Assembly: GCF_005780165.1 (NCBI RefSeq)
Contig: NZ_VAUV01000004.1
Location: 248,001 to 312,000, forward strand
From: Phragmitibacter flavus
Lineage (GTDB): Bacteria > Verrucomicrobiota > Verrucomicrobiia > Verrucomicrobiales > Verrucomicrobiaceae
DNA length: 64,000 nt
Direction: 5' to 3'
In this document: one piece after another, positions 1-64,000 of the stretch
How the letters are laid out: every line of letters begins with the position of its first letter
How positions within the stretch are numbered: position 1 is the stretch's first letter
Position numbers and translations under genes: made by a program
Notes under the pieces: model-generated
What the model was told of the DNA's origin: nothing
The model's database searches: none
What the model saw: the letters and a program-made list of their open reading frames with translations, nothing else

Positions 1-1
1 C

Positions 2-1051
2 GTCACCCTCGGCAACAGCTCCAATGCCGCTGCCACCGAGCTCAACCTCAACGGCTACCATCAAACCATCGCAGGCCTCTCCGACGCCGGCACCGGCACC
101 AGCATGAGCAACGTCGTCACCAACCGCGACACCACCACCGCCTCCACCCTCACCCTCAACAACAGCACCGACCAAACCTACGGGGCCACCTCCAACAACA
201 GCCTCATCACCGGCAACCTCGCCCTCATCAAAACCGGCACCGCCCGCCAAACCCTCGGCAGCGCCAACACCTACACCGGTGCCACCACCGTCAACAACGG
301 CATCCTCGAAGTCGGCACCGGCGGCACCGCCAGCGCCCGCGACAACGGTCGAACCGGCAACAACCTCGCCACCAACCTCCTCACCGTCATCGACAGCGGC
401 CTGCTCATCGGCACCGGCACCATCGCCGGCACCGCCACCACCACCCACCTCGTCGGACCCGGCGGCACCATCGCCCCCGGCGACTACCTCAGCTCCGCCA
501 GCGCCGACCCCACCAGCATCGGCACCCTCGACATCAACGGCAACCTCAACGCCATCGGCGGAGCCATCAACCTTCAAATTGGCGGCACCCTCATCACCGA
601 CAACACCCTCGCCGCCCTCACCCCCGGCACTCTTGACTACCAAAACCACATCACCGCCAACATTACCACTTGGGAAAACTCCACCAACGGCACCACCCGC
701 GGCGAACACGATCTCCTCAACATCTCCGGTCAGCTCAGCCTCAGCGGAGACTCCCTCGTCACCGTCTCCCTCTTCGGCGACGGCTACTCCCCCCAAGCCG
801 GCGACATCTTCGACGTCCTCGACTGGACCAACACCCTCGGCGGCAGCGGCTTCAACGTCGGCACCAACCTCCGCAGCGGCGGCACCGGCGGCGGCGACCT
901 CCTCCTCGCCAACCTCAACGGCGGCCTGCTTTGGGACGTCTCCCAATTCAGCACCCACGGCATTCTCATCGTCGTCGTCGTCCCCGAACCCACCCGCGCC
1001 CTGCTGCTCACCCTCTCCCTAAGCGCCCTGCTTTCCCGCCGCCGTCGTTGA
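2..1051 (+). CDS. Autotransporter-associated beta-strand repeat protein with PEP-CTERM tail, 3' part only
   Basis: The reading frame is open from base 2, so the gene begins before the window and only about 349 C-terminal residues are seen. It is low-complexity, rich in Thr, Asn, Gly and Ala. It contains a typical autotransporter-associated beta-strand repeat (LIKTGTARQTLGSANTYTG, then GILEVGTGG). The C-terminus is a PEP-CTERM signal: VVPEPTR, a leucine-rich membrane segment and a final RRRR. In known PEP-CTERM systems such proteins are exported, then cleaved and sorted by an exosortase. Together with the repeat this suggests a large surface or matrix protein. No function beyond that can be read. 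The codon third positions are strongly C-biased, like the high-GC genes to the right and unlike the cassette region that follows. Confidence 0.85.
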   Translation, partial: VTLGNSSNAAATELNLNGYHQTIAGLSDAGTGTSMSNVVTNRDTTTASTLTLNNSTDQTYGATSNNSLITGNLALIKTGTARQTLGSANTYTGATTVNNGILEVGTGGTASARDNGRTGNNLATNLLTVIDSGLLIGTGTIAGTATTTHLVGPGGTIAPGDYLSSASADPTSIGTLDINGNLNAIGGAINLQIGGTLITDNTLAALTPGTLDYQNHITANITTWENSTNGTTRGEHDLLNISGQLSLSGDSLVTVSLFGDGYSPQAGDIFDVLDWTNTLGGSGFNVGTNLRSGGTGGGDLLLANLNGGLLWDVSQFSTHGILIVVVVPEPTRALLLTLSLSALLSRRRR

Positions 1052-1100
1052 TTCTGGTTTCCAACTGATCAACCAAAAACGCAAGCCCTCACGGCTTCCG

Positions 1101-1172
1101 CGGAACTTTCACGTTCCGATTCGCCCCAACCTTCAAGCCATCTTCCACAGGGACCGCGAAGTTTCACTTCGC
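1101..1172 (+). repeat. Two related short hairpins downstream of the PEP-CTERM gene
   Basis: Positions 1101-1118 form CGGAAC-TTTCAC-GTTCCG, and 1156-1172 form GCGAAGT-TTC-ACTTCGC. The second, preceded by GGACC, recurs almost exactly at 59887-59903, and half of it is seen inverted near 48914-48930. There is no T-run, so these are not clear intrinsic terminators. They look like members of a small interspersed palindrome family sitting at gene 3' ends. Confidence 0.6.
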
Positions 1173-1316
1173 TTCAGTCAACCACCCCTCCCCCAACGGA
1201 CCACTCCACCAGCCAAGCCTCAGGCTCCGAGTCCCTAATTTTACTTGCCCTACATCGAGAAACCAAGGTATCAATAGAAGCTTGCCCCCACGCGCTTCAT
1301 CGATCCCCACTTGAGA

Positions 1317-1685
1317 ATGCCCGGCAACACGTTCTCCTCCCCCAATTTTGCCTTCCTGGGCCAGCAGAACGCCCATCTTCTTCGACTCGCCTCTCAAGCC
1401 GAAGCCTTCTGCTTCAAGGAACCCGATCTCGAACTCAGCGGCCTCGCCAGCCGCGAAAACACCACGGCCTTCCACCTCGTGCGAAAGTCGGCGAACGCCG
1501 CCGTCCGCAGCGGTGAAGCTACCCAAAGCCAGGCCCTCCAATCCCTCAAGCTCACCCGCGCCATCGCCATTTGGTTCCATCGGCTCAAACATCCCACCTT
1601 CCAACCGGGCCCCTTCACCGCGCCCCTAACCCCCGTCGACGCCAGAGAAGCCCTCACCGCCCTCACCAAATCCGGCATTCGATGA
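1317..1685 (+). pseudogene. Remnant of type I restriction enzyme R subunit (HsdR) N-terminal region
   Basis: The 122-residue frame starts NFAFLGQQNAHLLRLASQAE, which matches the start of the DUF4145-type N-terminal domain of HsdR-like helicase-nucleases (an NFAFL...L.RLA..AE pattern). It ends with SLKLTRAIAIWFHRL and FQPGPFTAPL, which match the end of that same domain. The stretch that normally lies between them is mostly missing, and everything after it (nuclease, helicase) is absent. I read this as an internally deleted and truncated hsdR fragment. It lies directly beside the cassette array. The assignment rests on motif recall; a small intact protein of unknown role is the alternative. Confidence 0.55.
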
Positions 1686-1768
1686 ACTGGCGGCGATCAT
1701 TGGCCTCGATTAAAGGATGCGAGTAGCGACGCCGAACATCAAAGTGATGGCGCACTACACTAGCGGGA

Positions 1769-1859
1769 GCCAACGTTGATCGCGGGGTTATCGTTGACAT
1801 TACGCGGAAGCATAGAGAACAGAGGGGCTAGTAGGTGTTGCCTTGCACGGGTTGTTCGG
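1769..1859 (-). other. Degenerate attC-like site, last of the first cassette array
   Basis: Read on the minus strand it starts TCCGAACAACCCG and ends GATCAACGTTGGCTC, so both outer boxes (GAAC.. and ..CGTTGG) are present. The inner stem is weak compared with the other sites. It overlaps the 3' end of the DUF6714 frame, as other sites here overlap their genes. It marks the left edge of the recognisable array. Confidence 0.45.
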
Positions 1860-2315
1860 AGTCTTCGATTTCGGTGTCTCCTTCGGGTTCAGTCCAGCAT
1901 CTCCAGACCGCCTCTAGTTCTTCGTCGCCACGGTCAGCATAGCGAGTCCGTATCAGGTCGAGGAAGCTGACGATAGCTCGATGCTGCTCCTGGGTGTAGC
2001 GTCGAGGAACATCCCACCCCCCACCACTGAGGAGAAGCTCTATCACAGCGTCGGTGTAAGCCGACTTGGGTTGCCGGATGCCAAGCCTCATCCACCCTGG
2101 GAGAAAATAATGTCGAGCCTCGGGCGTAAAGAAGGTCATGTCCCACGAGGGAATCGCATCCTGTCTGTTGACAACTCATCTGGATCTCTCTCCGCGAAGT
2201 CATCCCGAATCTCAAGGCATTCTCCACACGTGCAATTCGTAATGGATTCCTTCGCTGGTCTAGGGACGTTTGCGAAGGCTGCGTTGATCAAGGTGATGAC
2301 TTGTTCTTCATCCAT
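1828..2315 (-). pseudogene. Cassette gene: DUF6714-like protein, frameshifted
   Basis: Two overlapping minus-strand frames make up one protein. The first (start near 2315, MDEEQVITLINAAF, stop near 2136) ends in ECLEIRDDFAERDP and a short out-of-frame tail. The second (from 2139) begins MTFFTPEARHYFLPGWM. DUF6714 proteins, which are frequent in integron cassettes, carry these two parts in one chain. Reading the second frame back gives AIPSWDMTFFTPEA, so the shift lies at about 2160-2190. The start lies a few bases after the upstream attC, as expected for a cassette. The overlap is ATGA, so translational coupling of two halves is possible, but a frameshift mutation or sequencing error is simpler. 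Confidence 0.65.
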
Positions 2316-2321
2316 TTTCTT

Positions 2322-2375
2322 CCGAACGTCAAGGTATGGCGCGGCGCTAGCCCTCGCCACCACTGCCTTGTTCGT
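2322..2375 (-). other. attC-like site (short)
   Basis: On the minus strand it runs from CGAACAAGGCAG to CTTGACGTTCGG, about 54 bp. The outer boxes CGAAC and GTTCG are exactly complementary and match the neighbouring sites. The interior stem is shorter and less regular than in the other sites. It overlaps the end of the GNAT gene and lies just before the DUF6714 start. Confidence 0.6.
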
Positions 2376-2883
2376 CCCTGTTGGAGATTGAGTAGACTGT
2401 TGTGATGATATCTCGATTTCTCGGATTCCGATATTCTTTTTCTAGGGTCATCCCTGCTTTTTCGGCTGTCCTCCTCGATTGATGGTGATCCTTAGCCATG
2501 TAGCTGTAGAGTTTCTCGAGTTTTAGTTTCTCAAATCCATATTGGATCATCGCACGCGCTGCCTCTGGCGCAAAACCCCGGCCCCAACATTCTTTTCGGA
2601 TTCTGAATCCGACTTCTAATTCTTCTTCGCCGTCGATTATCTGGAGCGTGATTCCACAGTCTCCCACATAGCTGCCAGTCTCTTTCTCGATCACCGAAAA
2701 CAGACCATATCCTGAGTCTTTGAATGTTCGGATGTTCTTGGAAACTATCTTCGCAACCTCATCTCTCGTGTAAGGCTTTGCGTAAAAGGACATTGTCTCA
2801 GAGTCGCCCACGATGCTGAATTCGTCGTCGATATCCTCCCAAGAGAAAGGGCGCAGAATTAGTCTCTCGGTTTCGATTTTCAT
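2347..2883 (-). CDS. Cassette gene: GNAT N-acetyltransferase (RimJ/RimL type)
   Basis: The 178-residue protein starts MKIETERLILRPFSWEDIDD, the usual opening of Acetyltransf_3 / RimJ-RimL proteins, which transfer acetyl from acetyl-CoA to amino groups. The acetyl-CoA loop region is seen as ECWGRGFAPEAARAMI, followed by the typical ARRTAEK-like segment SRRTAEKAGM near residue 150. I chose 2883 rather than the upstream start at 2907 because the family begins here and the upstream part lies inside the attC site. The stop codon lies inside the following attC, as in several cassettes of this array. The substrate cannot be inferred. Confidence 0.88.
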   Translation of the reverse strand: MKIETERLILRPFSWEDIDDEFSIVGDSETMSFYAKPYTRDEVAKIVSKNIRTFKDSGYGLFSVIEKETGSYVGDCGITLQIIDGEEELEVGFRIRKECWGRGFAPEAARAMIQYGFEKLKLEKLYSYMAKDHHQSRRTAEKAGMTLEKEYRNPRNRDIITTVYSISNRDEQGSGGEG

Positions 2884-2890
2884 TCTTTTG

Positions 2891-3014
2891 ACGAACGTAG
2901 AGCACACACACCACTAGTAGCGGCGGCGCGTGTCACTCACGAGGTTGGGGTTGTAGTTACGGAAAATCATCTCAACAGAACGGCTACTAGTGGTCGCTTG
3001 GCGCGGCTTGTTCT
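2891..3014 (-). other. attC site
   Basis: On the minus strand it begins GAACAAGCCGCGCC and ends CTCTACGTTCGT. The inner arms pair over ACCACTAGTAGC and GCTACTAGTGGT. The site is long, about 124 bp. The central loop contains, on the plus strand, GGTTGGGGTTGTAG at 2943-2956. That motif recurs in the sites at 6141-6266 and 61619-61742. Confidence 0.85.
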
Positions 3015-3547
3015 CTCCTCTTTTTCAGGGGGAAGCGCTTCAAATCCGCAACTTGACCTCCGTCATAGGAAGAAAGGGTAAGCTCGTCAATTGTGCCGCT
3101 GATCTCATGCCCTTTGCGGTTCCATTCGGTAGCTAGCTCGTAAAGCTCTTCACGATCCTTGCTCGTGGCAACTCCGATGTGGGGCACATAAGGAATGTCC
3201 AATCTCAGCTTGGGACGCATGAAATCGCCATAAAGCCGATCGTGTAAAAGGCTTATTCCCGAAAATCCTTCATCAGGCACAAGGAAAATGTAGTAGTCAT
3301 CGCATCCGTCATCGTCATACACCAAAGCGTAACGGCAGGTGAAATCCACGGCTGCACTGTCTTCGGCGACGGCTTGAATGTGACGCTCCAAGTCGTTTTG
3401 AGAGATTCCTTCCGACGAGCCCGGAAAGATCATCGTCCAATGTGCATCAACTACGTCCACATATTTCTTGTCGTGTTCACGCCGGAAGCTGCTGATCAGT
3501 TTGGTGTCGGCTTCAGAAAGCCGGGGATATGCGAGGCAGAGTAGCAT
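2987..3547 (-). CDS. Cassette gene: 2H phosphoesterase / 2'-5' RNA ligase-like protein
   Basis: The 186-residue protein has an HWT motif at residues 36-38 (DAHWTMIFPG) and PHIGVA at 122-127. These are positioned like the two H-x-(T/S) motifs of the 2H phosphoesterase superfamily, which acts on 2'-5' bonds or cyclic phosphates in RNA and nucleotides. The second motif has Gly where Thr or Ser is usual, so activity is uncertain. The ATG follows the upstream attC by about 14 bases. The final residues (AAPSDH) and the stop lie inside the downstream attC. Confidence 0.65.
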   Translation of the reverse strand: MLLCLAYPRLSEADTKLISSFRREHDKKYVDVVDAHWTMIFPGSSEGISQNDLERHIQAVAEDSAAVDFTCRYALVYDDDGCDDYYIFLVPDEGFSGISLLHDRLYGDFMRPKLRLDIPYVPHIGVATSKDREELYELATEWNRKGHEISGTIDELTLSSYDGGQVADLKRFPLKKRREQAAPSDH

Positions 3548-3560
3548 CTTGGAATTTCTT

Positions 3561-3646
3561 CCGAACGTCTAGCTCATCCACGGCGGGAAGGGAAGCCCGA
3601 ATTCAAACTGGAGCGTTGCCCGCCGTTGAATCGAGCGTCTTGTTCT
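3561..3646 (-). other. attC site
   Basis: On the minus strand it starts GAACAAGACGCTCG and ends GAGCTAGACGTTCGG. The arms pair between CAACGGCGGG and CCCGCCGTG, and one arm has an extra A (CAACGG against CACGG). This is the unpaired base that orients attC recognition. The central loop carries GAATTCAAACTGGAGCG (plus strand, 3599-3615), shared with the sites at 4281-4371 and 6624-6711. Confidence 0.88.
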
Positions 3647-4274
3647 CTGTCTTGTGAGATGTATCAAGGATGACTTCGCCATCCGGAATTGCTCGATATG
3701 GAAGATCATTCTCACGGTAGTAATCCACGACAGTCTCCATGCTTTCTGATTCAAAGTGGTCACATCGGTAGTGAGGCACAATATAGTAATCAATGATACC
3801 AAGTCCTTCCCATATTGTGGGGTGCTCATATCCGTTGGATTGAGATTCCGGTTCATCAGCCAGATGAATGCCTCTCAGTGAAGGGGAAAGAACACAAATA
3901 CCAGCGCTGTAGCCGCCGTAGAGGAAGTCCTCGTCGTCAACCTTACCATGGAGCAATCGGTCGAGTCCGCTGAGATGCATCGCCTTACGTAGCAAGAAGG
4001 TGTTCCCCCCGACCACCCACAACATACCAGCTGCATCGAGCTTCTCAGATAGGATGTCTTGGGAAGTGAAATAGTCCCGGAGATCCAAGGTCTCTGCAGG
4101 AATTCCGAGGTCAGCCAGCAGGCCAATCTCTCGCTCCATTTTGAGCCTGAGATGCTCGGAATTATTCGAGGAATCAAGCGCGTTAGAAACCAACAGAGCC
4201 GTCTTCCCTCGGGCGAGCTCCGCGAGCTTGTGGCCTTGATCGCCGATAAGAAAAGATGAGAGGTAGAGATGCAT
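3603..4274 (-). CDS. Cassette gene: peptidase E-like protein (family S51)
   Basis: The 223-residue protein resembles dipeptidase E, which cleaves Asp-Xaa dipeptides with a Ser-His-Glu-type site. The nucleophile elbow GGYSAGICVL places Ser at residue 123. Upstream is MLWVVGGNTFLLRK, the family's GG(N/D)-T segment, and downstream VPHYRCDH supplies the likely histidine. The length fits the family. The ATG lies just after the upstream attC. The last 14 codons and the stop are part of the downstream attC, so the C-terminal tail is cassette-derived. Confidence 0.85.
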   Translation of the reverse strand: MHLYLSSFLIGDQGHKLAELARGKTALLVSNALDSSNNSEHLRLKMEREIGLLADLGIPAETLDLRDYFTSQDILSEKLDAAGMLWVVGGNTFLLRKAMHLSGLDRLLHGKVDDEDFLYGGYSAGICVLSPSLRGIHLADEPESQSNGYEHPTIWEGLGIIDYYIVPHYRCDHFESESMETVVDYYRENDLPYRAIPDGEVILDTSHKTENKTLDSTAGNAPV

Positions 4275-4280
4275 TTTTCA

Positions 4281-4371
4281 GAGAACGATAGAGTGGTGGC
4301 ACCGGCGGTGGGAAGCTCGAATTCAAATTGGGACCTTATCGCCGGTTGCCACGCACGTCTCGCCTTGTTGG
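4281..4371 (-). other. attC site
   Basis: On the minus strand it starts CCAACAAGGCGAG and ends CTCTATCGTTCTC. The arms are GTGGCAACCGGCG and CGCCGGTGCCAC, with one extra A in the first arm. The central loop holds GAATTCAAATTGG (plus strand, 4319-4331), close to the loop of two other sites in the array. Confidence 0.85.
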
Positions 4372-4390
4372 GTTTCGAGGGGTGGCATCA

Positions 4391-4774
4391 TTATCCGAAA
4401 AACCTACGACACTGTCTGGAAATATCGTCCAAGGCTCCGGCTTCAGTAAAAACTGGCACTTGAACGTCCCAGCCTTCAAATCCGCCTGTATCTCGAACAC
4501 GAACTCTAATCGTCACTTGCCCTGTTCGTGAAGAGAAAACCTCCAAGCGGAGGTCACCTTCAATGGACTCCCAACATCGCTCATCAGTCCATCCAGTCCA
4601 ATCCTTAGCGCAAGACTCGAAAAGATCTGCAACGCCCGAAGAGTCCGTGTAGGCCCAAATCCCCTTGGTGACTTGAGGTCCGTCGCCCTCAACGGTCACG
4701 CGAAAATAATCGCCATCAATGTCGTGGAATCGCAGATGCCTTCTGCCGACGCTGGATTTGATGACTGCTTCCAA
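4391..4774 (-). CDS. Cassette gene: DUF6228 family protein
   Basis: The 127-residue protein matches the DUF6228 pattern as I know it. It has an early FHDIDGDYFRVTVEG strand region, then LFESCAKDWTGWTDERCW, a strand with G-x-V-x-I-x-V (TGQVTIRVRVR), and an end with EAGALDDISRQCRRFFG. The function is unknown. A small soluble immunity- or regulator-like protein is typical of such cassettes, but this is not shown here. The start is TTG at 4774; no in-frame ATG lies between it and the attC at 4789. The stop comes 20 bases before the downstream attC. Confidence 0.7.
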   Translation of the reverse strand: MEAVIKSSVGRRHLRFHDIDGDYFRVTVEGDGPQVTKGIWAYTDSSGVADLFESCAKDWTGWTDERCWESIEGDLRLEVFSSRTGQVTIRVRVRDTGGFEGWDVQVPVFTEAGALDDISRQCRRFFG

Positions 4775-4788
4775 GGGTTCTTTTATTG

Positions 4789-4914
4789 GCGAACGTTAAA
4801 TGTGGTGCCACGGCGCGGGAGCCGCGCTCCTACGAAGGGAGGGAAGCATGAAGCGTCCCCACGACTCCGTGACGAAGCGGTTAGCGCCGTTGCTCACCCA
4901 CGTCTTGTTAGCCT
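4789..4914 (-). other. attC site
   Basis: On the minus strand it starts GGCTAACAAGACGTGG and ends CACATTTAACGTTCGCC. The L box GGCTAAC fits the RYYYAAC consensus exactly. The arms GAGCAACGGCGC and GCGCCGTGGC pair with an extra A. The centre contains a second hairpin, GGAGC-CGC-GCTCC (plus strand). The upstream cassette gene stops inside the GGCTAAC box. Confidence 0.87.
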
Positions 4915-5450
4915 CTTTCATTATCTGCCGGAGGGGGTGGGCCCATCTTGATGATTGCCTCAAATATCGATTGAACCTTGCCGTGGAGGAAACGCCGTCT
5001 CTTGAACTCGTTGAAATCGACTTCCACCCAAGAACTCTTCGGCGGATTGCGAGCGATGGCCTTAAAGAGATCCGCTGGACCATCAAAGCCTGGACCGGAT
5101 CTATCCTTATCGAGCTTGGGCGGTTCCTTCGTCTCGTAGTGCTTGCACACAATCGTCCTCTCAAACGGAAGATGAAACTCCTGCTTCGACTTTGGGGGGA
5201 CGACGGGACAGCTATCGGGGGACATGATGAACGAGTAGGAATACTTCGGGATGCCATGGTGAATCCGAACCTCATGAATATGGAGGGGAACGTCTTTCGT
5301 CTTGTTGATCAGCGTCAAGATGACGGTCGGCGGCAACTGTCCTACATGTGCTTGGATGATGAATGGAGTGCGAACCTGCATAAAACCCCAAACCGCCTTC
5401 AAGGGTGAAGACAATGAAGACAACCACGAAATTGAAGGTGTGGGCAGCAT
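4908..5450 (-). CDS. Cassette gene: hypothetical protein
   Basis: I do not recognise this 180-residue protein. It is basic, with a strand-rich middle (HVGQLPPTVILTLINKTK) and a charged C-terminus ending ADNERG inside the attC. The ATG at 5450 has little room for a leader. An internal ATG at 5381 (MQVRTPFIIQAHV) preceded by GGTTTGGGG is a fair alternative start. Just upstream, another frame (5514 to about 5385) reads as a membrane helix, FNFVVVFIVFTLEGGLGF. If the gene has a single frameshift near 5385, the protein would be membrane-anchored with an outside domain. This cannot be decided from one sequence. Confidence 0.55.
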   Translation of the reverse strand: MLPTPSISWLSSLSSPLKAVWGFMQVRTPFIIQAHVGQLPPTVILTLINKTKDVPLHIHEVRIHHGIPKYSYSFIMSPDSCPVVPPKSKQEFHLPFERTIVCKHYETKEPPKLDKDRSGPGFDGPADLFKAIARNPPKSSWVEVDFNEFKRRRFLHGKVQSIFEAIIKMGPPPPADNERG

Positions 5451-5465
5451 TGCGGGATTTTTTCT

Positions 5466-5558
5466 GGCTAACGTCTCGGATCAGGCGACGGAGAGCGCCA
5501 GACGTTGCTGACACGACAGATAGCCTTCAAGCCGTTGCCTGCATCCGTTTTGTTCGCC
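5466..5558 (-). other. attC site
   Basis: On the minus strand it starts GGCGAACAAAACGGATG and ends GATCCGAGACGTTAGCC. The terminal GTTAGCC fits the GTTRRRY consensus exactly. The arms GGATGCAGGCAACG and CGTCGCCTGATCC pair with one extra base. The central loop is unrelated to the other sites. Confidence 0.87.
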
Positions 5559-5580
5559 TTTGTGTGGTGGTGATGAGTGG

Positions 5581-6126
5581 TCATGGCTTCAGTCCAAGCA
5601 GCTTGAGTGATGCCGCGATGTGTTCCGAATCAGGGTGGCCCGCAAGACCTGCCCGCAGAAGGTCTCGTCCTGCATCCTGTAATGGAGAATCGGCGGTCAG
5701 TAGTCGGTTCGGGTCACGATACACAGCAAACCAGGGATCACCCTGCTCAGTCACGAAGCGAAAAAGGTCGTCAATACACCGTTCAAACATGTGCCCGCTC
5801 TTGGCGTTGAAGCTGTGATGATAGTGGCCCTCTCTCGTGCGGGTGGGATCACTCATCGGGCCGTTCAGTGCGACCGCCGCATGAGTGTCATTGAGCACTC
5901 GAATGGCGAAGTGAACTCTGAAGGCGACCCTGAAGTTGATTGGGCCTCCGTAACTGCTGCCGCGACGATGGAGATGAATGACATCGACCGTGTGCTCATG
6001 CCTGCGAGTCCACAACATCTTCTTCGACCTCGCATATCCCAACGTGGCTACTCGGGCCGAAAACTCGCGACAGGCGGCCTCCTGTCTGTCTCGGACAATC
6101 TTGGTGGTATCCGGTCCGGCGAGCAT
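5581..6126 (-). CDS. Cassette gene: DUF4304-like protein
   Basis: The 181-residue protein has an N-terminal helix region, then KKMLWTRRHEHTVDVIHLHR and a strand-rich core (FRVAFRVHFAIRVLND). It ends in a helical part (MFERCIDDLFRFVTEQ). The order resembles DUF4304 proteins, which are common as cassette products and of unknown function, but the match is from memory and moderate. The ATG is 15 bases after the attC at 6141. The TGA lies 22 bases before the attC ending at 5558. Confidence 0.5.
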   Translation of the reverse strand: MLAGPDTTKIVRDRQEAACREFSARVATLGYARSKKMLWTRRHEHTVDVIHLHRRGSSYGGPINFRVAFRVHFAIRVLNDTHAAVALNGPMSDPTRTREGHYHHSFNAKSGHMFERCIDDLFRFVTEQGDPWFAVYRDPNRLLTADSPLQDAGRDLLRAGLAGHPDSEHIAASLKLLGLKP

Positions 6127-6140
6127 GGCGCGTGGTGTTG

Positions 6141-6266
6141 GGCGAACGTCGAGGTGTGGAACCGGCTACCGGGAGCGCCACTCCGCAACAGGGTTGAGGG
6201 TTGTAGTAAAGAGGGTCATTTCGACTCGGGGCGGGTAGCCGGTTGTCCACCACCGTCTTGTTCGCC
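6141..6266 (-). other. attC site
   Basis: On the minus strand it starts GGCGAACAAGACGGTGG and ends CACACCTCGACGTTCGCC. The arms pair over AACCGGCTACC and GGTAGCCGGTT. It is long, 126 bp. The loop carries GGGTTGAGGGTTGTAG (plus strand, 6191-6206), the same motif class as in 2891-3014 and 61619-61742. Confidence 0.88.
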
Positions 6267-6608
6267 TTTGGGTTGCTCCTCGTAGAGCCGCCGAAGCTTC
6301 AAGAACAGATCAAGTGCCTCCCGATCAGATGAGGTGTTCTCCTCAATGAAGGTTGTCCATCCATATCCGCCATATGGAAACTTATGGCCGTAATACTCTG
6401 TGACGAACTCGTGGAATCGTGGTGGGATAATCTGATCCAGTTGGGCTCGTGCCTCCTCGCCGAGCATCTCGCTGCGAGCACACTGATAGCCCGAGAGGAA
6501 TGCGACAAAACTGTGAAAATGGTTGTCGCTATCGCCCCAATACATCGCAGGGCGTTTGAAGATGCTCTCCAAAACGTTGCCATCTTGCTTGTGATCGGTG
6601 TCGGTCAT
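6216..6608 (-). CDS. Cassette gene: hypothetical protein with RPAMYWG segment
   Basis: The 130-residue protein is not recognised as a named family. It begins MTDTDHKQDGNVLESIFKRP and has AMYWGDSDNHFHSFVAFLSGYQ, which resembles small cassette proteins of the form RP.MY.G....F..F..GY. A helical C-terminal half follows. The last 20 residues (from KGEQDGGG) and the stop lie within the attC stem, so the tail sequence is dictated by the recombination site. The ATG is 16 bases after the upstream attC. Confidence 0.65.
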   Translation of the reverse strand: MTDTDHKQDGNVLESIFKRPAMYWGDSDNHFHSFVAFLSGYQCARSEMLGEEARAQLDQIIPPRFHEFVTEYYGHKFPYGGYGWTTFIEENTSSDREALDLFLKLRRLYEEQPKGEQDGGGQPATRPESK

Positions 6609-6623
6609 GGAGCGGATTTTTGA

Positions 6624-6711
6624 GGCGAACGTCTAGGCCATACGCGGCGGGGTGGAAAGCCTGAATTCAAACTGGAGCGCTTCCCGCCGTCGTATGAGCC
6701 GGCTTGTTCTG
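6624..6711 (-). other. attC site
   Basis: On the minus strand it starts GAACAAGCCGGCTC and ends GGCCTAGACGTTCGCC. The arms CATACGACGGCGGG and CCCGCCGCGTATG pair with an extra A. The loop GAATTCAAACTGGAGCG (plus strand, 6663-6679) is identical to that of the site at 3561-3646. Confidence 0.88.
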
Positions 6712-7092
6712 TCATTGTTTGGTGAGACGTCGTTGAAGGTCGGTAATCTCGGCGATCCAGGCATCCAGCAGCTCAGTCTCCTCCCAACTGCTTCGCAACC
6801 ATGAGCTGTTCATCACGCGGTTAAGAGCTCGTGCTGCATCACGCCGTAGAAATGGAGAAATTGAGATCCAAGGCAATCCCTTCAGTTCATCATGCGGAAC
6901 TTCAGGTGGGATGCCACAGAGATACGAGACCACCTCTCCAGCTGCAATCGCGCCTTCAGGATCGGAGTCTGCACTATCGCACGGATCGGAAAGCGTCGCG
7001 GTAATGAATCTCTCGGAAGGTGCATCACGAAAGCCATCGAGCCAGTCCATGGCTTGATCATTCTCGAAGGATCTTGTGCCCCAGGCTCCCAT
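6712..7092 (-). CDS. Cassette gene: DUF4259 family protein, first of the array
   Basis: The 126-residue protein starts MGAWGTRSFENDQAMDWLDG, the characteristic DUF4259 opening (MG.WG...F.ND.A.D.L). The length fits this family of unknown function. I take the start at 7092 because the 17 upstream residues in frame do not belong to the family and fall in the palindrome region. Being the rightmost gene of a minus-strand array, it would be the cassette next to an integration site. The stop abuts the attC at 6711. Confidence 0.82.
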   Translation of the reverse strand: MGAWGTRSFENDQAMDWLDGFRDAPSERFITATLSDPCDSADSDPEGAIAAGEVVSYLCGIPPEVPHDELKGLPWISISPFLRRDAARALNRVMNSSWLRSSWEETELLDAWIAEITDLQRRLTKQ

Positions 7093-7100
7093 ATTTTTGA

Positions 7101-7248
7101 CAGAACTACGAGATAGTCTGCGTTTCTGCAGGAATATCAACAACTCTATAGTCTGCGTTTCTGCAGACTAATCCCGGATTTCCAATAGGGGGGATGCAGG
7201 GTTTCGCTCCTATTGCGGTGTTAGTCTGCAAAAACGCGGAAATATCCC
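7101..7248. repeat. Cluster of three related palindromic sites; candidate integration or control region
   Basis: The 19-bp sequence ATAGTCTGCGTTTCTGCAG occurs at 7113-7131 and 7148-7166, 35 bp apart. The second copy extends to a perfect palindrome, TAGTCTGC-GTTTCT-GCAGACTA (7149-7170). A third relative, TAGTCTGCAAAAACGC, starts at 7222. The first and third copies are both followed by an AATATC block. A GTTCTG box on the minus strand (7101-7106) precedes the first cassette gene, where an attI crossover would be expected. Calling it attI is inference. Confidence 0.5.
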
Positions 7249-7335
7249 GGAATATGAGGGTTTACCTGCATGAAGGAATCGCTCAACCAAACCCTCTAAG
7301 AAAAGGCCGGATCGGTTCACACTCCTTAGAGATCA

Positions 7336-7695
7336 TCACCGGCGCGCTCCCAACATCTCCCAAAAGCGCCGCCCCGGTCCTCCGAAAAACTCTCCGACAT
7401 CCCGCCGGGGCTGCCCCGGCATCATTTCCGGCTCCCAAAAATACCGCCGGGGCTCCCCCGGCACCTCATCGCTCTCCGCCACCGCATGCCGGGGCTCCCC
7501 CGGCATCCCTCCACACTCCGCCAACACCCGCCGGGGCCACCCCGGCACTCCTTCGCGCTCTCCGCTGAACTGCCGGGGCCGCCCCGCCAACTCCCCCGAC
7601 TCCCAAAAACCCTGCCGGGGCTGCCCCGGCACCCTTTCCCGCTCCCCAAAATACTGCCGGAACCGTCCCGCCAATTCATTTGCATTCTTTTCCAC
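7336..7695 (-). CDS. Protein made of 14-residue repeats (PG-x-PR repeats)
   Basis: The 119-residue frame (GTG start at 7695) consists of about seven units of 14 residues with the pattern x-(V/M/L)-(P/A)-G-x-P-R-x-x-x-x-E-x-x. Examples are RVPGQPRQGFWESG and EVPGEPRRYFWEPE. It is rich in Arg, Glu and Pro and has no Cys pair or membrane helix. The frame follows the 42-bp DNA period exactly. The Pro-Gly...Pro-Arg residues are encoded in the palindromic core, so it is unclear whether the DNA or the protein is selected. The opposite strand is also open, which lowers confidence that this is a real protein. Function unknown. Confidence 0.4.
   Translation of the reverse strand: MEKNANELAGRFRQYFGERERVPGQPRQGFWESGELAGRPRQFSGEREGVPGWPRRVLAECGGMPGEPRHAVAESDEVPGEPRRYFWEPEMMPGQPRRDVGEFFGGPGRRFWEMLGARR
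7404..7672. repeat. Seven-copy 42-bp tandem array of GC-rich palindromes
   Basis: Cores of the form GCCGGGGCTGCCCCGGC start at 7404, 7446, 7488, 7530, 7572, 7614 and 7656, always exactly 42 bp apart. The first four and the sixth cores are near-perfect inverted repeats. The fifth and seventh have lost pairing (GCCGGGGCCGCCCCGCC, GCCGGAACCGTCCCGCC). The 25 bases between cores are only partly conserved (TCCC and CTCTCC elements). The constant period without length change suggests recent tandem duplication or frame constraint. No cas genes or unique spacers are present. Confidence 0.9.
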
Positions 7696-7838
7696 CTAAT
7701 GCTTAAACAAAAAATGACGCTGGAACATTCCTTCCACCGCCACCTAACAACCCCCGAAACCCTCCTCAATACCGCCCACTTTGTCTGGTGATGCGGCCAT
7801 GCGTGGAAAGGCCCAGGGGGCACCCACAAAAAAATACC

Positions 7839-8783
7839 ATGGCCTCCAACGAAATTCCCGATTCCTACAACGACCTCGTCTCCCTCGCCGAAGATGCCGC
7901 CGACGGTGCCCAAACTCACGGCGTTGCCATCGGTCTCTCCCAAAACACCGAAGCGAAAATCCGCACCGACCTCATCACCCTCATCGGCGACCCCACCGCC
8001 GTCCCGCCCGTTCCCGGCAAACAAGGCATCTTTACCGCCGCCAAATCCGCGAAACCCGCCAAAACCCTCCTCAAAAACCAGGCTGAACGCAACGCCCGCG
8101 CCTTCGCCACTACTGCTGTCAACATCCTCAAACCCCACCTCGGCACCCAATGGAACAGCCAGTGGCAGGCCGCCGGATTCGTCAGCGGCTCCCTAGCCAT
8201 TCCCGACAACCCGCTGCCCCTCCTCGGCCAATTGCGCGACTACTTCACCGCCCATCCCGCCCAGGAAAACGCCCCGCTCAACATCACCGCCGCCCTCGCC
8301 CAAGCCCAAATCACCGCCCTCTCCAACGCCCGCAGCGCCGCCAACGACAGCAACACCGCCATGGGCATCGCCAAAGCTGAACGCGACTCCGCCCAAAGAG
8401 CCTTGTATAAACGCATGAGCGGCCTCCTTGCCGAACTCTCCCAACTCCTCACCCCCGACGATCCGCTCTGGTATGCCTTCGGTTTCGACCGCCCCGCCGA
8501 CGGACAACAACCCGGCCCCATCGACGACCTCGTCCTCACTCCCGGCAGCGCCGGCATGGTTTACGCCGACTGGGAAGACGCCCGCCGCGCCGCCCGCTAC
8601 CGCGTTTTCAAACAAATCTCCGGCACCGATCCCGCCCCCGTGCAGGTCGCCAACGCCGTGATTGAAAGCGAATACACCCTCACCGCCCTCCCCAGCGGCG
8701 CAACCGTGCAGATCACCATCGTCGCCGTCAACGATGCCGGTGAAGGCGTGCTGCCTGCGACGGCTACCATGGTGGTGCCCTGA
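7839..8783 (+). CDS. Helical protein with C-terminal fibronectin type III-like domain
   Basis: The 314-residue protein (ATG at 7839) has a long Ala-rich helical N-terminal part with an amphipathic segment (AERDSAQRALYKRMSGLLAE). It ends in an FN3-like domain over the last 85 or so residues, seen in GMVYADWEDARRAARYRVFK and TVQITIVAVNDAGEG. There is no signal peptide, so it is probably cytoplasmic. An upstream in-frame start at 7788 adds residues unlike the rest, and I left it out. The exact role is unknown. It is convergent with the sulfatase gene. Confidence 0.7.
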   Translation: MASNEIPDSYNDLVSLAEDAADGAQTHGVAIGLSQNTEAKIRTDLITLIGDPTAVPPVPGKQGIFTAAKSAKPAKTLLKNQAERNARAFATTAVNILKPHLGTQWNSQWQAAGFVSGSLAIPDNPLPLLGQLRDYFTAHPAQENAPLNITAALAQAQITALSNARSAANDSNTAMGIAKAERDSAQRALYKRMSGLLAELSQLLTPDDPLWYAFGFDRPADGQQPGPIDDLVLTPGSAGMVYADWEDARRAARYRVFKQISGTDPAPVQVANAVIESEYTLTALPSGATVQITIVAVNDAGEGVLPATATMVVP

Positions 8784-8826
8784 CGGAACCGAAGGTGGCC
8801 TTGGATTCGCCTCACCCAGTGAAGCC

Positions 8827-8868
8827 AACCGGTGTTTTCTCCCTGCATAAAGGTTGAAAGCACCGGTT
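8827..8868. terminator. Hairpin between convergent genes
   Basis: AACCGGTG at 8827-8834 pairs with CACCGGTT at 8861-8868 across a 26-base loop. It lies between the stop of the FN3 protein gene and the stop of the sulfatase gene and may terminate both. There is only a short T stretch, so this is tentative. Confidence 0.45.
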
Positions 8869-8900
8869 TCTTCCGCTGAGAAGAGCCAAAACGCACAACG

Positions 8901-10385
8901 TCACTGCTTCGGCTGGACCTTTTTCTGCCGATTCGCCCCCGCCTCCCGCCCATCGGGTTTCGACTCATCATACCCGGGATTCTTCGCGGGCATTAGCCCA
9001 CCCACTTCTTTTATCCACTCATCAAGCTTCGCTTTCAACTCCTTCACCCGATCCGGTTGCGCCCCCGCCAGGTCATTCGTCTCACTCAAATCATCCTTCA
9101 AATTAAACAGCTCCATCCGACCATCCTCCAACCACTCGATCAATTTCCAGTCCCCCAATCGCACCGCCGAAGCGGGCGCACTTCCTTGATTCCCATAATG
9201 CGGATAATGCCAGAAGAGCGGACGGGAGGTTAATGATTCGCCTTTGAAGAGCGGCACCAGACTGACGCCGTCCAGCACCGGGTTCGTATCCAATGTGGCG
9301 CCAGAAGCCTCCATCAAAGTCGCGAAAAAATCGGGGCTCGACACCGGCGTGTCATTCACCTCACCCGCTTTGATCACGCCCGGCCAGCGAATCAACAACG
9401 GCTCACGAATGCCGCCCTCATACATCCAACCCTTGCCACCACGAAGCGGCACATTGGACGTTGGCGAACCTTCGCTGGTCGAAAGACCTCCATTGTCCGA
9501 GGTGAAAATCACCAGCGTGTTGTCGCTCAAACCGAGCTCATCCAATTTGTCCAAGACCTTGCCCACCGCCTGATCCATGGCCTCCACCATGCCGGCATAA
9601 ATCGCATGTTCTTGAACCAACCGCACCTCCCTCGGGCCTTCTTTGCCCCACTCGGCCTGCAACCCCATCTGTTCTTTTTTCTTCTTATACTTCTCCACCA
9701 AATCCTCCCTCGCGATCAAGGGAGTGTGCACGGAGTAGAACGAAAAATAAGCAAAGAACGGTTGTCCCTTCTTCTTGCTGGCTTCGATGAACTGGTTGGT
9801 TTCCTCCGCCAGCCGATCCGGCAGATGCTCGCCGTCGGGACCGTCCTCAAGCCGGGGATTGCCATACGGCGAGAAATATTTCTTTCCGCCATATGGGCCG
9901 CCCTTGTCGATCCCCCCCTTGTTTACATCAAACCCCTGATCCTCCGGCCAGAAACCCTCTGGTCCAAGGTGCCACTTGCCCGCAAACATCGTCGCATAAC
10001 CTTTCGACTTCAGCATGTCCGCAAGTGTCACTTCATTCAGGGCAAGCCGGTCGCGGTAAGGAGCCGGAAGCAGTTTGGTGTTGCGTTTCCACTGATCTGG
10101 AGCCGGTGCACCAATGTAGTCAGTGATGCCTGTTCGTTGGGGATATTTTCCCGTTATGATGCTTGCCCGCGTCGGTGAACAAACCGGACAGGCCGCATAG
10201 GCATCGGTGAATTTCATGCCCTGTTTTGCCAGCCTGTCCAGATTCGGAGTTTCATAAAAAGTGCTGCCATACACCGCAAGATCACGCTGACCCAGATCAT
10301 CCACCAAAAAGAACACGATGTTCGGCGGAGCCGCAGCCATCAGCGATGGTGCGAAAAGCAAAAGGGAAAAAAGGAAGCGGATCAT
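8901..10385 (-). CDS. Exported sulfatase (arylsulfatase type)
   Basis: The 494-residue protein starts with a signal peptide (MIRFLFSLLLFAPSLMAAA), then PNIVFFLVDDLG with the metal-binding Asp pair at 29-30. The signature C-S-P-T-R lies near residue 70, the cysteine being converted to formylglycine in active enzymes. Other family marks are GKWHLG, FTSDNGG and the Arg/Glu-rich GGIREPLLIRWPG. It should hydrolyse sulfate esters, probably of polysaccharides, in the periplasm or outside. The C-terminus is unusually basic and Gln/Lys-rich. The ATG at 10385 is preferred to the TTG at 10394 because it opens the signal peptide. The sulfatase-maturating enzyme is not in this window. Confidence 0.93.
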   Translation of the reverse strand: MIRFLFSLLLFAPSLMAAAPPNIVFFLVDDLGQRDLAVYGSTFYETPNLDRLAKQGMKFTDAYAACPVCSPTRASIITGKYPQRTGITDYIGAPAPDQWKRNTKLLPAPYRDRLALNEVTLADMLKSKGYATMFAGKWHLGPEGFWPEDQGFDVNKGGIDKGGPYGGKKYFSPYGNPRLEDGPDGEHLPDRLAEETNQFIEASKKKGQPFFAYFSFYSVHTPLIAREDLVEKYKKKKEQMGLQAEWGKEGPREVRLVQEHAIYAGMVEAMDQAVGKVLDKLDELGLSDNTLVIFTSDNGGLSTSEGSPTSNVPLRGGKGWMYEGGIREPLLIRWPGVIKAGEVNDTPVSSPDFFATLMEASGATLDTNPVLDGVSLVPLFKGESLTSRPLFWHYPHYGNQGSAPASAVRLGDWKLIEWLEDGRMELFNLKDDLSETNDLAGAQPDRVKELKAKLDEWIKEVGGLMPAKNPGYDESKPDGREAGANRQKKVQPKQ

Positions 10386-10445
10386 AATGGGCAAGAGGCG
10401 ATGAGAAACGACGCCCGCCGGGCAACCTTTCAGAGACTATCCCCC

Positions 10446-10841
10446 TCATGGCTGCGGTTTGTTCTCACTGATGATCTTGTCGCGCTCATACACCCGTTGA
10501 TTGTAAATGGTGCCATCGGCGTTCCATTCGATATTCCGACCATGGCGTTCGCCGCCCTTGAACTCGGTCTCTGATTTCGGCGTGCCATCAGGATACCACT
10601 CTCGCACGTTGCCATGAAACAACCCATCTTTCATCGGGAACTCCGCCGTCACCGTGCCCTTCTTGTCAGTCTGCTTTGCCAGTCCGGTGAATCCTTTGCC
10701 CGTCTCAGGATCTTTGAAGAATGCCAGCGCACCCCGGCTCTCATAATCGAGCTGGTCATAGGCCGCCTCTTTTGGCTTGCCACAGGAAACCAAGGCGAAC
10801 CCCATCATTGAAAGCAAAAAGAACAGATACGTGTGACGCAT
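10446..10841 (-). CDS. Lipoprotein of the MORN-like / YwqK antitoxin-repeat type
   Basis: The 131-residue protein has a lipoprotein signal (MRHTYLFFLLSMMGFALVSC), with the lipobox Cys at 20. After it come imperfect repeats of the kind G..HG..R.WY.DG....E..FK.G (HGNVREWYPDGTPKSETEFK, GERHGRNIEWNADG), typical of the toxin-antitoxin YwqK-like repeat family. Such proteins are membrane-anchored and mostly of unknown role. The start at 10841 is set by the signal peptide; 42 codons upstream in the same frame are spurious. The gene follows the glycosyltransferase fusion on the same strand with a 25-bp gap. Confidence 0.75.
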   Translation of the reverse strand: MRHTYLFFLLSMMGFALVSCGKPKEAAYDQLDYESRGALAFFKDPETGKGFTGLAKQTDKKGTVTAEFPMKDGLFHGNVREWYPDGTPKSETEFKGGERHGRNIEWNADGTIYNQRVYERDKIISENKPQP

Positions 10842-10866
10842 AAGTCCATCCTTGCACAGAGTGGGA

Positions 10867-13281
10867 TCATCTGGCAACCGCGAGCCGCGCATTCTCTGGC
10901 GGTGTCTCCCGCAATCCCCCAGCCGCAAAAAGCCCGCAATCCTGAGCCGCCTGGGTGATCCAGTCACGCAGACGCGATTCCGCAGAACCCGACATCCAAG
11001 GTCTTCTCAAAGCCACTCTCGTCAATCGTTGCTGGGATTCGTGATACTCCGTTACTGTCGTCAACCACCAACGCTGACCGCCCACCGTCACCTGCAAATC
11101 CCAAAAACTGTCGTCGCCCGTCGAAGTGATCTCCAAACCCCAGGGTTCAGCCAGATGAACCAGTCGCGCCAACAGTTCCTCACGTCCCCTTCCGTCGGCA
11201 CTCCACCACACCATCTGCAAATCCCGATCCGTGCGCGGCCCCGGTTGCCGCAGCCGCCAGGGCATCGCTGGCCATGCAAGCTTGCCCTTCGGCCACGCCG
11301 ACAGCTTCACCATGGTCTTCAGTCGCGCCCAATCCCGCGCCACCGGCTGGGCGAGACACAGGAACCACAACAAGCCTTGCTGCCATCGGGTTGGACGCTT
11401 CAACACATCATCAAAGCGGCTCGCCCGACGCTGCGCCGCAATCAGTCCCAGAGCCAGAAAGACACCGCAAAAAATCGGCGACCCCAACACCCCGGCCCCC
11501 ACAACCAGCGCCAGCCAAGGCAGTCCACGCCACCACGACCAGAAACCCGTGTCCCAACCCGCATAAACACACTGAAAAGGGGCCGAACCATACTCACCGA
11601 AATGAATGCGCTGCTGATCCAGCCGACCCAATTCACCTGCTCCATCGCCATAGATTGCCCCACGCCAACGCGCTCCGCCAAACCATGCAAAACGCTCTGC
11701 AAAACGCTTGATCAACATCGCCTCCGCCCGCCCGTAGCCACTTTGCTGATGCAAATAAGCACTGACCGTAAAACGTCGGTGATGCCATACCACGGCAGCC
11801 GGCACAAAGCGCATCCTCCCCCCCGCTTCCTGCAAGCGCCAGCACACATCCACGTCATCTCCTGCCGTCATGAACTCCTCGCGAAATCCCCCAATCGCTT
11901 CCAGCGCCGGCTTGCGAATCGCCAGATTGCATCCCGGCAAATGTTCCGCCTCCACATCATTCACCAACACATGCGAAGGTGCTCCAGGCGCCGCAGCAAC
12001 ACACGCCTCCGTCACGGTGCGCGGTGGCGGCGACAGGTTGGGGCCACCTGCGCCGATCCATTGCTGATCTTCAAAGGCCAGGCTCAGATGCCACACCCAG
12101 TCTTCATCGGGAAAACAATCGTCATCCGTATAAGCGATCACATCCCCCGTCGCCATCTTCATGCCCAGGTTGCGAGCGGCACTCAGTCCCGCATGCTCCT
12201 GTCGATGATACCCAAACTCCGCAAATTGCCGCGCGATGTTCGGCACGTCATCGGTGGAGCCATCGTCAATGATAAGCACCTCATGTGGGGCATGGCGCTG
12301 ACGCCGCAATGCCTCCAAACATTCCCTCAAAGTGTTCGCCCCATTGCGGGTGCATACCACCACCGAGATCCGGCTTTTGCCAAGTGCCACTTCCACGGGA
12401 GCCACCACACATCCGAGCTTCTCCCGCCGCTGCCGTGTCACCAACCCAAACTCCCAACCCGTGACCTCCTCGCCGCCGCGATGCCATTCATCCGTGAACG
12501 AAAACCAAAACCTTCCCGCTACCCCCGCACGCCAAACCTCTTCCTCCAACCACTGCCGCGCCTCCGCCTGAAATGCCTCTCCGTGATGTTTGGTATCAAT
12601 GCCAAACTCCGTGATCACCAGAGGTCGACCCGCCGCAATGTTCTGCAAATGCTGTAAATAGCCCGCCAGCTTGCCTCGTTCTTCCAGGAACACATTAAAC
12701 GCCACAAAATCCGCATTGCGCGGCATCAGATACTCCGTCGATGGATAACTCGCATACGACACCGGCTTCAGCGGTGCCTCGCTTTGCACGATTGCCACCA
12801 GACCCTCCAGGAAATCCCTCACCCGATCCGGCCCCATCCATCGCACCAACGTTTTCTCAATCTCATTTCCCACAATGAAGCCCATCACCGCCGGCTCATT
12901 AGCAAACCGTCGTGCCACCTCGCGCACCCGCTCCCGCGCCTCACGCGCCACCTGCATCTCCCTCTCCGCAAAAAAGTCCACATGCTGGGTCCATGCGATC
13001 CCCACCAACACCCCCAAGCCTTCACGACGACACGCTTCCAGCAATGCCTCATTCGGCAGCTCATACACCCGCACCACATCAAACCCCAGACTGCGCACAT
13101 GCCGCATGTCTGCCGCGATCTGCCCGACCTCCGGCCATGGCCCATCCAGCCCCGGTGCAAAAGGTCCGTAGGTCACCCCATTCAACACCTTCTTCTGCCC
13201 ATCATCATCACAGAACATCTTCCCTCTCACGCGCCAAACGGGAACCGCCGGGGGTGGAGAGGGGGAGATGCGTGAACTCAT
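10867..13281 (-). CDS. Fusion of a clan-A glycoside hydrolase-like domain and a family 2 glycosyltransferase
   Basis: The 804-residue protein has two catalytic-type domains. Residues 15-300 form a TIM-barrel glycoside hydrolase-like part with GNE (Glu140) and TEFG (Glu225), placed like the acid/base and nucleophile of clan GH-A enzymes. Residues 305-560 are a GT2 domain: ISVVVCTRNGANTL, DDGSTDD (339-345), the TDDDC metal motif (385-389), GDDVDVCWRL and a QQSGYGRAE segment. Two hydrophobic segments follow around 590-630, so the enzyme is probably membrane-bound. A single chain that could both make and trim or transfer a polysaccharide is unusual. The acceptor and donor cannot be read from sequence. 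Confidence 0.85.
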   Translation of the reverse strand: MSSRISPSPPPAVPVWRVRGKMFCDDDGQKKVLNGVTYGPFAPGLDGPWPEVGQIAADMRHVRSLGFDVVRVYELPNEALLEACRREGLGVLVGIAWTQHVDFFAEREMQVAREARERVREVARRFANEPAVMGFIVGNEIEKTLVRWMGPDRVRDFLEGLVAIVQSEAPLKPVSYASYPSTEYLMPRNADFVAFNVFLEERGKLAGYLQHLQNIAAGRPLVITEFGIDTKHHGEAFQAEARQWLEEEVWRAGVAGRFWFSFTDEWHRGGEEVTGWEFGLVTRQRREKLGCVVAPVEVALGKSRISVVVCTRNGANTLRECLEALRRQRHAPHEVLIIDDGSTDDVPNIARQFAEFGYHRQEHAGLSAARNLGMKMATGDVIAYTDDDCFPDEDWVWHLSLAFEDQQWIGAGGPNLSPPPRTVTEACVAAAPGAPSHVLVNDVEAEHLPGCNLAIRKPALEAIGGFREEFMTAGDDVDVCWRLQEAGGRMRFVPAAVVWHHRRFTVSAYLHQQSGYGRAEAMLIKRFAERFAWFGGARWRGAIYGDGAGELGRLDQQRIHFGEYGSAPFQCVYAGWDTGFWSWWRGLPWLALVVGAGVLGSPIFCGVFLALGLIAAQRRASRFDDVLKRPTRWQQGLLWFLCLAQPVARDWARLKTMVKLSAWPKGKLAWPAMPWRLRQPGPRTDRDLQMVWWSADGRGREELLARLVHLAEPWGLEITSTGDDSFWDLQVTVGGQRWWLTTVTEYHESQQRLTRVALRRPWMSGSAESRLRDWITQAAQDCGLFAAGGLRETPPENARLAVAR

Positions 13282-13378
13282 GCTGGAAGCATTTTAGACG
13301 CAAGCCCCCCCAATTGCATTCGCAAAAATGTTCACGGATTCCCACGCCACAACTCATCTGCCTCGTGCCATGCCTGTA

Positions 13379-13401
13379 ACAGCTGCTTTTGAGGCAGCTG
13401 T
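13379..13401. terminator. Hairpin downstream of the Gfo/Idh/MocA gene
   Basis: ACAGCTGC at 13379-13386 pairs with GCAGCTGT at 13394-13401 with a 7-base loop. It lies in the gap between the stop of the oxidoreductase gene and the start of the fusion gene, both on the minus strand. No strong T-run follows. Confidence 0.4.
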
Positions 13402-13435
13402 CATCTAGCATTGGCGCGACCAAACAGATGGGGGC

Positions 13436-14872
13436 CTAAGCCAGCTTGTAGCAGTCGGCCCACTCACCTCGTGGTGGCGCGCCTGACAGCAAGGCGTTGG
13501 CGGCATCGTTACCGACAAAGCGCTTCGTTGTCGGGTCGAACGTCAAATCCACGTTCAAGTATTCGGCGATCATCCCCAGGTTCAACACCTGCGTCAACTC
13601 GCCCGCTATGCTGAAGGGAGACTCGGTGCTGCCGTTGCCCATGCAGGCTTGCACAAAGCTTTCGAAATGGTCGAGCTTCGGCTTGTGAAGCGCCATGGCC
13701 TCCTTGAACTCCACCATCTTCGTGCGCGGATAAACCAGTGAATGGCTGTCATGCGAGGCACGTTGGACCAGGTAGTCACCCTGCTTGCGATGCAGCAAGG
13801 TGCCATTTTTGCTGGGCTTGGGGACGACGATTTTACCATCCTTGTCAGCATCGCCGAATTTCTCGGCAATCTCGATTTGAAAATCCCCTGCTTTCCAGTG
13901 CAACTCCACGGCAGGGAGTTTTTCGCCGCGTTCAGCAAACTCGAAACGAATGTCGGAACTCAGCGGGAAGCTCACCTGATTGTGATCGGCAAGCGCCACC
14001 GGTGTGATGCGGGTGGGCAGACCGAGCTTGAGATGATGATGGGCGAAATCAATGATGTGCGCCCCCCAATCGCCAAACATGCCTCCGCCGTAGACATGGA
14101 ATCCACGCCAGTTGAACGGATGATACATTTTGCTATACGGCTTCATCTCGCAAGGACCACACCACAAATCCCAGCTCTTCAACGATTCTGGCATCGGCTC
14201 CTCTTTCGGAAACCCGGGAATGCGTTCCGCCGCATTCATGAACCACAGCGAGGGCGACTTCCATGCTTCAATCTTCACGATGTCGTCGACAACGCCCGCC
14301 GCGAGCATCTGCTTGAACTGGTCCGCTCCTGCCGAAGTGTGCCCCTGGTTGCCCATCTGGGTGACCACCTTGAACTTCTTCTCCGCACGCATGAGGATCT
14401 CCGCCTCTTCAAAGGTGTGCGTCAGCGGTTTTTCCACATACACATGCTTGCCCAAAGCCATGGCATGAATCGCGGCGGTGAAGTGCGTGTGATCGGGCGT
14501 CACGACGCTGACGGCATCAATATCTTTGCCCATCTCATCCAGCATCACCCGGAAATCGTTGTAGCGTTTCACATCAGGAAACGCCTGCAGGTTTTTCTCA
14601 ACGCCTTTGGCAGTCACAAAATCCACGTCGCAAAACGCGATGGGCGCAGCCGAACCTGCGGCAGACAAACCGGGAATGACGCTGCCAGCCCGGCCACCGA
14701 CACCGATGCAGCCCAAGTTGATCCGCCGACTGGGTGGAAGCTGGGGATTGTCCGCTGCGCGTGCGCTGGTGAGATAAGCAGGCAAAAACGTGAAGCCGAA
14801 TCCTGCGGACACCGATTGTTTAACGAAGCGGCGGCGGGATGGATTTTTTTGAGAGGTGTCGGATGATTTCAT
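13436..14872 (-). CDS. Tat-exported Gfo/Idh/MocA family oxidoreductase
   Basis: The 478-residue protein begins with a twin-arginine signal (NPSRRRFVKQSVSAGFGFTF ... LTSARAAD). The Rossmann NAD(P)-binding motif INLGCIGVGGRAG follows, then the family's VSVVTPDHTHF and YVEKPLTH segments. The lysine in EKP is a conserved catalytic residue. The C-terminal domain includes GMFGDWGAHIIDFAHHHL. Proteins of this type in Verrucomicrobiota and Planctomycetota are abundant exported sugar or polyol dehydrogenase-like enzymes with unknown substrates. I take the ATG at 14872 because the Tat signal follows directly; 17 upstream residues are unrelated. Confidence 0.92.
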   Translation of the reverse strand: MKSSDTSQKNPSRRRFVKQSVSAGFGFTFLPAYLTSARAADNPQLPPSRRINLGCIGVGGRAGSVIPGLSAAGSAAPIAFCDVDFVTAKGVEKNLQAFPDVKRYNDFRVMLDEMGKDIDAVSVVTPDHTHFTAAIHAMALGKHVYVEKPLTHTFEEAEILMRAEKKFKVVTQMGNQGHTSAGADQFKQMLAAGVVDDIVKIEAWKSPSLWFMNAAERIPGFPKEEPMPESLKSWDLWCGPCEMKPYSKMYHPFNWRGFHVYGGGMFGDWGAHIIDFAHHHLKLGLPTRITPVALADHNQVSFPLSSDIRFEFAERGEKLPAVELHWKAGDFQIEIAEKFGDADKDGKIVVPKPSKNGTLLHRKQGDYLVQRASHDSHSLVYPRTKMVEFKEAMALHKPKLDHFESFVQACMGNGSTESPFSIAGELTQVLNLGMIAEYLNVDLTFDPTTKRFVGNDAANALLSGAPPRGEWADCYKLA

Positions 14873-15019
14873 GATGGGAAGGCAGCGGGCAACTGATGAT
14901 GGCCGTTTCATGAAACGATGCAAAAGCCCCTCCGCTTTCGCGGATATTCACCATGCCCCTTTTAAATCGTCCATTGACGTCCACGCTTCCGACTGGCACA
15001 TCCATTGACAATTCCTCCC

Positions 15020-15772
15020 ATGAAACTCGTCTCCTGGAACGTCAACGGTGTCCGCGCTTGTCTGGACAAGGGTCTGCGCGAATACCTTCATAGCACCAAC
15101 GCCGATGTCGTCTGCCTCCAAGAAGTGAAAGCCGAGCAACATCAGGCCGACCTCACCTGGCTTGAAGGCTACCAAGTTCTGTGGAATCCAGCGGTCAAAA
15201 AAGGCTACAGCGGCACCGCCGTCCTCACCCGCAACAACTTCGCCGCCCACGCGCTTGGCATGGGTTTGGTCGAACACGACAACGAAGGTCGTGTCATCTC
15301 AGTGGAGTTTCCCGATTTCCATCTCGTCAACGTCTACACCCCCAACGCCCAAAACGAACTTGCACGACTGCCCTACCGTTTGAAGTGGGACGAAGCCTTT
15401 CGTCTTTATGTCAAACGGCTCGAAACCACCAAACCCGTGCTTGCCTGCGGCGATTTCAACGTGGCCCACAAGGAAATCGACATCGCCCGGCCCAAGGAAA
15501 ACCGCTTCAGTCCCGGCTTCAGCGACGAGGAGCGCGCCAGTTTCACCACCCTGCTCGACAGCGGCTTCATCGACACCTTCCGGCACTTCGACCAGCGTCC
15601 ACAACAATACTCCTGGTGGAGCTACCGCGCCGGTGCGCGTGGCAAAAACGTCGGCTGGCGCATCGACTACTGGCTCGCCTCCGAAGCCCTCAAACCACGC
15701 CTCAAAGCCGCCCGTATCCGTCAGGAAATTCACGGCTCCGACCACTGTCCGGTCGAGTTGGAAATCGCATAG
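15020..15772 (+). CDS. xthA: Exodeoxyribonuclease III (AP endonuclease)
   Basis: The 250-residue protein starts MKLVSWNVNGVRA and has LQEVKAE with the metal-binding Glu at 35. It also has GDFNVAHKEIDIARP with the active-site Asp-Asn, and the terminal GSDHCPVELE motif. These are the standard motifs of the ExoIII / Mg-dependent AP endonuclease family in base excision repair. The ATG at 15020 is 15 bases inside a longer frame and matches the family's N-terminus. It is divergent from the Gfo/Idh/MocA gene. Its stop lies a few bases from the stop of the convergent MFS gene. Confidence 0.95.
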   Translation: MKLVSWNVNGVRACLDKGLREYLHSTNADVVCLQEVKAEQHQADLTWLEGYQVLWNPAVKKGYSGTAVLTRNNFAAHALGMGLVEHDNEGRVISVEFPDFHLVNVYTPNAQNELARLPYRLKWDEAFRLYVKRLETTKPVLACGDFNVAHKEIDIARPKENRFSPGFSDEERASFTTLLDSGFIDTFRHFDQRPQQYSWWSYRAGARGKNVGWRIDYWLASEALKPRLKAARIRQEIHGSDHCPVELEIA

Positions 15773-15776
15773 ACGA

Positions 15777-16994
15777 CTAAATTACCACGGGTTCGACCAC
15801 CGTGGTCTGCCCTTGGGGAGCGCGTAGTTTCAAGGCCAGCACCAGCGTCACCAGCATCAGTGCCGCCGCCACCCAAAACGGCGTGCGGCCGTAGTGGTCA
15901 AGTCCGCGATCCATGCCCAACAGCCAGCCGCCCATCCAGGCACCAATCGCCCGGCCAAGACTGGCAAACGATTGCAGCAGTCCCAATGCCCGACCCTGCC
16001 AGGCCGCATCCACACTTCGTGAAGCCAGTCCGTTGAGAGTCGGCTGAACCAAACTGTTGCCGGCCGCCACCAGGCAGCACACGATCACAAGTGAAGTTAC
16101 ACTGCCAACCAACGGCAGGAGCACAAAACCGATCAACAGGAAAAGCATCCCTGACCTTGCCAGAGGCACTTCTCCATACTTCGGGAGCAATCGACGGATC
16201 AAACCGCCCTGAATCAGCACCCCCACCACCCCGATGGTCGCCAGGATGTAGCCAATGTGAGTCTGGTCTAGGTCGAAGCGTTTTTCACCAAACAAGGCAA
16301 ACGTCATCGTCATGATCGCAAACGCCGCCAGCGACAGAAAATATCCGACCGCCACCGTGAAAAAAAGCGGGGCATCACTGTGTTTGGGAAGTGCACTCAG
16401 CGGCAGTTGCGGACCATGCTGTTTGCGGCGTTCCGCCGTGTGGGTCTCCGGCAGCGACGTGGCCACCAACAGCGCATTGATCAAACACAACACCCCAACA
16501 AAAATGAAGGGTGCTTGTGCGGAGATCTGTTCGGAGAGGATGCCCCCCAACGCAGGCCCGATAATAAACCCAAGTCCAAACGCCGCCCCGATCAACCCCA
16601 TCGCCTTCGACCGCTCTTCCGGGGTGGTGATGTCCGCGATGTAAGCCTGGGCAGCCGCCACATTGCCGCCAGATGCACCGTCAATGATCCGGGCCACAAA
16701 AAGCATCGCGAGCGTGTTGGCAGATCCCATCAAAAAATAGCCCGCCGCAGACCCCAGCACGCTGAACAACAACACCGGTCGACGCCCATAGCGGTCGGAA
16801 AGTTTCCCCCACAGTGGAGCCGTGAAAAACACCAGCAAAGAGAACACCCCTATAAGAAGGCCGTTCTGGGTCTCGGTGGCATTGAACTTCTCTGCATAAA
16901 GCGGCAGCACCGGTATGCAAACCCCAAAGCCAATGGTGCTCAGCAGAATGGTGAGGAAGATGACGAAGAATTGAGATTTGCGGGATGCTTGCAC
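15777..16994 (-). CDS. MFS transporter, TetA-like drug efflux family
   Basis: The 405-residue membrane protein has twelve predicted helices and motif A (GKLSDRYGRRPVLL) between helices 2 and 3. Motif C-like GAAFGLGFIIGPALGG lies in helix 5. The pattern fits the 12-helix DHA1/TetA drug:proton antiporters. A long hydrophilic loop (LPETHTAERRKQHG...) separates the two halves. The substrate is not predictable. The upstream region toward 17219 holds an AT-rich stretch shared with the divergent acyltransferase-like gene. Confidence 0.88.
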   Translation of the reverse strand: MQASRKSQFFVIFLTILLSTIGFGVCIPVLPLYAEKFNATETQNGLLIGVFSLLVFFTAPLWGKLSDRYGRRPVLLFSVLGSAAGYFLMGSANTLAMLFVARIIDGASGGNVAAAQAYIADITTPEERSKAMGLIGAAFGLGFIIGPALGGILSEQISAQAPFIFVGVLCLINALLVATSLPETHTAERRKQHGPQLPLSALPKHSDAPLFFTVAVGYFLSLAAFAIMTMTFALFGEKRFDLDQTHIGYILATIGVVGVLIQGGLIRRLLPKYGEVPLARSGMLFLLIGFVLLPLVGSVTSLVIVCCLVAAGNSLVQPTLNGLASRSVDAAWQGRALGLLQSFASLGRAIGAWMGGWLLGMDRGLDHYGRTPFWVAAALMLVTLVLALKLRAPQGQTTVVEPVVI

Positions 16995-17219
16995 GAGATC
17001 GATACACTGAGCGGGGAAGCCTCATTGCGCAAGTTCTGCATCATCTTGAAACATCGCCATCGTCAACTCCAAGATGAACCTTTGCGAATCGTTTCCAATG
17101 CTTATGCATCAGATTCACTAATGCAAATACCACAAGCTCAACTACTTAAAGACGGCTTAGGATAAAAAATACGCAATTCTACTTATAGATTTTTTAAAAA
17201 AATGATGAAGGGTGGCTTC

Positions 17220-17999
17220 ATGAGCACCGTGCAACACACGCACCCATCGATTGCCGGACTCCCCGACAGCCTCGTGGTCCAGGATATCATCCGTGCGTCA
17301 GGACTAAAACTGGTCATCCTGCCTCCCAGCGTTCAGGCGCTCAAAAAGAACGCTGGAGTGTGGGTGCATGAAAGCTCCTTGATGGAAATCCGCCGCTTCC
17401 GCGGTTCGATGTGCCTGTCCAATGGTCTTGTGCCACCTGAGGCGGTTGATGCCACGGGGTGCCATTTTCTCGCCTGCGATTCCGTCAACCATCACCTCAT
17501 GATGGTGCAATCCAACGGGCGTCTCGCCGCCTGTCTGCGGGTGCGAATGCATCCTGTCGGCACCACAGCCTCAGGACTGCGCATGTTCGAGTCCATCCGC
17601 CGCTTTCCACCTTCCTCCCACGGCAGCAGTGTCATCAACGACCTGATTTTGCAGGCGCGGCAGCAGCAATTGGGCGTGGCAGAATTAGGTGGCTGGGTCA
17701 TGTCCCCAGAACGCCGTGATTGCAAGGGTGCCGCACTTCTTCCCATCATTGCTTGGGCCTTGGTTCAGCAACTTGGAGGCGCGTTGATGCTGGAGCACGC
17801 CGATGCCTCCGGCGAAACTCCCGCCATACTGCGGGGTTTGGGCCAGCCGCTGTCCTACCTTGGCCAGCGCATCGCCCCCGTCCCAAATACTCACTACGGC
17901 CGCCCGATGGAAGTGCTTGGCGCCTTCTCCAACCAGCCGCCCGATCCTCTTCAGCGCATCCTGGACAGCCTGACTGAACTCATAAGCTCAGCCACTTGA
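17220..17999 (+). CDS. GNAT-like acyltransferase (PEP-CTERM/autoinducer-synthase-like), unconfirmed
   Basis: The 259-residue protein is soluble. The central part (CHFLACDSVNHHLMMVQSNG ... LAACLRVRMHP) and the stretch VAELGGWVMSPERRDCKGAA resemble the strand, E-x-G-x-W-V and acyl-CoA-loop order of N-acyltransferases related to FeeM and autoinducer synthases. A helix and a LMLEHAD strand follow. This reading is moderate only. The start is placed at 17220 because AGGGTGG lies 5 bases before it, inside a slightly longer frame from 17202. An AT-rich tract just upstream (17160-17200) makes a likely promoter. It faces the DUF1080 gene. Confidence 0.5.
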   Translation: MSTVQHTHPSIAGLPDSLVVQDIIRASGLKLVILPPSVQALKKNAGVWVHESSLMEIRRFRGSMCLSNGLVPPEAVDATGCHFLACDSVNHHLMMVQSNGRLAACLRVRMHPVGTTASGLRMFESIRRFPPSSHGSSVINDLILQARQQQLGVAELGGWVMSPERRDCKGAALLPIIAWALVQQLGGALMLEHADASGETPAILRGLGQPLSYLGQRIAPVPNTHYGRPMEVLGAFSNQPPDPLQRILDSLTELISSAT

Positions 18000-18059
18000 G
18001 CTTTTAGCGATTCATTAATTGCCGTCGTGCGAGAGGGGTAACGGAGAGGTTCGACTACC

Positions 18060-18680
18060 TCAAGGCAGTTCCTTGAGCTGAATGTGACGATACTCCATCT
18101 GACCGCGATCCCCTTCAAGGCCGATGGGTCCGGTGGCGGGAAGTGCCAGCGCAGCTTCAAGAACCTCACCGTTGCATTCGCAATGCGCGACATTGTCTTT
18201 CACCGTCACCGTGATCTGATTCCATTCCTGCGGTTGGTAGTTTTTCAGCTCAGTATACGGTCCGGCAACAAGGTAATCACGGCATTGCAGCTGCGGTTTA
18301 CGAACAAAGACCCCGCTGTCCGCATTGGGCGAGGCGCGGAACTCGAGCTTCAAAATGAAATCCTTCGGAAACTCGGCCACCGTGTAAATCTGAGCGATAA
18401 GACGTTCCGCCCCCTTCGGAAAGTTCACGGTGAGGATGCCGTCCTTGGCGCTGTAACGGCCATCATCGGATGAGGCAGTCTTGCCTTCAAAATTGGCGAT
18501 GATCTCTCCGGCTTGAGTCGCCTTCTTGTCCGTCTTGGCGCGGAAACACCAGCCGCTGAGATCCTTGCCGTTGAACAGGGAAACAAATCCCGGTTCAGGT
18601 TTCCATTCCTCCGCGTTGGAACTGGCGGTGCTGATGATGCTGACGATGGACAGAACGGTGAGAGCAAGGAAACGATGCAT
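18060..18680 (-). CDS. DUF1080 (3-keto-disaccharide hydrolase-like) secreted protein
   Basis: The 206-residue protein has a signal peptide (MHRFLALTVLSIVSIISTAS). It then has FVSLFNGKDLSGW, the hallmark opening of DUF1080 / 3-keto-disaccharide hydrolase domains, with a concanavalin-like beta-sandwich fold. Later marks are FILKLEFRAS, DSGVFVRKP, WNQITVTVKDN and the closing GPIGLEGDRGQMEYRHIQLK. Members are thought to bind or cleave glycosides outside the cytoplasm. This class is amplified in Verrucomicrobiota and often lies near Gfo/Idh/MocA enzymes, as here. Confidence 0.9.
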   Translation of the reverse strand: MHRFLALTVLSIVSIISTASSNAEEWKPEPGFVSLFNGKDLSGWCFRAKTDKKATQAGEIIANFEGKTASSDDGRYSAKDGILTVNFPKGAERLIAQIYTVAEFPKDFILKLEFRASPNADSGVFVRKPQLQCRDYLVAGPYTELKNYQPQEWNQITVTVKDNVAHCECNGEVLEAALALPATGPIGLEGDRGQMEYRHIQLKELP

Positions 18681-18868
18681 GCTTGGAAGTGGCTGGATGT
18701 TTTAGACCGATTGAGATTGAGCCGGGTATAACGTGATCGAACTGGCAAACCTCACACCGATTTACGATCAGCCGATCGCGCATTTGCTCGCAACGGAGCA
18801 GTCAATGCTTTGCCCTCAGCACTCCCGTTTTAAAAAATTCCATTGACCGCGCCTCCAAAACAGTGAAG

Positions 18869-18884
18869 ATGAATTCACATTCAT
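18869..18884. promoter_or_regulatory. Candidate TetR operator upstream of the efflux operon
   Basis: ATGAAT-TCAC-ATTCAT is a 6+6 inverted repeat with a 4-base spacer, ending five bases before the TetR start codon. Repressors of this family commonly bind such palindromes to control their own operon. The role here is inferred from position. Confidence 0.5.
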
Positions 18885-18888
18885 AAAC

Positions 18889-19527
18889 ATGAACACCGCT
18901 TCCGCTTCTCCACCCCGACGTCTGCGCGAACGCCAGCGTAAACTTGAGAATTTGTTGGATGCCGCTGGTGAGGTTTTTGCGAAGAAGGGATTTCACAACA
19001 CCTCCATGGAAGACATCGCTGCGGCTGCGGAGTATGCGACGGGAACGCTCTATCGGTATTTCCCCAGCAAAGAAGCTTTGTATGTGGGACTGCTGGAAAG
19101 CCGATATGCTGCGGTTATTGCCGAGGTCAAATCGCGCGTCGCCCAAACGGACAATCCTCTCGACGGACTGCGGGCCGTGATCTCCGCCCAAGTGGATTCC
19201 ATGCGCCGCGACCTGTCCATTCTGCAAATTTTCTTCGGTGAACGGATGGAGGCGGGCAGCAAGTCGGACAGGTGGGCTCACATCGAATCGTTGCATCAAG
19301 AGTTCCACGAATGGCTGGCGGAAGGATTTGCCAGGGGACAACTGGCAGGCGTATTCTTACCCGGTGATCCCAAGCTCTACGTCATGGCCATCCAGGGCAT
19401 GCTTTCAGCGCTGTTGCGTGATTGGGTCAAAAGTTCGGGACCGACGGCGGACATCGAGCAACAAAAGAATTTCCTCATTGAGTTTTCTCTTCGTGCCATC
19501 TGCGTCAATCCAACCCAAACTTCATGA
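18889..19527 (+). CDS. TetR/AcrR-family transcriptional regulator of the RND operon
   Basis: The 212-residue protein has the TetR DNA-binding domain at residues about 15-60: LDAAGEVFAKKGFHNTSMED, then ATGTLYRYFPSKEALY, a canonical TetR helix-turn-helix. The ligand-binding half is helical and variable. Its stop overlaps the start of the adaptor gene by four bases (ATGA), so it is the first gene of an operon with the membrane fusion protein and the RND pump. It most likely represses that operon until a toxic compound binds. The palindrome at 18869-18884 is the probable operator. Confidence 0.93.
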   Translation: MNTASASPPRRLRERQRKLENLLDAAGEVFAKKGFHNTSMEDIAAAAEYATGTLYRYFPSKEALYVGLLESRYAAVIAEVKSRVAQTDNPLDGLRAVISAQVDSMRRDLSILQIFFGERMEAGSKSDRWAHIESLHQEFHEWLAEGFARGQLAGVFLPGDPKLYVMAIQGMLSALLRDWVKSSGPTADIEQQKNFLIEFSLRAICVNPTQTS

Positions 19528-20744
19528 ACTTCATCCAACCCACGCTGCTCAGCGCGCTGGCCATCCCGACCACTTTGTTGTTGATGACCTCCTGCGGAGA
19601 AAAACCTTCCCAAGCCCCTCCGGCTCGACCTCCCCAGGCAGTCATTGTTGCCACCGTTGAACAAAAAACGGTGCCGATCTACGTGGAAAACGTCGCGCAA
19701 ACCGAAGCAAACGCCACCGTTGAGATCCGCGCACGCGTTCAGGGTTTTCTCATGGACGCCCCGTTTAAGGAGGGCGGTTACGTCAAAAAAGGCGACCTGC
19801 TGTTCCAGATTGATCCGAAGCCGTATCAGGCCGCCGTTGACCAGGCTCAGGCGAATGTCACCAAAGCCGATGCCACCCTTGGCCGCGCCAATGCGGACGT
19901 GGACCGCATCAAACCGCTGGTCGAGCAACGTGCCATCTCCCAGCAGGAACTGGACAACGCCATCGCCACGGCCAAGGTTGCCGAGGCGGATCTCCTCGCT
20001 GCCAGGGCCGGACTGACGACCGCCCAACTTGAACTGGGCTACACCACCATGCGCGCGCCGTTTGATGGATTGATCGGAGCCCGACAAGTTGATGTGGGAA
20101 ATTTCGTTGGCAACACGGCGGACACCACCCTGCTCGCCACCATTTCCACCACCGATCCCATGCGCGCCACCTTCCACGTGGCCGAAGCGAACTATCTGCG
20201 CTACCAACGCCGGTTCATGGGTGATGAAGCGGCGGCGGAGGAACACAGTGCGGCCATGGCTTTCGATCTGATCCTCAGCGACGGCAGCACCTACGCCCAC
20301 AAGGGCAAATTTGACTTTGCCGAACGCGCCCTGGATGCGCGAGCCGGGACCTTGAAACTGGTGGTTACCTTCCCCAATCCGGAACTGCTGCTGCGACCCG
20401 GACAATTTGCAAGAGTTCGCGCCATGCCCGAAGAACGGCCCGACGCAATCCTCGTTCCGCAGCGCGCCGTGATCACCACCCAAAGTGCGCAGTCCGTCAT
20501 GGTCGTTGGCGAAGGCAACAAGGTGGAGGTCCGCCCCATCAAAACTTCCACCCGGTTTCAAGATCAGTGGATCGTCACCACCGGCCTCAAGGCAGGCGAG
20601 AAAGTGATCATTGAAGGTCTGCAAAAAGCCGCCCCCGGCATCGTGGTGAACCCCATGGACCCTCCGCCCGATGAAGCCCCGGCAGCCGAACCGGCCAAGC
20701 CATCCGCCACCCCAGCAGCGGAAGAAGCGCCATCCGCCAAGTAA
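19524..20744 (+). CDS. RND efflux periplasmic adaptor (membrane fusion protein), lipoprotein
   Basis: The 406-residue protein has a lipoprotein signal with LLLMTSC, so it is anchored in the inner membrane and spans the periplasm. The order is standard: biotinyl-lipoyl half (VEIRARVQGFLMDAPFKEGG), alpha-helical hairpin (QAQANVTKADATLGRANADV ... IAEADLLAA-like), second lipoyl half (YTTMRAPFDGLIG), then beta-barrel and membrane-proximal domains. The C-terminus is Pro/Ala-rich. It bridges the AcrB-like pump to an outer-membrane channel; no TolC gene is in the operon. It overlaps the TetR gene by four bases. Confidence 0.95.
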   Translation: MNFIQPTLLSALAIPTTLLLMTSCGEKPSQAPPARPPQAVIVATVEQKTVPIYVENVAQTEANATVEIRARVQGFLMDAPFKEGGYVKKGDLLFQIDPKPYQAAVDQAQANVTKADATLGRANADVDRIKPLVEQRAISQQELDNAIATAKVAEADLLAARAGLTTAQLELGYTTMRAPFDGLIGARQVDVGNFVGNTADTTLLATISTTDPMRATFHVAEANYLRYQRRFMGDEAAAEEHSAAMAFDLILSDGSTYAHKGKFDFAERALDARAGTLKLVVTFPNPELLLRPGQFARVRAMPEERPDAILVPQRAVITTQSAQSVMVVGEGNKVEVRPIKTSTRFQDQWIVTTGLKAGEKVIIEGLQKAAPGIVVNPMDPPPDEAPAAEPAKPSATPAAEEAPSAK

Positions 20745-20772
20745 CCCACCCAGCCGGAGACCTTCCCTTCCC

Positions 20773-23700
20773 ATGGCCCAATTTTTTATCCAACGCCGCG
20801 TTTTTGCGATGGTGCTTTCCATCCTGATCGTGCTGGTCGGATGGCTCGGACTCAACTCCCTGCCCATCGCCCGCTACCCCAACATGACCCCGCCAACCAT
20901 CCAGGTCACGGCGGTCTACCCGGGTGCCAGCTCCCAAGTGGTCGAGGAAACCGTCACGACTCCGCTCGAACTCGAAATCAGCGGGGCTGAAGACATGCTC
21001 TACATGTCCAGCGGCAGCACCAGTGATGGCCAAAGCTCCATCAAAGTCACTTTCAAGGTCGGCAAAAACATTGATGACGCCGCGGTCGATGTGCAGAACC
21101 GCGTCGCCCGTGCCCAGGCGAAACTGCCGACCGATGTGGTCCGCAATGGCATCACCGTGACCAAACAATCGCCGGACATGCTGCTGGTGTTTGCCCTGAG
21201 TTCACCGGACGGGACCTATGACGATTTGTTCCTCAACAACTACGCGTTCCTCAACCTGCAATCTGAACTCGCCCGCGTTCCCGGTGTCGGCGCAGTGAAC
21301 ATCTTCACCCAAAAAGATTATTCCATGCGGGTCTGGTTGCAGCCGGACAAACTCGCCAAGCTCGGCCTTACTGCCAGCGACGTCTCCAATGCCCTCGCCG
21401 AACAAAACGTGCAGGCAGCCGCCGGTCAGATCGGGGCACCACCGGCCGAAAGCGGCGTGGAGTTTCAATTTTCCGTCAACGTCAAAGGCCGCCTCGTTCA
21501 GCCCGAGGAATTTGGAGAAATCGTCATCACCACCCTTGCCGATGGCACCGTGGTCAGATTACGTGACGTCGCCCGCACCGAGCTCGGTGGCAAGGACTAC
21601 GCCAGCTTCGGTCGTATCAATGGGTCGCCCGCCGCACTGATCGGCATATTCCAGCTGCCCACCGCGAATGCGCTTTCCACCGCCCAGGCGGCCCAGGAAA
21701 AGATGGATGAACTCTCCAAGGCCTTTCCTGTCGGCATGGAGGCCAAGGTGAGCTTCGACACCACCCGCGTCGTCACCGCCTCCATGGAACAGGTCATGCA
21801 CACCCTGGTCGAGGCATTTATTCTTGTGCTTGTCGTGGTCTTTGTGTTCCTCGGCAACTGGCGCGCCACCTTCATCCCCATGCTGGCGGTGCCCGTGTCT
21901 TTGATCGGCACGTTCGCGGTGTTTGGTCCGCTCGGATTCACCATCAACACGCTGACCCTCTTTGCTCTTGTGCTGGCGATTGGCATTGTGGTGGATGACG
22001 CCATCGTTGTTGTCGAAGCCGTGGAGCATCATATTGAAAACGGGCTCAGTCCGCTCGATGCCACCAAGCAGGCCATGCATGAAGTCTCTGGACCCGTCAT
22101 CGCCATCGCGCTGGTGTTGTGCTCGGTCTTCATCCCCGTCTCGTTCATGGGAGGGATCACCGGCCAGCTCTACCAGCAGTTTGCCATCACGCTGTCCGTG
22201 TCCGTCATCATCTCCGCCATCGTCGCGCTTTCGCTCACCCCCGCGTTGTGCGTTATGCTGCTGCGCCCGCGCAAGCCCTCCAAAGGACCCGTGGCCCGTG
22301 CGCTTGGTGCCTTCAACCGCTTTTTCAACCGCATCACCAACGGTTATGTCAACGCCTGCAAATGGTTGATCCGCTACGCCGTCATCGCGCTCGTGTTGCT
22401 CCTTGGCATCTACACCGGCATCATCGGATTGCTCAACCGGCTCCCCACCTCCTTCCTGCCGGACGAAGATCTCGGATACCTGTTTGTCATCACCACCCTG
22501 CCCGATGGAGCCTCACAGGAACGGACCGACAAGGTGTTGCGCAAAGTCGAAGGGCTGCTTCAGGAAACCCCGGGTGTCAGTGACGTGATCACCATTGGCG
22601 GACTCAACCTCCTCAGTGGCGCGCGCAGTTCCAGCGCCGGTGTTTGCATCGTCTCCCTCAAGGACTGGAAGGAACGCACCGATCCCGATTCCCAGGTGGC
22701 GAACATTGTGCCAGCCATCTTTGCCAAGGTCAGCCAGATCCCCGAGGCGATGATCATCCCCACTGCCCCGCCGCCGATTCAAGGGCTCGGCAATGCCGGT
22801 GGCGTGCAGTTTGAATTGCAGGACCGCAGCGGCGGAACGCCCGAAGAGTTGCAGGCCGTCACCAATCAGTTCATCGGTGCCGCCAACCAGCATCCCGATC
22901 TGGCCCGTGTCTTCACCTTTTTCAGCACCAAGGTTCCCCAAACCTTCGTGGATCTGGATCGCGACAAAATCAAAACGCTCGGCATCCCGCTCGACAGCGT
23001 CTTCGGTGCCCTGCAGACTTATCTTGGCGGACTCTATGTCAACGACCTCACCCTGTTTGGTCGCAGCTTCCAGGTCAAAGTTCAGGCGGAGCCCGAGTAT
23101 CGCATGCAGCCCGAAGACATTTATAACATCTACACCCGCAGTGCCGATGGCACCATGGTTCCGTTCAGCACCTTTGCGAAGGTCGAAACCACCACCGGGG
23201 CCGACCTGCTCCCGCACTACAACACTTATCGCACGGCAGAGATCTCCGCCACCGGCGCGCCCGGCATCAGCTCCGGTCAGGTCATTGCAGCGATGGAAGA
23301 CCTCGCCAAAGATCACGTGCCCGCTGGTTATGCCTATGAATGGACCGGCACCGCGCTTCAGGAAAAGGAAGCCGGAGGCCAGCAATCGGTGATTCTCGGC
23401 CTTGCCCTGCTGTTCGTTTTCCTGGTGCTCGCCGCCCAGTATGAGAGCTGGACCGTCCCGTTCGCCGTGTTGTTTGGACTTCCCATCGGCGTCTTCGGAG
23501 CGTTCTTTGGTGCCTGGATGCGCGGCCTCACCAACGATGTCTACGTGCAGATTGGACTCGTCATGTTGATCGGTCTGGCCGCCAAAAACGCCATCCTCAT
23601 CGTCGAATTCGCCAAGACCCGTCGCGAGAGCGGCATGGGCATCCAGGAGGCTGCATTGGAAGGTGCTCGACTTCGACTGAGGCCCATCATCATGACTTCG

Positions 23701-23940
23701 CTCGCCTTCATCCTCGGGGTGCTGCCGCTGGTCATCTCCACCGGTGCGGGTTCCGCCAGTCGGCAGAGCTTGGGAACCGCCGTGTTTTTCGGCATGAGCG
23801 CGGCCACCCTCATCGGCGTGTTTTTTATCCCCTGGTTGTATGCGGTCGTTCAAGGCATCTCCGAAAAAATCACCGGTCCCCCCGAATTCAAGAAACCACC
23901 GGCGGTCGGTGAAAACGCCTCGCCAGCCGCGCATTCTTGA
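20773..23940 (+). CDS. RND multidrug efflux pump, AcrB/MexB (HAE1) type
   Basis: The 1055-residue inner-membrane pump starts MAQFFIQRRVFAMVLSILIV. It has PTIQVTAVYPGAS in the porter domain and the helix-4 proton relay GIVVDDAIVVVEAVEHH with the paired aspartates. The second half repeats the fold (GLAAKNAILIVEFAKTRRE). Length and motif order fit HAE1 pumps that use the proton gradient to expel hydrophobic drugs. I start at 20773, 28 bases after the adaptor stop; the upstream in-frame extension overlaps the adaptor and is low-complexity. TetR, adaptor and pump form one transcription unit. Confidence 0.96.
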   Translation: MAQFFIQRRVFAMVLSILIVLVGWLGLNSLPIARYPNMTPPTIQVTAVYPGASSQVVEETVTTPLELEISGAEDMLYMSSGSTSDGQSSIKVTFKVGKNIDDAAVDVQNRVARAQAKLPTDVVRNGITVTKQSPDMLLVFALSSPDGTYDDLFLNNYAFLNLQSELARVPGVGAVNIFTQKDYSMRVWLQPDKLAKLGLTASDVSNALAEQNVQAAAGQIGAPPAESGVEFQFSVNVKGRLVQPEEFGEIVITTLADGTVVRLRDVARTELGGKDYASFGRINGSPAALIGIFQLPTANALSTAQAAQEKMDELSKAFPVGMEAKVSFDTTRVVTASMEQVMHTLVEAFILVLVVVFVFLGNWRATFIPMLAVPVSLIGTFAVFGPLGFTINTLTLFALVLAIGIVVDDAIVVVEAVEHHIENGLSPLDATKQAMHEVSGPVIAIALVLCSVFIPVSFMGGITGQLYQQFAITLSVSVIISAIVALSLTPALCVMLLRPRKPSKGPVARALGAFNRFFNRITNGYVNACKWLIRYAVIALVLLLGIYTGIIGLLNRLPTSFLPDEDLGYLFVITTLPDGASQERTDKVLRKVEGLLQETPGVSDVITIGGLNLLSGARSSSAGVCIVSLKDWKERTDPDSQVANIVPAIFAKVSQIPEAMIIPTAPPPIQGLGNAGGVQFELQDRSGGTPEELQAVTNQFIGAANQHPDLARVFTFFSTKVPQTFVDLDRDKIKTLGIPLDSVFGALQTYLGGLYVNDLTLFGRSFQVKVQAEPEYRMQPEDIYNIYTRSADGTMVPFSTFAKVETTTGADLLPHYNTYRTAEISATGAPGISSGQVIAAMEDLAKDHVPAGYAYEWTGTALQEKEAGGQQSVILGLALLFVFLVLAAQYESWTVPFAVLFGLPIGVFGAFFGAWMRGLTNDVYVQIGLVMLIGLAAKNAILIVEFAKTRRESGMGIQEAALEGARLRLRPIIMTSLAFILGVLPLVISTGAGSASRQSLGTAVFFGMSAATLIGVFFIPWLYAVVQGISEKITGPPEFKKPPAVGENASPAAHS

Positions 23941-24024
23941 TCCATCAATTCCCCCAATATCGGCTTCACTTCGACGTTGCACCTGCTTCGATTGTTTCAA
24001 CACCCACTCGCCCCATCAAATGAA

Positions 24025-24633
24025 ATGAAATGTCCCGCCTGCGCTGCAGACGAACTGCAAGAACTCAGCCCCACCTGCCCCAGCTGTGGTTTTCATCTCG
24101 CATCGTTGGATCGAATGATGGGCATCCCGCCCAAGTTGCGGTCCGGCATCACGGATCTGGTGGGCTTCCTCAGCAAACGACAGGTCGCCAAACTCACCAG
24201 CCATCTTCACGAACTCACTTTGCAGTTCCCCCAATGCCGGTTTGCCGCCGTGCTGGTGGAAGCTCCGGCCAAGGTGCCCTTTCCGGTTTATGTGTTCTGG
24301 TTGTTCAATAAAGGAGGCATTGCTGCACCGATGGAAAAAGGGGGCGATTGCCGCGTCGTGCTGCTGGTGATCGACACCAACACCGCCAGCTGCGCCTGCA
24401 TGGTCGGTTACGGACTGGAGCCCTTCTTCACCGGCGAACGTCTGCAGCGCATCACCGACTCAGCACTGCCCTACCTGCTATGCCGCGAATTCTCCGACGC
24501 TTTTCATGCCTCTCTTGATGTCGTTCAGCAACAGCTGCATGAAATGTCACAGGACATTCCACGCCTGTATGGAATCCGCGAACAGGGCCAGGGTCAGATC
24601 CAGGATCAAGCCGGTGAGTCTTTCGCCTACTGA
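24025..24633 (+). CDS. Zinc-ribbon protein with TPM (YgcG-like) domain
   Basis: The 202-residue protein begins MKCPACAADELQELSPTCPS, a CxxC...CxxC zinc ribbon. A TPM-domain-like region follows (LVGFLSKRQVAKLTSHLHEL, VFWLFNKG, CRVVLLVIDTNTASCACMVG, GYGLEPFF). TPM domains occur in proteins implicated in membrane-complex assembly and acid phosphatase activity. There is no clear membrane segment. Start choice: ATG at 24025 gives the zinc ribbon at once. Its stop abuts the stop of the convergent polyprenyl synthase gene. Confidence 0.75.
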   Translation: MKCPACAADELQELSPTCPSCGFHLASLDRMMGIPPKLRSGITDLVGFLSKRQVAKLTSHLHELTLQFPQCRFAAVLVEAPAKVPFPVYVFWLFNKGGIAAPMEKGGDCRVVLLVIDTNTASCACMVGYGLEPFFTGERLQRITDSALPYLLCREFSDAFHASLDVVQQQLHEMSQDIPRLYGIREQGQGQIQDQAGESFAY

Positions 24634-25518
24634 TCAATAGTCGCGCGCCAGCAGGTAATCCACCAGGTCACGCAGACGCTTCCCATACGGCCCAAAAACC
24701 TCCAGTGCCGCATGTGCCTGTGCCGTCAGCCGCTGCGCTTCCGCACGCGAAGCCTCAATGCCCATCAACGCCGGGTAAGTGCTTTTCTGCGACGCCACAT
24801 CCTTTCCGGCACTCTTGCCCAGCTTTTCGCTCGGTTGGGTGACATCAAGAATGTCATCAATGATCTGAAACGCCAGACCCGTCGCCGCGCCGAACTCACG
24901 CAAACCCTGCAACTGCTCCTTCGTCGCATCCGCCGCCATGCCGCCCAAAACCACCGAAGCCGTCAGCAACGCCGCCGTTTTGCTTTCGTGGATGTAACGC
25001 AAGTCTTCCAACGCCAGCTCTTTCCCTTCGCCCTCCACATCAGCCACCTGTCCACCCACCAGATGCAAACTCCCCGAAGCGCGCGCCAGTTCCGTCACCA
25101 TGTCACCATGGGAATGATGCACCCCCTGCTGGGTCTTCGCCAACAATTCAAATGACAGCGCCTGAAGCGCATCTCCCGCCAGCAGCGCCACCGCTTCCCC
25201 ATAAACCTTGTGACAGGTCGGCCGACCACGACGCAAATCATCGTCATCCATGCACGGCAGATCATCATGAATCAGCGTGTAAGTATGCAAACATTCCACC
25301 GCGCAGGCCGCGAATGAAGCCGCCTCTTTCGTGCCCCCACAAGCCTCTGCCGCCGCCATGCACAACACCGGACGCAAACGTTTTCCGCCGGCCAGCACGC
25401 TGTGCCGCATGGCCTGATGCAGCGAGGCCGGACGGGTCTCCGCTGCAGGCAGCCACTGGTCCAGCAGCACATCAATGAATTGCGCACGTTCCGAAAGATA
25501 AGTTTTGAAATCAGCCAT
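24634..25518 (-). CDS. ispA: Short-chain polyprenyl diphosphate synthase (farnesyl/geranylgeranyl type)
   Basis: The 294-residue protein has both Asp-rich motifs of trans-prenyl synthases: HDDLPCMDDDDLRRG (first, FARM) and FQIIDDILDV (second, SARM). It also has GGKRLRPVL and CHKVYGEAVALLAGDAL. It condenses isopentenyl diphosphate with an allylic diphosphate to make C15 or C20 chains. These feed quinones, undecaprenyl phosphate, and the squalene used by the cyclase encoded near 58-60 kb. The insertion of two residues between the Asp pairs in the first motif (DDLPCMDD) is of the IspA type. The ATG at 25518 is taken to match the family start. Confidence 0.93.
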   Translation of the reverse strand: MADFKTYLSERAQFIDVLLDQWLPAAETRPASLHQAMRHSVLAGGKRLRPVLCMAAAEACGGTKEAASFAACAVECLHTYTLIHDDLPCMDDDDLRRGRPTCHKVYGEAVALLAGDALQALSFELLAKTQQGVHHSHGDMVTELARASGSLHLVGGQVADVEGEGKELALEDLRYIHESKTAALLTASVVLGGMAADATKEQLQGLREFGAATGLAFQIIDDILDVTQPSEKLGKSAGKDVASQKSTYPALMGIEASRAEAQRLTAQAHAALEVFGPYGKRLRDLVDYLLARDY

Positions 25519-25615
25519 GAAAAATGAGGGCAAGGAAGGAGGGAAGCAACCGCTTCGAATTTAGTTCCTTGCACCTTGAACCCCAGACTTGGCAAGCGCA
25601 ATGTTCGCACGATCC

Positions 25616-26407
25616 ATGACGCCCGATCCCCTCAGCCAACGCCGCATCGCCACCGCTCTCGCCGGACAACCCATTGGGCATGACGTGCAGGTCTTTGATG
25701 AGCTCGCTTCCACCAGCGACCATGTCAAGGACCTCGGCCTTGCCGGTTTTCCCCACGGTCTCGTCGTTTTTGCCGAGCAACAAACACAAGGCCGCGGTCG
25801 ACGTGACAACCGCTGGCAATCCGAACCCTACGAGGACCTGATGCTTTCGATTCTCCTGCGACCTACCATCCCCCTCGAATTCTGGCCCCGTCTCACCGGA
25901 ATCGCCGCCCTCGCGCTGTGCCGGACCATCGAATCCACCACCCCTCTGAAGCCCCTCATCAAATGGCCCAACGACGTCTTTGTCGACGGCAAAAAAGTGG
26001 CGGGCATTCTCGCCGAGACTTTCACCTCCAATCAAGGCCCCTTCATGGTTCTGGGCATCGGACTGAACATCAACCGCTCCTCATTTCCCGAAGAACTGAC
26101 TCCCATCGCCACCTCTCTCCGACTCAGCCTCGGTCCATCGCAACCGCAACCCCGCGAACGCATCGCCATCACCCTCTTGAAGCAACTCAATCAGCTCACC
26201 CCCTTCTGGCAGGACTCCCACGAGGTGATCATCCAGGGCATTCGCGAGCGGAGCCTGCTCATCGGTCGTGCCATCCGCGCCAAACTCGATGACCACGAGA
26301 TCTCCGGTCAAGCCATCGCCCTCAACGACGAAGGCCACCTCATCGTCGCCCCCGCCAGCGGCCCGACTTTCACCCTCACCAGCGCCGAACAAGTGCGTTG
26401 GAGCTAG
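25616..26407 (+). CDS. birA: Biotin--[acetyl-CoA-carboxylase] ligase
   Basis: The roughly 263-residue protein carries the biotin-binding and adenylate-forming motif GRGRRDNRWQS, preceded by ASTSDHVKDL. It also has KWPNDVFVDGKKVAGIL, and the C-terminal SH3-like domain ends IVAPASGPTFTLTSAEQVRW. It attaches biotin to the carboxyl carrier protein. There is no N-terminal winged helix, so it is the non-regulatory form. The start is uncertain: TTG 25589, ATG 25601 and ATG 25616 are in frame, and I prefer 25616. The upstream bases are also the leader of the divergent polyprenyl synthase gene. Confidence 0.92.
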   Translation: MTPDPLSQRRIATALAGQPIGHDVQVFDELASTSDHVKDLGLAGFPHGLVVFAEQQTQGRGRRDNRWQSEPYEDLMLSILLRPTIPLEFWPRLTGIAALALCRTIESTTPLKPLIKWPNDVFVDGKKVAGILAETFTSNQGPFMVLGIGLNINRSSFPEELTPIATSLRLSLGPSQPQPRERIAITLLKQLNQLTPFWQDSHEVIIQGIRERSLLIGRAIRAKLDDHEISGQAIALNDEGHLIVAPASGPTFTLTSAEQVRWS

Positions 26408-26809
26408 AGCTGGCCGCAAGAGCCGCAACGCATCACATCGTTGCCCCCTCGAACCAAGCGCCCGCTCAGCAACCCCAGCACTACCACCCATTCCCCGCCC
26501 AGCATCCAATTCAACAAAAGCATCACCTTCCAACCCTTCCCAAGACGTCCCTGCTCTACATATTGGATCAAACCTCCGACCTCCGACCTCCGACCTCCGA
26601 CCTCCGACCTCCGACCTCCGACCTCCGACCTCCGACCTCCGACCTCCGACCTCCGACCTCCGACTTCCGCCTTCCTGCTAAGAACAAAGAACCAAAACCC
26701 AAGAACTCTTCCCTGCAAAACAAAGCAAACCGTCACAGAAATATTCCTTGACCCCAGGCCGTTTTCTAGATTCAATTCAGGGTTAATCCTAATTGCCCCC
26801 TTCTCCAAT
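26408..26809. other. Gene-free stretch with heptanucleotide repeat and AT-richer leader
   Basis: Between the biotin ligase stop and the start of the TIGR02597 gene there is no convincing gene. The longer frames through it are artefacts of the 7-bp repeat, which is open in several frames. The last 100 bases are AT-richer and probably hold the promoter of the next gene. Confidence 0.6.
26573..26663. repeat. Thirteen tandem copies of the heptamer CCTCCGA
   Basis: The unit CCTCCGA repeats 13 times without interruption (91 bp), followed by a partly matching CTTCCGC. It ends about 146 bases before the start of the TIGR02597-type gene. A perfect 7-bp array can change copy number by slippage. As 7 is not a multiple of 3 and the array is intergenic, any effect would be on promoter spacing or transcript structure rather than on a protein. 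Confidence 0.97.
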
Positions 26810-27910
26810 ATGCAATCGCGAGCTTCCAACCACCAAGCCCTGGGCACATCGGGTGTCAGAAAATCCATATTTGGAGCTCCAAGCTGCGGGAAATTTCGAA
26901 AAAACCTCGTTCTCGCGGCCACCTTTGCGGGACTGGGGATGGCTGCCTTCTCTCAGACGCAAGAAGTGGCCACTGATCCGGTAGGATTTGTCAAGCTCAC
27001 TGTCCCTGGTCAATCAGATGCAGTGCTAGCCGTTCCTTTTTACCGAGCTTCGGTTCACAAAGGAATGATTCAGTCGATCAATGGCTCTGAAATAGTTTTG
27101 TCTGGATCAACCGGTTGGGCAGTCAATCAACTTGTATTCTCAGCTGGAGTCCAAAACAATTCGTATGCTGTTCTGATTTCAAGCGGTGTTAAGGAGGGAA
27201 TGATTGCGAAAATCACAGCGAATAGCACAAACTCAATTACGGTGCAGCCGAAAGTCGGAGATGATTTATCTCAGATTCTCACAATTGCTGCGAATGGCCC
27301 TCAATCGGGCGATCTGGTCGATATCGTTCCTTTCTGGACCCCTACTTCTCTGATCACAGGGGTCCCAAATGTAGGAACTCAAATCTTAATTAAACCCACT
27401 GACAGTCCGGGCATTAACTTGTCGTCTCAAACGACTTTGGTATACAACGGAACTTCCTGGATCCAAAGTGCCTCAAATGCCAATCATTATCCTCTTGAGT
27501 TCGGCCAGTCATTCGTCCTCAGGAATAATGCAACGTCGCCGCTAGTTTTGGCGATGTCGGGAGGTGTTCCAATGAATAAATTTAGAACTCTCATCCGCAC
27601 TTTTACGGCAGCCAACCGACAGGATGTTTGGTTCGGATACAGTAGTCCAATTCCGGAGGCAGTCGGAAACTTGGGTCTTGGGTTTTCTCCCGGTGACCAA
27701 CTCGTTGTGTATGACAATGCGACCGTTGGAAAAAACAAGTCTGCGTCACAAACATTGGTATACAATGGAACCGCGTGGCTTCTGGGAGGCTCCAACGTCA
27801 ATACCACATTTTTCCTGCAACCAGGTAACGGTTATGTGTTCCGTAAAAACAATGCTGCCCTTACCAACCAAATTATAACATGGGAGAGTCTTCCTTCCTA
27901 TCTTGATTAA
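26810..27910 (+). CDS. TIGR02597 family exported protein
   Basis: The 366-residue protein starts MQSRASNHQALG, then a basic stretch and a hydrophobic export segment (LVLAATFAGLGMAAFSQTQ). The mature start EVATDPVGFVKLTVPGQSD matches the opening (..T.PVGF.K....) of the TIGR02597 family, known mainly from Verrucomicrobiota. The rest is beta-rich, with repeats of the form LVYNGTSWI / LVYNGTAWL and GQSFVLRNNA / GNGYVFRKNNA. The function is unknown. It is visibly AT-richer than the genes on both sides. A PEP-CTERM gene follows after 19 bases, so the two are probably one operon. I place the start after the heptamer repeat. Confidence 0.75.
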   Translation: MQSRASNHQALGTSGVRKSIFGAPSCGKFRKNLVLAATFAGLGMAAFSQTQEVATDPVGFVKLTVPGQSDAVLAVPFYRASVHKGMIQSINGSEIVLSGSTGWAVNQLVFSAGVQNNSYAVLISSGVKEGMIAKITANSTNSITVQPKVGDDLSQILTIAANGPQSGDLVDIVPFWTPTSLITGVPNVGTQILIKPTDSPGINLSSQTTLVYNGTSWIQSASNANHYPLEFGQSFVLRNNATSPLVLAMSGGVPMNKFRTLIRTFTAANRQDVWFGYSSPIPEAVGNLGLGFSPGDQLVVYDNATVGKNKSASQTLVYNGTAWLLGGSNVNTTFFLQPGNGYVFRKNNAALTNQIITWESLPSYLD

Positions 27911-27929
27911 ATTTCCCTCTGCCTCAAAT

Positions 27930-28628
27930 ATGAAATTTTTCGTTTTCTTTGCAGTTTTAGTGTGCGCCCAGGGTTTATTTAACGTTCCAAAGTTAAACGC
28001 GGCGGCTACATTGCAGATGAGCCTGCCCTTTGTAAATGGTGTCGCTTCAAATTTTGCGAATAGTGCAGGTGTGGCCACAAACGGAATGCTTTATGGGGTA
28101 TTGGTTAGCACCAATGGTTCTACATTTCAACCTGGCGCCTATGATGAAATGTCTCCAGCTACACTGTTGAACGGGGGCTTTATGACTATCGGTGGGATCG
28201 TCACCGATATTTATTTTCATCCTGGTGGAAATCCCGCTCAGCCTGGGTCAGGGCTTACGTATGATGGCACAGGACTCCTCGAAGGGGATCTTGTAACAAC
28301 TGGGTCGCTCGGGACTATAGAAAACGTTTCTCTTGTTCCGATTAACCCTGATCAGCCTACGAGCCCTATCAGTGCTCTAGACAAATTCGCTTTGATTTGG
28401 TTCTCAACAAATACGGCCTCTGCCGGTGACTACTATGGGCTTTTCAGTCACGCCAGTTTCGTGATGCCTGCACTCGGGGATGTGGATTTTAGCAGTGCGT
28501 TTCTCGGCACTGACGTAATTCGTTCAGCCAATCAGCAGTTCCAAGCGATTCCTGAACCGAGTAGGATGCTTTTGATTGGCATGGGAATCGGGGGTTTTTT
28601 ACTGCGTCGTCGCAGACACAATGAATAA
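27930..28628 (+). CDS. PEP-CTERM protein
   Basis: The 232-residue protein has a signal peptide (MKFFVFFAVLVCAQGLFNVP) and a body rich in Gly, Asn and Ser. It ends in a PEP-CTERM sorting tail: IPEPSR, a hydrophobic segment (MLLIGMGIGGFLL) and RRRRHNE. The body resembles other Verrucomicrobiota PEP-CTERM proteins of unknown role (FALIWFSTN, GDYYGLFSHASFVMP). It follows the TIGR02597 gene at 19 bases and shares its lower GC. An earlier TTG at 27903 is in frame but would precede the signal peptide needlessly. Confidence 0.85.
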   Translation: MKFFVFFAVLVCAQGLFNVPKLNAAATLQMSLPFVNGVASNFANSAGVATNGMLYGVLVSTNGSTFQPGAYDEMSPATLLNGGFMTIGGIVTDIYFHPGGNPAQPGSGLTYDGTGLLEGDLVTTGSLGTIENVSLVPINPDQPTSPISALDKFALIWFSTNTASAGDYYGLFSHASFVMPALGDVDFSSAFLGTDVIRSANQQFQAIPEPSRMLLIGMGIGGFLLRRRRHNE

Positions 28629-28658
28629 ACACTTGATCGTCTGCCTACGGTCGCGGTG

Positions 28659-28730
28659 GTCATTTCGCTAGAGGTCTGGGTTCTTGTCTCGCTGGGTTAG
28701 TCTACACGCGTTGAAGCATAGTGAAATGAC
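28659..28730. repeat. Imperfect inverted repeat downstream of the PEP-CTERM gene
   Basis: GTCATTTCGCTA at 28659-28670 pairs with TAGTGAAATGAC at 28719-28730, 11 of 12 positions, with a 48-base loop. It lies in the 278-bp gap between two convergent genes. It may be a terminator or a small mobile-repeat remnant. No gene was seen in the gap. Confidence 0.4.
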
Positions 28731-28906
28731 TCGCCGTCACCCACTCAGGCCAGTTTTGATTTGAGGTAGGATACCCGACTGAGGACACCCTCAACCTTTC
28801 ATTCACTCAGCCGAGAAAAGTTTGGAGGCGAACATGTTGTGCGCGGTTTGAGTCTTTTTTGCAATGTCGCTGTGGCGTTTTGCTGAACTGCTTTCAAAGC
28901 CTGGTT

Positions 28907-30196
28907 TCAACCCAACTGCTCCAACGCCTCCTGCACCACTTCGGCGGTGCGGTCCAGGTCGTCTTGAGTGTGGGCGAGACTGATGAAACCGGTTTCGAAT
29001 TGGGAGGGGGCGAAGTAGACGCCGTGGTTGAGGCAGTAATGGAAGAAGCTGCGGAAGGCGTTTAGGTCGCTGGTCTTGGCGTCGGTGAGATTTTTGACGG
29101 GGGTTTCGGTGAAGAACAGGCAAAACATGCTGCCGGCGCGATACCACTGATAGTTTCGACCGGTTTTTTTAAGGGTCTCCAATACGGCGGTTTCCATGGT
29201 TTGACCGAGTTCTTCGAGACGCTGCCAGCCCTGATTTTTCTCCATTTCGCGAAGCTGGGCGAGTCCGGCGGCCATGGCGAGAGGGTTGCCCGAGAGGGTG
29301 CCGGCTTGGTAGACGGGGCCGTCGGGAGCAAGCATGTCCATGATGTCGGCACGTCCGCCGAAAGCTCCGACGGGAAGGCCGCCGCCGATGACTTTGCCGA
29401 GGGCAGTGAGGTCGGGGGTGATGTTTTCTTTTTCCTGAACCCCCCCTTTGCCGATGCGAAAGCCGGTCATGACTTCATCAAAAATGAGCAGGGCACCGTG
29501 TTTCTGGGTGATGTCGCGCAGCTTTTGCAGATAACCAGGCTGGGGAAGGATGAGTCCAGCATTGGCGGGATAACTTTCGACAATGATGGCGGCAATCTCA
29601 TCACCCAGAGTGGCGAAGCAGTTTTCGAGGGCTTCGACGTCGTTGTAGGGAAGAACGGTGGTGAGGGCGGCGTAGCTGGCGGGGATGCCGGCGCTGTCGG
29701 GCTGGCCATGGGTGAGGGCTCCACTGCCGGCGGCGACCAGGAGGGCGTCGACATGACCATGGTAACAGCCGTCGAACTTGACGATGCGGTCGCGTTTGGT
29801 GAAACCACGGGCGAGCCGCACGCAGCTCATGGTGGCTTCGGTGCCGCTGTTGCACATGCGCACCTTTTCAATGCTGGGCACCCATTCGACGATGAGTTTG
29901 GCCATGTCGACTTCGAGCGGATTGGGAATTCCGAAGCTGACGCCGTTTTTGGCGGCATTCTGCACCGCGTTGACGACGGCCTGGGGGGCATGTCCGAGGA
30001 TGGCGGGTCCCCAGGTGCCGACGTAGTCGATGTAGTCCTTGCCGTCGACATCCCAAACGCGGCAGCCTTTGGCGCGCTGGGCAAAAAAGGGTTCGCCGCC
30101 CACGTTGCGGAACGCTCGCACGGGGGAATTGACGCCGCCGGGGATGTATTGTTTGGCGGTGGCGAAGAGTTTGGAAGACAACGAGGACTCGGACAT
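28907..30196 (-). CDS. hemL: Glutamate-1-semialdehyde 2,1-aminomutase
   Basis: The 429-residue PLP enzyme has the family motifs [29 protein letters not shown] and the PLP lysine region [17 protein letters not shown]. It also has [16 protein letters not shown]. It converts glutamate-1-semialdehyde to 5-aminolevulinate, the C5 route to heme. The length is standard. It is the only heme gene in the window. It is divergent from the FAD oxidoreductase gene with about 150 bases between, which must hold both promoters. Confidence 0.97.
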
Positions 30197-30346
30197 GGCG
30201 GGGTCAACATGGGCAGTTTTGAGGCTGGCGTCGATTGATTTTCGGGGGTTGGGACGAAAGAAAAGCGCACCGTGGCTTGTTATCCTCTTCCCGCCGGTTC
30301 GCGCTTGTAGTAGCCTTTTCGGGCGGATCGTTTCCTTAATCAGCTT

Positions 30347-32710
30347 ATGAAGAAGTCACTCCTAGCCCTAAGCCTTTTTGCTGCCTTTCAGGCGCAGGCA
30401 GCCACAGCCACAGCCACCAGCAAGTTTGTTGAAGCCGAATCCTTTGGCGAACATGGAGGATGGGTGCTGGACACACAATTCATTGAGATCATGGGTTCGC
30501 CGTATTTGATGGCTCATGGTTTGGGCAAGCCGGTGGAGGATGCGAGTGCGACGGTGAAATCGCCGGGTGCCGGAGAATTTAAAGTCTGGGTGCGCACGAA
30601 AAACTGGGTGGGCCCTTGGGATGCACCGGGGGCGCCTGGACGTTTTCAGGTTTCGGTGAACGGAGAAAAGCTGGCGAAGGAGTTTGGGGCCGAGGGCAAG
30701 GACTGGCTTTGGGAAGATGGCGGCACGGTGACGCTGAAGGACGGCGATTTGAAGCTGGCGTTGCATGACCTGACCGGGTTCAACGGTCGGGTGGATGCGA
30801 TTTATCTGACCAGTGATTTGAATGCAGCCCCTCCAGTGGAGAAAGCGGCGCTGGCAAAGTTTCGTCATGAACAACTCGGGCTACCTGCGGAGCCGCCGGT
30901 GACGAAGGAGTATGATTTGGTGGTGGTCGGCGGTGGTTATGGGGGTTTGGGTGCGGCGATCAGTGCGGCGCGTCAGGGATTGAAGGTGGCGTTGATCCAG
31001 AATCGCGGCGTGCTCGGCGGTAACGGTTCGAGTGAAGTGCAAGTGTGGGCGATGGGCGGCACACGTCGTGGGTTGTATCCGCATCTGGGCGAAATCGTGG
31101 AAGAGTTTGCCGATCGCGCCAGCAACAGCCCTGGTCGTATTGAGGAATACGGCGATGAATTGAAGGAGAAGGTCGTTCGTGCGGAAAAGAACATTGATTT
31201 GTTTTTGTTCCACCACGTCTGGAAGGTCGAGATGAAGGAGGAGAAGGGCGCCAAAAAGATTGCGGCAGTGATTGCGCTGGATGTGAAGAACAGCACGGAG
31301 AAAAAGATTCCGGGCAAATTTTTCTCTGACTGCACCGGTCACGGCACCCTTGGCGCGATGGCGGAGGCGAGCTACACGATGGCGCTGAAAGGCCACCTGG
31401 GCATGAGCAACATGTGGGTGATTCACAAGAAAGAGGCTTCTCAAGAGTGGCCAGAAACGCCTTGGGCGTTGCAGTTGACCCCGGAAGATTTTCCTGAACC
31501 CCACGCGATGAAGCCGCAGAAGGCTTCCGGCAATCAACGAAACATGGAAGGCTACCAGACCGTGGACCTGAGCAAGCTTGACCATGAAAATTTCCTCAAG
31601 GGCGAATGGTTCTGGGAGTCGGGTTTTGACAAACATCCCATCGAAGAACTCGAGCTGGTGCGCGATTGGAACCTTCGTGCGGTCTTTGGGGCCTTCAGCA
31701 CGATGCGCAAAACGAACCCGGAGAAATACAAAAACTACTCCTTCGACTGGCTGGCCTACATCGGCGGCACCCGTGAGTCACGTTTGATCCAGGGGGATCT
31801 GGTGCTGACGGAGAAAGACGTGATTGCAGGCAAACAATTCCCTGATGGCTGCGTGCCAACCACCTGGGACCTTGACCTGCATTATCCTCGCGAACAGTTC
31901 ATGAAGACGTATCCGGAAAATCCATTCATCTCACGCGCGGTGTTTGGTGAGGGCATCGACCGTCGCGTCGGTTATCCCGTGCCGTATCGCTGTTTCTATT
32001 CGAAGGACATCGAAAACATGTTCATGGCGGGTCGGCAGATTTCCGTGGATCGCGGCGCTCTGGGTTCAACCCGCGTGATGCGCACGATCGGCATGATGGG
32101 CGAGGTGGTCGGCAAGGCTGCTTATCTCAGTGTTCGTCATGAAACGACGCCACGGGGTGTTTATGAGCAGTATCTGGACAATTTGAAGGAGCTGATGAGC
32201 CAGCCTGGTGCCATGCGTCGCGACGGCATTGAGTCGCCTCTGTATCTGCCAGAGGGCGCGGTGAAACTGCCTCCGGTGGTGATGGATTTCATTCCTTTGG
32301 ACAAGCTGGAAGGTCTGGTGATTGATGATTCCGAAGCCGAACTGACTGGCACCTGGACGCACGGCGAAGGTTTGAAGCCTTATGTTCACAAAGGGTATCA
32401 CTACGGCAGGGAAAAGGGCGCGCGGGCCAAATACATCTTCAGCGTGAAGGAGAGCGGCAAATATGAAGTGCGCGTGAACTGGCAGCCTCATGAGAACCGC
32501 GGCACGTCGGTGCCGGTGAGTGTGCAAAGCGCAGAAGGAGCCAAAACCGCAACCTTGAATCAGAAGGAAAAAGCGGGGTTGGACAAAGGTTTCCATTCGC
32601 TCGGCACCTTCACTTTCAATGCCGGCGAAGAAGCTTCGGTGATCATCGGAACCGAAAACTCCGGTGGCAATGTGCATCTGGATGCCGTGCAGATTCTGCC
32701 GGCGAAGTAG
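30347..32710 (+). CDS. Exported FAD-dependent oxidoreductase with flanking beta domains
   Basis: The 787-residue protein starts with a signal peptide ([18 protein letters not shown]). An N-terminal beta-sandwich of about 150 residues follows ([13 protein letters not shown] ... [14 protein letters not shown]). The FAD domain begins [16 protein letters not shown] with the dinucleotide GxGxxG, then [14 protein letters not shown]. The C-terminal 120 residues form another beta domain ([20 protein letters not shown] ... [20 protein letters not shown]), like carbohydrate-binding or golvesin-type modules. This architecture is common in Verrucomicrobiota and Planctomycetota for secreted, probably glycan-related oxidoreductases. 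The substrate is unknown. Confidence 0.87.
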
Positions 32711-32809
32711 GCGTTGACTCTGACTTCCCCAAATTTGATCATCCATCTCTCTGGAAGGAGGGATGGATTTTTAATTGGCTGCCTCAATGGGGCTGGAGGT
32801 TGCAAGTGA

Positions 32810-35800
32810 TCAAGCGGTTGAGGCACTCATCAAGGCTTCCAGACGTTTGGGGCTAACGGGCTGGGCGGTGCCGAGTTCTTGGGCGAAGACTTGCACGCGG
32901 TATTCTTCGAGCATCCAGCGGAAGGTTTCACGATTGGCCTCGGAGACGTGGTTTTGCCAATCGTGAAAGTCGCTGATGAGCCACGCTTTGTCTTCGTCTT
33001 TAGCGGGGTTGATGGAGGCGCGTTCGGCGCGAATTTGCACCGCGCGAAGGTAACGAACGATGTGGGCGAGTTGACGATGGGGGGTGGTGCGCAAGAGATC
33101 GGCGGGAACGAGGCGTTCAAGATCGGCTTCGAATTCAGGGTAACGATGGGCGCTTTGTTTGATCTTGGATTTCAGTGCGTGGATTTCTTTAAAGAGCTCG
33201 CGCGTGCGATGGGTAATGACGGGGAGATCTTTGCGGGCTTTTTCGCAGAGGGCGAGGAACCGCTTTTCAGTGAGGGGATGAAGGGGGGTGAGTTGCAGGA
33301 CGTGGTCGAGAATGTGATCGAACGCCATTTGTGGAAGGTCGTTGGAGACAGCGACGACACTTGAGGTTTTTGATGGGGCCTGCCAGTTGGAAAGAGCGTC
33401 TTGGAGGCTGGCGGGTTTTTTGGCAATTGGGGAACTGCCGATGGAAAGGTTTTTGAGCTCTTTGGCGAGCCAGGCGAGATCGCGTCCGATTTGGGTTTCG
33501 CCAAGTTTGCGGATGGCGGGTGGCGTGGCGGCGGTGGCGAGGGCGAGCGTGCGGAAAAGCCGGAGGTGAACTTCGCCATTGATCAAGGCGAGACCGGGAT
33601 AGCCGGTGAGCGTGACATCGCCGACTTGTTCGACGATGACTTTTTCAGGAAGGTCGCCGAAGGACCAGGTGGTGAGGGCAGGTCGCTCGAATTGGCGGAC
33701 GGCTTTTTCCCAGGCACCGGTGGGAATGGCGGTGGTTTTGACCTTGGCGCGGATGGCGCTGAGGTCGCGGTCGGTGATGAGGGTTTTGTTTTGTTTGTCG
33801 AGGACTTCGATGCGCGGCTGAAGATGCGCAGGCAGACTGTTGGGAGGCCAGTCGCTGGCGCTGACGGTGACAGGATAATGTCGGGTGAGATGTTGGGCAA
33901 GCGAGCTGAAGAAGTCGCCGCTACCGGGCTCAAAGCTGCGGGCGATTTCAGCCACTTTCGGATCGATGGGCATCAAGGCTCGGCGGGCGACTTTGGGCAG
34001 GGCACGGAGCAGGACGGAGATGAGTTCCTCACGCAAACCCGGAACCATCCACTGTAGCTGGGCATCGCTGAGTTGATGGGCTTGATGAAGCGGGACCTGG
34101 ATGGTGACGCCGTCGTCTTCCTGGCCGGGTTTGTAGGCGTAGGTGAGGGGAAGGACGGTGTTGGTGTTGCTGAGGCCGACCTGATCCGGGAACAGGGCGA
34201 GATCGCAGTCGATGTCGTGTCCGTGAGTGAGGTCGTATTCGGTGGCGTGGAGGAAATGGGGGTTGGTGCGCGACTGGGCGGTGATGACGCGGTTGAGGTC
34301 GTGAATGGACGAAACCGGGGTGGTCTTGAAGTGCTTTTCGTAGTAGTCGAACAGGGCGTCTTCGAGGGCGTAGACGCGGTTGTTGCGAATGCGCGTGAGA
34401 CTGGTTTCGATTTTCTCGCGCAGCTTCTGATTATGGGAGTGAAAGGCGTGGGGAATGGGCGTTTCATTCTGGATCAGCGCGTGGCGGATGAAAAGCTGGG
34501 TGGCGCCTTGGGGGTCGACTTTGCCGAAGTCGATTTGTTGCCGGGAGATTTCCAGTCCGTGGAGAAGATTGCGTTGCCAGACGAGGACTCGACCGGTTTT
34601 TTCCTGGAAATGAGGCTCGCTGTATTTGTGCTGGAGGAGATGGGCGGCGAGTTCGTTGATCCAGGTGTTTTCGATCTTGGCAACGGAGCGGGCGAAGAGC
34701 TGGGAGGTCTGGACAATTTCGCCGGCAACGATCCAGGCGGGTTGTTTGAGTTTCTCGGCGAGGGCGGCGTCCTTGGGGTTTTTCTCGCGGCGTTGGTAGA
34801 GATTGGAGCCAGGGAAGAGGGTGACCTGACGGTTGCCGGCGGCTTTGTAGGTGTTGCGGTCCTCGCGCATCGCGATGTGCCCGAGATGGCCGGTGAGGAT
34901 ACAACGATGGATGGCGGTGTCAGTGGCCTGGGCGCGGTCGGGAGGGGGCGTTTTGTGATCAAGAGCGTCGCCGAGCTGCCGCCAGACGTCGCGCCACTCG
35001 CGCATGCGGGTGAGGGAGAGGTAGTTCTTTTTGCAGAACTTGCGCAATTGATTGAGGGTGCCGGAGGGACCTTGGGCATCGGGCGCAGCCTGCCAGAGAC
35101 GCAGCAGGGAAAGGAAATCGGAGTCGGGGCACCAGAACTGTTTGTGGGCGGCGGCGGCTTGTTCTTTGGCTTCCTCGGGTCGCTCGCGGGGATCGGGAAT
35201 GCTGAGTCCGGCGGCGATGACGAGAAGCTCGGGCAGGGCGTCTTCTTTGCGGGCTTGAAGCAGCATGCGACCGAGAGTCGGGTCGACGGGCAGACGCGCG
35301 AGTTCGCGTCCGAGTGGACTCATTTCATGGGTGTCGTCGAGGGCACCGAGTTCGTGGAGCAGTTCGTAGCCGCTGGTGATGGAGGCCTGGACGGGCGGGT
35401 TGATGAACGGGAAGGTTTCGATGTCGCCCAGTTTGAAGGCTTTCATGCGCAGAATAACCTCGGCGAGGTTGGCGCGCTGGATTTCGGGCTGGGTAAATTT
35501 GGGGCGCTTGTCGAAGTCCTCCTGGTCGTAAAGGCGGATGCAGACGCCGTCCTGCACACGACCGGCGCGACCGGCACGTTGGTTGGCGGAGCTTTGCGAG
35601 ACGGGTTCGACGGGGAGTCGTTTGGTGCGGGTGCGCGGATTGTATCGACTCATCCGGGCTAGGCCGGTGTCGACGACATAACGAATGCGGGGGATGGTGA
35701 TGGATGTTTCGGCGACGTTGGTGGCGATGACGACGCGGCGTTTGGCACCGGGGCTGAAGATGCGTTGTTGTTCGGCGGAGGCCATGCGACCGAACAGGGC

Positions 35801-36562
35801 GAGAACTTCGAAGCCGGAGCCGAGTCGACCATCGAGCAGGTCGCGCGTTTCGCGGATGTCGCGCTCGGTGGGCATGAATACGAGCACGTCGCCATCGTGG
35901 GTTTCGATGAGGGCGTCTTCAACCGCGCTGGCGGCGACTTCGATGTGATTTTGATCGTCGAAGCTGGCGGTGGGCTGGTAGCGGATGTCGACTGGGTAGA
36001 GTCGGCCGGAAACTTCGATGATGGGGGCGTTGTCGAAGTGTTTGGAGAAGGCTTCGGTGTCGATGGTTGCCGAGGTGACCAGCAGCTTGAGGTCGGGACG
36101 TTTTTTGAGGAGGCCTTGCAGGTAGCCGAGGAGGAAGTCGATGTTGAGCGAGCGTTCGTGCGCTTCATCGAGAATGAGCATGCTATAGGCGCGCAGCATC
36201 GGATCGCCCTGAATCTCGGCGAGCAGGATGCCGTCGGTCATGAACTTGATGCGGGTGTCGCGACCGGTGTCGTCGTTGAAGCGCATTTTGCAGCCGACTT
36301 CGCGGCCCCAAGTGACTTGCAGTTCTTCGGCGACACGTTTGGAGACGCTCATGGCCGCAACTCGACGGGGCTGGGTGCAGCCGATTTTGCCGCGGATGTC
36401 GGGTCCGGCGGCTTCGAGGCACATTTTGGGCAACTGGGTGGTTTTGCCGGAACCGGTTTCTCCGGCGAGGATGACGACCTGATTCTGCCGGATGGCCGCG
36501 ACGATTTCCTCGCGTCGTGCGCTGATGGGAAGATCGGGGGGATATTGAATGACAGCGGCCAT
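32810..36562 (-). CDS. hrpA: ATP-dependent RNA helicase HrpA
   Basis: The 1250-residue protein has the DEAH-box motor: Walker A GETGSGKTTQL, QPRRVAAMSV, LDEAHERSLN, SATIDTEAFSKHF and the motif VI region QRAGRAGRVQDG. The helicase-associated and OB-fold domains follow, and the long HrpA-specific C-terminal region carries patterns such as HALIQNETP and DLPVITHRTREL. The size is as expected for HrpA, which acts on structured RNA and stalled ribosomes. I start at 36562 (MAAVIQYPPD) rather than 36589. It is convergent with the FAD oxidoreductase gene and divergent from the HAD gene. Confidence 0.95.
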   Translation of the reverse strand: MAAVIQYPPDLPISARREEIVAAIRQNQVVILAGETGSGKTTQLPKMCLEAAGPDIRGKIGCTQPRRVAAMSVSKRVAEELQVTWGREVGCKMRFNDDTGRDTRIKFMTDGILLAEIQGDPMLRAYSMLILDEAHERSLNIDFLLGYLQGLLKKRPDLKLLVTSATIDTEAFSKHFDNAPIIEVSGRLYPVDIRYQPTASFDDQNHIEVAASAVEDALIETHDGDVLVFMPTERDIRETRDLLDGRLGSGFEVLALFGRMASAEQQRIFSPGAKRRVVIATNVAETSITIPRIRYVVDTGLARMSRYNPRTRTKRLPVEPVSQSSANQRAGRAGRVQDGVCIRLYDQEDFDKRPKFTQPEIQRANLAEVILRMKAFKLGDIETFPFINPPVQASITSGYELLHELGALDDTHEMSPLGRELARLPVDPTLGRMLLQARKEDALPELLVIAAGLSIPDPRERPEEAKEQAAAAHKQFWCPDSDFLSLLRLWQAAPDAQGPSGTLNQLRKFCKKNYLSLTRMREWRDVWRQLGDALDHKTPPPDRAQATDTAIHRCILTGHLGHIAMREDRNTYKAAGNRQVTLFPGSNLYQRREKNPKDAALAEKLKQPAWIVAGEIVQTSQLFARSVAKIENTWINELAAHLLQHKYSEPHFQEKTGRVLVWQRNLLHGLEISRQQIDFGKVDPQGATQLFIRHALIQNETPIPHAFHSHNQKLREKIETSLTRIRNNRVYALEDALFDYYEKHFKTTPVSSIHDLNRVITAQSRTNPHFLHATEYDLTHGHDIDCDLALFPDQVGLSNTNTVLPLTYAYKPGQEDDGVTIQVPLHQAHQLSDAQLQWMVPGLREELISVLLRALPKVARRALMPIDPKVAEIARSFEPGSGDFFSSLAQHLTRHYPVTVSASDWPPNSLPAHLQPRIEVLDKQNKTLITDRDLSAIRAKVKTTAIPTGAWEKAVRQFERPALTTWSFGDLPEKVIVEQVGDVTLTGYPGLALINGEVHLRLFRTLALATAATPPAIRKLGETQIGRDLAWLAKELKNLSIGSSPIAKKPASLQDALSNWQAPSKTSSVVAVSNDLPQMAFDHILDHVLQLTPLHPLTEKRFLALCEKARKDLPVITHRTRELFKEIHALKSKIKQSAHRYPEFEADLERLVPADLLRTTPHRQLAHIVRYLRAVQIRAERASINPAKDEDKAWLISDFHDWQNHVSEANRETFRWMLEEYRVQVFAQELGTAQPVSPKRLEALMSASTA

Positions 36563-36606
36563 GTGAGAACGAGGGCGGACACGATACACGCAGATGCTTG
36601 ATGAGG

Positions 36607-36678
36607 AAAGTAGAAGGCCCGTCCCGGGCCTTGTGATCGACTGAAAGGCTCGAGACGGGCCTTCGGGCCTCCTACTTT
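36607..36678. repeat. 72-bp inverted-repeat element between divergent genes
   Basis: AAAGTAGAAGGCCCGTC at the left pairs with GACGGGCCTT...CCTACTTT at the right, with an internal extra CGGGCC on each side. It sits between two divergent gene starts, so it cannot be a normal terminator. It looks like a REP/MITE-type interspersed hairpin that inserted in, or acts within, a shared promoter region. Confidence 0.7.
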
Positions 36679-36717
36679 AACGTTGCGAGGTGACGCGGGT
36701 GCGGGTAAGCAGCGGGC

Positions 36718-37392
36718 GTGTATACCGAAGTTGGATTCATTTTTGATTGGGACGGGGTGGTGATCGATTCTCACGCGCAGCATGAGGAAAGCTGGAGGTT
36801 GTTGTTTGAAGAATTGGGCAGAGCGATGCCGGGGGAGTTTTTCAAGCTGACGTTCGGGATGCGCAATCAGCAGATCATCCCGGCGTGGTTTGATTTTGTG
36901 GATGCGGAGGACAAGGCAGAAATTCAGCGGCTGGGGGATCGCAAGGAGGAACTTTATCGCGAGATCATCAAGCGCGATGGGATTGAGCCGTTGGTGGGGG
37001 TGGTGAATTTGTTGAAGGAATTGCAGGCACTGGGCATCCCGGCGGCGGTGGGTTCGTCGACGCCGAGGAAAAATCTGGACACGATCATGAGTGTGATCGG
37101 CGTGGACGGGTATTTTCAGCAAATCGTCAGCGCAGAAGACGTCAATTTTGGCAAACCGGCACCGGATGTGTTTTTGAAAGCGGCTCAGAAGATTGGTCGC
37201 GATCCGGCGAATTGTGTGGTGATCGAGGATGCGCAAGTCGGCATTGAAGCCGGCAAACGTGCGGGCATGCGAGTGGTGGCGGTGGCGACCACGCACCCGA
37301 TCGAGACATTGGAAGGCTCGGATTTGCGCTTGCCGAATCTTGCCGGGGCGACGGTGGCGGGGCTTTTACCGACGACGGCGAATCTGGGTTAA
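36718..37392 (+). CDS. HAD-superfamily phosphatase, beta-phosphoglucomutase-like
   Basis: The 224-residue protein (GTG start) has HAD motif I FDWDGVVIDSH with the nucleophile Asp and acid Asp, and motif II VGSSTPRKN. A lysine region and motif III/IV lie in NFGKPAPDVFL and VVIEDAQVGIEAGKRAGM. The helical cap between residues 20 and 90 is of subclass IA, as in beta-phosphoglucomutase and phosphoglycolate phosphatase. The substrate is likely a small sugar phosphate. The last 27 bases overlap the end of the convergent PEP-CTERM gene. Confidence 0.9.
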   Translation: MYTEVGFIFDWDGVVIDSHAQHEESWRLLFEELGRAMPGEFFKLTFGMRNQQIIPAWFDFVDAEDKAEIQRLGDRKEELYREIIKRDGIEPLVGVVNLLKELQALGIPAAVGSSTPRKNLDTIMSVIGVDGYFQQIVSAEDVNFGKPAPDVFLKAAQKIGRDPANCVVIEDAQVGIEAGKRAGMRVVAVATTHPIETLEGSDLRLPNLAGATVAGLLPTTANLG

Positions 37393-38130
37393 TCCGACGA
37401 GACCCAAAAGACAGAGAAGGGCTTGGGTGGGTTCAGGAACGACGGAGACGGTGACGGCCTGGATGCCGACATGGGAGTTGGTGCCGGTGGTGTCGGTGGT
37501 CATCACATAGCTGAGATTTAGCAGGTCACCAACCACGTCGGGACGGAAGGTGAAGGTGAACAGGGTGGGCTGTTTCGAGTTGCTGTATTCCTGACTCTGC
37601 AATGTCACTGCGGTTGCACCGTTTAAGGTGGCGGTCATGGTTCCTTGTGCGTTGAAACCGGTTGCCCAGACGCTGACGAGATATTCCTGAGCAGGGTCGC
37701 CACTAAGCGACAGCTGCACTCCACGGTTGAGGCCACCGGCGTCGAGGGAGCTATTAAATACAAGTGATTGTGGCAGATTCGTGAGGCTGGTCGGACTGTT
37801 GCCATCGGAATAACTGAAGTTTTTTAAACCGATGGATGACCCGCCACTTCCCCGCAGTGATCCCCCTCCCACGGTCGAAATGACCGAGATGTTGGCGGTG
37901 CCACCAGCTTTTCCATTGGTGGCGGCCACCGTGGTTGGAAACGGCGCGGAAACCTGAGTGAAATCCCAGATTGCCCAATCAACGGAACCGGTCGCGGTGA
38001 GATCGACCGCCGAGACGCCCGGATTGGTGAAGACCTGCCCCGCCAAAACGGCGGCGTTCAGCTGGGGTGCAAGGTGCAGGGTTATCCCAAAAGCCGCCAC
38101 CATGGGCAGCAATCGCACTGACGTGATCAT
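37366..38130 (-). CDS. PEP-CTERM protein
   Basis: The 254-residue protein has a signal peptide (MITSVRLLPMVAAFGITLHL) and a beta-rich body (AQEYLVSVWATGFNAQGTMT, FTFTFRPDVVGDLLNLSYVM). It ends VVPEPTQALLCLLGLVGLTQ then IRRRR, a PEP-CTERM tail. Similar bodies are found in Verrucomicrobiota PEP-CTERM proteins of unknown role. Its final codons, including the arginine run, overlap the end of the HAD phosphatase gene on the other strand. Confidence 0.87.
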   Translation of the reverse strand: MITSVRLLPMVAAFGITLHLAPQLNAAVLAGQVFTNPGVSAVDLTATGSVDWAIWDFTQVSAPFPTTVAATNGKAGGTANISVISTVGGGSLRGSGGSSIGLKNFSYSDGNSPTSLTNLPQSLVFNSSLDAGGLNRGVQLSLSGDPAQEYLVSVWATGFNAQGTMTATLNGATAVTLQSQEYSNSKQPTLFTFTFRPDVVGDLLNLSYVMTTDTTGTNSHVGIQAVTVSVVPEPTQALLCLLGLVGLTQIRRRR

Positions 38131-38242
38131 GGGGAATTTTTAAACATTCGCGTCCACATGGCAATCCTTCATTTCAAGGATGCCCGTGCGCGTGAAAGTG
38201 CCAGCCCATCCCGTTTGACCGGGATAGGGCATGCAGACCTCA

Positions 38243-38911
38243 TCAGTCCTTCTTCTCCGGGTCAACGACGACCGGAGTGAAGTCTTTTTTGTTATCGAGG
38301 ACCTTGTCGACAAGGCCGTAGGCAGCGGCCTGTTCGCCGGTCATGTAGTTGTCGCGGTCAGCGTCCTTGTCGACTTCCTCGGGCGATTTGCCGGTGTGGT
38401 GGGCGATAATTTTGTTGAGGCGACGCTTCAAATTATACATGAACTCGACAGTGCGCTCGACGTCGCTGGCGGTGCCTTGGGCACCACCGCTGACCTGATG
38501 GATCATGATGTGTGAGTTGGGCAGGGCGTAGCGTTTGCCTTTGGTGCCGGCGGTGAGCAACACGGCACCCATGCTCGCGGCGATGCCGATGCAGTAGGTG
38601 TTCACGTCACAGGTGACGAACTGCATGGTGTCATAAATCGCGAGACCGGCGGTGACGGAGCCGCCAGGGGAGTTGATGTAGATGTTGATGTCCTTCTTCG
38701 GATCCTGCATTTGAAGGAACAGAAGCTGGGCGATGACGATGTTGGCGACCTGGTCGTCAATGGGGGTGCCGATGAAGATGATGCGGTCCTTGAGCAGACG
38801 GCTGTAGATGTCATAAGCGCGCTCCATGCGGCCTTCGCTCTCGATCACCGTTGGGATGATGTAGTTGGAAGGACCGCTGGGCATGATGCTGGTGGGAAAG
38901 TGGTTGGTCAT
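38243..38911 (-). CDS. clpP: ATP-dependent Clp protease proteolytic subunit
   Basis: The 222-residue serine peptidase has the catalytic triad in order: Ser113 in [11 protein letters not shown], His138 in SHIMIHQ and Asp near 187 in [26 protein letters not shown] forms the oxyanion loop region. It degrades unfolded substrates with ClpX or ClpA. The usual GGFQGQ loop reads GGAQGTASD. No clpX follows in the window, and the downstream gene on this strand is a PEP-CTERM gene. Many Verrucomicrobiota have more than one clpP, so it may not be the only copy. Confidence 0.94.
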
Positions 38912-39077
38912 ATGGGGAATGGTGGAGGGGGCGGTGGGGTTGTCAATGCGATCCAGCAGAAGCGTGAGGAAAGCTTGTGCGAAATTACGGATGATGATAC
39001 GTTGCGATGTGACTTAGCGACGCAGGCTGGTGCCGACGAAACTCCTCTACCGGCACTCGTATCCCTAAATTCCAGCT

Positions 39078-39629
39078 TTGACCGTATTGGACGACATCAC
39101 CGTAGAAGAATACCTCGAAGGCGAGGCATTGAGCGAGGTGCGCCATGAATACTTCGATGGCAAGGTGTTCGCGATGGCTGGTGCCAGTGCGGAGCATGAG
39201 GGAGTTTCAGGAAATTTGTTCGCCTCTCTTCATGCCCACCTAAAGGGCAAACTCTACAAGGTTTTCAAAGACGGAATGAAACTGCGACTTGAGGTTCGTG
39301 GGAAAGATCTCTTCTATTACCCCGACATCTTGGTGACGTGCCAGCCGACCGACAACAACCGGTTCTTCCGCAACAGCCCGAAACTCATCATTGAGGTGCT
39401 CTCCAAGGATGAAAACAAGGATCTGGTGGAGAAATTTTTTGCTTACCAGCGAATCGAAAGCCTGGAGGAATACGTGGTGGTGCGTCCGGACCCGAAGAAT
39501 CGCGAGGCCTTTGTTTTTCGTAAAGGAACCGACTGGGATCGTCCGCTAGTGCTGACCGAAGGTTCATTGGATCTGGTTTCGGTGGGATTGACGCTGTCGA
39601 TGGATGACATCTTTGACGGGGTGGGCTGA
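39078..39629 (+). CDS. Uma2 (DUF820) family putative nuclease
   Basis: The 183-residue protein fits the Uma2 family, which has a PD-(D/E)xK restriction-nuclease fold. It starts with TVEEYLEGEALSEVRHEYFD, then GKVFAMAGASAEH. The core is DLFYYPDILVTCQ with the Asp, followed by PKLIIEVLS with the Glu. The family is common as many paralogs in cyanobacteria and other large-genome bacteria; its role is unknown. The start is TTG at 39078; a stop codon lies just before it, so no other usual start is available. Confidence 0.85.
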   Translation: MTVLDDITVEEYLEGEALSEVRHEYFDGKVFAMAGASAEHEGVSGNLFASLHAHLKGKLYKVFKDGMKLRLEVRGKDLFYYPDILVTCQPTDNNRFFRNSPKLIIEVLSKDENKDLVEKFFAYQRIESLEEYVVVRPDPKNREAFVFRKGTDWDRPLVLTEGSLDLVSVGLTLSMDDIFDGVG

Positions 39630-39674
39630 GGTAAAGCAGTTGACGATCCACCCAGAGAACGGACATCTTGAAAA

Positions 39675-40262
39675 ATGGCCAAGGTGACTGAATCGGTGGA
39701 GGAACAAATCGGGCAACGCATCCGCGCTTTGCGCTCGGAACGGAATGTGACGCTGGATCAACTGGCCGTGGAGGTGAAACTGACCAAGGGGCAGCTTTCG
39801 AAAATCGAGAACGGCAAGGTGAGCAGTCCGGTGTCGACGTTGACACGGATTGCATCGGCGTTGGGGGCGCAGGTGGGAACCTTGTTCAACTTCAGCGATC
39901 AGGAATCACGGGCAGTGATGGTGCGCAAAGAGGATCGCAAGGAAATTGCCGGGCGCGGCTCCAAGCTGGGGCACAGCTATGAATCGCTGGCGTTTGGGCT
40001 GCCGTTTGAGAAGGACTTTGAAACGTATTTGATGACGATTGAGGAAAAGAAGATCAATCCTGCCAAAAACATTTTCAAACACCCGGGTCACGAATTTCTT
40101 TATCTGCTCGAGGGAAACATGGTCTACCGGCATGGCAGCAAGTCGTTCTCCATGAGGCCGGGGGACTCACTATTCTTTGATGGCACCATTGAGCATGGGC
40201 CGGTTTCGGTGACCGGAACTCCGGTGCGGTTTTTAAGCATCATCAGCAACCCGCGGAATTAA
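39675..40262 (+). CDS. XRE-family regulator with C-terminal cupin domain
   Basis: The 195-residue protein has a helix-turn-helix at residues 10-65 (IGQRIRALRSERNVTLDQLA, TKGQLSKIENGKVSSPVSTL). A cupin follows, with metal-site-like residues in FKHPGHEFLYLLEGNMVYRH and RPGDSLFFDGTIEHGPV. This two-domain type, as in PuuR-like repressors, senses a small ligand through the cupin. The neighbours give no clear target; it may regulate itself. Confidence 0.9.
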   Translation: MAKVTESVEEQIGQRIRALRSERNVTLDQLAVEVKLTKGQLSKIENGKVSSPVSTLTRIASALGAQVGTLFNFSDQESRAVMVRKEDRKEIAGRGSKLGHSYESLAFGLPFEKDFETYLMTIEEKKINPAKNIFKHPGHEFLYLLEGNMVYRHGSKSFSMRPGDSLFFDGTIEHGPVSVTGTPVRFLSIISNPRN

Positions 40263-40289
40263 CTCAGGCACTGCTCCCCTCGGTCAACA

Positions 40290-40688
40290 TCAATAGTGAT
40301 GGTAGTGACCGTGGCCGTAGTGGGGACGATGGTAGCTGCGGCGATAATAAACTCTTGGTGGCGGTGCGTGGTAGTAGTCATCGTAGACATAGCTGCTGCG
40401 ATAATAACGACGGCGCGGTGGTGGCGGTGCATCGCCGTAGTAGCGGTCATTGGCATTGCCGACGACGGAACCAGCGATGGCACCAAGAACCCCACCGATG
40501 GCGGCACCTTCAAGGCCACGACCGCTCTGGTGTCCGATGATCCCACCAGCAGCAGCTCCAGCTAGTGCCCCGCCGACACCGCCAGCGGATTCATTGGGTC
40601 CGGCATATCCGGGACCGGAAACACAGGAGCTGAGCCCCAGGGCAAGCACCAGGGAGGCGAGACAAATGGTGGAGAGGGAATTTTTCAT
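40290..40688 (-). CDS. Glycine-zipper lipoprotein
   Basis: The 132-residue protein has a lipoprotein signal (MKNSLSTICLASLVLALGLS then SC). A glycine zipper at about 36-80 (GGVGGALAGAAAGGIIGH, GAAIGGVLGAIAGSVVGN) resembles 2TM glycine-zipper proteins such as SlyB/OsmB. The C-terminal third is full of Tyr, His and Arg (PPPPRRRYYR, GHGHYHHY). It is likely anchored in the outer membrane and inserts in or spans the envelope. The Tyr/His tail may bind metals or glycans, but this is speculation. Confidence 0.8.
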   Translation of the reverse strand: MKNSLSTICLASLVLALGLSSCVSGPGYAGPNESAGGVGGALAGAAAGGIIGHQSGRGLEGAAIGGVLGAIAGSVVGNANDRYYGDAPPPPRRRYYRSSYVYDDYYHAPPPRVYYRRSYHRPHYGHGHYHHY

Positions 40689-40831
40689 GGCAGAAAGTCT
40701 GGGCGGAAAGAGTCAATCAAAGCTTTCGATGCCACTGACGCCAGCAGTGTTCAATCTACGACTTCAGATGCTGGATGTGAGGGCGGGCGGGATCGTGACA
40801 GAAGATTTCTGAAAAAAATCAGAAACTCCCA

Positions 40832-41746
40832 TCACTCGGTCACGTCGTAGACTTCGATCTTCGCAGGGTGGCCCTTCACCTCAAAATGACCACACGGTGT
40901 GAACGCGCTGCGATCCCCCTCCCATCCGGCCAGGAAGGCCCCGCTGACGAGAATAGGCTTGTCCACAATGCGTGTGAGACCTTCCAGACGGAAGGCCAGA
41001 TTGACGGCATCGCCAAGCGCGGTGTTAATGCCACGACCCATGGCACCGATCGCCACTTCACCAACATGCAGTCCAATGCGGCAATCGAGGGTGATGTTTT
41101 TCTGCTCTTTGAGCAATCGACGCGTCGGAGACTCAGCGTCGCGTTCGGCTTTGCGCAAGGCACGGGCGGCCTCAAGGGCACGGGCGAGGGCATCGTGTTC
41201 GACGCTGGTCCAGTAGGCAAACACGCAGTCACCAATAAATTTGTCCACCATGGCACCGGAGCGTTTCATGATGGTGTTGCAGTCGGCATACCATTCGCGC
41301 AAAAGGTCGGCCACCTCAGCAGCCCCGAGAAGGGAACTCATCGCGGTGAATCCTTTCAAATCGCCCACAAAAAGCGTGGCGGGCTGGGTGCGCATCGGCA
41401 CCGGCGTGCGTTTGAGAACCTGGGTTTTGAGTCCAATGGCGGTCAGATCCTGCGTGATGGGCTTGCCGCCTTGGTCGAACAGGAAGATCGCACTGCCGAA
41501 CTGGAGCCGGTCACCGGTGCGCAGGGCGCAGGCATTGGTGAGGGCGACATCGTTGACGTAGCTGCCGTTGGCGCTGCCGAGGTCGACGAGCCAGAAATGG
41601 GCACCTTCGCGACGGATGGTGGCGTGTTGACGTGAAATTCCTGCGTCGCCAAGACGGATGCTGGCCTCCTCGCTTCTGCCGATGAGGTTAAAATCGCCAA
41701 GCGGATAGGTTTCTCCGCCGGTGAGTGCTTTTAAAAGGGCTGGCAT
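40832..41746 (-). CDS. FHA-domain adenylate/guanylate cyclase
   Basis: The 304-residue protein has an N-terminal FHA domain (NLIGRSEEASIRLGDAGISR, then HATI ... DLGSANGSYVND), which binds phosphothreonine. A class III nucleotide cyclase domain follows: FVGDLKGFTAMS with the first metal Asp, and VDKFIGDCVFAYW with the second. The final part holds LGDAVNLAFRLEGL. It makes cAMP or cGMP, probably under control of a Ser/Thr kinase. There is no membrane segment. I start at 41746 because the FHA fold starts there; a long upstream frame overlaps the next gene. Confidence 0.9.
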   Translation of the reverse strand: MPALLKALTGGETYPLGDFNLIGRSEEASIRLGDAGISRQHATIRREGAHFWLVDLGSANGSYVNDVALTNACALRTGDRLQFGSAIFLFDQGGKPITQDLTAIGLKTQVLKRTPVPMRTQPATLFVGDLKGFTAMSSLLGAAEVADLLREWYADCNTIMKRSGAMVDKFIGDCVFAYWTSVEHDALARALEAARALRKAERDAESPTRRLLKEQKNITLDCRIGLHVGEVAIGAMGRGINTALGDAVNLAFRLEGLTRIVDKPILVSGAFLAGWEGDRSAFTPCGHFEVKGHPAKIEVYDVTE

Positions 41747-41870
41747 ATGATGGTGACGCCTACCTTTGAACCGAAAGCGGGAGGTGAAGTCAAGACTTGG
41801 TTTTGGCTTTCTGAAATGATGGGCAAAAAGCAGGCTTCCATGCCCGCCAAATCTTGCTCGATCAATTGGC

Positions 41871-42434
41871 TCAAGCTCCAGGCGAGGGAGCGGCCACGGC
41901 GGGAGGATTGCCCCCTTCACCGGGCATGCCGAATCCAAGCAGCATGGCGACTTCCTCCTGCACGGCTTCGATTTCATCGAGACGCAGCTCGGGATCACGA
42001 ATGATGTAAATTTCGCCACTGCGGCGATGTTCGTAAATCAGCAGGGTGCCGTCTTCGACGTATTTCACCTCTTTCTGCACCAGTTGCTTTTTGCGCTCAA
42101 GCATCAAGGCGAGGATGTAGCGCGCATGGGTGGTGTGCGGTTCATCTTCTTCGGTGAGGCGGCGTAGCAGATCCTCGGCCCCTTCACGGTTGGCAAATTC
42201 GGCCTTGGCCTTGGCTCCGGAATCCGGCTTTACATAATCGGTCTTCCAGGAGGAAAAGGGCTGACGCTCGGCCACTTCTTCGTCCCATGCTTCGAGACTG
42301 ATGTCGCGACGGATAAAATCGCCGCTGGCTTTGTCGAAGTAGATGGCGGTGTGAAACGTTTCGCCCTCTTCAAAGGGGCGTTCGGTGCGGGCACAGGCGT
42401 GTGCTCGTGACTTGAGGTTCCAGGCTTGCTGCAT
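41871..42434 (-). CDS. Conserved hypothetical protein upstream of the cyclase
   Basis: The 187-residue acidic protein is not assigned to a named family. It begins MQQAWNLKSRAHACARTERP and has FEEGETFHTAIYFDKASGDF. A central EDLLRRLTEE helix leads to a strand pair KYVEDGTLLIYEHRRSGEIY, then a tail rich in Gly, Pro and Ala. The N-terminal FEEGE..HT..Y pattern with two early Cys resembles short zinc-binding cytoplasmic proteins. It lies 25 bases after the LptF/G-type gene on the same strand and is probably co-transcribed with it. Confidence 0.65.
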   Translation of the reverse strand: MQQAWNLKSRAHACARTERPFEEGETFHTAIYFDKASGDFIRRDISLEAWDEEVAERQPFSSWKTDYVKPDSGAKAKAEFANREGAEDLLRRLTEEDEPHTTHARYILALMLERKKQLVQKEVKYVEDGTLLIYEHRRSGEIYIIRDPELRLDEIEAVQEEVAMLLGFGMPGEGGNPPAVAAPSPGA

Positions 42435-42458
42435 GATGGGATGGGCGGGTTTAGTTGC

Positions 42459-44138
42459 TCAACGTGCCAGCAGAGATTTGAGGGAGAGCTTTGGCAGCTC
42501 GCGGTTTTGGGAACGCATCGCGAACAGCAAAATTCCGACCGTGCTAAGCAGAACGTGGGGAAGCCAAACGGCGACAACAGCAGGAAGGTGCTGGGTCTTG
42601 CCGAGATTGAGGAACAGGTTGTCAAAGAACAGCATCACAAAGAAGAACAATACGGCGCTCGTCATGCCGCCCACCAGGCCACGCCGAGAAAACACCACGG
42701 ACAGAGGCGCAGCAAACAGCACCACCACAAGACACTGCCAAGGCAGCGCAAACCGGTAGAAGAAATGCGTCCAGTAAGGGGACAACTTTTCCGCCGGCTG
42801 ATTCTTGTTGGCGCTCAGGTAGGAGAGCAATTCCGGAACTCCCAGGAAATCTGGCGTCAGCGCCCCGCTCATCAACATCCAGGGCGTTTCATCGATGGTC
42901 GCGGGGAGGTCTTCACGTCCGAAATTGATGCCTTCGGTGGCGAGAGGTCGCATGCCGACCAGCTTGCCATCTTTGTAGGTCGCATGAGCCCCCACATACA
43001 TGGTCCACGTGCGGCTTCCCGGCCACCAGAAGGCATTGCCCCACCAGCTTTCCACCAGGTTGCCGTTGCCATCTTCCTGTCGAACTTCCACCCGGCGCAG
43101 CTTGTTGGGCGGGGTAAGATCGCGCGGGACCGTGCCCACAAACCAGGTGCGGTGCGCTTCATTGTTGCGATACATCAATCCGCGGATGCGCGCATCCTTG
43201 TTTTTGCCGCCTTCACTTTCCGCCAGCAATTGCTCCATATCCCCGGCCGCAGTGGGAGCCCACTGGTAATTGGACGCCATGCTCAGAAACGCCATGAACC
43301 CACCCACCAGATAGATCGGGCGCAGCACCTGGAGCATGCTTTTGCCGGTGCCGAGCATGGAGATCAACTCGTTGGTGCGCGACATCCGCCCCAGCACGTA
43401 AAGGGTGGACAGCAGCAGGGTGATGGGTGCCACCGTCACAAAAATCGTCGGACCAAGGCGGAGGTAATACATCAACATGTCCGTGGTGCCGATTTTGCTG
43501 TCCTGAAAATTCTGCATGTTGTCCAGAAGGTCCATCACCACCCAAAGGGTGAAAAAGGCGACCAAACAAAACACCAGCGGCTGCAGAAAGGACCGCAGCA
43601 CGTAGCGCTCCATGATCTTGCAACTGGCGTAGTAGGTCATCGCCACCGGCGGTGCCAACACCAGACCGATCATCATCAGCAAATGTGCTACCGAAGCCAA
43701 TCCAGAAAACTCTTCTCCAGAAACGGAGGTCACCCTCGTCTCCCACTGGGCAAAAAGCATGCTGCCCAGCACCACCGCCGCGAGATAGCCACACATCCAC
43801 CAGGTGGGTCGGATCATGGCCCCCAGGTTCGGGTAAACTTGAATGATTCTGATATGGTAGATAATCCCGGCCAGCAGCGCAAAAAGCCTCAAATAGGAAA
43901 GCAGGTAGGTGGCAACCTCTGGAACCAACGATCGATCGGGTGCCCATTCCATGCCAAAAGTCGCCAGGGGATCATCCGGCGGCGGAGGCACATACGCCAT
44001 GTGATAACCGCCCGCCTGCGCCAAAGCCACCATGGCCAGGGCGACCAGCATCGCATACGCCCACAACTGGGGGGAGCGACGCAGCCAGCGCACCACATGA
44101 TTGCACAAATTCTGAATAAGGTTGAGAAAACGGCGCAT
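42459..44138 (-). CDS. LptF/LptG-family permease (lipopolysaccharide export)
   Basis: The 559-residue protein has an N-terminal helix pair, then the YjgP/YjgQ core. This includes MERYVLRSFLQPLVFCLVAF and further helices with TLYVLGRMSRTNELISMLGT, the coupling-helix region that contacts LptB. A periplasmic beta domain follows in the middle, then three final helices (HFFYRFALPWQCLVVVLFAA). It forms part of the transporter moving lipopolysaccharide or related lipid to the outer membrane. The N-terminal 150 residues before the core are longer than usual. I place the start at 44138 (MRRFLNLIQN); the frame upstream lacks family character. Confidence 0.85.
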   Translation of the reverse strand: MRRFLNLIQNLCNHVVRWLRRSPQLWAYAMLVALAMVALAQAGGYHMAYVPPPPDDPLATFGMEWAPDRSLVPEVATYLLSYLRLFALLAGIIYHIRIIQVYPNLGAMIRPTWWMCGYLAAVVLGSMLFAQWETRVTSVSGEEFSGLASVAHLLMMIGLVLAPPVAMTYYASCKIMERYVLRSFLQPLVFCLVAFFTLWVVMDLLDNMQNFQDSKIGTTDMLMYYLRLGPTIFVTVAPITLLLSTLYVLGRMSRTNELISMLGTGKSMLQVLRPIYLVGGFMAFLSMASNYQWAPTAAGDMEQLLAESEGGKNKDARIRGLMYRNNEAHRTWFVGTVPRDLTPPNKLRRVEVRQEDGNGNLVESWWGNAFWWPGSRTWTMYVGAHATYKDGKLVGMRPLATEGINFGREDLPATIDETPWMLMSGALTPDFLGVPELLSYLSANKNQPAEKLSPYWTHFFYRFALPWQCLVVVLFAAPLSVVFSRRGLVGGMTSAVLFFFVMLFFDNLFLNLGKTQHLPAVVAVWLPHVLLSTVGILLFAMRSQNRELPKLSLKSLLAR

Positions 44139-44306
44139 CGAGATCAAGACAGCCGCCTTCCATAAAACCATCTGCCCCAAAAAGCAAATGGGGCTCCGGG
44201 GACCCCTCAAAAATCGCTTCATTAACAACATCTCCCGACCCGACATTCTACTGGTCATCAAACCCGCCTGCGCTTTAATGATTGAAACGAATCTCCACCC
44301 CGCTTC

Positions 44307-45734
44307 ATGACGTTCCGCTTCCGCCTGTCTTCCATCACCATGCCCCGTTGGGAGGCGATCCTCACCCGCTGCCTGCTCGCCTGGTTGTTGTGGAATGCGC
44401 TGCCCTACGCCATTCCGCCATGGACCAGTCAGCCGCATCCCACCGGTCTCGGCCACTTTTTCGACTTCACCTGGCTGTCCACCCCCGCCAACTACGAACT
44501 GGCAAATCTTGTCTCCCGCTCCGGCATCATCCTTTTCGCCCTCGGGGTGCTGCCCGTGTTTGGCCTTTGCGGCTTTCTCGTCCTCGACATCTCGCTTCAC
44601 AGCCTCGCTTCATCCCAAGGCTTTCAAGGACACGGTGCCCAAGTCAACGGCCTGCTCGCCCTCGGCCTGCTCGGCGGATACCTCTGGCACGCCGCCCAAC
44701 GCTGGAAAGTCTGGAACCCGCTGCACCAGCCCCTGCTCTTCGACGCCGGAAGCGCCGCCGCCTCCGCCCTGCAAGGCGCACGGATCATGCTCGCCGCCAC
44801 CTATGTGGTCTCCGGATTGAGCAAAGTCACCAAAGGCGGGATCGACTGGCCCCTGCGCGGCGATTCCTTCGTCTTGCAAATCCTCAAGGCACAGGATGAA
44901 ATGCGCGCCACCCACATCCACACCGAACTTACTTCTTCAGCCGTGGCATTCGGTGAATTCCTCGCGGCCCATCCCGCCCTAGCCAGCCTCATGCTCTGCG
45001 GGGCCCTCGCTCTCGAACTCGGCGCCTTTCTCGCCCTGCTCGGACGCCGCTGGGCACTCGCCATCGGCATCGGCCTTCTTGTTTTTCACAAAAGCAACCA
45101 CTGGCTCATGGGCCTCCCCTTCAAAGCCAATCAATGGGCTCTCTGGTTCCTTTTCATCATGCCCCTCCACTGGCTGGTGCAGATCCCCAAATCGCTCTAT
45201 TATAAAAACAAAACCATCAGCGACCAGCACGCACCTTCCTTACTTCCCATTTGGAAGCGACTCGCCAAACATCCCGTCACCATCGCCCTTTTACTTGCCT
45301 TTTTCCTGCTCTGGCGTGGCGACTGGTATCCGTTCTCCAACTTTCCCATGTATTCAAGCCTCAAAGCCTCCACCAACTCGCTGCTGGCAACGGATCTGAA
45401 TGGCAACCTCATCCCTTTCCAATCCCTCGGAACCAATGCCCCCACCGTCAAAAAAATGCTGCGCACCGAGCTCAAACTGCGGCGCGACGCCGGCGAATTC
45501 AAAAGTTACGACGACGTGCAGCCCGGCACCTACCGCGCCGCCATCGAAAAAGTCGTCGCCGCCATGATGGCCGTCCCCGGCAGTGAGTTCCAATCCCATC
45601 AAGCTTTCCGCATCGTCCGAAAAGACTATGTCGCCAAGGATGGCGAGGTCATCATCAACTCCCAGATCCTCGGCGAATTCCCGGCCGTCACCACTCCTCC
45701 CCCGCCCCAGGCCCCTGCTGCGGCACTGCCATGA
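44307..45734 (+). CDS. Multi-pass membrane protein, HTTM/DoxX-like
   Basis: The 475-residue protein has about eight hydrophobic helices and a soluble C-terminal part of about 120 residues. ATYVVSGLSKVTKGGIDWPL and LALELGAFLALLGRRWAL resemble the (G.SK....G..W..G) pattern of HTTM and vitamin K carboxylase-like membrane proteins. The match is from memory and partial. The C-terminus is rich in Pro/Ala. Its stop overlaps the start of the helicase gene by ATGA, so the two are translationally coupled, but the link between them is unclear. Confidence 0.5.
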   Translation: MTFRFRLSSITMPRWEAILTRCLLAWLLWNALPYAIPPWTSQPHPTGLGHFFDFTWLSTPANYELANLVSRSGIILFALGVLPVFGLCGFLVLDISLHSLASSQGFQGHGAQVNGLLALGLLGGYLWHAAQRWKVWNPLHQPLLFDAGSAAASALQGARIMLAATYVVSGLSKVTKGGIDWPLRGDSFVLQILKAQDEMRATHIHTELTSSAVAFGEFLAAHPALASLMLCGALALELGAFLALLGRRWALAIGIGLLVFHKSNHWLMGLPFKANQWALWFLFIMPLHWLVQIPKSLYYKNKTISDQHAPSLLPIWKRLAKHPVTIALLLAFFLLWRGDWYPFSNFPMYSSLKASTNSLLATDLNGNLIPFQSLGTNAPTVKKMLRTELKLRRDAGEFKSYDDVQPGTYRAAIEKVVAAMMAVPGSEFQSHQAFRIVRKDYVAKDGEVIINSQILGEFPAVTTPPPPQAPAAALP

Positions 45735-47749
45735 TCCAGTTCGCCTCCGACACCGACAGCCCACCTGACCGACCCAGCCTCGCCGCACGCATGGCCGAGG
45801 CATTCTCAGCAGACGGACTCTTCTCTGCCTCGCCGGACTTCGAATTCCGTCCGCAGCAACAACGCATGGCCAAAATCATCGGCAAAGCCCTCGAAAAATC
45901 CAAACCCGTCGTCATCGAAGCCGCCACCGGCGTCGGCAAGTCGCTCGCCTATCTGCTTCCCTCCATCATCCACGCCTTGGAGCACCACAAAAAGGCCATC
46001 ATCAGCACCCACACCATCAACCTCCAGGAGCAGCTCCTCCACAAAGACCTTCCCATCCTCGCCAAGCTGCTCGACGGCAAACCCTTTCGCGCCGAACTGC
46101 TCAAAGGACGCGGCAACTACCTCTGCCCCCAGCGACTCGAACGCGCCTTCCAGGGCACACCCGACCTCTTCACCACCGCTGAACAGGCCGATCTCAAACG
46201 CATCTGGGAATGGAGTCAAACCACCAAGGACGGCACCCTCAGCGACCTCGACTTCAGCCCCAGCCCCAAAGTCTGGAGCCAGTGCTGCTCCGAAGCCCAT
46301 CTCTGCACCCCCCGGCGCTGTGGTCAATCCCGCTGCTTCTACCAGGCCGCCCGCAAACGCCTCATCGAAGCTGACGTCATCGTTCTTAACCACACGCTGT
46401 TCTTCTCCCTCCTCTCCTCCTCCGAAGATCTGCTCCCCGAAGACGCCAACTTCCTCCTGCCCAACGACTTCCTCATCGTCGACGAAGCCCACACGATTGA
46501 AAACGTTGCCGCCCGGGCCTTTGGACTCCACCTCTCCGAATCCCAGCTGCGCTTCGAACTCCAGCGACTCTTCAATCCCCGCACCCGCAAAGGTTATTTC
46601 CCCCACCAAGGAGACGGACCCGGTGCCCTCGCCGTGCGTGATGCACTCGACGCCTCAGAAAACTTCTTCGGTGCCCTCCAGGCCAGCTCGCACTTTCCGC
46701 ACCCCTTCTCCCGCGAGTTTCGCGTGCGCGAGCCTAATCTCATCGAAGACACCCTCTCCGTTCCCCTCGACCGCGTCATCAACCACGCCAAACATGCGGG
46801 CGATGCCGCCAAAAACGAAGCCACCCGGCTCGAACTCCACGATCTCGCCCGCCGCCTCGCCGCCGCCAAAGGCACCGTCACCACGTTTCTCGACCAAAGC
46901 GAAGAGGAAGAACACGTCTACTGGACAGAACGCCACCAAGGCAGCGAGTTTTCCAACGTCAGCATGCACAGCGCCCCCATCGACGTCAGTCCCCAGTTAA
47001 AAAACCTTTTTTTCCGTGGCGACCGGCCCTGCATCCTCACCAGCGCCACCCTCGGCACCGGCGAGAAAGAAGACCTCAGCTACTTCCGCAATCGCGTCGG
47101 CGCCGAACGCACCGTTGCCGTGAAAATCGACAGCCCCTTCGATTTCGCCAAGCAGATGCGCCTCTACCTCGCCAAAAACATCCCGCCCCCTGGCACCAAG
47201 GAACACGAAGCCGCCCTGCCCGAATGGATTGAGCACTTCCTGCACATGTCCCAAGGTCGCGCCTTCGTTCTTTTCACCAGCAACGCCCAGATGACCCGCA
47301 TCGCGGAAGAAATCGAACCCTTCTGCACCAAACAAGGCTGGCAGCTCCTCGTTCAGGGCCGCGGCCTCCCCCGCCATCAGCTCCTCGCCGAATTCCGACG
47401 CGACACCCACAGCGTCCTGTTCGGCACCGAAAGCTTCTGGACCGGCGTCGACGTCCCCGGCGAAGCCCTCAGCAACGTGATCATCACCAAACTCCCCTTC
47501 GCCGTCCCCGACCATCCCCTCACCGCCGCCCGCATGGAACACATCGAGGACTCCGGCGGCAATGCCTTTGCCCAATACTCGGTTCCCGAAGCCATCCTCA
47601 AGCTCCGTCAAGGAGTGGGTCGACTCATCCGCAGCAACAAGGATCAAGGCATCTGCGCCATTCTCGACAACCGCATTCTTACCAAGCCTTATGGCCGCAC
47701 CTTTCTCGCCGCCATGCCAAACTGTCCAGTCGAAGTCGTTATATTGTAA
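45731..47749 (+). CDS. dinG: DinG-family ATP-dependent DNA helicase
   Basis: The 672-residue XPD-like superfamily 2 helicase has Walker A EAATGVGKSLAYLLP, DEAH at residues about 250 (IVDEAHTIENVAA), and the C-terminal motifs VLFTSNAQ, FGTESFWTGVDVPGEAL and LRQGVGRLIRS. Between them are the clustered cysteines LCPQR and CCSEAHLCTPRRCGQSRC, the usual site of a 4Fe-4S cluster. It unwinds DNA with a 5' overhang and resolves R-loops and other structures. It overlaps the membrane protein gene by four bases. Confidence 0.94.
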   Translation: MIQFASDTDSPPDRPSLAARMAEAFSADGLFSASPDFEFRPQQQRMAKIIGKALEKSKPVVIEAATGVGKSLAYLLPSIIHALEHHKKAIISTHTINLQEQLLHKDLPILAKLLDGKPFRAELLKGRGNYLCPQRLERAFQGTPDLFTTAEQADLKRIWEWSQTTKDGTLSDLDFSPSPKVWSQCCSEAHLCTPRRCGQSRCFYQAARKRLIEADVIVLNHTLFFSLLSSSEDLLPEDANFLLPNDFLIVDEAHTIENVAARAFGLHLSESQLRFELQRLFNPRTRKGYFPHQGDGPGALAVRDALDASENFFGALQASSHFPHPFSREFRVREPNLIEDTLSVPLDRVINHAKHAGDAAKNEATRLELHDLARRLAAAKGTVTTFLDQSEEEEHVYWTERHQGSEFSNVSMHSAPIDVSPQLKNLFFRGDRPCILTSATLGTGEKEDLSYFRNRVGAERTVAVKIDSPFDFAKQMRLYLAKNIPPPGTKEHEAALPEWIEHFLHMSQGRAFVLFTSNAQMTRIAEEIEPFCTKQGWQLLVQGRGLPRHQLLAEFRRDTHSVLFGTESFWTGVDVPGEALSNVIITKLPFAVPDHPLTAARMEHIEDSGGNAFAQYSVPEAILKLRQGVGRLIRSNKDQGICAILDNRILTKPYGRTFLAAMPNCPVEVVIL

Positions 47750-47838
47750 ATATTTCCCGCCAAAAAACCATTAGCCTCATTGCTATAAGTTGAATCAAAA
47801 ATTAACTCGACGACATTCGGGGCCTCACTCCTCCTTCG

Positions 47839-48891
47839 ATGAAACCGTCGCTGTTTTCCGCCATCACTCTTGCTGCGGCGTTTTCCGCTCCGGCCTGTTT
47901 CGGTTTCACTATTGAACTCGATTACAGCCTCACCGACACCACCAGCGGCTTTTTCAGCAATGCCGCTGCAAAAGCTGCGGTCGATGCCGCCGCAGCCGAC
48001 ATCAGCGCCCTTCTCGCCCCGACCCTCCTCACCGCCATTTCCCCTGCCGGCACTCCCAACGTCGACAACATCACCGGAACTGCCGGGGGGTCATCAGCGA
48101 CCGCCAACTGGTCATACGACTTCACGGATCCCGATCTCGGCGGCACCGTCACCATCGCCAGTCCCTCCCTCGCCGCCAACACCATTCGCATCTACGTCGG
48201 TGCCCAACCCCTTTCCGGCACCACCCTTGGCATGGGAGGCCCAAGCGGGGCAGGCATCGGCTTGTCGGCCTCCATATCGGGGGGCACTTTTGGGACTGCC
48301 GTCGACAATATGGAGACCCTCTCCAACACCTACATGGGTCGCGGTGCCGGGCCCACCATCGGAAGCCTGTCCGGCAGCATCGGCAGCGAATCATACACCC
48401 TTTCCTACGGCATGGCCATCGGCCAGTTGTGGTTCGACAACGATGGCAGCACCACTTGGAATTTCGACCACACCGCCACCACCTTCACTGGATCCGACCT
48501 CTACAGCGTCGCCCTTCATGAAATCCTTCACGCCATCGGCTTTGGTGAGTCCGAGACCTGGGAAGAGAATGTCATCGGAAACGAATGGCAGGGAGTCACC
48601 GTCTCCGGCATCCTGGGTGGCTCCACGGCAATCATCGACGGCAGCGGATCGCATTTGATTGAAAACCTCATGAGTTGGACCCTGGGCATCGGGGCGGGTG
48701 CCCCATCAACCTCAACCCTGCAGGAGGTGGTTATGGACCCTACCCTCACCCAGGGAACCCGCAAATACCTTACCCTGCTGGACGCCGCCATTCTTACCGA
48801 CTTGGGTTATGCGACAGTCATTCCCGAACCCTCCCGTGCGCTGCTTCTTCTGTTCGGTTTTGCCCTTCTGCACACCCGCCGCCGCCGCTGA
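47839..48891 (+). CDS. PEP-CTERM zinc metalloprotease (metzincin-like)
   Basis: The 350-residue protein has a signal peptide (MKPSLFSAITLAAAFSAPAC). It has a zinc site HEILHAIGFGE at residues 227-237, which gives two His, the catalytic Glu228, and Glu at the third-ligand position where His or Asp is usual. MSWTLG (residues about 280) is placed like a Met-turn. The tail VIPEPSRALLLLFGFALLHT plus RRRR is a PEP-CTERM sorting signal. A secreted, sorted protease fits a role in processing surface or matrix proteins. Self-made inference; no substrate is shown. Confidence 0.85.
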   Translation: MKPSLFSAITLAAAFSAPACFGFTIELDYSLTDTTSGFFSNAAAKAAVDAAAADISALLAPTLLTAISPAGTPNVDNITGTAGGSSATANWSYDFTDPDLGGTVTIASPSLAANTIRIYVGAQPLSGTTLGMGGPSGAGIGLSASISGGTFGTAVDNMETLSNTYMGRGAGPTIGSLSGSIGSESYTLSYGMAIGQLWFDNDGSTTWNFDHTATTFTGSDLYSVALHEILHAIGFGESETWEENVIGNEWQGVTVSGILGGSTAIIDGSGSHLIENLMSWTLGIGAGAPSTSTLQEVVMDPTLTQGTRKYLTLLDAAILTDLGYATVIPEPSRALLLLFGFALLHTRRRR

Positions 48892-48949
48892 GCGTGTCTC
48901 GTCACATAGGCCTTGAGGTAAAACTTCGCGATCCGTCTTTCCGGCCGAA

Positions 48950-50827
48950 CTAAAGTTCCAGCTGAATCCCAAGCTCGATCACCTGTCTCGAAGGCAGCTC
49001 AAAATAACCCGTTGCCGGTCTCGCCATGCGCGACAGCAACACAAACACTTTCTTCCGCCAACGCGCCATCGCCCCGCGCCCATCCGTCAGCAACAACTCG
49101 CGACTCTGGTAATAACTCACCCCACCGCGCTTGGTGATCTTTCGTTCCTGAAACACCGCAGACAGATCGCGCATCACGTTCGGCGATTCCGCGAAGCCAT
49201 AGTTGAGGATCACCCGGAAGAACGACCCATGCAGTTCCACAATTTCCGTTCGTCGTTCCGCCGGAATGTAGGGTTCCTCAGCAAACTTCACGGTCAACAG
49301 CACTGCCGTGTCATGCAACACCTTGTTGTGCTTGAGATGATGCAACAACACCAGCGGCAACCCCTCGGCTGACGACGACAAAAACACCCCGATCCCCGCC
49401 ACTCTTACGATACGGTCCGCCTTCAACTCGTCCACCACGTGCGACACCGGCACCAAGGCCCGCAGCACCCGCTTCATCAAAATGGCCCGTCCATCCCGCC
49501 ACGTTTTCATGATCACCACCAACACCAGTGTGATCACCAGCGGGATCCACGCCCCATGCAGCAGCTTGGTCAAGCTCCCTGCCAGATACCCCAATTCCAA
49601 CGTCAAAAACAGCGCCACCGGCAGCGCCGCCTTCCAAATTGGCCACAACCACAGCTTGCGCATGATCATGAACAGCAGCCCGCTCGTCAACACCATCACC
49701 GATGACACCGAAAGCCCGTAAGCTGCCGCCAGTGCCGACGACTTCTGAAACACCGCCACCAACGCCAGACAGGCTACCAGCAGCAGGAAATTCACCTGCG
49801 GCATGTAAATCTGTCCACGCACATCCGACGAGGTATGCACAATTTTCAACCTCGGCACAAACCCCAGCTGCACCGCCTGCTGCGTCAGCGAAAACACCCC
49901 AGTGATCATCGCCTGAGAAGCAATCGCCGTCGCCATCGTCGCCAGTAACACCAGCGGGATCGTCATCGACTCCGGTGCCAGCCGGAAAAACGGATGCTCA
50001 ATCGCCGAAGCATCATGCAGGAGCAGCGCGCCTTGGCCCAGATAGTTCAACATCAACGCCGGATAGGCCGCAAAAAACCACGACCGGTTCATCGCCCTCC
50101 GCCCAAAATGACCAATGTCCGCAAACAATGCCTCACACCCCGTTACCGCCAGCAACACCGTCCCCATCACATGCAGCGCCTCGCCCCGTTCATAGATCAA
50201 ATAGCTGACCCCATAATGCGGCGAAAACGCCCGCAATACATCTGGATGCTCCGCCACATGCACCACTCCCAAAGTGGCCAGCGTCGCAAACCACACCATC
50301 ATGATCGGCCCGAAACTCACTCCAATTTTCGCGGTGCCAAACTTCTGCACCCAAAAAATCCCGATGATGATCACCGACGCCATCGCCGGAATCGCCCAAT
50401 CCGGAAAATCCACCTTCAACTGCTCCAACCCCTCCACCGCCGACAATACCGAGATCGCCGGCGTGATCATCCCATCCCCATACATCATCGCCGCCGCCAC
50501 CAGCACAATCATCCCCAAAATCGACACCGCCTTCCGATCCAACCCCACCTTTGACTGACGCAACAGCCCATACAACGCAAAAGTTCCGCCCTCCCCGTGA
50601 AAATCTGCCCGCGTTAAAATCAGCAGATACTTTACCGTAACGATCACCGTCAACGACCAGATCATCAACGAAACCGGCCCCAGCACCGTCAGCTCATTCC
50701 CCGGCTCAAACCGACCGTGCGCCAGACACTCCCGCAACGCATACAGCGGACTTGTGCCAATGTCCCCATACACCACACCGAGCGCAAGAAGCGCCATCGT
50801 CCAATTGGAAGCTTTGGGGTTAGACAT
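48950..50827 (-). CDS. kup: KUP-family potassium uptake protein
   Basis: The 625-residue membrane protein starts MSNPKASNWTMALLALGVVY and has the family signature GDIGTSPLYALREC. Twelve helices follow, including GEGGTFALYGLLRQ and MMYGDGMITPAISVLSAVEG, and a soluble C-terminal domain of about 170 residues. It brings in K+ with protons. The start is at 50827, since MSNPK precedes the first helix directly. It follows the VOC gene on the same strand with a strong hairpin between. Confidence 0.95.
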   Translation of the reverse strand: MSNPKASNWTMALLALGVVYGDIGTSPLYALRECLAHGRFEPGNELTVLGPVSLMIWSLTVIVTVKYLLILTRADFHGEGGTFALYGLLRQSKVGLDRKAVSILGMIVLVAAAMMYGDGMITPAISVLSAVEGLEQLKVDFPDWAIPAMASVIIIGIFWVQKFGTAKIGVSFGPIMMVWFATLATLGVVHVAEHPDVLRAFSPHYGVSYLIYERGEALHVMGTVLLAVTGCEALFADIGHFGRRAMNRSWFFAAYPALMLNYLGQGALLLHDASAIEHPFFRLAPESMTIPLVLLATMATAIASQAMITGVFSLTQQAVQLGFVPRLKIVHTSSDVRGQIYMPQVNFLLLVACLALVAVFQKSSALAAAYGLSVSSVMVLTSGLLFMIMRKLWLWPIWKAALPVALFLTLELGYLAGSLTKLLHGAWIPLVITLVLVVIMKTWRDGRAILMKRVLRALVPVSHVVDELKADRIVRVAGIGVFLSSSAEGLPLVLLHHLKHNKVLHDTAVLLTVKFAEEPYIPAERRTEIVELHGSFFRVILNYGFAESPNVMRDLSAVFQERKITKRGGVSYYQSRELLLTDGRGAMARWRKKVFVLLSRMARPATGYFELPSRQVIELGIQLEL

Positions 50828-50925
50828 CAGACCGCACCGCAATGGTGAGGCGCGCCATGTATGCCCTGACTACGCCAATTGGCAAGCGAATCCACATCGC
50901 GGCCACAATCTCCATTCTTCCTTCC

Positions 50926-50952
50926 CCGGGAGAAAGGCACCCTTTCTCCCGG
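50926..50952. terminator. Strong hairpin between VOC and kup genes
   Basis: CCGGGAGAAAGG-CAC-CCTTTCTCCCGG is a perfect 12-bp inverted repeat with a 3-base loop. It lies after the stop of the VOC gene and before the start of kup, both on the minus strand. It may terminate the first transcript. It lacks a clear T-run, so an interspersed hairpin repeat is possible. Confidence 0.6.
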
Positions 50953-50974
50953 TCAGTTGACGCCGTTTATCAAA

Positions 50975-51346
50975 TTAAACCATGCTGTGCAGTCCCACCA
51001 CATTGCCCTCCGTATCTTCAAAAATCCCGATGAAGCCATGTGGCGCAATGTCCATGCGACCTCGAATCACCTTGCCCCCTGCCGCCGTGATGCGCTCCAG
51101 CACGGCGTCCAGTTCGCCTTCCACATTCAGATAAATGATCGTGCCACCTGGACCCGGTTTGCATCCCTCCATCAGCGTGATCGCCCCACCGACTCCCTTG
51201 TCCTGCTCATACGCAAAAATGCCCATTCGGCAACCCTCCATCTCGGCAGGCGTCAACGACTCCGCCAGGATCGTCTCGTAAAAAGCCTTGGCGCGTTCAA
51301 AGTCGGCCACGTAAATTTCAAACCAGTTCAGTGCGTTGTTTTTCAT
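50975..51346 (-). CDS. VOC superfamily protein (glyoxalase-like)
   Basis: The 123-residue protein starts MKNNALNWFEIYVADFERAK. It has the paired beta-alpha-beta-beta-beta modules of vicinal oxygen chelate proteins (AFYETILAESL, GTIIYLNVEGELDAVLERI, HGFIGIFEDTEGNVVGLHS). Single-domain VOC proteins bind a metal at the dimer interface and include glyoxalases, dioxygenases and antibiotic resistance proteins. The substrate is unknown. It is likely controlled by the WYL regulator encoded just upstream on the same strand. Confidence 0.85.
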   Translation of the reverse strand: MKNNALNWFEIYVADFERAKAFYETILAESLTPAEMEGCRMGIFAYEQDKGVGGAITLMEGCKPGPGGTIIYLNVEGELDAVLERITAAGGKVIRGRMDIAPHGFIGIFEDTEGNVVGLHSMV

Positions 51347-51444
51347 AAGATTGAATAAGGATGTGTTTTGTTGTTTAAAGCCGCCGCGAAGAATGAACTC
51401 GCTGGCATGTCCCCATCCAACCACCCCCTGCTGACAACCCTATG

Positions 51445-52425
51445 TCAGGAGTGAATCAAAATTTTTTCATCCACCGGCTCGTGCCCCTCCGCCATCGATT
51501 GCGCAACCTCGCGCACCGACTCCCGCAAACCCAGCGGCCCCACCACCTCCATCCCCCTTCCAAAACTCAGCAGCCACCCCACCGTCCACTCCAGCGAATA
51601 CGTCAGCATCTCCACCTGAACCCTTCCTCCGCGAATCTCCACCACCTGCAACGGCGTCCCCGGCATCTCCCGATACACGCGGTCCATCACCTGACGCTCA
51701 AAAACCACCGTCACCGGCAACGTATCCAAACCCTCCAGCACACTCTTCAGGAACTCCTTCAGCGAAAACTCCTCATGTCCCGCAAAACACTGCGGCATTA
51801 CCTCCCAGCCCACCATCCGGTCCAGCCGGAAATCCCGAAAATCCTTCCGTAGCCGGCAAAACGCCACCAGATGCCAGTGATGGCCATAAAACGTCAACCC
51901 CAGCGGCTCCACCGTCCTTGAACTGATCTCCCCACGTCCTCCTGCGTCATACCTCAGCTCCACTTCCTGCCGCCGCACCACCGCCTGCTGCAACGGCATC
52001 AACGCACGATGCTCATCTTCCCGCCGCTGCGACCGCGCTCCCTGCCCCACCTGCACCACATGCTTCAGCCGGTTGAGATACTCCCTTCGCTCCCTCGGCA
52101 TCACCGACTTCACCTTTAACAAAGCCGACCGCAAAGCCCCCCTCAACGACTCATCCGCCACCTGCTCCGTCACCTCGCCACTGAGAAACAGCGCCGCCGC
52201 CTCATCCTCCGTAAACATCACCGGCGGCACATGATACCCCTTCATGAGGCTGTATCCCACCCCCGCCTCCGCCACAATCGGCACCCCCGCCTCCCCCAGC
52301 GCCGCCAGATCCCGGTAAACCGTGCGCACACTGATCTCAAAATGCGCCGCCACTTGTTCCGCCGTGATGACCCGCTGCCCTTGCAGCAACAAAATCATCC
52401 CCGTCAGCCGGTCAATGCGGTTCAT
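51445..52425 (-). CDS. WYL-domain transcriptional regulator (YafY/DeoR-like)
   Basis: The 326-residue protein has an N-terminal HTH_11/DeoR-type winged helix (MNRIDRLTGMILLLQGQRVI, EISVRTVYRDLAALGEAGVP). A WYL domain follows, with GLTFYGHHWHLVAFCRLRKD, and a C-terminal WCX part. WYL domains bind nucleotides or other ligands and control regulators of stress and defence genes. It lies about 100 bases upstream of the VOC gene on the same strand, which suggests it controls that gene. The remainder of the region to 52523 has no gene. Confidence 0.9.
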   Translation of the reverse strand: MNRIDRLTGMILLLQGQRVITAEQVAAHFEISVRTVYRDLAALGEAGVPIVAEAGVGYSLMKGYHVPPVMFTEDEAAALFLSGEVTEQVADESLRGALRSALLKVKSVMPRERREYLNRLKHVVQVGQGARSQRREDEHRALMPLQQAVVRRQEVELRYDAGGRGEISSRTVEPLGLTFYGHHWHLVAFCRLRKDFRDFRLDRMVGWEVMPQCFAGHEEFSLKEFLKSVLEGLDTLPVTVVFERQVMDRVYREMPGTPLQVVEIRGGRVQVEMLTYSLEWTVGWLLSFGRGMEVVGPLGLRESVREVAQSMAEGHEPVDEKILIHS

Positions 52426-52523
52426 GTCTCCATCATCCAGCGCCAGGCTTCATTGGCAACTATTTCAGCTGACCCCGCCCTCCGAGCAGTTGCGCAGAAC
52501 ATCAACCCATGGCATGCTTCGTC

Positions 52524-52742
52524 ATGAGCACGCTCACCGCCATTCTGGAACCCGATCCAGACGGAACCCTGCATCTTCCCCTTCCCGAAGACATGCGCTC
52601 TGGAAAAATTAAAATCGTGGCGACTCTCGAAATCGCCGAGCTGCAATCAAAACCATCTCCACTGGGAATGTGGAAAGGAAAGCTGGAACTTCTTCCTGGT
52701 TGGAATGAACCCCTCGAAGATCTTAAAGACTATACCAAGTGA
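52524..52742 (+). CDS. Antitoxin of a VapBC-like pair
   Basis: The 72-residue protein begins MSTLTAILEPDPDGTLHLPL, the beta-rich start of small VapB-type and related antitoxins, and ends in a hydrophilic toxin-binding tail. The last bases (AAGTGA) include the GTG start of the PIN toxin gene, an overlap typical of toxin-antitoxin pairs. A longer frame from 52509 is possible. Its role follows from the neighbour rather than from its own sequence. Confidence 0.75.
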   Translation: MSTLTAILEPDPDGTLHLPLPEDMRSGKIKIVATLEIAELQSKPSPLGMWKGKLELLPGWNEPLEDLKDYTK

Positions 52743-53125
52743 AGCTCCTTCTGGACACCAATGCATTCCTCTGGATGACCTTGGACGCTCCAGAGCTAAC
52801 CGCCCGAGCTCGCCAAACTATCGCTAACCCAGACGCTATTCACTTGATCAGCGTCGCCACCCTCTGGGAAATCGCGATCAAAGACGGATTGGGAAAGCTA
52901 CGTCTTCATTCTCCCCTAGAATTAATGCTCCGCGACATCAGCCCCGCCTATGGCCTTCTGCGACTGCCCATCGAAGACGATCATTTGATCGCCTATCGCA
53001 ACCTGCCGCTTCATCACCGCGACCCATTTGACCGGATCATCATCGCCCAAGCCCTCAGTGAAAACCTCGTAGTGATCAGCAGCGACGCTGCATTTGATGC
53101 CTATGGAATCACGCGGATCTGGTGA
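52739..53125 (+). CDS. vapC: VapC-like PIN-domain toxin
   Basis: The 128-residue PIN-domain RNase begins MKLLLDTNAFLWMTLDAPEL with the first catalytic Asp at 6. It has TLWEIAIKDGLGKL with Glu, RDPFDRIIIAQAL with the Asp pair, and SSDAAFDAYG with the last acidic residue. PIN toxins cleave RNA, often tRNA or rRNA, when not bound by antitoxin. This subtype (LDTNAFLWM.., LPLHHRDPFDR) is the common VapC-type group. GTG at 52739 overlaps the antitoxin stop. Confidence 0.92.
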   Translation: MKLLLDTNAFLWMTLDAPELTARARQTIANPDAIHLISVATLWEIAIKDGLGKLRLHSPLELMLRDISPAYGLLRLPIEDDHLIAYRNLPLHHRDPFDRIIIAQALSENLVVISSDAAFDAYGITRIW

Positions 53126-53143
53126 GCTATCTGAAGGTAAGAT

Positions 53144-53833
53144 CTATCCCTTTCTCTTCGATTTCGGTTTCACCATCCCCCAAACCTTCCAAAGCACCGC
53201 CAGCGCCGCCACACTCCCCGCCACCAGCATCAACCACGGCAAATGATGTTCCACCGTGGTGCTCATCATCGGCTGCTGCTGCATCAACTCACTCAGCTGA
53301 TACCGATACCGCACCTCGTTGCCATGGGCATTGAGCTGCCTGGAATTGGTCGCCACAATCGGACTCGCATACTTGGTGGTGTAATTCACAAAATTGAAAT
53401 CCGGCAACCCGTTTGGCAGCGCCATTCCTCCCCCCAGCTGCCGCTCAATCACCATCCCCTTCTCGGTCTTCTCCTTCGTGAATTTCCCCGCCAGCACCAC
53501 CGCCTGCGGATGCAAGGCCACCGCCTCGTTCCACGCTTCCAGCGAATCAAAACTCAAAACCATCTTCACCACCGGCTGCCGCCCCTGCCTCAACTCATGG
53601 CTCAACAGCCGCACCCCGCTCACCTTGTCGAGATGCTCCTTGATCTTCGCCGCCGTCACCTGCCCTTGGACCTCCGAAAACTTTCCGACCAACGAATCCG
53701 GCAACGTCAAAGTAATCCGCGCCTCACCGGACAAGTTCTCCTTGATCGTCATCTCCTCCTCGTAATCCAAACAGCCGCTCAGCAGCAGCACCGCAGCCAG
53801 CGAACCCAAACATGATTTTAGCGAAAAGGACAT
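53144..53833 (-). CDS. Membrane-anchored lipoprotein, LppM-like
   Basis: The 229-residue protein has a lipoprotein signal with LLLSGC. It has a beta-rich body (EEEMTIKENLSGEARITLTL) similar in pattern to LppM-domain lipoproteins. It ends with a membrane helix (LPWLMLVAGSVAALAVLWKV) and a basic tail (KPKSKRKG) at the C-terminus. It is therefore held at the outer face of the inner membrane from both ends. The start is at 53833, where the signal begins. The function is unknown. It is convergent with the VapC gene. Confidence 0.65.
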   Translation of the reverse strand: MSFSLKSCLGSLAAVLLLSGCLDYEEEMTIKENLSGEARITLTLPDSLVGKFSEVQGQVTAAKIKEHLDKVSGVRLLSHELRQGRQPVVKMVLSFDSLEAWNEAVALHPQAVVLAGKFTKEKTEKGMVIERQLGGGMALPNGLPDFNFVNYTTKYASPIVATNSRQLNAHGNEVRYRYQLSELMQQQPMMSTTVEHHLPWLMLVAGSVAALAVLWKVWGMVKPKSKRKG

Positions 53834-53925
53834 CGCCAATGGAAAAGCCGGAAACTTCGCACTTGGCAAGCCACAAATTCAGCGGACATGCGTAGAAAAT
53901 CAGACAGTCCCGTCACTTTCCGCTC

Positions 53926-55254
53926 ATGCCCACCCCGTCCTACGACGCCCAACAACGCATTACCGCCATCCGCAACGCCATGCCTGAAGGCGGCATGTTC
54001 GAGGGCAAAGAATGGGTGACCTCCCCCGAAGCGTTCCCCATCCAACCCGAGCTTCTGCAAAAAATCGAAGACCTCGGCGACGCCACCCTCGCCTTCCAAC
54101 GCGCCTGCAACGACCTCTACCTCGACGGCACCGATGGCGGCACCCACGCCTGGGTCACCCAACTTCTCGACCAAGGCAAACCCGCGTCCCTCATCAAACT
54201 CGGCCGCGATCCCCTCTGGCGCAACGCCCTCCCGCGCGTCATCCGACCCGACCTCATCCTCTCCGAAACCGGCGTCAGCATCGCCGAACTCGACTCCCTC
54301 CCCGGCGGCATTGGCCTCACCGGCTGGCTAGGCCAGACCTACACCGACCTCGGCGAAGAAAACATCATCGGCGGCCCCGATGGCATGATCGAAGGTTTCA
54401 GCCGCGCCTTCCCCGGTCACGACTTCCTCATCTCGCGCGAATCCATCGGCTACCAGCCCGAAATGGCATGGCTCGCCGAACAACTCAATCAACTGGAAGG
54501 CAGCGAACGCCGTGTCCTCAACCCCTGGGAAATCGAACCCCACGAAGTCGCCGGAGCCGACCTCTACCGCTTCTTTGAGCTCTGGGACCTCGACCACGTC
54601 GAACACAGCCCCGCCCTCCTCCAAATGGCCCGAAGTGGCGAACTCCACTTCACCCCGCCTCTCAAACCTTACCTCGAAGAAAAACTCTGGCTCGCTCTCT
54701 TCTGGTCACCTGCATTGCGCGATTGGTGGTCCACCCACCTCACCCCCGCCCACCTAACCCTGCTCCAGGAATGCATCCCCTACGGCTGGGTTTTTGATCC
54801 CGTCCAACTACCACTCCACGCCGAATGGCCCCAGCTCGGCATCCAGTCCTGGAACGAACTCAAAAAATTCGGCAACAAGGAACGCGAACTCGTCCTCAAA
54901 ATCAGCGGCTTCGCCGAAACCGCCTGGGGCAGCCGCGGTGTCAGCATCGGCCACGACCTCTCCGGCACCGAATGGAGCGCCGCCATCGACGATGCCCTCG
55001 CCCGTTTTCCGCAAACCCCCCACGTCCTGCAACGCTTCACCCGCGCCCGCGTCATCGCCCATCCCATGTGGAACGACGCCACCAACCAGCCCGCCAATCT
55101 GCAAGGTCGCGTCCGACTCTGCCCCTACTACTTCGTCTCCCCAGATCAGCAATCCACCTCCCTCGGCGGCATCCTCGCCACTGCCGTTCCCGCCGACAAA
55201 AAGATCCTCCACGGCATGCGCGACGCCGTCATCGTCCCCTGCAAAACCGCCTAA
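53926..55254 (+). CDS. Conserved hypothetical protein, ATP-grasp-like features
   Basis: The 442-residue soluble protein is not a named family that I can state with confidence. It has an N-terminal helical part, then ELDSLPGGIGLTGWLGQTYT and GGPDGMIEGFSRAFPGHDF. A C-terminal part holds KERELVLKISGFAETAWGSR, then GVSIGHDLSGTEW and PHVLQRFTRARV. The second half reads like the nucleotide-binding strand and lid of ATP-grasp ligases of the circularly permuted or glutathionylspermidine-synthase-like kind. If correct, it would ligate a carboxylate to an amine. The neighbours (LppM-like, TPR) do not support a pathway. Confidence 0.45.
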   Translation: MPTPSYDAQQRITAIRNAMPEGGMFEGKEWVTSPEAFPIQPELLQKIEDLGDATLAFQRACNDLYLDGTDGGTHAWVTQLLDQGKPASLIKLGRDPLWRNALPRVIRPDLILSETGVSIAELDSLPGGIGLTGWLGQTYTDLGEENIIGGPDGMIEGFSRAFPGHDFLISRESIGYQPEMAWLAEQLNQLEGSERRVLNPWEIEPHEVAGADLYRFFELWDLDHVEHSPALLQMARSGELHFTPPLKPYLEEKLWLALFWSPALRDWWSTHLTPAHLTLLQECIPYGWVFDPVQLPLHAEWPQLGIQSWNELKKFGNKERELVLKISGFAETAWGSRGVSIGHDLSGTEWSAAIDDALARFPQTPHVLQRFTRARVIAHPMWNDATNQPANLQGRVRLCPYYFVSPDQQSTSLGGILATAVPADKKILHGMRDAVIVPCKTA

Positions 55255-55356
55255 ACGGCGTGCGAGTGCTCTTTTTCGCACAAAACACGCCCGATCAACG
55301 CAACTCCATGCTGGACGACGTTGCGCTTTTCCCCTTACAATTTATTTTCTGCGATT

Positions 55357-55551
55357 ATGCGCCTGTTTACACGACTTTTGTGGATCTCCACCTTCCTGCT
55401 CGCCACCTACTCTTGGATGGTGGCCTTCGAGCATGGCTTTGCCTGGAACGGATTCCGCGACGGTTTCAAAACGGAATGGCGCAACGTCAGCGCCCTCATC
55501 ATGGCGCAACCGCAGAGCGTGCCCGCCCCCCAGGCGCCCGCCAACCTCTGA
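55357..55551 (+). CDS. Small membrane protein
   Basis: The 64-residue protein has one N-terminal membrane helix (MRLFTRLLWISTFLLATYSW). A soluble tail rich in Trp/Arg then Pro/Ala (FAWNGFRDGFKTEWRNVSAL) follows. It has no known motif. The ATG at 55357 is preferred to an upstream TTG at 55321. It sits between two plus-strand genes, 105 bases after the ATP-grasp-like gene, and could be in one operon with the TPR gene that follows after 84 bases. Confidence 0.55.
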   Translation: MRLFTRLLWISTFLLATYSWMVAFEHGFAWNGFRDGFKTEWRNVSALIMAQPQSVPAPQAPANL

Positions 55552-55635
55552 TCTGACGTTCAATCAAACTCCTCTCCACACCCATCCCCACCCTACCCAT
55601 CCACTCGTAGAAACCTACCAGCCGTTTTTCTTTCC

Positions 55636-57024
55636 ATGACCGAATCCGAACTAGCCCAGCAACAGAAAAACCTCTGGCTCAAAGGCGTCAGTGCCCTCCA
55701 GCTTAAGAACTACGACTACGCCATCAGTCTGATCCTCTCCGTCGTCAAACAGTCGCCTGAATTCCTCGAAGGCCGCAAAGTTCTGCGTCGTGCCGAAGGC
55801 GAAAAAATGCGCACCCAGAAAAAAGGCCTCTTCGGCGGCGGTCTCAGTCTGGGCGGATTCAAACTACCCACCGGCGGCAAAAAAGACCCTTGGGGTGCCA
55901 TTGCTGAACTCGAAGAGGCGGTCTTCCAAAAAGATCCCTACAACATCAACGCCAACCAGGCCCTCTACGATCACGCGATGCGCCTGAACCAGACCGATCT
56001 GGCCGCGTTCGCCCTCGAAACCATCCGCGAAGGCCACCCCACCAACACCCGCAACATGCACGTGCTTGCCCAGCACTACATGGCCCACGAAGTTCCCGAA
56101 AAAGCCAGCGACGTCTACCGCAGCATCCTGAAGGTCACCCCGTCCGACATGGACGCCATCAAAGGCGAAAAAGATTCCGCCGCGAAAACTTCCATGATGC
56201 GCCAGGGCTGGCAGCAGGAAGGTGGCATGAAGAGCGCGATGAAGGACTCCAAAGAGGCCCAGCAGCTCGAAATGCTCAACCGTCAGGGCATGACCCCCGA
56301 GCAGATGGAAGCCCTTCTCGCCCAGCTCTTCGAAGAATACGAAAAAGACCAAAACAACGTCGTTGTCGTCAAACGCATTGCCGACCTCTACGACAAGATG
56401 GAGCACCACGAACACGCGCTCAGCTACTATGAATGGGCTGTCCAGCTTAACCCTGGCGACGTCACCCTCCAGGCCCGCGTCGATCAAGTCCGCAACCGCG
56501 TCGCCGACATCCAGATCCAGGCCCTGCAGACCGAAATCGACAGCAACCCTGATGCTCCTGACATCGAAGAAAAGCGTGCCAACATCCTCGCCATCAAACG
56601 CGACCGTATCGCCTCCCTCCTTGCCGAAGCCAAAAGCAAAGTCGACCGCAACCCGACCGACAAACAATACCGCTTCGACTATGCCGCCGTCCTTTATCAG
56701 GGCGAAATGTTCCGCGAAGCCATCCCTGAGCTTCAGCAGGCCAAAAGCAACCCGCACATCCGCAACAAGGCTCTCCTCATGCTCGGCAAATGTTTTGCCG
56801 CCCTCAACATGAACGACCTTGCCATCGGCGCCATGCTCGAAGCCGTCAAAGAGATCCCTGCGTTTAACAACGAGAAGAAGAACCTCCTCTACTCCCTCGG
56901 CCTCGTTTACGAAAAAGTCGGCAACGCCACCGAATACCTCAACTGCATGAAGGAAATCTACAACAACGACTACGGCTACCTCGACGTCGCCGCCCGCGTT
57001 GAATCCTCCTACGCCGCCGGTTAA
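55636..57024 (+). CDS. Tetratricopeptide-repeat protein
   Basis: The 462-residue protein has several TPR-like helix pairs (GVSALQLKNYDYAISLILSV, IADLYDKMEHHEHALSYYEW, RANILAIKRDRIASLLAEAK, LMLGKCFAALNMNDLAIGAM). A glycine/lysine-rich segment at about 58-85 (KKGLFGGGLSLGGFKLPTGG) may be a flexible linker. It has no signal peptide. TPR proteins act as scaffolds. A large part of the middle (Met/Gln-rich, EAQQLEMLNRQGMTPEQMEA) looks like a coiled coil. The gene ends in the terminator just after 57050. Confidence 0.8.
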   Translation: MTESELAQQQKNLWLKGVSALQLKNYDYAISLILSVVKQSPEFLEGRKVLRRAEGEKMRTQKKGLFGGGLSLGGFKLPTGGKKDPWGAIAELEEAVFQKDPYNINANQALYDHAMRLNQTDLAAFALETIREGHPTNTRNMHVLAQHYMAHEVPEKASDVYRSILKVTPSDMDAIKGEKDSAAKTSMMRQGWQQEGGMKSAMKDSKEAQQLEMLNRQGMTPEQMEALLAQLFEEYEKDQNNVVVVKRIADLYDKMEHHEHALSYYEWAVQLNPGDVTLQARVDQVRNRVADIQIQALQTEIDSNPDAPDIEEKRANILAIKRDRIASLLAEAKSKVDRNPTDKQYRFDYAAVLYQGEMFREAIPELQQAKSNPHIRNKALLMLGKCFAALNMNDLAIGAMLEAVKEIPAFNNEKKNLLYSLGLVYEKVGNATEYLNCMKEIYNNDYGYLDVAARVESSYAAG

Positions 57025-57050
57025 GTTACATCATTAAAAGCTTTTGTTCA

Positions 57051-57080
57051 GCGGCTGGTGCACTGCATCAGCCGCTTTTT
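57051..57080 (+). terminator. Intrinsic terminator after the TPR gene
   Basis: GCGGCTG at 57051-57057 pairs with CAGCCGC at 57069-57075, followed by TTTTT. It lies 27 bases past the TPR stop and before the rex gene, with normal T-run geometry. Confidence 0.8.
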
Positions 57081-57130
57081 CGTGCCCGCACGGCACCAAA
57101 AACTTTTCTCTTCTTTACAAACAACAAAAT

Positions 57131-57148
57131 CTTGTGAATTTTCACAAG
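57131..57148. promoter_or_regulatory. Rex-type operator overlapping the rex start
   Basis: CTTGTGAA-TT-TTCACAAG has exact 8-bp arms. It resembles the Rex box TTGTGAAnnnnTTCACAA, but with a spacer two bases shorter. It ends on the first base of the GTG start codon chosen for rex, so it would act as an autoregulatory block to transcription or initiation. Confidence 0.65.
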
Positions 57149-57768
57149 TGCACAAAACCGAGATCCCGCGCAAAACCGTTTACCGCCTGTCGATCTACCA
57201 GCGTTGTCTCCAACAACTCAAAGACAACCATATCGACACCGTCTCGTCCGACGCTCTTGCCAAAGCCGCCGGCGTCAAATCCACCCAACTGCGCAAAGAC
57301 CTCACCTACTTCGGCCAGTTCGGCACCCGCGGCCTCGGCTACAACGTCGCCGCTCTCAGCAGCGCCATCAGTGAAGTTCTCGGCAGTTCCCGACTCCAGC
57401 CCGTCATCCTCATCGGCGTCGGCAACCTCGGTTCCGCCCTGCTGCGCTACAGTGGATTTCAGAAAGAAGGATTCGAAATCGTCGCCGCGTTCGACGCCAA
57501 ACCCGATCCCAAACGCCTGCACGATCCCAAGATTCCGTTGCTCGACGCCCATCGCCTCACCGGCTACATCCGTCAGCATCAAATCAAAATGGCCATCCTT
57601 ACCGTCCCTGCCCAGCACGCCCAGGAAGTCGTCAACGGCATGGTTGAAGCCGGCATCCAGGCCGTCCTGAATTTCTCCCCCGTCATTCTCGAAGTCCCCA
57701 AAAGCGTCATCGTCAACAACGTCGACCTCGCCGTCGAACTTGAGAACCTCAGCTATTTCATCCGTTAA
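57148..57768 (+). CDS. rex: Redox-sensing transcriptional repressor Rex
   Basis: The 206-residue protein (GTG start) has the Rex winged helix with IPRKTVYRLSIYQRCLQQLK, AAGVKSTQLRKDLTYFGQFG and GTRGLGYNV. The Rossmann domain holds PVILIGVGNLGSALLRYSGF with the GxGxxG, and the terminal swapped helix is AVELENLSYFIR. Rex senses NADH/NAD+ and releases DNA when NADH is high, controlling fermentation and respiration genes. The GTG at 57148 fits the family start; longer frames run back through the terminator. The operator at 57131-57148 implies autoregulation. A short unknown gene follows after nine bases. Confidence 0.93.
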   Translation: MHKTEIPRKTVYRLSIYQRCLQQLKDNHIDTVSSDALAKAAGVKSTQLRKDLTYFGQFGTRGLGYNVAALSSAISEVLGSSRLQPVILIGVGNLGSALLRYSGFQKEGFEIVAAFDAKPDPKRLHDPKIPLLDAHRLTGYIRQHQIKMAILTVPAQHAQEVVNGMVEAGIQAVLNFSPVILEVPKSVIVNNVDLAVELENLSYFIR

Positions 57769-57777
57769 TTCCTCCTT

Positions 57778-57990
57778 ATGGACCGCCCAGCCGCCATCGC
57801 CCAAATCCGTGAAGCCGCCAAAAACATCGCCCTTCAATTCATGAAAATCCATCCCGCCCTGCGTGCCTTGGACGATGAAACCACCACCGGCGAATGCCTC
57901 AAGGCCATCCATGAAATGACCGTCCAGCTCGAACTCATCAAAAAGAAAGTCGGCAAACTCGAACGCACCGACGACAGCACCGACCTCTAA
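57778..57990 (+). CDS. Small conserved protein after rex
   Basis: The 70-residue soluble protein is helical (PAAIAQIREAAKNIALQFMK, CLKAIHEMTVQLELIKKKVG) and acidic at the end. It has no recognised domain. It starts nine bases after rex and is almost surely co-transcribed with it. The role is unknown. Confidence 0.65.
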   Translation: MDRPAAIAQIREAAKNIALQFMKIHPALRALDDETTTGECLKAIHEMTVQLELIKKKVGKLERTDDSTDL

Positions 57991-58001
57991 CCCCAAGAAA
58001 C

Positions 58002-58049
58002 GCGGACACTCTTGTCCGCTTCAGTGGGGAGCACACGCATCCTGCGTGT
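58002..58049. terminator. Two adjacent hairpins at the convergent rex-operon/cyclase junction
   Basis: GCGGACA-CTCT-TGTCCGC (58002-58019) is followed by ACACGCA-TCC-TGCGTGT (58033-58049). They lie between two convergent genes, and the second is inside the last codons of the cyclase gene. They can terminate both strands and look like an interspersed repeat unit that has been captured as coding sequence. Confidence 0.6.
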
Positions 58050-59856
58050 CGTTCTCGGCATCTTGCAGAGAACCCGGAGCCACCGCCCGCAGCGCCCCCA
58101 TCGTCCACACGACCGGATACAACCGCTCGTGATACCACAAACGCGCAAAATACAGCCCAATCGGTGCCGCCGGAAAAACCGTCCCCCCCTCGGTGTTCTG
58201 CACCAACCACCGCGCCCCGCGCTCCACCGCCTCACCCGTCTCACCAACCGTCACTAACGCCATCACCGCATTCGCCGTCTCTTCAATCGAAGTCACCACG
58301 CCCTTCGCGCCGCCCCATCCTCCATCCGCCCCCTGAGCCGCCAGAAGAAACTCCGCCCCGCGACGCAATACCGCCATGCTCTCCGCGCTCAGCTCCACCC
58401 GACCCGCACCCGCCCCCTGCAGCACCATCGCCGTCCCATGCACCGGATTCTCCTCCTCCGGCGCGTGCTCATTGCCAAACCACAACGGCACCCACGACCC
58501 ATCCGCCCGCTGCTCCCTCTGCAAATACTCCCACGCCCGATCCGTCGCCCTTCCCACCCGCTCTCTCAACTTCTCAGACAACATCCCGCCCCACAAACCC
58601 CACGCCCACAACGCATGCGAGGTCAGCTCCGGCGTGCTACGATCAAACGGCAAGGCCCCCCAACCCCGGCAAAAGGTCGGCATTCCACCATCCCGATTCT
58701 GCAGATCCAGCAACCATCCCACCGCCGCCTCCACCTTCGGCAACATCCCGCGCCTCACCTCATCCGACCCCGCCAGCTCCCAAAGCGCCACCAACGCCCC
58801 CGGCGTATCATCCGCATCCGGCACCCCCCCCGGCAAATCCGTCCAAGCCCATCCTCCCGGGGCCGCATTCGTAAACGGATGCACCACCTCATACTGCTGC
58901 CCCAACAACCAATCTTTCACCCTCTCATCCCCCTCTCCCATCGACTTCACCGCCAGCGTCGTTCCCCACGTCGCAAGATTGGTATCAATTGGCCAACTTC
59001 CATCCGCCCTCTGCGACCCGACCAAAAACCGCACCGCCTCCGGCACACACGCATGCTTCTTCTGACCCGCTGAAGCCAGCGCCATCGTCACAAAACTCGT
59101 CAACGGCGTCGCCTCCAAATAACCCCCCGTTTCCGGCTGCAATTCCTTCAACATCGGCCCCACCCGCCGCCACAAAACCGACCGCAACCATCGCAACGGA
59201 TTCCACCACGCAAACGGCGCGTTCACATGCCGCGCATAGCCGATCGCAATCAACGCTGGCAACGCATAACTCACCACCGGCAACCCCACTGCCCCAAACC
59301 AGGTCCTTGGCAGTGCCGCCAGCTCAAACGGCAACGGCAACACCATCCTCCAGCCATCTCTTCCCAGCGTCCCACCAATCGCACACAACATCAAAATCGG
59401 CACCGAAAACGTCTTGTCCTTCCCATACCGAGCCACCACCGCCCTCTGGATCTCCCCCGGCTCCAACGACCCCACCCGCCCTTCAATCCAAGCACTCCCC
59501 CGCGCAATCGTCGGCCCCAACGGCCTCACCGGCTGACTCACCAACGTCTCCCCACACAGCCCCAACCGGTTCTTCATCACCAACTGCAACGCCGACCAAC
59601 ACAACAACGTCGTCGACAAATTGCTCCCGCTCAACGTCGTGTCCCCCCATCCCCCATCCTCGTTCTGAAACTTCATCAACCAGTCCACTCCACTTCGAAT
59701 CACCGCATCGTGCGATTCCTCATCGACCAATGAAAGCGCCACCACCGCCGTTGCCGTCGCCAATGCACTGCTTGCCAGTTCCCCCTCCCAAAACCCCGCC
59801 TCATTGCGCAGCGATAGAAGATGTTCACGGGTATTAAAAATCGCCTGATCCAGCAT
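58021..59856 (-). CDS. Squalene-hopene cyclase-like terpene cyclase
   Basis: The 611-residue protein has the class II cyclase acid DADD (residues 347-350, in GGVPDADDTPGAL). It has several QW repeats (QNEDGGWGD, QRADGSWPI, QNRDGGMPT, QRADGSWVP, QGADGGWGG) that pack the alpha-barrel. It should protonate squalene or a related polyprene and cyclise it to a hopanoid-type product. The polyprenyl synthase gene lies in the same window. The C-terminal tail (QDAENDTQDACAPH) is unlike the family and is built from the hairpin element at 58002-58049. The protein is about 30 residues shorter than typical cyclases and lacks an N-terminal extension. Confidence 0.88.
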   Translation of the reverse strand: MLDQAIFNTREHLLSLRNEAGFWEGELASSALATATAVVALSLVDEESHDAVIRSGVDWLMKFQNEDGGWGDTTLSGSNLSTTLLCWSALQLVMKNRLGLCGETLVSQPVRPLGPTIARGSAWIEGRVGSLEPGEIQRAVVARYGKDKTFSVPILMLCAIGGTLGRDGWRMVLPLPFELAALPRTWFGAVGLPVVSYALPALIAIGYARHVNAPFAWWNPLRWLRSVLWRRVGPMLKELQPETGGYLEATPLTSFVTMALASAGQKKHACVPEAVRFLVGSQRADGSWPIDTNLATWGTTLAVKSMGEGDERVKDWLLGQQYEVVHPFTNAAPGGWAWTDLPGGVPDADDTPGALVALWELAGSDEVRRGMLPKVEAAVGWLLDLQNRDGGMPTFCRGWGALPFDRSTPELTSHALWAWGLWGGMLSEKLRERVGRATDRAWEYLQREQRADGSWVPLWFGNEHAPEEENPVHGTAMVLQGAGAGRVELSAESMAVLRRGAEFLLAAQGADGGWGGAKGVVTSIEETANAVMALVTVGETGEAVERGARWLVQNTEGGTVFPAAPIGLYFARLWYHERLYPVVWTMGALRAVAPGSLQDAENDTQDACAPH

Positions 59857-59886
59857 CCCAAGACCCTAGCCCAACTCAAAAGGACC

Positions 59887-59903
59887 GCGAAGTTTTACTT
59901 CGC
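59887..59903. repeat. Short palindrome GCGAAGT-TTT-ACTTCGC
   Basis: This is the second strong copy of the palindrome at 1156-1172, again preceded by GGACC. It lies 31 bases upstream of the cyclase start rather than after a gene, which argues against a pure terminator role. Confidence 0.65.
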
Positions 59904-59996
59904 CTGATCCCCACAACCTCAGCCCCCAATTTCACCTCTCACCCTTGCGGGAGTGAGCATTGAGACTGGATGACGGGTTAAAGCTACGTAAAACAT

Positions 59997-60044
59997 GGCC
60001 GACAGAGCAACCCCAGCGGTTGTGCAACCGCACTTTGTTCGGCC
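59997..60044 (-). other. attC-like site, end of the second cassette cluster
   Basis: On the minus strand it starts GGCCGAACAAAGTGC and ends CTCTGTCGGCC. It holds the inner palindrome CGGTTG-CA-CAACCG. It lies 22 bases after the stop of the ATP-grasp cassette gene. It is short (48 bp), and the R box GTCGGCC has lost one expected T. Confidence 0.5.
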
Positions 60045-60065
60045 TTGGTGGTGTATCCCTGCAGT

Positions 60066-60848
60066 TCATTCGGGTAAAGTAAGCATACGAATCAAGCTGT
60101 GGCTACTCCAGTGCTTCCGGTCGGAAACCTGCCCGTCTCCAAGCTCGATGACTCGCCAGACGCCATCACAACGAAGCGCCACATCAACCGTAAAAAATGG
60201 ACTCGCTACCCTGTTGGCTGCTTCAGTGACAATCTGCGGCACCTCACCTGCGTCCGAGTGAACCAGTCCCTGCCAAACAAAGTAGCGCCGCTCAGTGGAA
60301 GTATCATATTCCTCAAAGCGTCTGGCACACAAACCACCCTCAATCTGCCCACGATACTTCGACATTTTGGCAATGACGGCGGGAATTACCGAAAGGTCTC
60401 GAACCACGGAGCCGCCATCGGTAGAAAGAGACTTCACATAGTCCTTCAAAAAGCAACTGTCCCAACCGTGGGCTGCCAGTGCTGCAGCGACGTCGTCCGT
60501 CTCCGAAAAAATCATCGTCTCTGCGGTGAACTCCGTCAAAAGCGGATACCAACAAGGCAAGTGATGGCAAAGGGTGTATGCGGCAACGTCCGTAACGAGA
60601 GTGCCGCCAGCAGCGACAATGGCCTCGAACAGCCGAGTGTATTCTGTGGGAGTCAGCATCCAGCCTCGATACAAAACTGTCTCTCCGCTCTGAATCGCAG
60701 GCCGTGGCCGAAACGTCCCACCTTGGAAGTCCTCGAAACTGAAAATGGAAACGGGAAACCCTTCCGCCTGTGCCGCAGCAAACTCGTCTGCATAGACCTC
60801 ATCGGCTACCTTCGGGCTAAACGTGTCTGCTGGATAGATGAGTCTCAT
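60066..60848 (-). CDS. Cassette gene: ATP-grasp domain protein
   Basis: The 260-residue protein has ATP-grasp features. The N-terminal part holds MRLIYPADTFSPKVADEVYA. The central strand includes DSCFLKDYVKSLSTDGGSVV with the lysine and glycine loop, and the metal-binding end is FTVDVALRCDGVWRVIELGD, the acidic E-x-(G/N)-D motif. It resembles ATP-grasp proteins of DUF4343 type found near antibiotic, immunity or modification genes. It presumably makes an amide or peptide bond; the substrate is unknown. The ATG at 60848 (MRLIYPAD) is chosen since the frame upstream runs through a decayed attC. Confidence 0.75.
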   Translation of the reverse strand: MRLIYPADTFSPKVADEVYADEFAAAQAEGFPVSIFSFEDFQGGTFRPRPAIQSGETVLYRGWMLTPTEYTRLFEAIVAAGGTLVTDVAAYTLCHHLPCWYPLLTEFTAETMIFSETDDVAAALAAHGWDSCFLKDYVKSLSTDGGSVVRDLSVIPAVIAKMSKYRGQIEGGLCARRFEEYDTSTERRYFVWQGLVHSDAGEVPQIVTEAANRVASPFFTVDVALRCDGVWRVIELGDGQVSDRKHWSSHSLIRMLTLPE

Positions 60849-60864
60849 TGGGATACGGTTGGTT

Positions 60865-60897
60865 TGCCGAATGTCGATTCCTCCCACGCCTGACCGG
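60865..60897 (-). other. Half attC site (decayed)
   Basis: On the minus strand GGTCAGGCGTGGGAGGAAT runs into CGACATTCGGC. It matches the right half of the intact site at 61619-61742 (GGTCAGGCGTAGGAGGACT then CGACGTTAGCC). The left half with GAACAAG is missing, so the site has probably lost function by deletion. Confidence 0.6.
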
Positions 60898-60903
60898 ATT
60901 TGA

Positions 60904-61074
60904 TCACCGGAATGACACAAAGAAGAGAGCGCCAAAGGCAATCGCCGCAGCAATCAGACCGATACCGGATGCAAAAAGGAAGGCATGCATACAACCGAGG
61001 ATTCCAGTAATCAGCAATCCAATGATGGCAAGACCGGGAATGGCTGATAAATTAGGCGGTTTCTGTGGAGTCAT
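60904..61074 (-). CDS. Cassette gene: small two-helix membrane protein
   Basis: The 56-residue protein has two hydrophobic helices (IPGLAIIGLLITGILGCMHA and IGLIAAAIAFGALFFVSF) joined by a short turn, with a Pro-rich N-terminus. It has no recognised family. It lies between a GTTCGGC box (minus strand, about 61096-61102) that follows the next cassette and the half attC at 60865. The position and strand mark it as a cassette. Such small membrane proteins are frequent in cassette pools. Confidence 0.6.
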   Translation of the reverse strand: MTPQKPPNLSAIPGLAIIGLLITGILGCMHAFLFASGIGLIAAAIAFGALFFVSFR

Positions 61075-61144
61075 TGTCGGTGTTGGTTAATTAAAGCCGA
61101 ACGTCAAGCGTGAGGAACTGAAAAAGGCTTTAGCGACTGAAGGT

Positions 61145-61618
61145 TTACTCGACTCTATCGTTGACCTGCATCTGAATTCTGGAATAGCGTAACGACAGTA
61201 TAAGACCAATCAGAGCAGTTAGCGCAACTATGACCGGAAGCTGAGTAACTGCGAAAACGTAAAAAGGCTCTGTCTGTGGTCCAATTCTGGATGAGTCGAA
61301 AAACGGAAGGCTTACTCCAACGATAATTACACATATCCAACTGACCTTTTGGAAGAGGCATGCTTTACATGTCGCGAATAGTGTCCCACATAGCCCCAAA
61401 ACAGCCCAGACTCCCGACGCATAGAGAAGTAACGCAAGAATCAGCCGTAGAAATCTTGCATTCCTATCAGCCATGTAATCAGGAGTTCCACTAGCTCCGA
61501 GTTCTCGTAGAGCGTCGCAAAATTCCAGAATAGTTGCTGGGAGCCAAGGTAGCTTCAACAGCGCGATTGGGACCGCGAGAAGAAGCGTGAGAAGAGCGAA
61601 AAGTCGTATAGTTATCAT
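61145..61618 (-). CDS. Cassette gene: four-helix membrane protein
   Basis: The 157-residue protein has four hydrophobic segments (RLFALLTLLLAVPIALLKLP, FLRLILALLLYASGVWAVLG, WICVIIVGVSLPF, LPVIVALTALIGLILSL). It has no recognised family. The first base of the attC GGCTAAC box at 61619 comes directly before the ATG. Downstream the expected attC is reduced to a CTTGACGTTCGGC end near 61096-61110. The function is unknown; membrane topology suggests a small transporter or immunity-like protein, which is speculation. Confidence 0.65.
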   Translation of the reverse strand: MITIRLFALLTLLLAVPIALLKLPWLPATILEFCDALRELGASGTPDYMADRNARFLRLILALLLYASGVWAVLGLCGTLFATCKACLFQKVSWICVIIVGVSLPFFDSSRIGPQTEPFYVFAVTQLPVIVALTALIGLILSLRYSRIQMQVNDRVE

Positions 61619-61742
61619 GGCTAACGTCGAGTCCTCCTACGCCTGACCGGGGGCGAGGCTTCGATTGCGGGTTGAGGTTGTAGCGATCATGACGGCTGGA
61701 ACTGAAGGCGGGTCAGGCGTTAGGAGTGACGTCTTGCTCGGC
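61619..61742 (-). other. attC site (best in the second cluster)
   Basis: On the minus strand it starts GCCGAGCAAGACGTCACTCC and ends GAGGACTCGACGTTAGCC. The arms CTCCTAACGCCTGACC and GGTCAGGCGTAGGAG are complementary except for one extra A in the first arm, the classic unpaired base of attC. The GTTAGCC end fits GTTRRRY. The loop contains GGGTTGAGGTTGTAG (plus strand, 61669-61683), shared with two sites of the array at 1.8-7.1 kb. Confidence 0.88.
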
Positions 61743-61985
61743 TTTGTGATCTTTGGCAACCGGGAGTTCTTCAAACGAAAGCTCAAGTCCCCAAAAACCT
61801 CCAAGTCGGTGATCTAGTGGCCTGATTCGAAGGATGGACTCATCTAGCCGAATTGCCAATGGACCGGCCAGCACAGCGATACCCCTAGGTTCTGCCTCAC
61901 ACATAAACCTACCCTGCCGAGATCCCGCTTCTCCGGTGACATAACCTCTTCCAGACAAGGTGCCATCGTCTGTGAATAGTTCCAT
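61713..61985 (-). CDS. Cassette gene: small soluble hypothetical protein
   Basis: The 90-residue protein (ATG at 61985; an alternative at 61994) has a strand-rich body (MELFTDDGTLSGRGYVTGEA, GIAVLAGPLAIRLDESILRI). It ends in a hydrophilic tail (AKDHKAEQDVTPNA) that lies inside the attC. It has no recognised family. The stop lies in the stem of the downstream attC, a pattern shared with several genes of the first array. Confidence 0.6.
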   Translation of the reverse strand: MELFTDDGTLSGRGYVTGEAGSRQGRFMCEAEPRGIAVLAGPLAIRLDESILRIRPLDHRLGGFWGLELSFEELPVAKDHKAEQDVTPNA

Positions 61986-62006
61986 TGGATGCATTGTCTT
62001 CTTTCT

Positions 62007-62067
62007 GCCGAACAGTTATTCTTCGACAAGTCGTAAAGCATCACGACTCGTCGGTTTACGCTTATCA
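62007..62067 (-). other. attC-like site at the upstream end of the second cluster
   Basis: On the minus strand it reads GATAAGCGTAAACCGACGAG through to AATAACTGTTCGGC. The arms CGACGAGTCGT and ACGACTTGTCG pair around an 8-base loop. The R box GTTCGGC matches the array consensus; the L box is degenerate. It is either the attC of a lost cassette or the remains of the integration site. No gene was found between it and 62282. Confidence 0.5.
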
Positions 62068-62282
62068 ATTTTAGCTGCCGCGCAGTGCGTATGCACGGAA
62101 AAACTTGCCCAGTTTTTGATTTTGTGGAAGGCCGATTGTTGAGGGCTTGGTCGATGGCGCGTGCTGGCAAGCCCTTTCCCCATTCATCCATCTCTCTACC
62201 GGAATCCCCAACTCGTAGGACCAACCCTTACCTCGTCAAATTCAGCACCTTCTCCGTTGTCCGGCAGACCACCCACCCACCA

Positions 62283-62510
62283 TCAGCGAAACTCCCGACG
62301 CCCGCACTTCAAACAAGTCTGCAACCGATCACCCCCTTGAACCGCCACAATGATCCACACGATCAACCACAATCCCGTCATCAACGTCAGTCCAAAGTGC
62401 AGCCAATGTCGCACCGCCGGTTTTCCATGCAATGTCACATCCTCACAACCCTGACATAACCGCAGCCTCACCTGCAACGGCTTGTCAATGATCTCAAAAG
62501 GGAACCGCAT
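62283..62510 (-). CDS. Small membrane protein with two CxxC pairs
   Basis: The 75-residue protein has CQGC at about residue 19, a membrane helix (WLHFGLTLMTGLWLIVWIIV) and CLKC near the C-terminus (CLKCGRREFR). Two cysteine pairs flanking one helix could form a zinc or redox site at the cytoplasmic face if the chain loops back. It starts seven bases after the valS stop on the same strand and is probably in its operon. No family name is known to me. Confidence 0.65.
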   Translation of the reverse strand: MRFPFEIIDKPLQVRLRLCQGCEDVTLHGKPAVRHWLHFGLTLMTGLWLIVWIIVAVQGGDRLQTCLKCGRREFR

Positions 62511-62516
62511 ATACCG

Positions 62517-64000
62517 TCAGCTCAACGCCTCCAGCATCCCCACCAGCTTCGCTTTCTTCTCCAGCCAGTCGGTCTCACGCTGACGATGCTCCTCCAGCAC
62601 CTTCGCCGGCACCTTCGCGGCAAAATTTTCATCCGCCAGCTTCGCCTGCACCTTCGCCAGTTCGCTCTCCACTTTGGCGAGCTCCTTCGTCAAACGTTCA
62701 CGCTCCGCCGACGCATCGATCAGCCCCTCCAGCGGCAAAAACAGCTCTCCCATCGTCGTGATCGCCACCGGCGTGCCTTTGCCTGGCTCGAACTTCGGAT
62801 CCACGTCCAGCGGCTCCGCGTTCAACAAAATCCGCAGCACCTCCACATCATGCGCCGCCAGATCCACCGACGGCTTCAGCACAAAACGCACCTTCTTGTT
62901 GATGTTGAAGCTGCTCTTCAAACCACGCCCAAGGTTCACCACCTCATACTTGTTCGCCGCAATCTGCTCGTCTTCCGGCAACAACCCCATGTGTGCCAGC
63001 TCATCCTCATCAAACGGCTTCGGCCACGGCGCAAACATGATGCTCCTGCCGCCCTGCTCTTCCGGCATGTCTTCGGCAAACCCCATCCCATGCCAAAGCT
63101 CTTCCGTGATGAACGGCATGAACGGATGAAACAACCGCAAAGTCTGCCCAAGCACATGATCGATCACCGACAACGTGTTCGCCTTGCGCTTCGCATCCGA
63201 TCCCTGCAACACCGCCTTGCTCGCCTCCACATACCAGTCGCAATACTCGCTCCAGAAGAACCGGTAAAGCGTCTGCGTCGCGTCGCTAAAACGATACTCC
63301 TCCAGCGCCAGCGTCACTTCGCGAATCGCCGCGTTCAAGCGCAACAAGATCCACTTGTCGTCGCTCGACAACAACGCGCTGTTGATCTCGCCCTCCATCT
63401 CCCCGCCCTGCATCTGACGGAAGCGCGCCGCGTTCCACAGCTTCGTGCAAAAATTCCGACCCAGCTCCACATTCTTCTCATCAAACAGAATGTCCTGCCC
63501 CAGCGGCGCACTGCGCATGATCCCAAACCGCAGCGCATCCGCCCCAAAGTTCGCGATCAAATCCAGCGGATCAGGCGAATTGCCCAGCGACTTCGACATC
63601 TTGCGACCCTGCTTGTCGCGGATGATCCCCGTGTAATACACGTTTTTGAAAGGCATCTCGCCCATGTATTCATACCCCGCCATGATCATCCGGGCCACCC
63701 AGAAAAAGATGATGTCCGGACCCGTCACCAAATCCGTCGTCGGATAAAACGCCTTCAAAGTAGGAGTTGCATCCTCCTTGGCGGATTCCATCTCCCAACC
63801 CATCGTCGCAAACGGCCACAACCAGGAACTGAACCACGTGTCCAGCACATCCGCATCCTGCACAAAACCATGATGCTCCAGATGGATCGCCTGATCCTCC
63901 TCGGTCGTCGCCACAAACAAGGTGAACGCCTGCTCCTCTTCCACCCCGCCCTTCGTTTCAAAACCAAAGCTTGGATGCGACACCTCCTCGCGATCACTCT
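62517..64000 (-). CDS. valS: Valyl-tRNA synthetase, C-terminal part (cut by window end)
   Basis: The frame is open to the window end, so only the last 494 or so residues are seen. They include DVLDTWFSSWLWPFATMG, the KMSKS motif (RKMSKSLGNSPDPLDLI) and the ValS-type anticodon-binding domain (NAARFRQMQGGEMEGEINSA, DKWILLRLNAAIREVTLALE). The C-terminal coiled coil (RERLTKELAKVESELAKVQA) is the tRNA-binding arm specific to ValS. It charges tRNA-Val. The editing and HIGH parts lie beyond the window. Confidence 0.97.
   Translation of the reverse strand, partial: SDREEVSHPSFGFETKGGVEEEQAFTLFVATTEEDQAIHLEHHGFVQDADVLDTWFSSWLWPFATMGWEMESAKEDATPTLKAFYPTTDLVTGPDIIFFWVARMIMAGYEYMGEMPFKNVYYTGIIRDKQGRKMSKSLGNSPDPLDLIANFGADALRFGIMRSAPLGQDILFDEKNVELGRNFCTKLWNAARFRQMQGGEMEGEINSALLSSDDKWILLRLNAAIREVTLALEEYRFSDATQTLYRFFWSEYCDWYVEASKAVLQGSDAKRKANTLSVIDHVLGQTLRLFHPFMPFITEELWHGMGFAEDMPEEQGGRSIMFAPWPKPFDEDELAHMGLLPEDEQIAANKYEVVNLGRGLKSSFNINKKVRFVLKPSVDLAAHDVEVLRILLNAEPLDVDPKFEPGKGTPVAITTMGELFLPLEGLIDASAERERLTKELAKVESELAKVQAKLADENFAAKVPAKVLEEHRQRETDWLEKKAKLVGMLEALS

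Follow-up and report, generated by a model that had tools for sequence, protein, structure and literature searches.

The 64-kb stretch of the Phragmitibacter flavus genome analysed here (the window) contains a run of minus-strand genes alternating with attC-like sites, which raises the question of whether these are genuine mobile gene cassettes and, if so, what became of their integrase. Nine cassettes on the minus strand, each closed by an attC site, occupy positions 1730-7106 (Table 1), and our analysis confirms this interval as a genuine mobile gene cassette array. A preliminary description had recognized nine minus-strand cassettes and nine attC-like sites, all of which are present in the window. 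Of the interval it gave, 1769-7106, the right edge is exact, being the G of the first G|TT, and the left edge is 39 bp off: site 9 ends at 1730, and the ACGTTGG at 1769 that had been read as a site end falls within its loop. The count of nine genes holds if the overlapping ORFs 2136-2363 and 1828-2139 are taken as a single DUF6714 gene, split by a probable frameshift. The cargo is cassette-like, as had been proposed, with matches to the DUF4259, DUF6228, peptidase S51, 2'-5' RNA ligase, GNAT and DUF6714 families; PADLOC detected no defence genes among the cassettes.

Table 1. Features of the two cassette arrays in the window; R1 and R3 denote the covariance models (see text) that recovered a site
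Feature	Position	Strand	Remarks
attI-like leader, type A, ~165 bp	7107..7273	-	abuts cassette 1 at G|TT; homologue in G045
Cassette 1 gene, DUF4259	6712..7092	-	PF14078 E=6e-18; cassette start at 7106
attC 1, 91 nt	6623..6713	-	R1; R3 88 bits, E=4e-29
Cassette 2 gene, 130 aa	6216..6608	-	no family match found
attC 2, 128 nt	6140..6267	-	R1; overlaps gene end
Cassette 3 gene, 181 aa	5581..6126	-	no family match found
attC 3, 95 nt	5465..5559	-	R1 E=0.0095
Cassette 4 gene, 180 aa	4908..5450	-	no family match found
attC 4, 128 nt	4787..4914	-	R1; R3 E=0.003
Cassette 5 gene, DUF6228	4391..4774	-	PF19739 E=2.5e-22
attC 5	4279..4369	-	R1; R3 E=1e-12; small deletion damaging the R'' side
Cassette 6 gene, peptidase S51	3603..4274	-	PF03575 E=7e-19
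attC 6, 91 nt	3559..3649	-	R1; R3 106 bits, E=1e-35
Cassette 7 gene, 2'-5' RNA ligase / 2H phosphoesterase	2987..3547	-	PF13563 E=3e-16
attC 7, 129 nt	2889..3017	-	R1; R3 E=9e-11; R'' mismatched to own cassette start
Cassette 8 gene, GNAT acetyltransferase	2347..2881	-	PF13302 E=2e-33; start codon approximate
attC 8, 58 nt	2320..2377	-	R1 E=6e-4; overlaps gene end
Cassette 9 gene, DUF6714, two overlapping ORFs	1828..2363	-	PF20461 E=3e-6, second ORF only
attC 9, 132 nt, array end	1730..1861	-	homologue of C1:64254-64384; arm pairing
Second, decayed cassette array	59950..62010	-	attC at 61618-61743; further degenerate sites near 61100, 60880 and 59960-60040

The attC sites were searched for, as the preliminary description had advised, with covariance models: R1, trained on nine sites of which three come from the window, and R3, trained on 13 sites all lying outside it in other arrays and two relatives. 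R1 recovered eight of the nine array sites, with matches confined to the minus strand. R3 recovered five (3559, 6623, 4279, 2889 and 4787, with E-values from 1e-35 to 0.003) together with the 61618 site of the second array (5e-10), and over the whole 64 kb it gave no match beyond those six up to E=10. Site 9, missed by both models, is supported by homology and by its arm pairing (22, against a shuffle mean of 1.9, with 0 of 150 shuffles reaching the observed value); when delimited as 1767-1861 it did not fold, and comparison with the homologue on contig C1 moved its end to 1730. Across the array, arm pairing exceeds that of dinucleotide shuffles, the observed value being reached by 0-12 of 150 shuffles per site and by none at four sites; these counts are optimistic because the sites were initially chosen by eye, and the unbiased result is that of R3. 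Total folding energy, though, is low to a modest degree only. Copies of the 91-nt attC type from different arrays and relatives share 89% identity, and their alignment is 95% paired as against 34-50% in slid versions; covariation contributes little to this, given that most of the pairs are invariant. Rfam searches, whether at gathering or at relaxed thresholds, yielded nothing of use.

All nine sites as first delimited carry the AAC and GTT cores, and the inverted R''/L'' and L'/R' arms pair. The wider consensus GTTRRRY is not kept, the window sites mostly having GTTCGNN. Site 5 has a damaged AAC at the position aligned with the other sites, and its R'' is apparently short of a few bases; the R'' boxes of both sites 5 and 7 are damaged or mismatched. 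The extra unpaired base noted earlier in the left arm is borne out in most sites as an A beside the apical stem, often with a second base 5-6 nt further out, by our reading of the folds by hand, which is less clear for sites 7 and 8.

If cassettes exist as circles, R'', the first box of attC, should complement the start of the cassette to which it belongs. Over five informative bases in the window, R'' agrees with its own cassette start at 33 of 45 positions and with the next start at 20 of 45 (p=3e-4; p=0.002 when cassette 1 is left out). Seven of the nine window cassettes match their own start at 7-8 of 8 bases, and sites 5 and 7 fail the test. For the first cassettes behind nine leader elements (see below) the score is 65/72, where shuffles average 50 (p=2e-5). 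Only curated sets were used for these comparisons, because a relaxed scan pooling all arrays was too noisy to set own against next starts. This complementarity contradicts a reading without integron history, in which the sites would be palindromic repeats of a generic interspersed kind and the leaders generic repeats between genes, as might be suggested by the high similarity of some attC sites genome-wide and by other short repeats near the leaders. The preliminary description had held that the same blocks lying between non-cassette genes across the genome would mark them as such repeats; instead, the attC matches are limited to cassette clusters, the 43 genome-wide matches of R1 at E<=1 being grouped in a handful of loci. 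We regard this explanation as hardly credible, and the leader evidence below tells against it further.

Counted from the G|TT junction, the leader element that abuts cassette 1 has direct repeats of TGCAGAAACGCAGACTA at -59 and -24 and TAGTCTGC in inverted orientation at -64; the direct repeats would suit candidate IntI binding sites. A consensus scan of the window leader found no promoter-like site. The P. flavus genome has 15 copies of the leader, 12 found in array regions by a profile and three more by a further covariance model, R2; this model was trained on 11 leaders of the same genome, and its matches in four other genomes (G017, G045, G063 and G180) lie outside the training set. There are two leader types, A (three times on C1 and once in the window) and B (the remainder), which are alignable over about 140 bp and have only part of their sequence in common; the same attC type is found behind both. 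The leaders terminate in G|TT, intact or damaged. Within about 3.3 kb downstream of 14 of the 15 there are attC sites that share the leader's orientation, in one case beyond an IS91-like insertion; the leader at C7:214528 has no attC downstream. Genes upstream of the leaders are ordinary chromosomal genes that differ from locus to locus, including, from ORFs read by hand, rpoC (C8), a helicase (C3:27 kb) and a nudix hydrolase (C10). The three C1 leaders are 85-93% identical and all lie within 16 kb. Other short repeats also occur near leaders. Conversely, a few isolated attC matches have no leader (e.g. C14:92280), and neither a type A nor a type B leader was found upstream of the second array in the window.

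A DNA search with the leader in genomes of the family matched the P. flavus genome only, a profile being needed for further matches; 38 of 68 family genomes are without matches at E 0.001, unlike what generic repeats would predict. Shared leaders were also considered in the array repeats of G193, G088 and G114, and those examined in G114 proved to be attC variants. No relative from the same genus appeared in the searches. The 8,220,857-bp complete genome of a member of the same family (G045) has a leader homologue (E=7e-8 over 143 bp) flanked by an intact intI (327 aa, 405 bits, IntI patch present) and the first cassette; the 17-nt sequence at its junction end, TGCAGACTATCTGTATG, is identical to that of the leader. 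The homologue extends from just upstream of intI to the G|TT of cassette 1, in divergent orientation from intI. In a complete integron attI sits between intI and the first cassette, and because the G045 homologue occupies this position we identify the leader, by sequence and position, as attI, with G|TT as the putative point of recombination. This adjacency to intI is a further argument against generic repeats. The G045 integron thus resembles the window array in its homologous attI with an identical junction end and in its attC sites of the same 91-nt type, and differs in having a full-length intI and a single detected attI. The suggestion that the window array had been cut from its platform does not hold: attI at 7107-7273 still begins it, so that it has not been severed from the whole platform and only intI is missing.

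The same identification bears on whether single cassettes were placed in secondary chromosomal (attG) sites by an IntI encoded elsewhere and grew into arrays there. Such off-target insertion is a known route for cassettes outside an integron, has been discussed for the dispersed integrase-less clusters of Xanthomonas (PMC12444791), and would suit isolated attC matches without a leader such as that at C14:92280, for which it is possible. It would not, however, yield a common homologous sequence of 130-190 bp at the head of each array, which the leaders provide, still less one that is the attI of an intact integron. Hence it is disfavoured for the leader-bearing arrays, and as an account of them we consider it very improbable.

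Using the TIGR02249 profile with its cut-off of 265 bits as the criterion for intI, we found none in the window, in agreement with the preliminary description, and none in the whole 99.9%-complete assembly. This assembly is a draft of 44 contigs, and therefore an intI could still lie in a gap or on an unassembled plasmid. The best match to the profile in the genome, at 164 bits, is a recombinase on C23 beside an IS91-like transposase, and the remaining matches are Xer-like or other recombinases. The C23 recombinase lies near attC sites and was considered as a candidate IntI; it was rejected as it lacks the IntI patch, scores below the cut-off and travels with the IS91-like transposase inserted in the array. 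Among genomes of the same order 69 of 190 exceed the cut-off, and several carry 3-4 intI matches, from which it follows that multi-integron genomes exist.

Remains of intI are recognizable at two orphan leaders. On C8 of P. flavus an N-terminal stub of about 25 codons (C8:246417-246491, 60% identity over 25 aa), divergent from attI, lies at -234 to -311, adjoining where intI starts in G045. An exact-pattern scan of the attI end singled out Verrucomicrobium sp. BvORR034 (G017), two other records looking like chance; here an intI stub of 78 codons, 67% identical to the IntI of G045 over 79 aa, lies divergently beside an orphan attI (C25:5508-5744), and the genome has two leaders and no intI match at E 1e-50. 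The loss of intI is evident both in its absence across the P. flavus assembly and in the 5' stubs, one at a P. flavus locus and one in a relative. Just one of the 15 P. flavus leader loci has a clear stub, and the distance at which leader homology breaks off varies (-110 to -515), so that we infer, for the remaining loci, that each once lost a full intI.

Given 15 attI-like sites without a local intI, the genome might instead have relied on a single IntI, since lost or encoded on an unassembled replicon, acting in trans on many attI acceptor sites whose copies had spread over the chromosome. The attC type shared by arrays behind type A and type B leaders and the three closely similar C1 leaders within 16 kb agree with such an arrangement, which, if true, would have made cassette capture possible at a dozen places at once. 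Against it, the stubs by the two orphan leaders show that those loci once had an intI of their own, the assembly encodes no intI, and there are no recently duplicated cassettes between arrays. We consider this arrangement rather unlikely, and deem it probable that the genome holds about 15 integron platforms that have lost their integrases and retained attI and cassettes, the window array being one such remnant.

Under this integrase-loss explanation, the anatomy suggests that an IntI like those still encoded by relatives formerly captured cassettes at the attI G|TT; intI would then have been deleted at the window platform, leaving attI and the nine cassettes, and comparable losses would have occurred at each of the approximately 15 loci. 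The cassettes would now be fixed unless IntI is supplied in trans, and the leader may still provide them with a promoter. The platforms most likely became dispersed as whole integrons were repeatedly acquired or duplicated and each intI was later deleted; insertion of single cassettes at off-target sites is the less likely route. The cost of active integrases, and the ease with which they are inactivated in experiments (PMC3510236), make a pressure toward the loss of intI plausible.

Integrons have already been reported in Verrucomicrobiota (PMC8618304), and a cassette array in this phylum is therefore not itself new. The origin of integrase-less clusters is regarded as open, with integrase loss, rearrangement and off-target insertion all proposed (PMC8618304), and such clusters are usually found via attC alone. 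Here, the conserved attI at 14 array heads, the intI-attI junction of G045 and the stubs at two orphan loci together allow the origin of the clusters to be read as integrase loss. Outside class 1, attI sites are described as little known and escape detection by IntegronFinder (PMC9024848); the present analysis contributes about 20 attI sequences that form a family from Verrucomicrobiaceae. Further, any IntI entering such a genome would find ready acceptors in scattered attI sites that have no integrase. In the open-access literature, whose silence is weak evidence, we found no description of a chromosome with about 15 attI sites and no integrase, nor any report of multiple or orphan attI.

With respect to known systems, the window array has two or more attC sites and no intI nearby, and it lacks the adjacent intact intI with an IntI-specific patch that marks a complete integron. 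Its attC anatomy, cassette-end logic and cassette-like cargo all uphold its earlier designation as a CALIN-type cluster. It thus shares with the CALIN of IntegronFinder (PMC9024848) at least two attC sites, cassette genes and the absence of a nearby intI; the definition of a CALIN, however, carries no attI information, whereas here attI heads nearly every array at about 15 loci in one genome. By definition, each of the arrays is a CALIN (PMC9024848). The sedentary chromosomal integron at ilvD of Xanthomonas (PMC12444791) is similar in that the integrase has been inactivated or lost while the cassettes persist. That case, however, concerns one ancestral platform at one locus with some CALINs elsewhere, whereas P. 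flavus has many attI-headed arrays at different loci and intI nowhere in its assembly.

In the window, the last cassette of the main array (cassette 9) carries a DUF6714 gene present as two overlapping ORFs, a split probably caused by a frameshift. Adjoining this left end of the array is a 124-aa ORF; a truncated restriction-enzyme fragment was a guess for it, but it matches no family in Pfam. The other cassette array of the window is decayed, with degenerate attC sites; it lacks a leader of type A or B and adjoins a gene that looks squalene-cyclase-like.

Imperfect tandem repeats occur directly upstream of several of the attI-like leaders that head arrays. On contig C23 two attI-headed arrays form a tandem pair, the attC of the first stopping ~160 bp short of the second leader. 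Leader-like elements are also present in other genera of the family (genomes G017, G063 and G180; L083-L087), with no intact intI detectable for them.

Positions of features in the window and in the P. flavus genome (G000)
Feature	Location	Context
Cassette 9 DUF6714 gene	window 1828-2363 (-)	
124-aa ORF	window 1311-1685 (+)	
Second array	window 59950-62010 (-)	
42-bp repeat	window ~7380-7660	window leader
42-bp repeat		leader at C7:5166
21-bp repeat		leader at C10:93450
Tandem attI-headed arrays	C23:35826 and 41505	L009
attC of first array	C23:41082-41207	
IS91-like transposase, tyrosine recombinase	C23 36.8-39.0 kb	L009
~312-bp piece	C8:313866-314177	L052

Contig C23 also encodes an IS91-like transposase together with a tyrosine recombinase, and contig C8 has a ~312-bp piece in common with this IS91-like element, without its coding part. 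Both have the same end point, CTTCG|TTCAACAAGG, which lies inside an attC; this IS91-type element seems to target attC sites.

Follow-up and report, generated by a model that had tools for sequence, protein, structure and literature searches.

Four gene cassettes and damaged attC sites between valS and a cyclase gene: a probable CALIN in a Verrucomicrobiaceae genome

Introduction

How did four genes flanked by complete and broken recombination sites come to lie between valS and a squalene/hopene-cyclase gene, and can they still move? Integron integrases recombine the folded bottom strand of attC sites. Cassettes can be integrated at attI or, with less specificity, at attG sites of the chromosome (Loot et al. 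2024, as referred to in PMC12901181 and PMC11023631). CALINs, groups of attC sites with no integrase, can arise from off-target insertion, from the loss of intI or from rearrangement, and integrons are on record for Verrucomicrobiota (PMC8618304). In Xanthomonas, CALINs are found at several loci, and there are lineages without intI that kept their cassettes (PMC12444791).

The window studied here, i.e., the whole analysed stretch of 64,000 nucleotides (G000:C4:248001-312000), belongs to a Verrucomicrobiaceae genome of 5.9 Mb, which is assembled into 44 contigs and 99.89% complete. A preliminary description of the window had proposed two cassette clusters on the same strand, the second of them decayed. 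This second cluster (cluster 2; minus strand, 59947-61994) comprises four ORFs of 93, 157, 56 and 260 aa that are interspersed with attC sites or their remnants, and it is bordered by valS on one side and the cyclase gene on the other. We investigate how the cluster was formed and what became of its sites.

Results

Sites and genes within the valS-cyclase spacer

The features of the locus are as follows (window coordinates).

58021-59856, minus strand: squalene/hopene-cyclase-type gene; flank, ancestral neighbour of valS
59947-60043, minus strand: attC 5' arm and loop, 97 nt; only the 3' arm is missing, lost at the chromosome junction
60066-60848, minus strand: cassette ORF, 260 aa, R2K_3 ATP-grasp enzyme (PF14243)
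60865-60898, minus strand: attC 3' arm alone (L' and R' boxes); 5' arm and loop lost
60904-61074, minus strand: cassette ORF, 56 aa, membrane-like (ORF and homologue search)
61095-61116, minus strand: R' end of an attC, CTTGACGTTCGGC (R'-side matrix match)
61145-61618, minus strand: cassette ORF, 157 aa, membrane-like; weak, sub-threshold DsbB similarity
61618-61742, minus strand: intact attC with R'' GCCGAGC and R' GTTAGCC; stem of about 15 bp with an extrahelical A
61713-61994, minus strand: cassette ORF, 93 aa, no family (ORF and profile search)
62006-62055, minus strand: possible upstream cassette boundary, CTGTTCGGC, adjoining an 11-bp hairpin
62517-63983, minus strand: valS (valyl-tRNA synthetase), 3' part as listed; flank

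The sites were scored with two covariance models. Model R1 was built from seven window sites and then run on other parts of the genome, while model R2 was built from the 49 sites found with R1, all of which are outside the window. Since R2 contains no window site, it serves as a held-out test of the two window clusters. Under R2, the attC at 61618-61742 reaches 90.6 bits (E 2e-21; 101.5 bits if the site is itself part of the model), which confirms the intact attC of the preliminary description. Its R''/L'' and L'/R' boxes fold into a single hairpin with extrahelical bases, and it is 82% identical to the attC at C1:55328-55452 of the same genome. The first cluster (1730-6712), said to lie on the same strand, is real as well and shows nine attC sites of 25.8-91.6 bits (R2).

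The damaged sites of cluster 2 obtain 2-12 bits by covariance model, which is close to noise; they fail R2 because one arm is missing. At the level of alignments, they are 80-91% identical to other attC sites of their own genome. As a control, 40 shuffled regions were aligned with all 49 sites, which resulted in a maximum score of 28. The half attC of the preliminary description (60865-60898) is real, i.e., it shares 31/34 bases with the attC at C1:55328-55452, at the 3' end of that site (score 53). For the remnant next to the cyclase gene, 76/95 bases (59947-60041) agree with the attC at C1:71232-71359 (score 95) and 75/95 bases of 59947-60043 with that at C10:95246-95372. The attC end that had been placed near 61096 is found at 61095-61116 and ranks fourth among the R'-side matches over 128,000 window positions, where the three better matches are confirmed attC sites. 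A complementary-arm search against shuffles found no 5' arm upstream of it. Two more degenerate sites had been proposed. The one near 60000 is the remnant at 59947-60043 and is larger than claimed, while the one near 62010 did not hold up as an attC: 62006-62055 scores 5.7-9.7 bits with the covariance models, indistinguishable from chance, and might be an upstream cassette boundary given its distance to the 93-aa ORF. As neither 59947-60043, 60865-60898 nor 61095-61116 shows both arms of an attC, we class them as remnants and not as sites.

The four minus-strand genes had been described as unknown or of ATP-grasp type. This agrees with our searches, where the 93-, 157- and 56-aa proteins are assigned to no family and the 260-aa protein matches R2K_3 (PF14243; E 1.3e-19, 71.4 bits, gathering cut-off 26.3). 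The G+C content of the four cassettes is 0.47-0.54 vs. 0.58-0.62 for the flanking genes. No relatives of the 93-aa and 157-aa proteins were found in 68 family genomes. The 56-aa protein has relatives of 46-53% identity in contig C11 of its own genome and in three Verrucomicrobiaceae, with an attC beside none of them. Relatives of the R2K gene occur in three other family genomes (83, 75 and 60% identity); plasmid-borne relatives are below 60%. In the two cases whose contexts were read closely (G074, G015), the neighbouring genes are unrelated to the valS-cyclase locus. In no genome was an R2K gene found to adjoin an intact attC; the G074 gene has a weak attC (20.4 bits) about 1.4 kb upstream of it. 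The comparison with the G074 gene yields dN 0.094 and dS 0.66, i.e., a dN/dS of about 0.14, and selection has thus maintained the R2K protein on the lineages connecting both genomes. That is, the R2K ATP-grasp gene is under purifying selection.

Searches of the cluster 2 region against phage records and Rfam gave no match. Some further elements were observed in the surroundings of the clusters. Directly behind valS, there is a 75-aa membrane/cysteine-rich ORF (62283-62510), which is likewise not seen in the relatives with short spacers; in L046, a relative of 34% identity is encoded on the opposite strand, upstream of the cyclase gene. A palindromic 22-bp element, GGACCGCGAAGTTTYACTTCGC, is present at 1151-1172 and 59882-59903, each time in an intergenic spacer close to one of the two cassette clusters. 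As 0 occurrences are expected by chance, it is probably a REP-like repeat. Finally, palindromic TGCCGGGGCTGCCCCGGCA-like repeats form a run at window positions 7350-7690, immediately behind the first cluster.

Comparison with the spacer of relatives

Between valS and the cyclase gene, we find 2661 bp in this genome vs. about 80-130 bp in five syntenic relatives (L017/L098, L021, L036/L114, L041/L117 and L112, where paired loci are assumed to be one genome from two sources). Longer spacers are seen in L126 (393 bp) and L045 (666 bp). The cassette genes of cluster 2 are absent from this spacer in all seven syntenic relatives, and we therefore consider them a lineage-specific insertion. In other words, the ORFs lie between recombination boundaries and are absent from the relatives' spacer, as gene cassettes would be; the finding that the preliminary description had named as refuting it, identical genes and borders in all related species, is not what we see. 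The junctions of the insertion are unreadable, as the spacer cannot be aligned across genera and the outermost site on each side is damaged.

The 666-bp spacer of L045 (MAG SSF29; 9336-10000) holds an insert whose ORF runs on the opposite strand and has GAACGTCAAGC close to its start. We considered it as an independent cassette but make no such claim, given a single GAACGTC end and no attC by model. The insert implies that the valS-cyclase spacer may be generally permissive, which we count against an integrase-driven insertion. A further array of the genome (G000:C10:92871-97288; L176 6872-11289) is inserted between a nudix gene and a gene of 571 aa. The respective gap measures 31, 32 and 144 bp in three relatives (G011, G018, G005) and 556 bp in a fourth.

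These neighbourhoods bear on the question of whether cluster 2 is a piece of a larger chromosomal integron, e.g., of the C1 array, that was relocated by genome rearrangement. Rearrangement is among the routes by which CALINs are described to arise (PMC8618304), and it would fit the observation that two attC sites of cluster 2 are close to one C1 site (82% and 91%), while a third resembles a different C1 site. Nevertheless, we regard relocation as unlikely: the cluster still has valS on one side and the cyclase gene on the other, and the flanks of the C10 array are likewise preserved, so that little beyond the cassettes was added.

attC sites without an integrase

Cluster 2 is not merely paired with cluster 1 but is one among at least 12 attC loci. 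Using R1, we obtained about 60 attC sites at 12 or more places on 10 contigs, while R2 reports 49 sites at E < 1e-6. Alignment adds about 10 near-complete sites that the model missed, such that the genome holds about 70 attC sites; these genome-wide counts rest on model searches. The other loci contain many intact sites, whereas cluster 2 has one intact site and three remnants. The same attC type is found in 46/67 family genomes, of which this genome has the highest number of strong sites (49).

No IntI above the curated TIGR02249 cut-off was found in this genome (24/68 family genomes have one), tblastn revealed no intI remnant in the stretches around the arrays examined, and none of these arrays has the neighbouring intI of a complete integron. 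Relatives with IntI carry the same attC type beside intI. None of the arrays examined extends off a contig end. Since the assembly consists of 44 contigs, the integrase might also be located in a gap.

The genome encodes eight other tyrosine recombinases. One adjoins an IS91-type transposase gene near the start of another attC array (L169 6838-8938; G000:C23:36837-38937). We considered this recombinase (C23:38020-38880) as a divergent IntI because the array begins about 2 kb off in the right orientation, and rejected it: the IntI-specific stretch is missing (profile positions 180-227 unmatched) and the IS91-type transposase gene adjoins. A second candidate, the recombinase at C4:242096, was dismissed as well: its position relative to cluster 1 is on the wrong side, and along its length it does not resemble IntI.

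The cassettes could in principle still be moved in trans by a plasmid integrase or by one of the genome's other tyrosine recombinases. A genome that leads the 67 family genomes in strong attC sites, shows no IntI and has eight other tyrosine recombinases would be in line with this, but the best candidate (C23) has no IntI-specific stretch and sits next to a transposase gene, and the decay of the cluster 2 sites speaks against current use. We thus hold ongoing movement in trans to be very unlikely.

Loss of single hairpin arms

We compared for each site whether its 3' arm has an upstream complement. In full attC sites it does, and the complement is matched by 0 or 1 of 200 shuffles. The remnants of cluster 2 and further one-armed remnants of the genome (around C1:64091-64139, C1:61692-61729, C8:232818-232854) show no such complement, i.e., what is found is matched by 38 to 192 of 200 shuffles. 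The remnants break within the hairpin loop or at its edge. Two cases in cluster 2 are resolved to the nucleotide, to which as many as three from other parts of the genome can be added. Since no part of an attC site is less conserved than the loop, we treat the pattern of breaks as a lead, and some break positions may be limits of the alignment.

These cases raise the tentative and rather doubtful idea that point mutation is not the sole way in which attC sites decay once the integrase is missing, and that the hairpin arms are also lost entire and singly, through breaks in the unpaired loop or at its edge. Here, the extruded hairpin itself might provoke the deletion, e.g., via cleavage by a hairpin nuclease or via replication slippage. 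If true, one-armed loss would lock cassettes in place fast and irreversibly.

Discussion

Cluster 2 is very probably a CALIN, i.e., four cassettes that IntI would have inserted at a chromosomal site other than attI, with an integrase that is no longer found in the genome and mobility mostly lost. We propose the following course of events. An integron integrase would have inserted the four cassettes in one orientation into the valS-cyclase spacer, using a non-attI, attG-like site, and intI would have been lost after the insertion. The attC hairpins would have been lost subsequently, such that at least two sites are without one of the arms that the integrase must bind. The cassettes would thereby have lost most of their mobility, while the intact attC could still serve an integrase provided in trans. 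The anatomy of the locus fits both the insertion at an attG-like site and the later loss of intI, which we infer. Fixation of the cassettes in the chromosome would likewise be an inference, drawn from one genome of the genus.

The reading of the locus as decayed cassettes hence stands with respect to the cassettes, their insertion and the loss of arms. The positional gradient of decay that had been part of it cannot be supported, given four sites in one order and no statistics.

Chance resemblance of the half sites, with the 93-aa ORF and the attC as the sole cassette and three ordinary chromosomal genes beside it, would agree with the 2-12 bits of the damaged sites but is largely refuted and the least probable explanation, given identities of 76/95 and 31/34 (scores 95 and 53 vs. 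a shuffle maximum of 28) and ORFs that are missing from the relatives' spacer.

CALINs have been described in other bacteria, and cluster 2 is a clear relic of this known kind rather than a new system. As in known CALINs, several attC sites and cassette ORFs share one orientation and intI is not nearby. Cluster 2 differs in that 3/4 of its supported sites are damaged; with one intact attC, it might be missed by the default threshold of two attC sites. The dispersed CALINs of Xanthomonas (PMC12444791) likewise occupy many chromosomal places off the home locus, with cassettes that outlast the integrase, but they belong to a different phylum, and the position of cluster 2 was not found to be conserved between species. 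Insertion at attG sites, to the extent that Loot et al. (2024) is represented in the articles citing it, equally yields cassettes in chromosomal spacers away from attI; there, it is experimental, while for cluster 2 it is deduced from a locus with unreadable junctions. Complete integrons of Verrucomicrobiaceae relatives (e.g., G058, G064, G031) share this attC type, as detected with the same model, but retain intI beside the array.

In cluster 2, an insertion separates two genes that were ancestral neighbours, and its exchange sites have been caught at various stages of breakage. If one-armed loss were general, it would provide a simple mechanism and a molecular marker of cassette domestication, and attC finders that need both arms would undercount former cassettes. 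For a little-studied phylum, the locus offers a clean example of integron cassettes turning into ordinary chromosomal genes.
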